A stretch of DNA of 33,205 nt from an uncultured Bacteroidota bacterium. GTDB lineage: Bacteria > Bacteroidota > Bacteroidia > Flavobacteriales > Flavobacteriaceae. Location of the stretch: positions 1 to 33,205 of the forward strand of contig CACJMJ010000010.1 of NCBI GenBank assembly GCA_902594485.1, read 5' to 3'. The translations under genes and the position numbers were made by a program. Under the pieces are notes generated by a model. That model did not search any database and was not told the DNA's origin. It was given only the letters and a program-made list of their open reading frames with translations. How positions within the stretch are numbered: position 1 is the stretch's first letter; each line of letters starts with the position of its first letter. Shown here in pieces: positions 1 through 33,205 of the stretch.

Positions 1-359
1 TTTTCATTTTCAACAGAATCAGTAGAAGCTTTATCTGAAACTGGCTCAACCTTTTCAGTCTTTACCTCTAAATTTTCCTCTGCCTGTTTCTCCTCTGCCT
101 GTTTCTCCTCTAACTGTTTCTCCTCTGCCTGTTTCTCCTCTAACTCTCTTCTTTTCTTTGTATTAATTTCTTCTAATTTGTCTTTATCAGATTTGTCAGT
201 TTGAAATTCATCAAGCAATAAGTCATAAACATCTTGATCAATTTTTGATGTTGGCCTTGGTTCAATTTCAATTTTCTTTGAACTCAAAAATTCAACAGCT
301 CTATCAAGAGATATATTTAATTCCTTAAGTACTTTATTTAACCTTATTGGTGACGGCAT
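1..359 (-). CDS. infB: Translation initiation factor IF-2, N-terminal part (truncated at window edge)
   Basis: Minus-strand frame from ATG at 359 reads MPSPIRLNKVLKELNISLDRAVEFLSSKKIEIEPRPTSKIDQDVYDLLLDEFQTD..., the typical Bacteroidetes IF-2 N-terminus, followed by a charged KQAEE-repeat linker; directly downstream of nusA. Confidence 0.88.
   Translation of the reverse strand, partial: MPSPIRLNKVLKELNISLDRAVEFLSSKKIEIEPRPTSKIDQDVYDLLLDEFQTDKSDKDKLEEINTKKRRELEEKQAEEKQLEEKQAEEKQAEENLEVKTEKVEPVSDKASTDSVENE
79..153. repeat. 15-bp in-frame tandem repeat (tctgcctgtttctcc and variants, about 5 units) encoding KQAEE/KQLEE in the IF-2 linker
   Basis: Direct reading: tctgcctgtttctcc x2, tctaactgtttctcc, tctgcctgtttctcc, tctaactctcttctt. 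Confidence 0.85.
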
Positions 360-368
360 ATATGTGAT

Positions 369-1601
369 TTAATCTTCAAATTCCTCTTTTAAAATTTTTA
401 ATACATCAGAGACTGTTTCTTCCTCAAGGTCAGTTCTTTTGACAAGATCTTCTTCACTTAATTCCAGAACACTCTTTGCTGTGTCAAGTCCAACTTTTCT
501 AAATTCTTCAATAACCCATGCATCAATTTCGTCCTTGAATTCAGTTAGTTCAACATCTTCTTCAGCACCTTCTCTGTAGACATCGATTTCATATCCAGTA
601 AGTCTTCCTGCAAGTCGTATGTTGTGTCCTCCTTTTCCAATAGCCCTTGATACTTCATCTGGATTAAGATAAACCTGAACTGTTTTTTTCTCTTCATCAA
701 TATTTAAAGAGTTAACTTTTGCTGGGCTTAATGCTCTTGTTATGAATAACTGATTATTGTTTGTGTAATTGATCACATCTATATTCTCATTACCTAATTC
801 TCTAACTATTCCATGAATTCTTGATCCTTTCATCCCCACACATGCACCCACAGGGTCAATTCTATCATCATATGAGTCAACTGCCACTTTTGCCTTTTCA
901 CCTGGAATTCTTACTGCTTTCTTTATAGTAATTAGACCATCGAAAACTTCTGGAATTTCTTGTTCAAATAGTTTTTCCAGAAAAAGAGGTGATGTTCTAG
1001 AGAATATTATTCTTGGTTTATTTCCTCTCAACTCAACATTTTCTATTACACCTCTAACATTATCTCCCTTTCTAAAAAAATCTTTAGGTATTTGTTTATC
1101 CTTTGGCATTATCAATTCATTACCATCATCATCTAAAAGAATAACCTCTCTTGCTCTTACATGATGTACTTCAGCTGTAAATATTTCTCCAACTCTATCC
1201 TTGAACTGATTAAATGTATTGTTACTATCGTGCTCAAAAACCTTAGCTACAAGATTTTGTCTTAGTGATTGAATTGATCTTCTTCCAAGATCTATAAGTT
1301 TAAATTCTTCAGAAACTTCTTCTCCAACTTCAAAATCTGGTTCTATTTTTACTGCCTCCTTGAGTTCAATTTCAGCATTTGGATCTTCAACTTCTCCATC
1401 TTTAACAACTATTCTATTTCTCCAAATTTCAAGATCTCCTTTATCTGGATTGATAATAATATCGAAATTTTCATCGGTACCAAATTTTCTAGTAAGAGTA
1501 TTTCTAAATACTTCTTCTAGTATAACCATTAAGGTCACTCTATCTATCAACTTTTCGTCTTTGAATTCAGAAAAGGATTCTAATAATGATATATTTTCCA
1601 T
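369..1601 (-). CDS. nusA: Transcription termination/antitermination protein NusA
   Basis: 410-aa ORF with S1/KH-type motifs (DPVGACVGMKGSRIHGIVRELGNENIDVI; AIGKGGHNIRLAGRLTGYEIDVY); followed by infB. Confidence 0.96.
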   Translation of the reverse strand: MENISLLESFSEFKDEKLIDRVTLMVILEEVFRNTLTRKFGTDENFDIIINPDKGDLEIWRNRIVVKDGEVEDPNAEIELKEAVKIEPDFEVGEEVSEEFKLIDLGRRSIQSLRQNLVAKVFEHDSNNTFNQFKDRVGEIFTAEVHHVRAREVILLDDDGNELIMPKDKQIPKDFFRKGDNVRGVIENVELRGNKPRIIFSRTSPLFLEKLFEQEIPEVFDGLITIKKAVRIPGEKAKVAVDSYDDRIDPVGACVGMKGSRIHGIVRELGNENIDVINYTNNNQLFITRALSPAKVNSLNIDEEKKTVQVYLNPDEVSRAIGKGGHNIRLAGRLTGYEIDVYREGAEEDVELTEFKDEIDAWVIEEFRKVGLDTAKSVLELSEEDLVKRTDLEEETVSDVLKILKEEFED

Positions 1602-1617
1602 TTACTTAACTTTATTT

Positions 1618-1646
1618 AAAAAAAAAGAGGGACATAATGTCGCCTC
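1618..1646 (-). terminator. Intrinsic terminator hairpin plus U-tract between tRNA-Gln and nusA (possible nusA leader attenuator)
   Basis: Minus strand GAGG(c)GACA-TTA-TGTCCCTC followed by nine T. Confidence 0.75.
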
Positions 1647-1701
1647 TGAGATATCAAAATGCTCGGCAAATTTATTATAAATTATTGATATAATAAAATT
1701 G

Positions 1702-1775
1702 TTGGCCTACTAGGGATCGAACCTAGACTCTTCTGGACCAAAACCAGACGTGTTGCCAGTTACACCATAGGCCAA
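1702..1775 (-). tRNA. tRNA-Gln (UUG anticodon)
   Basis: Reverse complement TGGCCTATGGTGTAACTGGCAACACGTCTGGTTTTGGTCCAGAAGAGTCTAGGTTCGATCCCTAGTAGGCCAA folds as a cloverleaf: 7-bp acceptor TGGCCTA/TAGGCCA, anticodon stem TCTGG/CCAGA with loop TTTTGGT, T-arm CTAGG-TTCGATC-CCTAG. Confidence 0.93.
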
Positions 1776-1829
1776 TTAGCTGCAAATTTAAATTATTTTT
1801 TTTTTTAAAAAATATATTTGTGAATTTAA

Positions 1830-3077
1830 TTAATTAATACGATCAGGGACTGACCTTAGTATTAATGAATTCAGTATAGCTGAGACTATTAAATAGCAAG
1901 ATAAGAACATAATCATTGATGAATTATAAGTCAGAAATAATTCTTCCTGAAAATATAGTATCAGTAATCCCAAAAATATCCTCATAAACTCAAAATTAAT
2001 TGACCATTTATATCCATCCATTACTGATGAAAAGCTAAATATTGTGGAGAATATTAATAAGAAATAACCTGTTTTATCTGCAAATGACAAATTAGCAAAC
2101 GAGCTCAAGAATATATACAGTACAATGTTTAAGGTCAGGAAATGGAAACCAACAAAGACCTTATGGATAAAACTATATTCAAACTTATATTTTTCTTGAT
2201 TAAAGACATTCTCAACTTTACTTCTTGGTATTTTTGTAACGACATCTTTTGGTCTCCATCCAGTTGGCATAAACCAGATTTTGGCTTTATCTAAGATGCT
2301 ACTAGTATGCCATGCATCCTGAGTTAGATACCATAAATGCTGAAAATTTATTAAAATAGGATTCCAAGTCCTTACAGGCTTTAATGTTCCATAAACACAA
2401 GGTACATCATCAAGCTCTTCTTGAAATGTTCCAAAGGCTCTATCCCAAATACAAAAAATTGCAGCTAAATTCTTATCAATATATTCTTTATTTATTGCAT
2501 GGTGTACCCTATGCTGAGAAGGGGTAACAAGAATATATTCAAGCCAACCTAGTTTACCAATGTGTCTTGTATGATACCAGAACTGACCGAAGAGATGTAG
2601 GGGTCCAAGAATACTTATCATTTTAGGAGGCACTCCTAAAAGAGCTGCTGGAACTAAAAATAGAATTCCAATACCAAGGTTATTAGTTATACTCTGTCTA
2701 AGTGCACATGCAAGGTTAAATTCTTCACTACTATGATGTATAACGTGCATATTCCAAAAAATATTAATTGAATGCTTTAACCTATGATGACAATAACTTG
2801 CAAAATCTACACAGACAAAAGCAATAAAGTAGAGAAGAATACTTTCTTCAAGTTCTATAACTTTTAATCTCTCATAAAAGAAAGGATATGAGAATATAAT
2901 TATACCAAGCCCCAATATATCAACCAATAGATTTGTAAATCCTGAGCTTAAGCTTGAAATTGTATCCATGTAGGAATGCTTTAAGTCATTCTTCCATACA
3001 CCATATGATATTTCAACAAAAATCAAAACAAGAAAAATTGGGATTGTTATTAATAAGATGTTTGCGTAGGTATCCAT
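1830..3077 (-). CDS. Fatty acid hydroxylase / sterol desaturase superfamily membrane protein
   Basis: Membrane protein with di-iron His clusters HHRLKH, HVIHHSSEEFN and QHRVHHAIN. Confidence 0.85.
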   Translation of the reverse strand: MDTYANILLITIPIFLVLIFVEISYGVWKNDLKHSYMDTISSLSSGFTNLLVDILGLGIIIFSYPFFYERLKVIELEESILLYFIAFVCVDFASYCHHRLKHSINIFWNMHVIHHSSEEFNLACALRQSITNNLGIGILFLVPAALLGVPPKMISILGPLHLFGQFWYHTRHIGKLGWLEYILVTPSQHRVHHAINKEYIDKNLAAIFCIWDRAFGTFQEELDDVPCVYGTLKPVRTWNPILINFQHLWYLTQDAWHTSSILDKAKIWFMPTGWRPKDVVTKIPRSKVENVFNQEKYKFEYSFIHKVFVGFHFLTLNIVLYIFLSSFANLSFADKTGYFLLIFSTIFSFSSVMDGYKWSINFEFMRIFLGLLILYFQEELFLTYNSSMIMFLSCYLIVSAILNSLILRSVPDRIN

Positions 3078-3163
3078 AAATATTAATTAAAGTATAATCG
3101 TATTATATATATATATGATATTCAAATATTTTATTTTACTTTGGATCTGTAAATATATCAATT

Positions 3164-6100
3164 ATGAAAATAAAAAAAATATTTAATCTATTAATGATAA
3201 TAGGACTTGCTGTTTTAACATCAAACACAAGTGTTTATTCTCAAAAAAAATCAAAAAAAAATTCAGTAACATTTGATGAAACACTACACGAATCAGTTGA
3301 ATATAGAGAGATAGGCCCTTTTAGAGGAGGACGTTCTGCAGCTGTTGTTGGTGTTGAAGGCAATCCAAAACTATTTTATTTTGGTGCAACTGGAGGTGGT
3401 GTTTGGAAAACTGAAGATGGAGGTGAGACCTATGAAAATATTTCAGATGGATTTTTTGGAGGGAGTGTTGGTTCAATTGCTATTGCTAAAAATGATCCAA
3501 ATGTAATTTATGTTGGAGGTGGTGAGGTAACTATTAGAGGAAATGTTTCATCTGGTTATGGAGTATTTAAAAGTGTAGATGCGGGAAAGACATGGACTTT
3601 TTCAGGTCTTCCAAACTCTAGACACATTCCAAGAATAGTTATAGACCCAAACAATAATGATATAGTTTATGCAGCTGTGCTAGGAAACCTATACAAGCCT
3701 ACTCAGGATAGAGGTGTTTACAAATCTGTTGATGGAGGAACGACTTGGAAAAAAGTACTTTATGCTAATGATTTATCAGGTGCATTTGAAATTGTGCTTG
3801 ATCCAAATAATTCACGAGTACTTTATGCATCAACATGGAGAGTGCAGAGAACACCTTCGAGTTTAAGTAGTGGAGGTGAAGGATCAGATCTTTGGAAGAG
3901 TATTGACAGTGGAGAAAGCTGGACAAAGATTAGCACAAACACAGGTTTTCCTACAGGCATAATTGGTGTGATCGGAGTTACTGTGTCGCCTGTTAACTCA
4001 GAAAGAGTATGGGCTATAGTTGAGAATCAAGATAAGGGTGGCGTTTACAGATCTGATGATGCTGGAAATACTTGGACTTACACAAATAGTAGCAGATCTC
4101 TTAGACAAAGAGCTTGGTATTATTCAAAGATATATGCAGATACACAAGATATCGATGGTGTTTATGTGATGAATGTAGCTTATCATTTCTCGGATGATGG
4201 TGGTAAAACTTTTAAGTCAAGTTATGCTCCTCATGGAGATCACCATGATTTATGGATAGCACCTGAAGATAACAATAGACTTATTATAGCTGACGATGGA
4301 GGTGCTCAAGTTTCATATGATAAAGGAAAAACTTGGAGTACATATTATAATCAACCAACTGCACAGTATTATAGAGTGACAACTGATAACTCTTTTCCAT
4401 TCAGAATATATGTTGCCCAACAGGATAATTCAACTCAAAGAGTAAGGCATAGAAGTCTTGGATATAGTATAGGTGAAGATGATTGGGAAAGTACTGCAGG
4501 AGGAGAATCTGGGCATATAGCTATAGATCCAAATAATAATGAGATTGTTTATGGTGGAAGTTATTTAGGTTTTCTTCAAAGAAGAAATCACGAAAAACAA
4601 ACTTCAAGAACAATTAACGTATGGCCAATCACTACACTAGGAGAAGGAGCTGAAGCTATGAAATACAGATTTAATTGGAATTTTCCTATAGCATTTAGTA
4701 AGCATGACTCATCTAAACTATATACTTTTTCAAATCAAGTACATCTTACAACAGATGAAGGACATAGTTGGGAAACAATTAGTCCAGATTTAACTAGAAA
4801 TGATAAATCTAAACTTGTCTCTTCAGGTGGGCCAATAACTCAAGATAATACTGGTGTTGAATATTATGCAACAATTTTTGCAGTTGATGAATCTCCACTT
4901 CAAGAAGGACTAATGTGGGTAGGAAGCGACGACGGATTAATCTATTTAACAAAAAATGGAGGTACTACTTGGGAAAACGTAACTCCAAAGAAGATGCCAG
5001 ATTGGATGATGATAAATAGTATTGACGCTTCTTCGTTTGACACTGGAACAGCATACGTAGCTGGGACTAGATATAAACTTGGTGACTTTACACCGTATCT
5101 ATATGTAACTGATGACTATGGAAAAAGTTGGAAGCTTATAACAGATGGCATTGAAGATGAGCATTTTACTAGAGTTTTAAGATCGGATAAAGCGAATAAA
5201 AACATATTATATGCTGGAACTGAAACTGGAATGTATATTTCGTATGACAAAGGAAATAGTTGGAATAAATTTCAAAAAAATCTACCAATTGTTCCAATAA
5301 CAGATCTTACAATTAAAGACAACTCTTTAATTGTAGCAACTCAAGGGAGAAGTATATGGATGATTGATGACTTAACTGTGTTCCATCAGCTAACTTCATC
5401 TACTGATGAGGCAAAACTATATAAACCAAAGGACTCATATAGAATGAGAGGTGCTGGAGGAAGAAAGTCTCTGACAGCTGGAACAAATCTTCCAAATGGA
5501 GTAATTATTCATTATTTCCTTCCAAATTTTGATAAAGATAATGATCAGGTAAAAGTTTCTATTCATTCAACAGATGGAACTCTCATTAAGGAGTTCTCAA
5601 ACAAGAGCAAAGAGAATTCATTGAAAGTTAAAAAAGGTGGTAATTCATTTGTATGGAACATGAAATATTCTGGAGCAAAAAGACTAGCTAGTATGGTCCT
5701 ATGGGGAGCAGATTTTTCAGGAGCTAAAGCAGTACCTGGAGATTACATCGTAAAATTAAAAGTTAATGACACTGAAATGACTCAAGAGTTTACAATACAT
5801 AAAGATCCAACATCAGAAGGCTCAATTGATGATATTAAAGCTCAATTTGATTTTGTAAATGAAATAAATGGAGTAGTTGACAGGGCTCATAAAGCAATTG
5901 AAAATATAAGGAATATGAAAAAAGACCTTAAAAAGTTTCAATCAGATTATGCTGATAATGATTCTGCAAAAGATTTAATAGAAGAATCAAAATCTATAGT
6001 TGAATCTATAGATAAAATTGAAAATGAGCTTTATCAAACTAAAAATCAAAGTAATCAAGATCCGCTTAACTACGGAGTTAAATTAACTAATAATTTAGGG

Positions 6101-6289
6101 AACTTAAACTCTGCTTTTAGAGGTGGTGATTTTGGGCCAACAGTTCAAGACGTTCAAGTTAAAGATGAGTTAATTGAGAAAGTAAATGCTCAATTAGCAA
6201 AATATGATAAAATTATTTCAGAGGATATTCCTAATTTTAACTCAAGCTTCAAGAAACTAGAATTAGATTATTTAAATGTTTCTATGTAG
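3164..6289 (+). CDS. Secreted BNR/sortilin (VPS10)-like repeat protein, 'glycosyl hydrolase'-type beta-propeller
   Basis: Signal peptide plus many Asp-box/BNR repeats (SxDxGxTW: SVDAGKTW, SVDGGTTW, SIDSGESW, SDDAGNTW, TDEGHSW, TKNGGTTW, TDDYGKSW). Confidence 0.85.
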   Translation: MKIKKIFNLLMIIGLAVLTSNTSVYSQKKSKKNSVTFDETLHESVEYREIGPFRGGRSAAVVGVEGNPKLFYFGATGGGVWKTEDGGETYENISDGFFGGSVGSIAIAKNDPNVIYVGGGEVTIRGNVSSGYGVFKSVDAGKTWTFSGLPNSRHIPRIVIDPNNNDIVYAAVLGNLYKPTQDRGVYKSVDGGTTWKKVLYANDLSGAFEIVLDPNNSRVLYASTWRVQRTPSSLSSGGEGSDLWKSIDSGESWTKISTNTGFPTGIIGVIGVTVSPVNSERVWAIVENQDKGGVYRSDDAGNTWTYTNSSRSLRQRAWYYSKIYADTQDIDGVYVMNVAYHFSDDGGKTFKSSYAPHGDHHDLWIAPEDNNRLIIADDGGAQVSYDKGKTWSTYYNQPTAQYYRVTTDNSFPFRIYVAQQDNSTQRVRHRSLGYSIGEDDWESTAGGESGHIAIDPNNNEIVYGGSYLGFLQRRNHEKQTSRTINVWPITTLGEGAEAMKYRFNWNFPIAFSKHDSSKLYTFSNQVHLTTDEGHSWETISPDLTRNDKSKLVSSGGPITQDNTGVEYYATIFAVDESPLQEGLMWVGSDDGLIYLTKNGGTTWENVTPKKMPDWMMINSIDASSFDTGTAYVAGTRYKLGDFTPYLYVTDDYGKSWKLITDGIEDEHFTRVLRSDKANKNILYAGTETGMYISYDKGNSWNKFQKNLPIVPITDLTIKDNSLIVATQGRSIWMIDDLTVFHQLTSSTDEAKLYKPKDSYRMRGAGGRKSLTAGTNLPNGVIIHYFLPNFDKDNDQVKVSIHSTDGTLIKEFSNKSKENSLKVKKGGNSFVWNMKYSGAKRLASMVLWGADFSGAKAVPGDYIVKLKVNDTEMTQEFTIHKDPTSEGSIDDIKAQFDFVNEINGVVDRAHKAIENIRNMKKDLKKFQSDYADNDSAKDLIEESKSIVESIDKIENELYQTKNQSNQDPLNYGVKLTNNLGNLNSAFRGGDFGPTVQDVQVKDELIEKVNAQLAKYDKIISEDIPNFNSSFKKLELDYLNVSM

Positions 6290-6322
6290 TCTTTAAATAA
6301 TCAATTTTAATAATAAATTAAT

Positions 6323-9300
6323 ATGCCCGAAACGAAGTTTCGAAAAATTAATAATTTAATTGGATGGCTCCTTTTTTCAGTTGCCCTAGTTACCTATGGA
6401 TTAACTGTTGAGCCAACTGCTAGTTATTGGGATGCTGGAGAGTATATTTCAACATCAGCAAAGCTGCAAGTGGGTCATCCACCTGGGGCTCCATTTTTTC
6501 AGATGATGGGTGCAGTTTTTTCAATGTTTGCCTCAAGCAATGAGTCTATTGCTATTGCTGTAAACTTTTTATCAGTTGTATCTAGTGCATTTGTAATACT
6601 TTTTCTTTTTTGGTCAACCACATTGTTTCTTAAAAAAATATCTAAGAAAAATAATTTTACAAATGATACAAATATTCTTCTTAGTTCATCAATTGGTGCT
6701 TTAGCATTTACATTCTCTGATAGCTTTTGGTTCAATGCTGTCGAAACTGAAGTATATGCACTTGCTATGCTTTTTTTATCTGCAACATTTTGGTGTGGGC
6801 TTAGATGGGAAAAAGACTTTAACAATAAAAGAGGTGATAAATGGTTGTTACTAATCTGTTTTTTAATTGGTCTCTCATTTGGGGTACATTTTATGGCAAT
6901 ACTAACTATTCCTGCCATAGGAATGATCTACTTCTTTAAAAAGTATAAAAAAATAACAATTAAAAATTTTGTTTTAGCTAATATAATCTCAGTTTCAATC
7001 CTACTATTTATTTTCAAACTTTTACTTCCTTCGACCTTATCTCTGTTTGGTCAACTAGAAGTATTCTTTGTTAACTCAATAGGGTTGCCTTTTAACTCTG
7101 GTACAATTATCGCAGCTTTTTTAATAGTCTTCTTCTTTTACAAATCTCTTAGTTACACCAAGATAAAAGGAATGGTTCAGGCTAATACATTAATATTATG
7201 TATCCTGTTTATTTTTATTGGATTCTCCTCTTGGCTAATGCTTCCAATTAGATCAAATGCTAATACTGTAATTAATGAAAATTCCCCTTCTGATGCTAGA
7301 ACTCTTTTGGCATATTACAGACTTGAGCAGTATCCAAAAACATATCTTTTTTATGGACCAATGTTCTCAGACATATATGCTCCACAAGATGAAAAGGAAC
7401 CATATGTAGATGGAAAGCCAAAGTATGAAAGAGATTATAAAACAAATAAATATAAAATTGTTAATTATTGGAAAGACTCTGAAATAAATTCAAACTCTAA
7501 TCATAGAGGACTTATACCTAGACTATGGAGCTCAAATCATGCAGGAAATTATATGAATTTTACAAATCCTTTAAAGTTTGAAATACTAGATAGATATAAA
7601 TCTGAAGAGGTTATTGTTGAGAGTGTAAATGAGTTTAAAAGTCGTGAACTAAAAGGAGAATTAACTGGTGATGATTATAATGAATTCTTTAGATCTCTTG
7701 GGCCTTACCTAAATATAAGTAAGCCTTCACTTTTTGATAATCTTAATTTTCTATTCTCATACCAAATTAATTACATGTACTGGCGATATTTTCTGTGGAA
7801 TTTTGCAGGAAGACAAAATGATATTCAGGGAGAATACAATATTCTAAATGGAAACTGGATAAGCGGAATAAATTTTATCGATCAACTAAGACTAGGTAAT
7901 CAATCAGAACTTAGTGAAGACCAAAAAAATAATAAGGCCCGAAACATATATTTTTTCCTTCCTTTAATTCTAGGATTAATTGGACTGATGTATTGTTATA
8001 AGTATGATATTAAATCTTTTTGGACACTACTTTTACTGTTTCTTTTTACAGGACTTGCATTAAAATTTTATTTAAACGAAAGGCCCTTTGAACCCAGAGA
8101 AAGAGACTATGCATTAGTTGGATCCTTTTATATTTTTTCCATTTGGATAGGTATGGGATTCACTGCGATCATGAACTATATTCATAAACATGAAAATAAA
8201 GTCTCAAGATCAATTATCTATGTTTTATGTATCGCTGCTGTTCCTTTTCTCATGGGATATAATAACTGGGATGATCATGATAGGTCAGACAGATATACAG
8301 CTCAATCTATTTCAAAAGCATATTTACAATCTATAGATGAAGATAGAGATGCAATGATTTTTACTATCGGTGACAATGATACTTTTGCACTTTGGTATGC
8401 TCAAGAGATTGAGGAGTTTAGAACAGATGTTAGAACTATAAACACTAGCCTTCTAGCAACAGACTGGTATATTGATCAAATGAAAAGAAGAGCATATGAA
8501 AGCAGTCCGATTCCATCACAGATGGAACATGCACAATATGCTTTTGGAGTAAGAGATTACATCAGATATGAAAATTTATTGGATTCCATCAGATGGGATA
8601 TCAATGACTTTGTTGATTGGGTAGCAAGCGATAATCCTAGAACAAAATATAGAAATTTAATTACTCAATCTGGAGGAGATACAAGCGATTATCCAGAAAA
8701 TGCACTTGAGACAGTATTCTATCCAACAAATAAGATCAGACTTCCAGTGAATAAGGAGAATGTAATTAAAAGTGGACTAGTAAAAGAAAAAGATAGCGAC
8801 CTCATTGTAGATTATATTGACATAGATCTACCTGAATCTATTATTACAAAAAATCAAATAATGATGTTAGATATCCTTGCTAATAATGATTGGGAAAGAC
8901 CAATTTATTTCACAGGTGGAAGCTATGAAGAGTCAGAATATATTTGGATGAAAGATTATCTTCAGCTCGACGGACTAGTATATAAATTAGTACCTATAAA
9001 AACCTCAATTGAAAATAACCCATATGAGATGGGGAGGATTGACTCAGATTTAATGTATGATATTGTGAAAAAATGGTCTTGGGGGAATTCTGAAAGTGAT
9101 GAGATATATCACGATCCTGAAACAAGAAAAAATAGTATTTCTTTTAGAGGTAATCTATCTAGATTGTCTGAAGAACTTATCTCGGAGGGGGACTATGAAA
9201 AAGCTGAAGAGATATTAGATTTAGCTTTTTCTAAAATGCCAATTGACTATTATGGTTATTACAGTCTTTGGACACCACTAATCAAATCCTATTATGATAT

Positions 9301-9832
9301 AGGAAAGAGCGAGAAAGTAAGAGAAATAGTTCAAAAATTATCTTTTAAATACTCAGATAGATTAAATTATTTTTCTTCGCTTGAGATATTTAATCAATAT
9401 GATGTAGGAGAGGAAATTATTTCAGATATCGAGAGGTTTAGAAACTTAATTGAAACTATTCAAGAATCTGGTGAAAGAGATATTCTAGCTGATCAAATAA
9501 AAAGTTTTATATCAAGCTCTGAGCAGTTTAACTACATATATGGTGAATATGATTATTATATTTCTCTATCAAACTTTTTAGTTTCACTTTTAGAATTAAA
9601 TGAAGTAGAATACTCAATTAGTGTAATTGATAAAGTTGAAGAACAATTGATTAGAAGAGTCTCTGTTTTCTCAAACATTGATGAAGAAGAACAGGTCTAT
9701 TACATAGAGGGCATAACATCTGATATCAACCAGTACAGCAGGCTAATAAATCAAATAGAAGTATATGATAATGATGCATATAATAAATATGATAAGAATC
9801 TAAAAGATATGTTAGCTAGAATGATTGAATAA
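6323..9832 (+). CDS. DUF2723 family large membrane protein (protein O-mannosyltransferase-like)
   Basis: N-terminus with EPTASYWDAGEYISTSAKLQVGHPPGAPFFQMMGAVFS, multiple TM segments, NERPFEPRERDYALVGSFYIF and a soluble C-terminal part; typical of Bacteroidetes DUF2723 proteins. Confidence 0.85.
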   Translation: MPETKFRKINNLIGWLLFSVALVTYGLTVEPTASYWDAGEYISTSAKLQVGHPPGAPFFQMMGAVFSMFASSNESIAIAVNFLSVVSSAFVILFLFWSTTLFLKKISKKNNFTNDTNILLSSSIGALAFTFSDSFWFNAVETEVYALAMLFLSATFWCGLRWEKDFNNKRGDKWLLLICFLIGLSFGVHFMAILTIPAIGMIYFFKKYKKITIKNFVLANIISVSILLFIFKLLLPSTLSLFGQLEVFFVNSIGLPFNSGTIIAAFLIVFFFYKSLSYTKIKGMVQANTLILCILFIFIGFSSWLMLPIRSNANTVINENSPSDARTLLAYYRLEQYPKTYLFYGPMFSDIYAPQDEKEPYVDGKPKYERDYKTNKYKIVNYWKDSEINSNSNHRGLIPRLWSSNHAGNYMNFTNPLKFEILDRYKSEEVIVESVNEFKSRELKGELTGDDYNEFFRSLGPYLNISKPSLFDNLNFLFSYQINYMYWRYFLWNFAGRQNDIQGEYNILNGNWISGINFIDQLRLGNQSELSEDQKNNKARNIYFFLPLILGLIGLMYCYKYDIKSFWTLLLLFLFTGLALKFYLNERPFEPRERDYALVGSFYIFSIWIGMGFTAIMNYIHKHENKVSRSIIYVLCIAAVPFLMGYNNWDDHDRSDRYTAQSISKAYLQSIDEDRDAMIFTIGDNDTFALWYAQEIEEFRTDVRTINTSLLATDWYIDQMKRRAYESSPIPSQMEHAQYAFGVRDYIRYENLLDSIRWDINDFVDWVASDNPRTKYRNLITQSGGDTSDYPENALETVFYPTNKIRLPVNKENVIKSGLVKEKDSDLIVDYIDIDLPESIITKNQIMMLDILANNDWERPIYFTGGSYEESEYIWMKDYLQLDGLVYKLVPIKTSIENNPYEMGRIDSDLMYDIVKKWSWGNSESDEIYHDPETRKNSISFRGNLSRLSEELISEGDYEKAEEILDLAFSKMPIDYYGYYSLWTPLIKSYYDIGKSEKVREIVQKLSFKYSDRLNYFSSLEIFNQYDVGEEIISDIERFRNLIETIQESGERDILADQIKSFISSSEQFNYIYGEYDYYISLSNFLVSLLELNEVEYSISVIDKVEEQLIRRVSVFSNIDEEEQVYYIEGITSDINQYSRLINQIEVYDNDAYNKYDKNLKDMLARMIE

Positions 9833-9858
9833 AAAATCTCAACTAATTAATTTTGATT

Positions 9859-10074
9859 ATGATAATAAAATATGATGTTTCTAATGAAATGCAAGATCTA
9901 ATTAATAAGACAATTGAATCAGATGCAGCTAAAAAAGGATTTGGAGTTATTCCAACACAAAAGCAATTTTTAATTGGTGTAATATATTATTGGATTAGAA
10001 AAAACATTCCAGATGTTATAGACGATATTTCTCAGATTGAAGAAATTATGGAGCACAAGTCGTTAAAAAAATAA
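9859..10074 (+). CDS. Small hypothetical protein (about 71 aa; ATG at 9859 preferred over the TTG at 9853 in the ORF track)
   Basis: ORF MIIKYDVSNEMQDLINKTIESDAAKKGFGVIPTQKQFLIGVIYYWIRKN...; close behind the DUF2723 gene on the same strand. Confidence 0.55.
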   Translation: MIIKYDVSNEMQDLINKTIESDAAKKGFGVIPTQKQFLIGVIYYWIRKNIPDVIDDISQIEEIMEHKSLKK

Positions 10075-10082
10075 ATTAAAGT

Positions 10083-10382
10083 CTAGTTAAGCTGGTCTTT
10101 CATCAAACTTATTAATGTGTTGGCATCTTGATCTCCACTCTGTCTCCAAACCATTTCTCCAAATTTATAGATCATTAAAGTTGGAATAACTTTAACTCTT
10201 AATGCCTCCGATAATTTAATGTTCTTTTCAGTATTAATTTTAATTACTTTTCCTTTATCCCCTACTGCGGCAGCCACATCCTTTAAAATAGGATGCAGAT
10301 TTGTAGATAGCTCATCATACTCACTAAAGAATACGAGTAATAATGGCTTCTTTTCATCTAATAATTCACCAAACTTGGACAT
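10083..10382 (-). CDS. Thioredoxin-fold protein lacking the CXXC active site
   Basis: Thioredoxin-like pattern PLLLVFFSEYDELSTNLHPILKDVA...VIKINTEKNIKLSEALRVKVIPTLMIYKFGEMVWRQSG with the cis-Pro region (VIPT) but SEYDELS where WCxxC would be. Confidence 0.8.
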   Translation of the reverse strand: MSKFGELLDEKKPLLLVFFSEYDELSTNLHPILKDVAAAVGDKGKVIKINTEKNIKLSEALRVKVIPTLMIYKFGEMVWRQSGDQDANTLISLMKDQLN

Positions 10383-10389
10383 ATTTAAA

Positions 10390-10403
10390 CGCTTTTAAAA
10401 GCG
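10390..10403. promoter_or_regulatory. Perfect 14-bp palindrome CGCTTTTAAAAGCG upstream of the thioredoxin-like gene
   Basis: Self-complementary string in the intergenic region, 8 bp from the ATG at 10382. Confidence 0.35.
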
Positions 10404-10564
10404 AAAGTATAAATTTTTTCTGTTTTAATCCAAAAATTTTTATTGCTATTATCCTGATTAAGAAGAACTTCTACCAAGATCTTTTAATGTTTAATAAAGA
10501 TTTTATAACCTAAAATTCAAGATTATTTAACATTACATATTTATTTGTTTTTGATATTTGACTT

Positions 10565-10990
10565 ATGAAAAAATACTTGATTATTATACTGATATTAGTG
10601 TCGACAACCACAGCTTATTCTCAGAAAATAGGTTATGAATTCCGAACTAATGGAAAAGCATACATATCAACTTCCTATGCTGGTTTTGAAATTAGGCATA
10701 GGACTGATAGAGAAGAGAATAGATTTACTTACAGACATAAATTAATTGATTCTGATAAGTTCACACTTAGTTTACCATTACATTATAAAGTTGAGAAAGA
10801 CCAAGCTACTCTAGAGCCCAGACTTAAGTATCATTTAGAAAAATTTAGTTTTTGGGCTCAAAAAGAATTTAACACCGAAGAAAATATGAATGCTGCATTT
10901 GGTCTAGATATTCCTGTTAAAGATTTCACGTACAGAGTTGGATGGGATTCATCAAATACAGTCAGAGTCAGATTAGTTAAAAAGTTTTAA
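10565..10990 (+). CDS. Small exported beta-rich protein (possible outer-membrane protein), in tandem with the PiT gene
   Basis: Signal peptide MKKYLIIILILVSTTTAYSQ, then alternating amphipathic beta-strand-like segments ending VRVRLVKKF; 6 bp before the PiT ORF. Confidence 0.6.
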   Translation: MKKYLIIILILVSTTTAYSQKIGYEFRTNGKAYISTSYAGFEIRHRTDREENRFTYRHKLIDSDKFTLSLPLHYKVEKDQATLEPRLKYHLEKFSFWAQKEFNTEENMNAAFGLDIPVKDFTYRVGWDSSNTVRVRLVKKF

Positions 10991-10996
10991 ATTATT

Positions 10997-12601
10997 ATGG
11001 AAAACATTTATTTATTTATATTAATCGCTCTTATAGTATTAGCATTTGCAGACTTAATTGTAGGGGTTAGTAATGATGCTGTAAATTTTTTAAACTCTGC
11101 TATAGGCTCTAAAGTTTTATCATTTAAAACATTGATGATAATTGCCAGCCTAGGGGTCTTCGTTGGTTGCGTTTATTCAAGTGGTATGATGGAAGTTGCA
11201 AGAAAAGGAATATTCAACCCCGGAGAATTTCTATTTAATGAAATTATGATAATTTTTATGGCAGTAATGATTACTGATATTTTAATATTAGATCTATTTA
11301 ATTCATGGGGGCTACCTACATCAACAACAGTTTCTATTGTCTTTGAATTACTTGGAGCATCTGTGGCTATGGCTCTCATTAAAATTGGTGTTGACAATGG
11401 TTCATTCACTGATTTGGCTACTTATATTAATACTTCAAAAGCTACACAAATTATTTTTGGGATATTGTTATCTGTATTTGTAGCTTTTAGTATTGGTGCA
11501 ATTGTTCAGTGGGTTTCAAGGCTACTGTTGTCTTATGATTTTAAAACAAAAGCAACCTGGATTGGTGCGATTTTTGGAGGAATTGCTTTAACCGCAATCT
11601 CATACTTTGTATTGATGAAAGGGATTAAAGGAACTTCATATGCCGGAGAAAGTTTTGACTTAATCGGTGGAATGACCATTAAAGACTTTTTAGAATCTAA
11701 TGTTATTACTATAGTTACATATAGCTCAATTATATGGTCGTTAATTTCATTCTCTTTAATTCGTTTTTTTAATGTTGATATTTATAAAGTAATTATTGGA
11801 GCTGGAACATTTGCTTTAGCGCTTGCTTTTGCAGGAAATGATTTAGTTAATTTTATTGGTGTTCCAATTGCTGCATGGCAGTCTTATGAAGCATGGGTAG
11901 CATCAGGAGTTGCTGCAAACGAATTTAGTATGCAAGTTTTAGCATCAAAAGTTCCTACTCCTAATTTTTTACTTATTATTGCTGGTATAGTTATGGTTGT
12001 TACTCTTTGGTTTTCTAAAAAAGCACGAAGAGTTGTGAAAACTGAGCTTGACTTATCAACTCAAGGTGAGGTCTCAGAGAGATTTAACCCAAACTTTTTA
12101 TCTAGATTTATTGTGATGATAGGATCTTCAATATCAACTTTATTTTCAAAAATTCTCCCTTCCTCAGTTAAGAAAACAATTGAAAAAAGATTTGAAGTTC
12201 CTGAGATATTGACCAGTAAGATAGACACTAGTGATAGACCTGCATTTGATGTAATAAGAGCATCTGTCAATTTAGTTGTTGCAGGTATATTAATTTCTTT
12301 TGCAACATCATATAAACTTCCTTTATCAACAACATATGTCACTTTTATGGTAGCTATGGGAACTTCACTTTCAGATAGAGCATGGGGAAGTGAAAGCGCA
12401 GTCTACAGAGTTTCAGGAGTATTGAACGTCATTGGTGGCTGGTTCCTTACAGCATTATCAGCGTTTAGTATTAGTGCATTAGTTGTGTTTATGATTACCC
12501 AATTAAAATTTATTGGAATACTTTTAGTAATCAGTATTGTAACGTTTTTGATAATAAGAAATCATATAAACTTCAAGAAAAGAGATGAAGTTAAACTCTA
12601 G
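10997..12601 (+). CDS. Inorganic phosphate transporter, PiT family
   Basis: PiT signatures: GVSNDAVNFLNSAIGSKVLSFKT, GLPTSTTVSIVFELLGASV, AFAGNDLVNFIGVPIAA, KLPLSTTYVTFMVAMGTSLSDRAWG. Confidence 0.92.
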   Translation: MENIYLFILIALIVLAFADLIVGVSNDAVNFLNSAIGSKVLSFKTLMIIASLGVFVGCVYSSGMMEVARKGIFNPGEFLFNEIMIIFMAVMITDILILDLFNSWGLPTSTTVSIVFELLGASVAMALIKIGVDNGSFTDLATYINTSKATQIIFGILLSVFVAFSIGAIVQWVSRLLLSYDFKTKATWIGAIFGGIALTAISYFVLMKGIKGTSYAGESFDLIGGMTIKDFLESNVITIVTYSSIIWSLISFSLIRFFNVDIYKVIIGAGTFALALAFAGNDLVNFIGVPIAAWQSYEAWVASGVAANEFSMQVLASKVPTPNFLLIIAGIVMVVTLWFSKKARRVVKTELDLSTQGEVSERFNPNFLSRFIVMIGSSISTLFSKILPSSVKKTIEKRFEVPEILTSKIDTSDRPAFDVIRASVNLVVAGILISFATSYKLPLSTTYVTFMVAMGTSLSDRAWGSESAVYRVSGVLNVIGGWFLTALSAFSISALVVFMITQLKFIGILLVISIVTFLIIRNHINFKKRDEVKL

Positions 12602-12675
12602 ATATCTGTTTAAATAATCTTAAGTTTTTTTGAGATGGATGGTATTGTTGATGTGAAGTGCTAGGAAGGTTTGCT

Positions 12676-12756
12676 TTATGCGAAAAGACAAGCCAAAACT
12701 AATAACATACATGCAACTACCAATCTTAATTTAACTATAATATTCATAATTGTCAT
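12676..12756 (-). CDS. Candidate 26-aa hydrophobic peptide MTIMNIIVKLRLVVACMLLVLACLFA (missed sORF or dual-function RNA)
   Basis: Complete ATG..TAA frame on the minus strand in the 253-bp gap between pit and nrdA; short TM-like sequence; directly downstream of the 11-bp repeat array. Confidence 0.4.
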   Translation of the reverse strand: MTIMNIIVKLRLVVACMLLVLACLFA

Positions 12757-12760
12757 TTAT

Positions 12761-12826
12761 TTTATAACGTAAAGTTAACGATAAATTAACAATTAACAAA
12801 CTTTTACATAACATTAAGTTAACATT
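12761..12826 (-). promoter_or_regulatory. Six phased 11-bp repeats (GTTA core), Pho-box-like tandem operator
   Basis: Minus strand: AATGTTAACTT AATGTTATGTA AAAGTTTGTTA ATTGTTAATTT ATCGTTAACTT TACGTTATAAA; GTTA (GTTT in unit 3) recurs every 11 nt. Confidence 0.6.
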
Positions 12827-12854
12827 GGAATGTAAAGCTTTGATTTAAAATGAA

Positions 12855-15335
12855 TTACGAACCACACATAAGGCAGTCATCATCCTCATTTTCTTTTGAT
12901 TGTGACAAGATTTGCTTTAATTCCTCTGGTGATAATGGCTCAACCGCAACAGGTTTTTCTTTAGATTTTGTTGCAGCTGCTTTTTCTGTTCTTGTAATTT
13001 CTACCTCTCCCACTTCCTCTTTAACAACTTCAGGTTCTACAGAAACTGGAGACTCGACTTCTTTCTTCTTTAAAGTAAATTTAATAGCATCAACAGCAGC
13101 TTTTGTCCTTAAGTAATACATTCCTGTTTTTAAACCTGACTTCCATGCATAAAAGTGCATTGATGTAAGCTTAGACATTGTAGCTCCTTCCATAAATAAA
13201 TTAAGTGATTGAGACTGGTCAATAAAGAATCCTCTATGTCTAGCCATATCGATTATATCCTTCATACTCATTTCCCATACAGTTTTGTATAACTCTTTAA
13301 GGTCATCAGGAATTCCATCAATATCTTGAATAGATCCATTTGCACCCATTAATTCATGTTTCATGTCCTCATTCCAAAGTCCTAATTCAACAAGATCATT
13401 TAATAAGTGTTTGTTTACAATTATAAATTCACCTGATAAAACTCTTCTAGTATAAATGTTTGAAGTATAAGGCTCAAAACATTCGTTGTTACCAAGAATT
13501 TGAGAAGTACTTGCGGTTGGCATTGGTGCAACAAGTAAAGAGTTCCTTACTCCATGTTTAAGGATACTTTTTCTGAGGACTTTCCAATCCCATCTACCAC
13601 TAAGATCCTCATCCTCAACACCCCACATGTTATGCTGCAACTCACCCTTTGAAATTGGGGAGCCTTTATAGGATTCATATACCCCATCTTTTTTTGCCTC
13701 CTCAACAGATGCAGTAAGAGCTGCAAAGTAAATTGTCTCAAAAATTTCTTGATTTAATTCTTTTGCTTTATCAGAAGTGAAAGGAAGCCTCAGCAGTATA
13801 AATGCATCTGCTAAACCCTGAACACCAAGCCCAACAGGTCTATGCCTAAAGTTTGAGTTTTCAGCCTCTTTTACTGGATAATAATTTCTGTCAATAACCT
13901 TATTTAGATTTTTGGTCACTCTAACTGTTACATCAAAAAGTTTTTGATGATTAAATTCCCCATCTTCTACAAACATTGGCAGAGCAATAGATGCAAGATT
14001 ACATACAGCTATCTCGTCTTTAGACGTGTACTCTAATATCTCAGTACATAAATTAGAAGATCTTATCGTACCAAGATTTTTTTGATTTGATTTTCTATTA
14101 CAAGAATCTTTGTAAAGCATGTAAGGAGTTCCTGTTTCAATTTGAGATTCAAGAATCTTTTCCCAAAGCTCTCGTGCTTTTATTGATTTTCTACCTTTAG
14201 ATTGCTTTTCATATTTTAAGTATAATTTATCAAATTCATCTCCATGACAGTCATATAGTCCAGGACACTCGTTTGGACACATTAAAGTCCATTCTTCGTT
14301 ATTTTCAACCCTCTTCATAAATAAGTCCGGCATCCACATTGCATAGAACAGGTCTCTAGCTCTCATTTCCTCTTTACCATGATTTTTCTTTAGGTCTAAG
14401 AAGTCATATATATCAGCGTGCCATGGCTCAATATAAATAGCAAAAGAACCTTTTCTTTTTCCACCACCTTGATCAACATATCTAGCAGTATCATTAAAAA
14501 CTCTTAACATAGGAACAATACCATTAGATGTTCCGTTAGTTCCTGATATGTATGATCCAGTAGATCTAATATTATGAATTGAAAGACCTATACCTCCTGC
14601 TGACTGAGATATTTTAGCAGTTTGTTTTAAAGTATCATATATTCCATCAATACTATCATCTTGCATAGTCAAAAGGAAACATGAAGACATCTGAGGTTTT
14701 GGTGTACCTGCATTAAAAAGGGTTGGTGTAGCATGAGTAAAATATTTCTTTGACATTAGCTCATAAGTATCAATCACCGCATCAATATCATCCAGATGAA
14801 TTCCAACCGAAACTCTCATTAACATGTGTTGTGGTCTTTCTACAATTTTACCATTGATCTTTAAAAGATAGGATCTTTCAAGAGTTTTAAAACCAAAATA
14901 ATCATATCCAAAATCTCTATTATAAATAATTTTTGAATCTAACAGCTCTGCATTTTTCTTAATTACTTTATATACTTCATCTGAAAGAAGAGGAGCTTTT
15001 TTTCCTGTGATCGGGTTTACATAAGTATGTAAATCCTTCATAGTGGATGAAAAAGACTTATTCGTATTTTTATGTAAGTTGGAGACAGAGATTCTAGCTG
15101 CAAGTGAAGCATATTCTGGATGAGTTGTTGTCATTGTTGCAGCAATTTCAGCAGCAAGATTATCCAACTCAGATGTGGTAACACCATCGTAAAGACCTTC
15201 AATAACCCTCATGGCTACCCTAACAGGATCAACAAGCTCGTTGAAACCATAGCAAAGCTTTTTAATCCTTGCGGTTATTTTGTCAAACATTATGGGCTCT
15301 TTCTTCCCGTCTCTTTTAATTACATACATACTCAT
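12855..15335 (-). CDS. nrdA: Ribonucleoside-diphosphate reductase alpha subunit (class Ia)
   Basis: ATP-cone N-terminus, [56 protein letters not shown]-terminal CLMCGS redox motif. Confidence 0.96.
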
Positions 15336-15381
15336 TCCATTACCATATTATATTATCTAAAAAATTATTTAATTGATTATT

Positions 15382-16359
15382 CTAAAAATCGTCGTCAAGA
15401 CCAAAGTTTGACTCGTCTTTTTTATCATTATTTAAAACACCTGCTTTCTGATATTCAGCAACCCTTTTTTCAAAGAAGTTGGTTTTACCTTGAAGGTTAA
15501 TCATATCCATAAAATCAAATGGATTAGAAACATTAAATTCTTTCTCACATCCAAATTGATCTAGAAGTCTATCTGTTACAAACTCTAGATATTGAGTCAT
15601 TAATTTTGCATTCATACCTATTAAACTTACAGGTAAAGATTCCGTTATAAATTCTCTTTCGATGTTTAAAGCATCAAGAAGTATTTCTTTAATTCTTTCC
15701 TTTGGGACCTTATTGATCATATGATTATTATGCAAGTGAACTGCAAAATCACAATGAACTCCTTCATCACGAGAGATTAACTCATTTGAGAATGTAAGAC
15801 CTGGCATAAGACCTCTTTTCTTGAGCCAGAATATTGAACAAAATGAGCCTGAGAAAAACACTCCTTCAACACCTGCAAAAGCAATAAGCCTTTCAGCAAA
15901 AGAATCTGACTCAATCCATTTTAATGCCCAGTCAGCTTTCTTTTTAATTGCAGGAAAATTTTCAATTGCCTTGAACAAAGTATCTTTTTCTTTATCATCC
16001 TTAACATAAGTGTCAATCAACAGTGAATATGTTTCTGAATGTATATTTTCCATCATAATTTGGAATCCATAGAAAAATTTTGCCTCTGAGTATTGAACTT
16101 CGTTTACAAAATTTTCTGCTAAATTCTCATTTACAATACCATCAGATGCAGCAAAAAAGGCAAGAATATGTTTGATAAAATATCTTTCATCATCATTTAA
16201 TTTTGTACTCCAATCATTTAAATCTTGATGTAAATCAATTTCTTCTGCAGTCCAAAAACTTGCTTCACATTTTTTATACCACTCCCATATATCATGATGC
16301 TTAATTGGGAAAATTACAAATCTGTCTTTGTTTTCTTGTAAAAGTGGTTCTTGCTGCAT
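15382..16359 (-). CDS. nrdB: Ribonucleoside-diphosphate reductase beta subunit (class I)
   Basis: [64 protein letters not shown], acidic C-terminus FGLDDDF. Confidence 0.96.
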
Positions 16360-16477
16360 AATAAATAAATTTTGATTTATGATTTTTTAATTACTTCAAA
16401 TATTTAAAATTCTGATGAAAATTGAAAGAGGATTTTTCAAAGATTAACATAAAGTTTTTAACATTAAAAAAGAACAA

Positions 16478-16506
16478 CTTTTTTTAATCTTTTTTTAATC
16501 TTTTTT
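16478..16506. repeat. 11-bp tandem repeat CTTTTTTTAAT (about 2.6 copies; phased A/T-tracts) upstream of nrdBA
   Basis: c(t)7aat c(t)7aat c(t)6 read directly. Confidence 0.6.
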
Positions 16507-16628
16507 CTCTATGATTTGAGCTAGAAAAAAAATAAACTTTTTAAATTTCTTCAATATATTTGGGGATTAAAATGAATTAAAAAAATATTAATGGTAGCTT
16601 TTTTTAGCTTATGTTTGCATATCAAAAA

Positions 16629-16826
16629 ATGAAAAATCTAGATAAAATTTTATTGTTTTTAACAATTTTGATTGTAGTATTTAATTTAACACAACTAAAT
16701 ATCTATAATTTTTTGGATGATGAAAACAGAATTGCATTAATATGTTTCATTCTTTCATTGTGCGCTCTTATCCTGATCTTAATTTTAATGATTTCAAAAA
16801 AAATAAGGGATAAGTACAATAGCTAA
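16629..16826 (+). CDS. Small two-TM hypothetical membrane protein
   Basis: MKNLDKILLFLTILIVVFNLTQLNIYNFLDDENRIALICFILSLCALILILILMISKKIRDKYNS; the ATG at 16611 in the ORF track overlaps a TATGTTTG (-7-like) string, so the ATG at 16629 is preferred. Confidence 0.5.
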   Translation: MKNLDKILLFLTILIVVFNLTQLNIYNFLDDENRIALICFILSLCALILILILMISKKIRDKYNS

Positions 16827-17242
16827 ATCTCGATAAAATCAACCTCTACGCCTGACTTCAATAAAAATTCAATTCCTGATTGATCTTTGTATTTTTTAGA
16901 GTAAACAATCCTCTTTATACCAGACTGAAAGATAAGCTTACTACATTCCCTACATGGTGATAAAGTAATGTAAAGAGTAGCTCCATTTGTGGACTGAGTA
17001 GAACCAGAAACTTTAGCTATAGCATTTGCCTCTGCATGAAGAACATACCACTTTGTATAACCTTCATCGTCTTCACATGGATTTTCAAATCCAGTTGGTG
17101 TTCCATTGTATCCATCTGATATGATCATCTTATCTTTTACAATTAATGCTCCAACTTGTCTTCTTTTACAATGAGATAGTTTGGACCATTCCTCAGCCAT
17201 TCTGAGATAGGCAATATCATATTTCAATTGTTTATCTTTCAA
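16823..17242 (-). CDS. dCMP deaminase / ComEB-like cytidine deaminase family protein
   Basis: Zinc motifs HAEANAIAKVSG and PCRECSKLIFQSGIKRIVYSKKY. Confidence 0.88.
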   Translation of the reverse strand: MKDKQLKYDIAYLRMAEEWSKLSHCKRRQVGALIVKDKMIISDGYNGTPTGFENPCEDDEGYTKWYVLHAEANAIAKVSGSTQSTNGATLYITLSPCRECSKLIFQSGIKRIVYSKKYKDQSGIEFLLKSGVEVDFIEI

Positions 17243-17330
17243 ATTAAGATCTTTAATTATCGATTGCTAAATATAAGTTAATCTGAATTTATTTTTTGAC
17301 TTTCTTTATATATTTGTAAAAAAATAAATA

Positions 17331-17741
17331 ATGTACCCAGAAGAAATTGTAAAACCAATGAAGCTTGAATTGACTAGTTCAGGTTTTTCAGAATTAACTT
17401 CATCAGACGATGTTAAATCAGCACTAGATAAAGAAGGGACTACACTTATTGTAGTAAACTCTGTGTGTGGATGTGCTGCGAGAAATGCAAGACCAGGAGT
17501 GATCATGTCTTTATCTAACGACTCTAAACCAGATAATCTTTGTACTGTATTTGCTGGATTTGATATTGAGGCAACAAACACTGCAAGAGAAGAGATGCTT
17601 CCATTTCCTCCTTCGTCTCCGTCCATTGCCTTATTCAAAAATGGTGAGCTAGTACACATGGTTGAAAGACATCACATTGAAGGTAGAGAGGCTGACTTAA
17701 TAGCAGACAACCTTATTCAAGCATATAACGAGTTTTGCTAG
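17331..17741 (+). CDS. BrxA/BrxB family bacilliredoxin (YphP/YqiW-like)
   Basis: CGC active site in VVNSVCGCAARNARPGV; FPPSSPSIALFKNGELVHMVERHHIEGREA. Confidence 0.88.
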   Translation: MYPEEIVKPMKLELTSSGFSELTSSDDVKSALDKEGTTLIVVNSVCGCAARNARPGVIMSLSNDSKPDNLCTVFAGFDIEATNTAREEMLPFPPSSPSIALFKNGELVHMVERHHIEGREADLIADNLIQAYNEFC

Positions 17742-19190
17742 TTATTTAGGTAATGAGATTTTAAAATCTGTACCTTTTCTATTTTTAGATTTGTATGAAA
17801 TTTTACCTCTGTGAGAATTTATAATACTTCTTACAATACCCAATCCTAGACCCATTCCATCAGACTTAGTTGTAAACTTTGGTTCAAAAATCTTATCTCT
17901 GTTATTTTTTGAAACTCCAAGTCCGTTATCTGAGACAATCACTTTAACAGTTTTTAAACCTTCAGTAATTTTTACATTAATGACTGGCTCTCTATCATGA
18001 GGTATTGCTTGAATACTATTCTTGATCAAATTAGTCATTACCCTAATCCACTGTTCTTTATCTAGTTTAATAAATATGTTTTCACTTGAAGTCTCGAGAG
18101 AAATATTGTTTTGCTCAAAAATTTCAACAACTTTTTTAGTTGCCTCTACAATATCAGTTTTTTCAAGCTGTGTCTTTGGAAGAGTCGCAAAATCCGAAAA
18201 AGATGTAGCAACATTACTCATTGTATCTATTTGTTCTATTAAAGTATCACAAAAGTCATTTAACTTATCTTTCTGATCTTCACCTTTTTTTAAACCACTA
18301 TTTTTTTGAAAGCTTTGAACAGTTAGTCTCATTGGTGTTAATGGATTTTTAATTTCATGTGCTACTTGTTTAGCCATTTCCTGCCAAGCTTGTTCTCTTT
18401 CTGTTTTTGCTAATCTTTCCGCACTATCTTCAAGATCATCAATCATCTTATTATATGAATTTACAAGGCTATCTATCTCCTTTGTTGCATTACTTAAATA
18501 AATCTTTTCATTTTTTTTAAGTAAACCTGCTTGTCCAATTTTTAAACGAATAGTTTCAATGGACCTAGTAACATATCTTGATATAAAATAAGCCAACACA
18601 ATAGCAACTACAAGCATAATAAAGTATATCTGATAAAGGGTTGATAAGAATACATTCAATTCACTCTCAGCAAAAGAAACATCTTGAAAATATGGAAAAA
18701 AAAGTATTGCATATTTTTCTCCAACATCATTTTTCAAAACACTATAAGATGCTTGGAATTTTCCGACATCTGTGAAATTCTCTGATGTAAATTTTCCTTC
18801 ATCAGTTGAAACTAACATGTCTGCAAACTCTTCCTCTAAAGAATAATTATTAGATATAACATCAAGTGGAAGGTATGAGTAAAAAAGTGGGCGACCACCA
18901 GTTGTAAAAATTGAGTATTCAACACTATGAATTTTTGTTATCTCCTCGAAGTCTTTTTCATACCCATCCCATAAATCATATCTATCTGACAAATCATATT
19001 TATTGACTATGTAATTTATTTGTCTTTTTAATTGGTTTTCCTTTCTCTCTTGTCTGTAAGAGTTGTACTGATCGGATTCAGTTCTATATTGATAATAAGT
19101 TGAACCTAAAACTAAAAGTGTAGCAGTAAAAACTAATAATATCATTGAGATAAAGATTCTTAATCTCAGAGACATTTTATTTTTAAACAT
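17742..19190 (-). CDS. Sensor histidine kinase, NtrY-like
   Basis: N-terminal TM, HAMP-like region, QVAHEIKNPLTPMRLTVQSF H-box, NLIKNSIQAI N-box, DNGLGVSKNNRDKIFEPKFTTKSDGMGLGLGIVRSI G-boxes. Confidence 0.92.
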   Translation of the reverse strand: MFKNKMSLRLRIFISMILLVFTATLLVLGSTYYQYRTESDQYNSYRQERKENQLKRQINYIVNKYDLSDRYDLWDGYEKDFEEITKIHSVEYSIFTTGGRPLFYSYLPLDVISNNYSLEEEFADMLVSTDEGKFTSENFTDVGKFQASYSVLKNDVGEKYAILFFPYFQDVSFAESELNVFLSTLYQIYFIMLVVAIVLAYFISRYVTRSIETIRLKIGQAGLLKKNEKIYLSNATKEIDSLVNSYNKMIDDLEDSAERLAKTEREQAWQEMAKQVAHEIKNPLTPMRLTVQSFQKNSGLKKGEDQKDKLNDFCDTLIEQIDTMSNVATSFSDFATLPKTQLEKTDIVEATKKVVEIFEQNNISLETSSENIFIKLDKEQWIRVMTNLIKNSIQAIPHDREPVINVKITEGLKTVKVIVSDNGLGVSKNNRDKIFEPKFTTKSDGMGLGLGIVRSIINSHRGKISYKSKNRKGTDFKISLPK

Positions 19191-19239
19191 AGTTACTCAA
19201 TTCTTTAGTAAGTAAATATATTAAAGTTTTAGCCAAATG

Positions 19240-19260
19240 ATTTAAGCTCAGGGCTTAAAT
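19240..19260. other. Perfect inverted repeat ATTTAAGC-tcagg-GCTTAAAT upstream of the histidine kinase
   Basis: 8-bp stem, 5-nt loop. Confidence 0.6.
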
Positions 19261-19277
19261 AAATGGAAATAGATAGA

Positions 19278-19299
19278 GTATACCCCTTGAAGGGTATAC
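19278..19299. other. Perfect inverted repeat GTATACCC-cttgaa-GGGTATAC upstream of the histidine kinase
   Basis: 8-bp stem, 6-nt loop. Confidence 0.65.
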
Positions 19300-19335
19300 A
19301 TATAATTAGAAGAAAAAGGCAATTAAGTAAAAAGT

Positions 19336-19348
19336 GATAATGATTATC
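19336..19348. promoter_or_regulatory. Fur-box-like 6-1-6 palindrome GATAAT-G-ATTATC
   Basis: Perfect hexamer inverted repeat matching the core of the classical Fur consensus; overlaps the 3' end of the 40-aa sORF and lies upstream of the histidine kinase. Confidence 0.45.
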
Positions 19349-19466
19349 CTTTCACTTGGTGATCACCACAAATGTTATTAGCCTCAACTTCAACATTATG
19401 TTTTGCACAAAGTAATGACTCTGTCATATTTGTACAATTTATACATGTATTAACTGTTTGAATCAT
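19344..19466 (-). CDS. Candidate 40-aa Cys/His-rich microprotein (not in ORF track)
   Basis: ATG..TAA frame: MIQTVNTCINCTNMTESLLCAKHNVEVEANNICGDHQVKG; CxxC-x8-CxxH-x9-CxxH ligand spacing; own operator-like palindrome about 37 bp upstream. Confidence 0.65.
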   Translation of the reverse strand: MIQTVNTCINCTNMTESLLCAKHNVEVEANNICGDHQVKG

Positions 19467-19502
19467 TTTTAATAATTTTCATTAAAATTAAATCAAAAAA
19501 CG

Positions 19503-19519
19503 TTTAGAATGATTTTAAA
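19503..19519. promoter_or_regulatory. 8-1-8 palindrome TTTAGAAT-G-ATTTTAAA (one mismatch), same motif as in the fbpA/DUF4856 promoter
   Basis: Matches the TTTAGAAC-n-GTTCTAAA pattern; upstream of the 40-aa sORF. Confidence 0.45.
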
Positions 19520-19570
19520 TTACTCATTTACAGTAATTTAAAATGATTATAAATAAAGAAATTAATTGGT

Positions 19571-20533
19571 TTAAGTGAAGAAATTACTACATTTTCTATC
19601 AAATTCTAAAAGATCACTCTTATCAAAATCAATAAATAAATTATTAGTATCCTTTATTGGTGCTGAATTATAAAAGTATATTTCATCTTTATTTAGGGTG
19701 CCTTTTATCTTATATTCCTTACCAATAAATGAAGTTTTTTCAACTTTTAATTTATGCTCTGATTTATCTACAATTTTAATTTTTTCAGGTCTTATATAAA
19801 GCTCTTTACCATCAACATGGATTCTGTTTAGATCTCCTAAAATTTTAGCACAATAACAATTAACTGGATTACAATACATCTCCTCTGGTTTATCATATTG
19901 CTGAACTATTCCTGCTTTAAAAACAAGTATTCTATCTGAAATATCAAAAGTGTCTTTTATATCATGAGTAACTAGAATTGTAGTAGTGTTTGTACTTTTT
20001 AATATTTTATATACTTCATTTTGAATTTTTGATTTAATACTAACATCCAGATTACTAAATGGCTCATCCATAAGAAGAAGATCGGGTTCTCTAATCAAAG
20101 CACGTGTTATACATACTCTTTGTTGTTCTCCACCAGATAATTCGTGAGGATATCGATTTAATAAATTACCCAGCCCAGTAAGTTCGACATAGTACTCAAT
20201 ATTTTTTTCATATTGTTTTTCCAGGTTTATTTTCAGATTCTCTAAAACACTTAGATGCGGAAAGAGAGGATAGTCCTGAAAAATAAATCCAATTTTCCTA
20301 TGGTTTGGTTTTATAAAGGTTGTTTTATTATCTAAAACTCTATTGTTTAATGTAATTTTTCCAGAATTTATTTTTTCAAGACCTGCTAAACATTTCAAAA
20401 AAGTTGTTTTTCCAGAACCACTCTCTCCAATAAAAGAGACAAATTCTCCTTTCTGAACAGAAAAATTTAAATCCTTAATTAATGGATCTTCTTTACTGTA
20501 AAACTTAACTAAATTTTCAATGTTAAGATACAT
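19571..20533 (-). CDS. fbpC: Fe3+-type ABC transporter ATP-binding protein (FbpC/FutC-like)
   Basis: Walker A GESGSGKTTF, signature LSGGEQQRV, Walker B LLLMDEP, TOBE-like C-terminus; operon with permease and binding protein. Confidence 0.85.
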   Translation of the reverse strand: MYLNIENLVKFYSKEDPLIKDLNFSVQKGEFVSFIGESGSGKTTFLKCLAGLEKINSGKITLNNRVLDNKTTFIKPNHRKIGFIFQDYPLFPHLSVLENLKINLEKQYEKNIEYYVELTGLGNLLNRYPHELSGGEQQRVCITRALIREPDLLLMDEPFSNLDVSIKSKIQNEVYKILKSTNTTTILVTHDIKDTFDISDRILVFKAGIVQQYDKPEEMYCNPVNCYCAKILGDLNRIHVDGKELYIRPEKIKIVDKSEHKLKVEKTSFIGKEYKIKGTLNKDEIYFYNSAPIKDTNNLFIDFDKSDLLEFDRKCSNFFT

Positions 20534-22103
20534 CTACGCCTTTGTTTATAATTTTTCTCAAAAATATCAATAAAACTGCACCCAGTAAAATAATAATTAA
20601 AGAGTATATGGAAGATTTTGCAATCATTTCTTCTATTGCATACTCATATGTCCTTACAGCTAAAGTGTCAAAATTAAAAGGTCTTAGAATTAAAGTAATT
20701 GGCAACTCCTTAATTATATCAACAAAACATAAAATAAATGCAATATATATTGAGTTAATATTTATTGGTAAATGAATTTTTTTAAATAATTTAAAATTCG
20801 TCATCCCCAAATTCCTTCCAGTATCATCAAATGTCTCTGGATGTTTATCAAAGCTTGATCTAAGAGGAGATATTCCAACTGCCATATATCTCATTACATA
20901 AGCATATACCAATATTATGACTGATCCAAAAGCTATTGAAACTCCAATTAACTTTGTTAAATATGCTAAAAAAATAATAAGCGATAGAGCTATAACTGCT
21001 CCGGGTAAGGCATATGTAAGTGAGACTATCTCACTTAAGTAAAAAACAGTTTTACTTTTAGATATCTTTTTTATAAACTGAAAAAAAATTGCAATAGCAA
21101 CTATTATTAAAGATGAAACTGAAGCTAAAAAGAATGAGTTTAAGGATAGATTTATTAACTCTCTAAAGTCTATAATATCTATAGTTTTAAAAACATTATT
21201 TATTATATAAATAACTGGAATAAAGAAGCCTAATATAAATGGGAATAAACAGATCAAATATATAGTTATTCTTGAAAATTTATTTGTAGAATAGTTACCG
21301 GATACTTTATCATTTGGTTTATAATTATATCTATATTTTGATGTTGAATATCTTTCTAGTAAAAAGAAAATAGATACAATAATAAGTAAGCAAACAGCTA
21401 AGATTGATGCGGTATTTATATCTTCCATTGAATACCAAGATCTAAATATTCCACTTGTAAAAGTATTTATACCAAAGTACTTAACAGCGCCATATTCATT
21501 TAGTACCTCCATTATAATTAAAAATAAACCTGAGAAAATCGAAACTCTAGATATTGGTAAAATAATCTTGAAAAAAGTTTGAAACTGTGACATTCCAAGG
21601 TTTTTAGAAATATTAATATAATTTGATCCTAGAAGTGAAAAAGATATTCTACATGCAGTATATAAATAAGGGTATAAAACAAGTGCCATCAAAAATGCCA
21701 GAATTTCAATTTGCAAATAATCATGATTTACATACTTATAAAAATCAGGATAATTATTCCTTACTATACTTTGAATGGGACCAGTATAACTTAAAAGATC
21801 ACTGTATGTAAACGCAATTATATATGAAGGAATAGCTAAAGGCAAAAATAGTATAACATCAAAGAAGTTTTTCCCTTTGAAATTTGTTGTAGAAACAAAC
21901 CATGCAGGTATAATTCCAAGTATCAAAGAAAAAAAAACTGTTAGTAATAAAAGATAGAGTGTATTCAATGAATAACCCAATAGAAGATTATTCCATAAAT
22001 ACATAAATGTATCAAGACTTAGTCCAATTACACTATATAAAAGATAGATTAACGGACATAATAAAAAGAGAGAAATAAGTGATGTTAATAGTTTAACATT
22101 CAT
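20523..22103 (-). CDS. fbpB: Fe3+-type ABC transporter permease (FbpB/FutB-like, duplicated permease domain)
   Basis: Two permease halves with EAA-like loops (NLGMSQFQTFFKIILPISR; NLGMTNFKLFKKIHLPIN). Confidence 0.87.
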   Translation of the reverse strand: MNVKLLTSLISLFLLCPLIYLLYSVIGLSLDTFMYLWNNLLLGYSLNTLYLLLLTVFFSLILGIIPAWFVSTTNFKGKNFFDVILFLPLAIPSYIIAFTYSDLLSYTGPIQSIVRNNYPDFYKYVNHDYLQIEILAFLMALVLYPYLYTACRISFSLLGSNYINISKNLGMSQFQTFFKIILPISRVSIFSGLFLIIMEVLNEYGAVKYFGINTFTSGIFRSWYSMEDINTASILAVCLLIIVSIFFLLERYSTSKYRYNYKPNDKVSGNYSTNKFSRITIYLICLFPFILGFFIPVIYIINNVFKTIDIIDFRELINLSLNSFFLASVSSLIIVAIAIFFQFIKKISKSKTVFYLSEIVSLTYALPGAVIALSLIIFLAYLTKLIGVSIAFGSVIILVYAYVMRYMAVGISPLRSSFDKHPETFDDTGRNLGMTNFKLFKKIHLPININSIYIAFILCFVDIIKELPITLILRPFNFDTLAVRTYEYAIEEMIAKSSIYSLIIILLGAVLLIFLRKIINKGVDVS

Positions 22104-22122
22104 CTTTTGATGCTTTTAGATT

Positions 22123-23142
22123 CTACTTCCAACCTCCAGCGTCAAATATACGAATTGCATCATTTCTTCTAATTCCTAACATATTCAAATCAAGAGGATC
22201 TTTTTTAAAAGTTCCCCACTCTTTTACAATATCATTCGGCTCAATATTTGGTTTTACTGAGTATTCATATGTATTATTTACATATATGTCTTGAGCCTCA
22301 TCACTTGTTAAATATTCGATTAGTTTAACTGCGTTTGATTTGTTTGGAGCATTTTTTGCAAGAGCAACTCCAGAAACATTTATATGAGAACCTCTTTCTC
22401 CATCTGCTTGATTTGGAAAAAACACTGATATTGATTTACCTGCATTTACTTCCTCTTCATTTTCTGATGAAAGTAAAAGCCCAATATAATATGAGTTTAC
22501 AATAGCAACATCTCCCTGACCAGCAGCTATTGCTTTTACTTGGTCTCTATCATTTCCTTTTGGATCTCTTGCAAAGTTTGAGACCACTGCATTAGTCCAA
22601 TTTTGTGTGGCTTCTTCTCCTAAGTTAGCAACAAGAGAAGACATAAGAGCTTGATTGTATGAATTGGATGATGATCTTACTAAAAGTCTTCCTTTCCATT
22701 TTTGATTTGCTAAATCTTCATATGTTGATAGATCACTTTCTTTAACTCTTTCATTACTGTATACAAGAATTCTTGATCTGTAAGTAACTGGCACCCAAAA
22801 ACCATTTGGGTCTATTAAGCTTTCTGTGATTCCCTCTGTTAAACTGTCATCATTATATTTTTGAAGCAGATCCATATCAGATGCTTGCCATAATTTACCA
22901 ACATCAACTGTTATAAATAAATCTGCTGGGCTATTCTCACCTTCATTTTTCATTCTTTGAATTAATTCATCAGCATTAGCCTTGATTACATTTACTTTTA
23001 TACCTGTTTTTTTTTCAAAATTGTCATACTGAAGTTGATCAACATCATAGTGTCTCTGACTATACATATTAACAATTTGTTCCGAATTATTATTTGAACA
23101 AGCTAAAATAAATAGGGCGAGAAGAAGGAATAATTTTTTCAT
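22123..23142 (-). CDS. fbpA: Fe3+ ABC transporter substrate-binding lipoprotein (FbpA/FutA-like); start at MKKLFLL preferred
   Basis: Lipobox LFILACSN; VNMYSQRHYDVDQLQYDNFEKKTGIKVNVI; C-terminal VNNTYEYSVKP as in FutA-type proteins with the Tyr pair. Confidence 0.87.
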   Translation of the reverse strand: MKKLFLLLALFILACSNNNSEQIVNMYSQRHYDVDQLQYDNFEKKTGIKVNVIKANADELIQRMKNEGENSPADLFITVDVGKLWQASDMDLLQKYNDDSLTEGITESLIDPNGFWVPVTYRSRILVYSNERVKESDLSTYEDLANQKWKGRLLVRSSSNSYNQALMSSLVANLGEEATQNWTNAVVSNFARDPKGNDRDQVKAIAAGQGDVAIVNSYYIGLLLSSENEEEVNAGKSISVFFPNQADGERGSHINVSGVALAKNAPNKSNAVKLIEYLTSDEAQDIYVNNTYEYSVKPNIEPNDIVKEWGTFKKDPLDLNMLGIRRNDAIRIFDAGGWK

Positions 23143-23184
23143 ATCTGACTTATTAAAGCACAATATTAAAAAAAATTATTTTTA

Positions 23185-23201
23185 TTTAGACTAATTCTAA
23201 A
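23185..23201. promoter_or_regulatory. Operator-like palindrome 1: TTTAGACT-A-ATTCTAAA
   Basis: 8-1-8 inverted repeat with one mismatch; centre 23193. Confidence 0.55.
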
Positions 23202-23229
23202 TAAATATTTAAATTAGCCATGAAAATAA

Positions 23230-23246
23230 TTTAGAACGGTTCTAAA
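23230..23246. promoter_or_regulatory. Operator-like palindrome 2: TTTAGAAC-G-GTTCTAAA (perfect)
   Basis: Perfect 8-1-8 inverted repeat; centre 23238. Confidence 0.7.
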
Positions 23247-23274
23247 TAATTTAGAAATCAATCAACCATAAACA

Positions 23275-23291
23275 CTTAGGACCGTTCTAAA
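23275..23291. promoter_or_regulatory. Operator-like palindrome 3: CTTAGGAC-C-GTTCTAAA
   Basis: 8-1-8 inverted repeat with two mismatches; centre 23283. Confidence 0.55.
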
Positions 23292-23308
23292 TGTATTAAA
23301 CAAATACA

Positions 23309-24547
23309 ATGAAAATTATAAAAAAAATTAATCATAAACCAATATTATTTTTATTACTAACATCAATCTTTTTTACATCATGTTCGAAAGATGATGAAGT
23401 TGAATATATAACACAAACTGTAACTGAGACTGTTGTAGTAACTGAAACACAAACTGTGACTGTTGAAGTTCCTGTTACACAAACTGTGACTGTTGAGATT
23501 CCTTACTCTTATGAATTTGCAAGAGCTGGAAAACCTACTGTTTCTTTTTCAGGACAAACAGCAAGACTTAATATGGCTGATGAGCTTTATTCTGCATTAA
23601 ATACAAATACATTTTCAAAAGCGAAGATGCTTGAGATGTTTAATGACGGAACTGGATTTACAGACGCAGCACTAAATTCATCTGGTAAAAAGATGGGTAA
23701 TAAAACAGCTGCTTCACCTTTAGCTTCAGCTACAGTTAAGCCTCAATTTGATGCAATGATTGCTGATTTTGCAGACAATGTAATTCCTAATTGGGCAACA
23801 GATGCATCTAATGGTCAAGCGGGAGTTTTAACTGATGTTGCTAGAACTATTCATGTAAATGCAAAAGGTCATGAGATTGATCAAACATTTATCAAGGGAA
23901 TCATTGGAGCAATGACTCTTGATCAAATAGTAAATAACTATATAACTCCATATCAGTTGGATTCAGGAACAAGAACTGCAGATAACACAAACAAAACATT
24001 GTCTAGTGGAAAGGATTATACTGACATGGAACACAAGTGGGATGAAGGCTTTGGATATCTTTATGGTCAAGAAGCTGATGCTTCTAGATTGGACTTAGGT
24101 GTTTCACCTACTGGGAATGGAACGACACTAAATAAATACTTTAAAAAGGTTAATGCCAGCAGTCATCCAGGTATGGCAGTTCAAGTATTCGATGCATTTA
24201 GAAGAGGAAGAGCTTACATTGTTGCTAATCAATATGACAAAAGAGACGAACAAGCTGAAATAATTAAAAAAGAATTATCAAAGCTTATTGCACAGAAAGC
24301 TGTTGATTACATTAACGGTTATATGTCTAAAATTGCGGATGGAAATACAGCTGATGCATTCCATGCACTATCAGAAGGTTATGGTTTTGTAATGAGTCTT
24401 CAGTTCACAAATGACGGAACAGATACGCCATATTTCAGCAACTCTGAAGTAAATGCATTTTTAGCTTCTATGGATAATTTCTGGACTGTTGAGAATTCGA
24501 CTCTTGAGTCTATTAGAGATGAAGTAAAAGCAAAAGCTGGAATATAA
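23309..24547 (+). CDS. DUF4856 domain-containing lipoprotein
   Basis: Lipobox FTSCSKDDE, TVTE/VTVEVP repeats, then YEFARAGKPTVSFSGQTARLNMADELYSALN... and KWDEGFGYLYG, characteristic of DUF4856. Confidence 0.8.
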   Translation: MKIIKKINHKPILFLLLTSIFFTSCSKDDEVEYITQTVTETVVVTETQTVTVEVPVTQTVTVEIPYSYEFARAGKPTVSFSGQTARLNMADELYSALNTNTFSKAKMLEMFNDGTGFTDAALNSSGKKMGNKTAASPLASATVKPQFDAMIADFADNVIPNWATDASNGQAGVLTDVARTIHVNAKGHEIDQTFIKGIIGAMTLDQIVNNYITPYQLDSGTRTADNTNKTLSSGKDYTDMEHKWDEGFGYLYGQEADASRLDLGVSPTGNGTTLNKYFKKVNASSHPGMAVQVFDAFRRGRAYIVANQYDKRDEQAEIIKKELSKLIAQKAVDYINGYMSKIADGNTADAFHALSEGYGFVMSLQFTNDGTDTPYFSNSEVNAFLASMDNFWTVENSTLESIRDEVKAKAGI

Positions 24548-24591
24548 GATTTTAGCTATTTAGTTCTTTTTAATCAATAAGTGAGTTTTAT

Positions 24592-24626
24592 AAATCAGTG
24601 GGGTTCTTAATCCCACTGATTTTTTA
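24592..24626 (+). terminator. Intrinsic terminator/attenuator between DUF4856 and imelysin genes
   Basis: AAATCAGTGGG-gttcttaat-CCCACTGATTT perfect 11-bp stem followed by a T-run. Confidence 0.8.
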
Positions 24627-24638
24627 AATTTTTAAAAA

Positions 24639-25886
24639 ATGAAACATTTATATATTAAAATTTTTATTGCCTTACTTGTAATAGTATCATGTAGTAAGGA
24701 CTCTGATGAAGATTATGGTCAAAATAGTTCTCAGAGTAATGTTCAAACAACAACAAATAGTTCTAGTGGCTCGACAACTGGTACTACAACAGGTACTTCA
24801 ACTGGCACTACAACGGGTACTTCAACTGGCACTACAACTGGCACTACAACTGATAGCTCTTCAAGCCAAGGAGATACTTTTGATAGAGGTTCAATTTTAG
24901 CAAACTATTCTGAAAATATTATTATACCAAGATATAATACATTCAAATCATCTATGGATATCCTAAAAAATAGTATTGAGACTTTTGTTAATTCTCCTAA
25001 TTCTGATAATTATGATGCACTTCAAACTGACTGGATAGATTCATATAAAAAATGGCAATATGTTGAAGTTTTTAATATCAGTAAAGCGGAGGAAATTATG
25101 TATGGATTAAAAATGAACACCTACCCAGTTAGTAAAGAAAGAACTGATAATAATATTGATGAAGGAAAAACTGATCTTACGAATCCTAATGATTGGTCTG
25201 CCCAAGGTTTTCCTGGACTAGATTATATGCTTCACGGAATTGGTGAAACAAAAGATGCTGTAATTGAATTATACAGTTCTGAATCAAAATATGGCAATTA
25301 TTTACTCACTTTAGGTTCTGTAATGAATGAGAATACCATCCAAGTTGTTGATGATTGGACTACGTATAAAGATGTTTTTAATTCATCTGTAGATAATACT
25401 GCTACATCAGCATTCAATATGATGGTCAATGATTTTGTATATTATTTTGAAAAAGGTCTTAGAACAAACAAAATTGGAATTCCTGCTGGAAGATTCTCCT
25501 CTACTCCACTTCCTGATAAAATTGAAGCCTATTATTACTCAAAAAACTCTTTTGGAAATCTTTCAAAAACTCTTGCTCTAGAATCAAGAAAGGGAGTTGA
25601 AGAATTATTCCTTGGTTTAAACTCAGATGGTGTCGAGGGTCCTAGTTACAAATCTTATCTAGACTATCTTGAAACAGAAATAGGAAATAGTGTAAAAACT
25701 AAATTGGAAGAAGCAACTTTAAGTTTAAATGATTTACAAGATAATTTCTTAACTCAAATTGCAGAAAACAATACTTTGATGCTAGTCGCTTTTGATGCAC
25801 TTCAAACAATTGTTGTAAATTTAAAGACTGACATGTTATCTAACTTTAACATTGCGGTAGACTACACTGATGCAGATGGTGATTAA
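24639..25886 (+). CDS. Imelysin family (peptidase M75-like, IrpA/EfeO-M75 superfamily) lipoprotein
   Basis: Lipobox VIVSCSKD, Thr/Gly-rich linker, DWSAQGFPGLDYMLHG motif region and all-helical imelysin-like body. Confidence 0.82.
   Translation: MKHLYIKIFIALLVIVSCSKDSDEDYGQNSSQSNVQTTTNSSSGSTTGTTTGTSTGTTTGTSTGTTTGTTTDSSSSQGDTFDRGSILANYSENIIIPRYNTFKSSMDILKNSIETFVNSPNSDNYDALQTDWIDSYKKWQYVEVFNISKAEEIMYGLKMNTYPVSKERTDNNIDEGKTDLTNPNDWSAQGFPGLDYMLHGIGETKDAVIELYSSESKYGNYLLTLGSVMNENTIQVVDDWTTYKDVFNSSVDNTATSAFNMMVNDFVYYFEKGLRTNKIGIPAGRFSSTPLPDKIEAYYYSKNSFGNLSKTLALESRKGVEELFLGLNSDGVEGPSYKSYLDYLETEIGNSVKTKLEEATLSLNDLQDNFLTQIAENNTLMLVAFDALQTIVVNLKTDMLSNFNIAVDYTDADGD
24780..24852 (+). repeat. 12-bp-register Thr/Ser/Gly repeat (GTTTGTSTGTTTGTSTGTTTGTTT) in the imelysin linker
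   Basis: Repeated ggtactacaacaggtacttcaactggcactacaacgggt... units. Confidence 0.8.
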
Positions 25887-25899
25887 CTAACATATTTCA

Positions 25900-27255
25900 T
25901 TGAATATTTCAAAATATTTAAATAAAAAACAAGACTCTTCAAGCCTAGCAATTTTTCGACTAGGCTTTGGTTTTTTAATGCTATATAGCACTATAAGAAT
26001 ATGGTATAAAGGGTGGATTAGGGAGTTGTATATCGATCCATCATTTCATTTCTCGTATTATGGCTTTGAATGGGTAAAACCAATTGGAGACTATACTTAT
26101 TTAATCTTTTTATTATGTGCAATATCATCATTTTTTGTAGCAATTGGATATAAATATAGAATCTCAATTATTTTACTCTTCTTAAGTTTTACATATGCAG
26201 AGCTAATGGATAAAACAACTTATCTTAACCATTATTATTTGGTTAGCCTGATAAGTTTTCTAATGATCTTTTTTCCTGCAAACGCAAAGTTTTCAATAGA
26301 TAATTTAATTAGTAAAAAATCATACGAATTTATACCCAAGTGGAATGTAGACGCCATAAAATTAATGATCTGTATAGTATACTTTTATGCAGGAATTGCA
26401 AAGATTAATAGTGATTGGCTTATTGATGCTCAACCATTAAAAATCTGGTTAACATCCAAATATGATCTTCCAATTTTTGGTGGTACATTATTTCAGATGG
26501 ATTGGGTTCATGTTTTTTTTAGTTGGGCTGGTATGTTTTATGATCTCTTAATTGCATTCATTTTATTGTATAGAAGGACAAGACCATTTGGATTTTTTCT
26601 TGTAATAACTTTTCATATAATGACAGCGATTCTTTTTCCTGCGATAGGTATGTTCCCTTACATAATGATTACATCTTCTATAATTTTTTTAGAGCCGCAA
26701 ACTCATAAAAAAATATTAGATAGAGTTTCTTCTATATTTAGAAAATACTTCCAAAAAGTGTCTTCTATATCAAATTATAATTTCAAAAAAGCTAAATTTT
26801 CTCAAACTATTTTAGTCATTTTCTTTTCTATCCAGTTACTTTTTCCATTTAGATATTTTCTTTACCCTGGAGAATTATTTTGGAATGAACAAGGATATAG
26901 ATTCTCTTGGAGAGTTATGCTTATAGAGAAAAAAGGGTTCACAGAGTTTAAAATAGTTGACGGAGAAACATCAGAATCATTTTATGTTTTAAATGAAGAG
27001 TTTTTAACTGAGTTTCAAGAAAGACAGATGAGTTTTCAACCAGACTTTATACTAGAATATGCACATTATCTTGGTGACTATTACAATAATAATGGGTATA
27101 ATAATGTTGAAGTTTATGCAGAGAGTTATGTGACATTAAATGGAAGGGAAAGTAAAGTATTTGTTGACCCAAATATTGACTTAATGAAAGAAGAGAGAGG
27201 CTTTTCAAACAAAGAATGGATAACAGAATTAGAGGATGAAATTAAAGGTTTTTAA
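25900..27255 (+). CDS. Vitamin-K-dependent gamma-carboxylase homologue (HTTM/VKGC family), TTG start
   Basis: Polytopic membrane protein with DKTTYLNHYYLVSL, YFYAGIAKINSDWLID, FHIMTAILFPAIGMFPYIMI and a C-terminal domain with LNGRESKVFVDPNIDLM, colinear with animal VKGC as recalled. Confidence 0.85.
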   Translation: MNISKYLNKKQDSSSLAIFRLGFGFLMLYSTIRIWYKGWIRELYIDPSFHFSYYGFEWVKPIGDYTYLIFLLCAISSFFVAIGYKYRISIILLFLSFTYAELMDKTTYLNHYYLVSLISFLMIFFPANAKFSIDNLISKKSYEFIPKWNVDAIKLMICIVYFYAGIAKINSDWLIDAQPLKIWLTSKYDLPIFGGTLFQMDWVHVFFSWAGMFYDLLIAFILLYRRTRPFGFFLVITFHIMTAILFPAIGMFPYIMITSSIIFLEPQTHKKILDRVSSIFRKYFQKVSSISNYNFKKAKFSQTILVIFFSIQLLFPFRYFLYPGELFWNEQGYRFSWRVMLIEKKGFTEFKIVDGETSESFYVLNEEFLTEFQERQMSFQPDFILEYAHYLGDYYNNNGYNNVEVYAESYVTLNGRESKVFVDPNIDLMKEERGFSNKEWITELEDEIKGF

Positions 27256-29659
27256 AATATTAATTATTCTGAGTTTTAACTCACTATTCTCTCAGGAGAA
27301 TTTAAGTGGAGTTATTATAAGCGAATCAACTAATCTACCACTTGAAAATGTGACAATTTTCAACTCTGAAACAAATGAAATCTCTTATAGTGATTCTGAG
27401 GGTAAGTTTATTATTTCAATAAATAATATTGATTCAGAAATAAACTTTTTTCTTGAAGGATATAACCTTTTATCTAAAATTTTCGGTCCACAAGTTTCAG
27501 AATCAAATAATGTCACTATTAGATTGGCTCCAAGAATTGAGGAATTAAATGAAGTTGTGGTAAGGGCAAACCTAAAAAAGATTTTTCAAATTAAAAGATT
27601 TCAAGATGTTGAGGGAACAAGAATATATGCTGGGAAAAAGAATGAGGTGATTCTTATTGATGTTTCAATGGCAAATCTTGCATCAAATAATGCCCGTCAA
27701 ATTTATAATCAGATTCCAGGACTCAATATATATCAAAATGATGATGCTGGACTTCAACTTAATATAGGTGGAAGAGGGCTTAACCCAAATAGAACTGCCA
27801 ATTTTAATACAAGACAAAATAATTATGATATAAGTGCAGATGCATTAGGGTATCCTGAAAGTTATTATACACCACCACCTGAAGGTCTTGAAGAAATTCA
27901 AATATTAAGGGGTGCAGCTTCACTTCAATATGGAACTCAATTTGGTGGGCTTATTAATTTTAAAATTAAGAAACCCAAACCTGAGGAAAGATTTGAGCTG
28001 ATTACTAGAAATACTGCTGGTTCAAATAATCTATTTACAAATTTTACGAGTGTTAGCTCAAGTAATGAAAAATCTAGTTATTATGGTTATGTTAATTATA
28101 AAAATGGAGATGGTTTTAGACCTAACTCTGAGTTTGAATCAATTAATACATTTCAGAATTTCAATTATAATTTAAATGAAAAGTCAAAAATAACAGGAGA
28201 GATAACATACATGGAATATCTTGCTCATCAGGCAGGAGGACTTTCAGATTTTATGTTTGCTAATGATCCTTTTCAAAGTAATAGAGAGAGAAATTGGTTT
28301 GAAATAAAATGGTTTTTATATAATCTAAAATACTTACTTCAAATTTCAGAAGATTCAAGCTTTAGTTTTAATTTTTTTGGTCTAGACGCACAAAGAAATT
28401 CATTAGGTTTTAGAACAAATAGAGTTGATCAAATTGATTATGGTGAAGAAAGAGATTTGATTAAAGGGGACTTCAAAAATTTTGGCTTTGAATCAAGATA
28501 TCTTACTAGCTTTAATTTTTTAAATAAAAAATCTTATCTACTCCTAGGAGCTAAATACTATAATTCATTTTCTCAAAGTGTTCAAGGTCCTGGAAGTAGT
28601 TCTAAGGATGCTGATTTTAATTTTGATTATATAAATTTCCCAAACTATGTAAATCAATCTGAGTACAGTTATCCTAATAATAATTTGGCAATCTTTGGTG
28701 AAAATATTTTTTATATAAATGAAAGTTTATCCATAACACCTGGGTTTAGGTTTGAGAACATAAATACTAGTCTAGATGGTTACTACAGAAAAATTAATCT
28801 AGATGCTGCAGGTAACACAATTTATAATGAAAGATTTGATGAAGAGGATACCAAGAAAAGAAAGTTTCTATTACTTGGTTTAGGACTTAGTTACAAAAAA
28901 AGGGGGCTTGAATTATATACAAATATCAGTCAAAACTTTAGATCTGTAACATTTGCAGATATAAGTATTAGTAACCCTGCTTATGCTATAAATCCTAATA
29001 TTGATGATGAGAAAGGGTTTACATTTGATATAGGTTTTAGAGGAAACTATAAAAAAATGATTTCCTTTGACTCTAGTATTTTTGCACTTATATATAGAGA
29101 CAGGATTGGGTTTATCCAAAAAGTATTTAGTGATGGTAATGTGAAGAGTGAGAGAGGTAATGTAGGGAATGCCCAAATAACAGGTGTTGAATCTTTATTT
29201 GATTTTGATATAAATGAAATTCTATTTAAAAATGAAGATGTAGATTTTAATATTTTTTTTAATTATTCTTATATAGAATCTAAATATTTAAAATCTAATG
29301 AAGTAGGAATAACAGGAAAAGAAGTTGAATTTGTTCCTAAAAATAATTTTAAAACAGGTTTAAAATTTGGTTATAAAGATTTTGCAATTAATTTTCAATA
29401 TTCATACCTGTCAAGTCAATTTACAGACTCTTCAAATGCTATATCAGGAAATCTAAGTGGAGTAATTGGTCAAATTCCTTCCTATGAAATTTCTGATTTA
29501 TCAATGTCATACAAACTAAGAAACATTAAATTTGAAGCTGGAGTCAATAATTTATTTGATGAAATATATTTTACAAGGAGAGCCACAGGATATCCTGGCC
29601 CCGGAATAATTCCTTCTCCTCCAAGAAATAGTTATATAACTTTAGAAATCAAACTATGA
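27236..29659 (+). CDS. TonB-dependent receptor (FecA-like), with CarboxypepD_reg-like N-terminal domain
   Basis: Signal peptide, plug motif (QIPGLNIYQNDDAGLQLNIGGRGLNPNRTANFNTRQNNYDISADALGYPESYYTPPPEGLEEIQILRGAASLQYGTQFGGLINFKIKKP), beta-barrel and C-terminal ...YITLEIKL. Confidence 0.92.
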   Translation: MKLKVFKILIILSFNSLFSQENLSGVIISESTNLPLENVTIFNSETNEISYSDSEGKFIISINNIDSEINFFLEGYNLLSKIFGPQVSESNNVTIRLAPRIEELNEVVVRANLKKIFQIKRFQDVEGTRIYAGKKNEVILIDVSMANLASNNARQIYNQIPGLNIYQNDDAGLQLNIGGRGLNPNRTANFNTRQNNYDISADALGYPESYYTPPPEGLEEIQILRGAASLQYGTQFGGLINFKIKKPKPEERFELITRNTAGSNNLFTNFTSVSSSNEKSSYYGYVNYKNGDGFRPNSEFESINTFQNFNYNLNEKSKITGEITYMEYLAHQAGGLSDFMFANDPFQSNRERNWFEIKWFLYNLKYLLQISEDSSFSFNFFGLDAQRNSLGFRTNRVDQIDYGEERDLIKGDFKNFGFESRYLTSFNFLNKKSYLLLGAKYYNSFSQSVQGPGSSSKDADFNFDYINFPNYVNQSEYSYPNNNLAIFGENIFYINESLSITPGFRFENINTSLDGYYRKINLDAAGNTIYNERFDEEDTKKRKFLLLGLGLSYKKRGLELYTNISQNFRSVTFADISISNPAYAINPNIDDEKGFTFDIGFRGNYKKMISFDSSIFALIYRDRIGFIQKVFSDGNVKSERGNVGNAQITGVESLFDFDINEILFKNEDVDFNIFFNYSYIESKYLKSNEVGITGKEVEFVPKNNFKTGLKFGYKDFAINFQYSYLSSQFTDSSNAISGNLSGVIGQIPSYEISDLSMSYKLRNIKFEAGVNNLFDEIYFTRRATGYPGPGIIPSPPRNSYITLEIKL

Positions 29660-30057
29660 GTAAAAGCTTAAATAATGAGATTATAATTTATGATGGTATA
29701 TGTGTGCTATGTAATTACTTTATTCAATTTATTTTAGAAAAAGATAGAAAGGCTCATTTTAAAGTAACAAATCTTCAAAGTGAATTTACAAAAACAAAAT
29801 ATCCAGAAATTCTAGCTGTTGATTCAGTTGCAGTTATTTTGGAAAATGGAAAAATTTTGCAAAAAAGTAAAGCAGTCTACTACATTTTACAAAAAATTAA
29901 AGTCTTACTATTAATCAGAGTTTTAATTTATGTTTTTCCAATATTTTTTTCAAATATAGTCTATGACTTTATTGCTCTGATTAGATACAAATTATTTGGA
30001 AAATACTCCTATTGTCCCGTACTCAAAGGGGATTTAAAAAATAGAATAATTGAATAA
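29656..30057 (+). CDS. DCC1-like (DUF393) thiol-disulfide oxidoreductase
   Basis: IIYDGICVLCNYFIQFILEKDRKAHFKVTNLQSE; ATGA overlap with the TonB receptor stop. Confidence 0.87.
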   Translation: MSKSLNNEIIIYDGICVLCNYFIQFILEKDRKAHFKVTNLQSEFTKTKYPEILAVDSVAVILENGKILQKSKAVYYILQKIKVLLLIRVLIYVFPIFFSNIVYDFIALIRYKLFGKYSYCPVLKGDLKNRIIE

Positions 30058-30097
30058 GAAAAACTTATGAACCTATAACGATATTTTTTAATTACTA

Positions 30098-30114
30098 TTT
30101 AGAATAAATCTATA
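30098..30114. promoter_or_regulatory. Weak match to the operator motif (TTTAGAAT-A-AATCTATA) upstream of hemA
   Basis: Full left half-site, right half 6/8 to ATTCTAAA; isolated TTTAGAAC half-site 44 bp further at 30142. Confidence 0.25.
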
Positions 30115-30208
30115 TTAAACAAAGGAACTTCAAACAATACTTTTAGAACCTTAAGCGTTATTATTTGTATCCATCTTAAAATTAAATTTGCAAATATTAA
30201 TTTAGAAT

Positions 30209-31483
30209 TTGGTTGGTTTAATAAGTCTTAATTACAAAGTTGCCCCTATTGAACTTAGAGAAAGGTTCTACCTAGATGATGCACAAAAAATTGTTTTTCA
30301 TAATCTTTTGAAAAAAAAGGTTGGTGTGGAGGGATTAATGCTCATATCTACATGTAATAGAACTGAAATATATTTCGAGTTTGAGAATCATATAGGTAAC
30401 GAAAATAAGTTTATTCACAGCATAGTTAAAGAGCTCTCAGAATTTAGAAACTTTAAGGACAGTCTCTCACCTTACTTAATAAAGCAAACAGGATCATATA
30501 ACGTATCAAAACATCTGTTTAGACTAGCGTGTGGGCTAGAATCAATGATAATTGGGGAATTTCAAATTGTTGAGCAACTTAAAGAAGCATATGATTTCTC
30601 ATATAAACACAGGATGCTTGGACCTATCTTAAATAGAATGGTTCAAAAATCTTTAGAAACAGGTAAATTTATAAGGACCAATACTAAAATAGATAAGGGA
30701 GCAGTATCAGTGAGTTACGCAGCTGTTGAAAAAGTCCATAAATCTATTGAGATTCTTGAGCCTGAATTTTTATGTGTTGGTCTAGGAGAAACCTCTAAGT
30801 TATCTATCAAACATCTTCATCAAAAAGATTATTCTAATATTAAAATTGCAAATAGAACACTCAATAAATCTAAAGATTTTGCAAAATCTTTAGGTCTCAC
30901 TGCTATAAAATTTGAATCATTTAAAAATGAGCTAGCAAATGTAGATGTTGCCATTTTTTCAACCTCATCTAAAGAGCCATTAATATCAAAAAGCGAATTA
31001 GTCAAAATAAGAAAAGGAATAAAAAAAGAACTTTTAATTATTGACTTATCTGTCCCAAGAAATATTCCAAATGATTGTAGTGACATTTCAAATGTTAAAT
31101 TAATAAATGTTGATGATCTTAAAGATGCAGTAAATCATAACTATAAAAAAAGAAGAAGTCAGATTGTAAAAGCTGAAAAATTTATTGAAGATTTTTTATC
31201 TGATTTTGATGATTGGACTAATTCTCGTCAGTTAAGACCCTCTATATTATCTATAAAAAAACAAATAAAAAATATCGTAATTGAACAAACAATTGAAAAT
31301 GTAAACTCCTCTTCAAATCAATCAGATGCAGACCTTTTTGATTCTGATGGATTTAACAAAAGATTAGATAAGGTTTATGAAAAATTTTCCGACAATCTGG
31401 TGAGAAAGATTAAACAGGCAAGTAACAATGGGAAAGATGAAAAAGCAATCAGTGTAATTAATCAAATATTTCTCGATGATTAA
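30209..31483 (+). CDS. hemA: Glutamyl-tRNA reductase (TTG start)
   Basis: STCNRTEIYFEF, RLACGLESMIIGEFQIVEQLKEAY, GAVSVSYAAVEK, IIDLSVPRNI. Confidence 0.95.
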   Translation: MVGLISLNYKVAPIELRERFYLDDAQKIVFHNLLKKKVGVEGLMLISTCNRTEIYFEFENHIGNENKFIHSIVKELSEFRNFKDSLSPYLIKQTGSYNVSKHLFRLACGLESMIIGEFQIVEQLKEAYDFSYKHRMLGPILNRMVQKSLETGKFIRTNTKIDKGAVSVSYAAVEKVHKSIEILEPEFLCVGLGETSKLSIKHLHQKDYSNIKIANRTLNKSKDFAKSLGLTAIKFESFKNELANVDVAIFSTSSKEPLISKSELVKIRKGIKKELLIIDLSVPRNIPNDCSDISNVKLINVDDLKDAVNHNYKKRRSQIVKAEKFIEDFLSDFDDWTNSRQLRPSILSIKKQIKNIVIEQTIENVNSSSNQSDADLFDSDGFNKRLDKVYEKFSDNLVRKIKQASNNGKDEKAISVINQIFLDD

Positions 31484-32402
31484 ATCAATTAAAATTGGTA
31501 CTAGATCTAGCAAGTTGGCATTATACCAGTCTAATTTGGTTAAAGAAAAATTATCAAATTTATCGCCAAGTATAAAAATTTCATTAGTTGAAATCAAAAC
31601 TAAGGGAGATAAGATCCAAGACAGAAATTTAAATAGAAGCATTGATAAAGGGTTTTTTGTTAAGGAGATTCAAGAACATTTATTAGACGACCAAATCGAC
31701 ATTGCTGTTCACAGTCTCAAAGATTTACCTGTTGAGAATTATTCAGATGATATTACCTCAGTAATTTTAAAAAGAGGAAATCACAGTGATGTTTTTTTAA
31801 GTAGAGATAAAAAAAAACTTGTGGATTTTGATCACTCACTAAGAATTGGGACATCATCATTAAGGAGAAAAGCTCAGCTACTCAATATTAATTCTAATTT
31901 AAAAATTGACGATGTAAGAGGTAATGTTGATACAAGAATCTCTAAAATGTTAAAAGGTGAATATGATGGCCTAGTTATGGCTGCAGCTGGAATAGAAAGG
32001 CTTGGCCTTAAAGAATACATTACAGATTATTTTGACACCGAACAAATGCTGCCTGCGCCAGGACAAGGAGCTATTTCAGTTGAGTTTAAGAAAAAAAATA
32101 ATGAATTATTTGATATACTTAAGAATTTAAATGATGATGAAACCAGCCTTTGCACATACTTAGAAAGATCATTTATGAATGAACTAGGTGGAGGATGTAA
32201 TTCACCAATTGGAGCATACTCATTTATTTCTAATAAAAAGAAAAAAATTACTGGTTCCATTCTTTCATTAGATGGAAGGCAACTATACAAACAAAGCTTG
32301 GAAGAGGATATAAATAATGATATTAATATTGGGAAACTTTTAGCTGAAGATCTAATAAAATCTGGAGCTGATAAAATTATAAAAAACTTAACCGTTGAAT
32401 AA
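31476..32402 (+). CDS. hemC: Hydroxymethylbilane synthase
   Basis: IGTRSSKLALYQ, DIAVHSLKDLP, LRIGTSSLRRKAQLL, LPAPGQGAISVE, LGGGCNSPIGAY. Confidence 0.96.
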   Translation: MIKSIKIGTRSSKLALYQSNLVKEKLSNLSPSIKISLVEIKTKGDKIQDRNLNRSIDKGFFVKEIQEHLLDDQIDIAVHSLKDLPVENYSDDITSVILKRGNHSDVFLSRDKKKLVDFDHSLRIGTSSLRRKAQLLNINSNLKIDDVRGNVDTRISKMLKGEYDGLVMAAAGIERLGLKEYITDYFDTEQMLPAPGQGAISVEFKKKNNELFDILKNLNDDETSLCTYLERSFMNELGGGCNSPIGAYSFISNKKKKITGSILSLDGRQLYKQSLEEDINNDINIGKLLAEDLIKSGADKIIKNLTVE

Positions 32403-33114
32403 AAGTAACATCATAATAACTGGAGAAGACTTTGACTTCGGCTTTAATGAGTTAAAAGCTATGGAAGTTGATATTTTTCATTATCCAATGATTTACACAT
32501 TAGGAATAGATATTAATATCCAGCCTAATATTTATAATTACATAATATTTACCTCAAAAAATGGTGTAAAATATTTCTTAAAAAATGTATCTACTTCTAT
32601 AAATAGAGATATAAAATTTATATGTATTGGCAAAAAAACTGCAGAGGCATTAAAGAGGAATAACCATAACCCAGATATAGTAGTAAGGCGAAATTATTCA
32701 AAGTTTATGTGTGATGAAATTAAAAATATGGGGATAAGCAAAAACAAGAAATTATTACTTATACAAGGTAATCTTGCAAAAAAAGAACTTTTTGAATGCC
32801 TATCTGAATCCTTGGATGTTGACCATAAAATAGTTTACACTACTAATCCCGTTGAAGAAAAGATTGATGATTTAAATAAAAAAATTGAAAATGAGAATTC
32901 CTATGTTGTTTTTACAAGTCCCTCAACATTTAACTCATTCATCAACAAGTATAATCTTAAAAAAAATATTATAAGTATTGGCAATACAACAACAGATCAT
33001 ATAAGAGACAAAGGCTTTGAGCCTTTAATGACTGCAAAAATGCAATCATATGAGGGTATAAGTAATTCAATTATTGAGTATTTAAATAAAAAAATAAATC
33101 ATGAACTATCCTAA
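32395..33114 (+). CDS. hemD: Uroporphyrinogen-III synthase (TTG start)
   Basis: HemD-like: YIIFTSKNGVKYFLKN, FICIGKKTAEAL, YVVFTSPSTFNSF, ISIGNTTTDHIRDKGF; position after hemC. Confidence 0.88.
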   Translation: MNKSNIIITGEDFDFGFNELKAMEVDIFHYPMIYTLGIDINIQPNIYNYIIFTSKNGVKYFLKNVSTSINRDIKFICIGKKTAEALKRNNHNPDIVVRRNYSKFMCDEIKNMGISKNKKLLLIQGNLAKKELFECLSESLDVDHKIVYTTNPVEEKIDDLNKKIENENSYVVFTSPSTFNSFINKYNLKKNIISIGNTTTDHIRDKGFEPLMTAKMQSYEGISNSIIEYLNKKINHELS

Positions 33115-33205
33115 TTCTAGATTAAGAAGACTCAGATATAATCCTAATATTAGAAACCTAGTAGAGGACATTAATTTAAAGACCTCTGATTTAATATATC
33201 CAATT
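33101..33205 (+). CDS. hemB: Delta-aminolevulinic acid dehydratase (porphobilinogen synthase), N-terminal part, truncated by window end
   Basis: MNYPNSRLRRLRYNPNIRNLVEDINLKTSDLIYPI: typical HemB start (RxRRLRxNxxxRxLVxE...DLIxPI); overlaps hemD by 14 nt. Confidence 0.85.
   Translation, partial: MNYPNSRLRRLRYNPNIRNLVEDINLKTSDLIYPI

What the first reader, a model, noticed from the sequence alone, without database searches (positions are those of the whole stretch)
23309..30057. Putative iron-uptake operon built around a vitamin-K gamma-carboxylase homologue: DUF4856 - imelysin - VKGC/HTTM - TonB receptor - DCC thiol oxidoreductase, divergent from fbpABC
Seen: five tightly packed plus-strand genes (25 to 90-bp gaps, then a 20-bp overlap and an ATGA overlap) opposite a complete Fe3+-type ABC operon and followed by hemACDB. 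The VKGC homologue appears full length. From memory of animal GGCX, DKTTYLNHYYL aligns with the region of His160 and YFYAGIAKINSDWL with that of catalytic Lys218, and the C-terminal LNGRESKVFVDPNIDLM resembles the ...INDRFQQRIFDPRVDIV... segment. Known: VKGC carboxylates Glu to Gla (metal-binding) using reduced quinone; imelysins (IrpA/EfeO-M75) and FecA-like receptors are iron-linked; DCC proteins carry a CxxC and often accompany HTTM domains. Inference: the carboxylase may modify a partner (imelysin, DUF4856 or the receptor) to make a Gla-type iron-binding surface, with DCC supporting thiol/quinone redox. I cannot tell whether this association has already been described.
Basis: partly seen in the sequence, partly recalled or inferred. 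Interest (0 to 1): 0.8.

Follow-up and report, generated by a model that had tools for sequence, protein, structure and literature searches.

The report
Iron-uptake operon with clotting-enzyme relative
Many flavobacteria carry a fixed four-gene set, apparently switched on by iron starvation, that pairs surface iron-linked proteins and an outer-membrane iron receptor with a close structural relative of the vitamin-K enzyme that activates animal blood-clotting proteins; what that enzyme modifies in bacteria is unknown, and this operon is a good place to find out.

Summary
DUF4856 - imelysin - VKGC - TonB receptor keep this order in 67 of 67 loci with room on both sides. VKGC and imelysin co-occur across 297 Bacteroidota genomes, and operon-linked VKGCs form one clade. 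The VKGC folds like human GGCX (TM up to 0.86) and keeps Lys218, His160, Asn159, the vitamin-K-pocket Phe residues and usually Tyr395, but lacks most of the propeptide-binding region. All 75 promoters tested carry a Fur-box-like palindrome; the divergent ABC importer is FutA-type. A published Riemerella table already lists a matching Fur-responsive gene run, without discussion. Iron uptake is well supported.

Glu carboxylation is not shown. No operon protein has a Gla-domain-like Glu cluster, conserved imelysin Glus do not track VKGC, VKOR does not co-occur, and DCC is confined to near relatives. The imelysin is IPPA-type, elsewhere paired with a di-haem oxidoreductase. Best reading: a variant of the imelysin iron system with a menaquinol-dependent VKGC acting in the periplasm, most likely on the imelysin. 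Chemistry and target remain to be tested.

The parts
23184..23202 (.). Fur-box-like palindrome ATTTAGACTAATTCTAAAT
   Evidence: Exact match to ATTTAGA-N5-TCTAAAT; reported Riemerella Fur box is ATTTAGAATTATTCTAAAT (PMC5609570); a box with <=2 mismatches lies upstream in 75/75 operons against about 1.4/75 in shuffled sequence
23229..23247 (.). second Fur-box-like palindrome ATTTAGAACGGTTCTAAAT
   Evidence: Exact match, 45 bp after the first; a second exact site is kept in L002-L005
23274..23292 (.). third, degenerate Fur-box-like site ACTTAGGACCGTTCTAAAT
   Evidence: Two mismatches, 45 bp after the second
23309..24547 (+). DUF4856 lipoprotein, predicted surface-exposed (C-S-K-D-D-E after the lipobox)
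   Evidence: PF16148 E 2.7e-94; weak match to FEA1_rel_lipo far below cut-off; AF2 pLDDT 93, no PDB fold match; export-signal motif C-X-K-(D/E)2 from PMC5080379
24639..25886 (+). IPPA-type imelysin lipoprotein (GFPxxDY instead of GxHxxE, C-terminal DGD)
   Evidence: PF09375 E 8.5e-25; motif and tail counts; profile match to 3pf0, which also ends in DGD
25900..27255 (+). VKGC homologue: HTTM membrane domain plus VKGC lumenal domain
   Evidence: PF05090 and PF22777; human GGCX phmmer 9.3e-45; Foldseek TMq 0.81-0.86 to most GGCX entries; catalytic residues kept
27236..29659 (+). FecA-like TonB-dependent receptor with CarbopepD_reg N-terminal domain
   Evidence: PF00593, PF13715, PF07715; only PDB hits at E <= 1e-10 are FecA, best E 1.6e-22
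29656..30057 (+). DCC1-like thiol-disulfide oxidoreductase (CVLC); lineage-specific addition, not part of the conserved core
   Evidence: PF04134 E 1.1e-18; present in 11 of 68 relatives
22123..23163 (-). FutA/FbpA-type ferric-binding protein (first ORF start given; an internal ATG at about 23142 is likelier)
   Evidence: PDB 6g7n E 9e-95, 2pt1 1e-94; RHYD and NSYY stretches shared with 6g7n
20523..22103 (-). fused ABC permease, two transport stretches
   Evidence: PF00528, two stretches
19571..20533 (-). ABC ATPase of the presumed Fe3+ importer
   Evidence: PF00005 E 2.3e-35

Best explanation
This is a Fur-controlled ferric-iron uptake module. Two surface lipoproteins (DUF4856 and an IPPA-type imelysin) and a FecA-like TonB receptor bring iron across the outer membrane, and a FutA/FbpABC importer takes it across the inner membrane. 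The VKGC sits in the inner membrane with its catalytic face to the periplasm. It uses menaquinol, O2 and probably CO2, by the GGCX mechanism, to modify a partner that passes through the periplasm on its way to the surface. The most likely partner is the imelysin, by carboxylation of one or a few Glu residues rather than a Gla domain. Shown here by sequence evidence: gene order, Fur-box conservation, fold and active-site residues. Inferred: that the enzyme is active, that it carboxylates, and which protein it acts on. My estimates: iron-uptake operon 0.95; active quinol-oxygenating enzyme 0.75; carboxylation of an operon partner 0.35-0.4.
For: Order DUF4856-imelysin-VKGC-TBDR in 67/67 loci, VKGC/TBDR overlap of 20 or 23 bp in 54 of 77 measured. 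VKGC-imelysin co-occurrence Fisher p 8e-45; 60 of 80 VKGC copies within 6 kb of a same-strand imelysin. Operon VKGCs form one clade, 100/99. Invariant in 99/99 operon sequences: K218, H160, N159, W223, F286, F294, F299, G259, W399, M402 (human numbers); Y395 is Y in 83 and F in 16 (residue roles from PMC12589487). AF2 pLDDT 92.5; all 16 significant Foldseek hits are GGCX. Fur-box-like sites in 75/75 promoters; fur gene in this genome. Riemerella TBDR/VKGC/imelysin/hypothetical rise under iron limitation. FutA-type binding protein, FecA-like receptor. The imelysin is the steadiest partner: kept in operons without recognisable DUF4856 and in L129, where an imelysin-DHOR unit precedes imelysin-VKGC-TBDR.
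Against: No Gla-domain-like Glu cluster in any operon protein. Conserved imelysin Glu271 and Glu296 occur in most of the close VKGC-less relatives examined. The bacterial protein ends near human W501, so most of the propeptide-binding and arch regions are absent. K217, R436, H404 and N158 are not kept. VKOR does not co-occur with VKGC. From my knowledge of the literature, not re-read here, the Leptospira VKGC homologue showed epoxidase but no detectable carboxylase activity.
Confidence: 0.45

Rival explanations
1. The VKGC keeps the quinol-oxygenation (epoxidase) half of the reaction but not Glu carboxylation. It uses menaquinol and O2 for another periplasmic job in iron uptake, such as a strong-base or redox step on a chelator or on bound iron.
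For: The vitamin-K pocket is nearly fully kept while part of the Glu/backbone contacts is not (N158 to L, R436 to Q, H404 lost). No Glu cluster in partners. Close IPPA-type imelysins elsewhere pair with another redox enzyme, a di-haem oxidoreductase, and one cluster has both. Leptospira homologue reported as epoxidase only (my knowledge).
Against: The residues that hold the Glu side chain in GGCX (N159, H160, and Y395 in 83/99) are kept. The non-operon copies mostly have His at the Tyr395 position, so Tyr/Phe there marks the operon clade.
Confidence: 0.33
2. The VKGC carboxylates DUF4856 or the TonB receptor rather than the imelysin.
For: DUF4856 has four Glu kept at 94-100% (E189, E241, E246, E356) with conserved His242 and His352, metal-site-like. 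TBDR is translationally coupled to VKGC in most loci.
Against: DUF4856 is not recognisable in 14 imelysin-VKGC loci and occurs without VKGC in four genomes. An isolated operon-clade VKGC in G108 (L100) has no neighbouring TBDR or DUF4856.
Confidence: 0.15
3. The VKGC homologue is a non-catalytic membrane scaffold or chaperone for export of the lipoproteins.
For: No direct activity data; most of the propeptide-binding region missing.
Against: Invariance of catalytic Lys, His, Asn and pocket residues in 99/99 operon sequences is not expected of a scaffold.
Confidence: 0.07

Closest known systems
Animal vitamin-K-dependent gamma-glutamyl carboxylase (GGCX)
   Same: HTTM plus lumenal domain, fold (TMq up to 0.86), Lys218, His160, Asn159, usually Tyr395, vitamin-K-pocket Phe residues
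   Different: About 450 against 758 residues; most of the propeptide-binding and arch regions absent; K217, R436, H404 and the C99-C450 disulfide not kept; no known substrate
Leptospira VKGC homologue (from memory, not retrieved)
   Same: Bacterial VKGC homologue
   Different: Reported as epoxidase without detectable carboxylase; its gene context was not checked here. Leptospira LruB sits in an imelysin-DHOR-imelysin operon near a TBDR
Imelysin-DHOR-imelysin (Efe-like) iron systems, e.g. PA4370-PA4372 and the LruB operon
   Same: Iron-regulated; contains an IPPA-type imelysin, with C-terminal DGD in those examined here; can lie near a TBDR
   Different: Here VKGC and DUF4856 stand where those systems have DHOR and a GxHxxE imelysin; both modules are joined in L129. 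A search of Xu et al. 2011 for carboxylase or HTTM found no mention
Riemerella anatipestifer RAYM_09779-09794 (Fur-responsive TBDR, VKGC, imelysin, hypothetical)
   Same: Same gene set judging by consecutive locus tags and names; iron and Fur responsive
   Different: Listed in a table only; the VKGC association was not discussed, and the hypothetical was not verified here as DUF4856
Capnocytophaga ICS (Sus-like iron capture system)
   Same: Bacteroidota iron uptake system
   Different: Seven-gene SusC/SusD-type locus as described in PMC5429918; no VKGC or imelysin named

Membership tests
VKGC/GGCX family | HTTM domain followed by VKGC lumenal domain | tested here: met
   Pfam PF05090 7.8e-78 and PF22777 3.7e-57
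VKGC/GGCX family | GGCX fold | tested here: met
   AF2 pLDDT 92.5, Foldseek TMq up to 0.86, best E 5e-23
VKGC/GGCX family | Catalytic Lys218 and His160 | tested here: met
   K168 and H111, invariant in 99 operon sequences
VKGC/GGCX family | Glu-binding residues N159, Y395, R436 | tested here: inconclusive
   N159 kept 99/99, Y395 is Y 83 / F 16, R436 always Gln
VKGC/GGCX family | Full propeptide-binding and arch region | tested here: not met
   Protein ends near human W501
VKGC/GGCX family | Carboxylase activity making Gla | not testable with these tools
   Needs biochemistry or proteomics
Vitamin K cycle with VKOR | Co-occurring VKOR | tested here: not met
   17/70 VKGC genomes against 56/227 others, p = 1
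Gla-domain protein | Dense conserved Glu cluster in a partner | tested here: not met
   At most 2-4 conserved Glu per 45 aa
Imelysin family (GxHxxE) | GxHxxE motif | tested here: not met
   GFPxxDY in most operon imelysins
IPPA-type imelysin | M75 family without the motif His, GxxxxE, aligned to IPPA | tested here: inconclusive
   PF09375 hit; profile aligns to 3pf0 through its own DGD end; DGD end in 88/90. Motif His absent as in IPPA, but the motif Glu is Asp in 92%
Fur-regulated iron-uptake operon | Conserved Fur box at the promoter | tested here: met
   75/75 with <=2 mismatches; Fur binding to this promoter itself not tested
FutA/FbpA ferric-binding protein | Close sequence match to solved ferric-binding proteins | tested here: met
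   6g7n 9e-95, 2pt1 1e-94
FEA1-related lipoprotein | NCBIfam cut-off | tested here: not met
   29.9 bits against cut-off 250; weak match in 16 of 46 members

The most novel reading that the evidence does not exclude
Bacteria use a vitamin-K-type carboxylase, driven by respiratory menaquinol, to install gamma-carboxyglutamate in a surface iron-capture lipoprotein: a prokaryotic Gla system for iron, with recognition that needs no animal-type propeptide groove.
Probability: 0.35. Interest if true: 0.88.

Novelty: new variant of a known kind. Interest (0 to 1): 0.62.

Why it matters
As far as I know, bacterial VKGC homologues have been without a physiological setting. A fixed, single-clade neighbourhood with a conserved Fur box gives one, names three candidate substrates and says when to look (iron limitation). 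If any carries Gla, protein gamma-carboxylation would have a bacterial role in metal capture. If none does, the same operon is the place to learn what else VKGC chemistry is for. Either way the question of what bacterial VKGC does becomes testable with one mass-spectrometry experiment and one deletion.

Tried and rejected
VKOR-based vitamin K cycle: VKOR shows no association with VKGC. DCC as core partner: only in near relatives. Glu-rich N-terminal linker of DUF4856 as a Gla region: present in the window's near clade and a few others, not conserved. C-terminal DGD as a VKGC-specific tag: also present in VKGC-less imelysins and in 3pf0. DUF4856 as an imelysin relative: no profile match beyond the signal peptide (one-sequence template, so weak) and no imelysin among the fold matches shown. 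Simple replacement of DHOR by VKGC: L129 has both in one operon. Capnocytophaga ICS as the same system: different gene content. Riemerella B739_1343 and TbdR1 as the operon receptor: nothing in the papers places them here, and B739_1343 is reported not iron-regulated and without a Fur box.
Full report
1. What is there. Gaps are 91 and 13 bp, then overlaps of 20 and 4 bp. The divergent operon is a full ABC importer. Its binding protein is closest to FutA-type ferric-binding proteins of known structure (6g7n 9e-95, 2pt1 1e-94). The receptor's only PDB hits at E <= 1e-10 are to FecA. hemA, hemC and hemD follow; hemB is not in the window.

2. Conservation. 80 relatives were fetched and classified. 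In the 67 with room on both sides of VKGC, the order DUF4856-imelysin-VKGC-TBDR is kept in all 67. DCC is found in 11 of 68 with room, so the core is four genes. The ABC importer is divergent in 11 loci and downstream on the same strand in 3, which ties it to the operon. In 297 Bacteroidota genomes, VKGC is in 70 and imelysin in 71, with 62 holding both (Fisher 8e-45). 60 of 80 VKGC copies have a same-strand imelysin within 6 kb, and 47 of 51 DUF4856 copies lie near a VKGC. VKGC copies without imelysin are mostly another group, several next to ribF. The operon-linked copies form one clade (100/99), which also holds a single copy that has lost its neighbours (L100).

3. Is it a VKGC? Yes by sequence, domain order and fold. 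Human GGCX gives the only PDB sequence hits (9e-45). The AF2 model (pLDDT 92.5) has 16 significant Foldseek hits, all GGCX, TMq up to 0.86. Residues were mapped on the human numbers, with roles taken from the cryo-EM paper PMC12589487. Lys218, His160, Asn159, Trp223, Gly259, Phe286, Phe294, Phe299, Trp399 and Met402 are invariant in 99 operon sequences. Tyr395 is Tyr in 83 and Phe in 16, whereas 9 of 10 copies without a neighbouring imelysin have His there. Not kept: Lys217 (Ala or Thr), Asn158 (Leu), Arg436 (Gln), Met401 (Val), His404, and the C99-C450 disulfide. The protein ends near human Trp501, so most of the propeptide-binding and arch regions are missing.

4. Iron control. Two exact copies of ATTTAGA-N5-TCTAAAT and one degenerate copy lie 45 bp apart in the divergent promoter. 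The Fur box proposed for Riemerella is ATTTAGAATTATTCTAAAT (PMC5609570). Upstream of DUF4856, a site with at most two mismatches occurs in 75 of 75 loci, against about 1.4 of 75 in shuffled sequence. Upstreams of all long plus-strand ORFs in the same loci give about 11 per 75, an over-count because they include the operon itself and possibly other Fur targets. Exact copies also precede the operon in more distant families (L096, L105, L107). A fur gene is in this genome. In Riemerella, consecutive locus tags for TBDR, VKGC, imelysin and a hypothetical protein rise under iron limitation. That is prior publication of the regulation, as table rows without comment on the VKGC.

5. The lipoproteins. 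Both carry acidic residues after the lipobox cysteine in most loci (72 of 75 and 68 of 78). In the window DUF4856 starts C-S-K-D-D-E after the lipobox, matching the surface-export signal C-X-K-(D/E)2 (PMC5080379). So both are predicted to be on the cell surface, after passing the periplasm where the VKGC catalytic face should lie (inference from GGCX topology). The imelysin is not the GxHxxE type: most read GFPxxDY, and 88 of 90 end in DGD. The solved IPPA structure 3pf0 ends the same way. VKGC-less relatives of this type sit after a di-haem oxidoreductase (DHOR) and a second imelysin. In L129 both modules are one string of overlapping or abutting genes: imelysin, DHOR, imelysin, VKGC, TBDR. 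The operon is therefore best described as a variant of the imelysin iron system. DUF4856 models with high confidence but matches no PDB fold; 16 of 46 members hit FEA1-related lipoprotein weakly, far below cut-off.

6. What does the VKGC do? For carboxylation: the side-chain Glu ligands Asn159, His160 and usually Tyr395 are kept. Against an animal-like Gla system: no operon protein has more than 2-4 conserved Glu in 45 residues; the two fully conserved imelysin Glus occur in most of the close VKGC-less relatives examined; VKOR does not co-occur with VKGC (17/70 against 56/227). I therefore favour modification of one or a few Glu in the imelysin, with the epoxidase-only reading close behind. 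The imelysin is preferred because it is the steadiest partner, also where DUF4856 is not recognisable. Activity, substrate and even the use of menaquinone are inferred from GGCX and from flavobacterial respiration in general.

7. Novelty. The parts are known families, and iron regulation of the set is in one published table. Searches of 5.39 million open papers found one paper with both 'imelysin' and 'gamma-carboxylase' and none with 'imelysin' and 'HTTM'. Subscription papers were not searched, so I cannot say that nobody has noted it. New to me here: the depth of conservation, the single clade, the residue map, the shared Fur box and the link to the imelysin-DHOR system.

Noticed in passing
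window 30097-30115, upstream of hemA (30209): Fur-box-like site ATTTAGAATAAATCTATAT, one mismatch; a one-mismatch site is also found upstream of hemA in all 8 relatives checked, suggesting that haem synthesis here may be under Fur.
   Followed up: partly
L090-L093, L108, L109: A separate VKGC paralogue clade, several copies next to ribF (FAD synthetase), mostly with His at the human Tyr395 position and no imelysin nearby. Function unknown.
   Followed up: partly
window 25860-25886 and operon imelysins: Operon imelysins end in a nearly invariant C-terminal DGD (88/90), usually after DxD; also in VKGC-less imelysins and PDB 3pf0. Role unknown.
   Followed up: partly
L129 5088-12200: Composite gene string imelysin - DHOR - imelysin - VKGC - TBDR, overlapping or abutting, joining two iron modules.
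   Followed up: yes
window 23309-24547: DUF4856 gives a confident AF2 model with no match in the PDB and has conserved MEH..DE and HxLSE stretches that look like a metal site.
   Followed up: partly
L126 5203-9079: A divergent DUF4856 beside a TonB receptor with no VKGC or imelysin detected nearby, with an exact Fur-box-like site at 9350-9368.
   Followed up: no
window 19502-19554: Three Fur-box-like matches with 2-3 mismatches between the histidine kinase and the ABC ATPase gene; this mismatch level is expected by chance.
   Followed up: no
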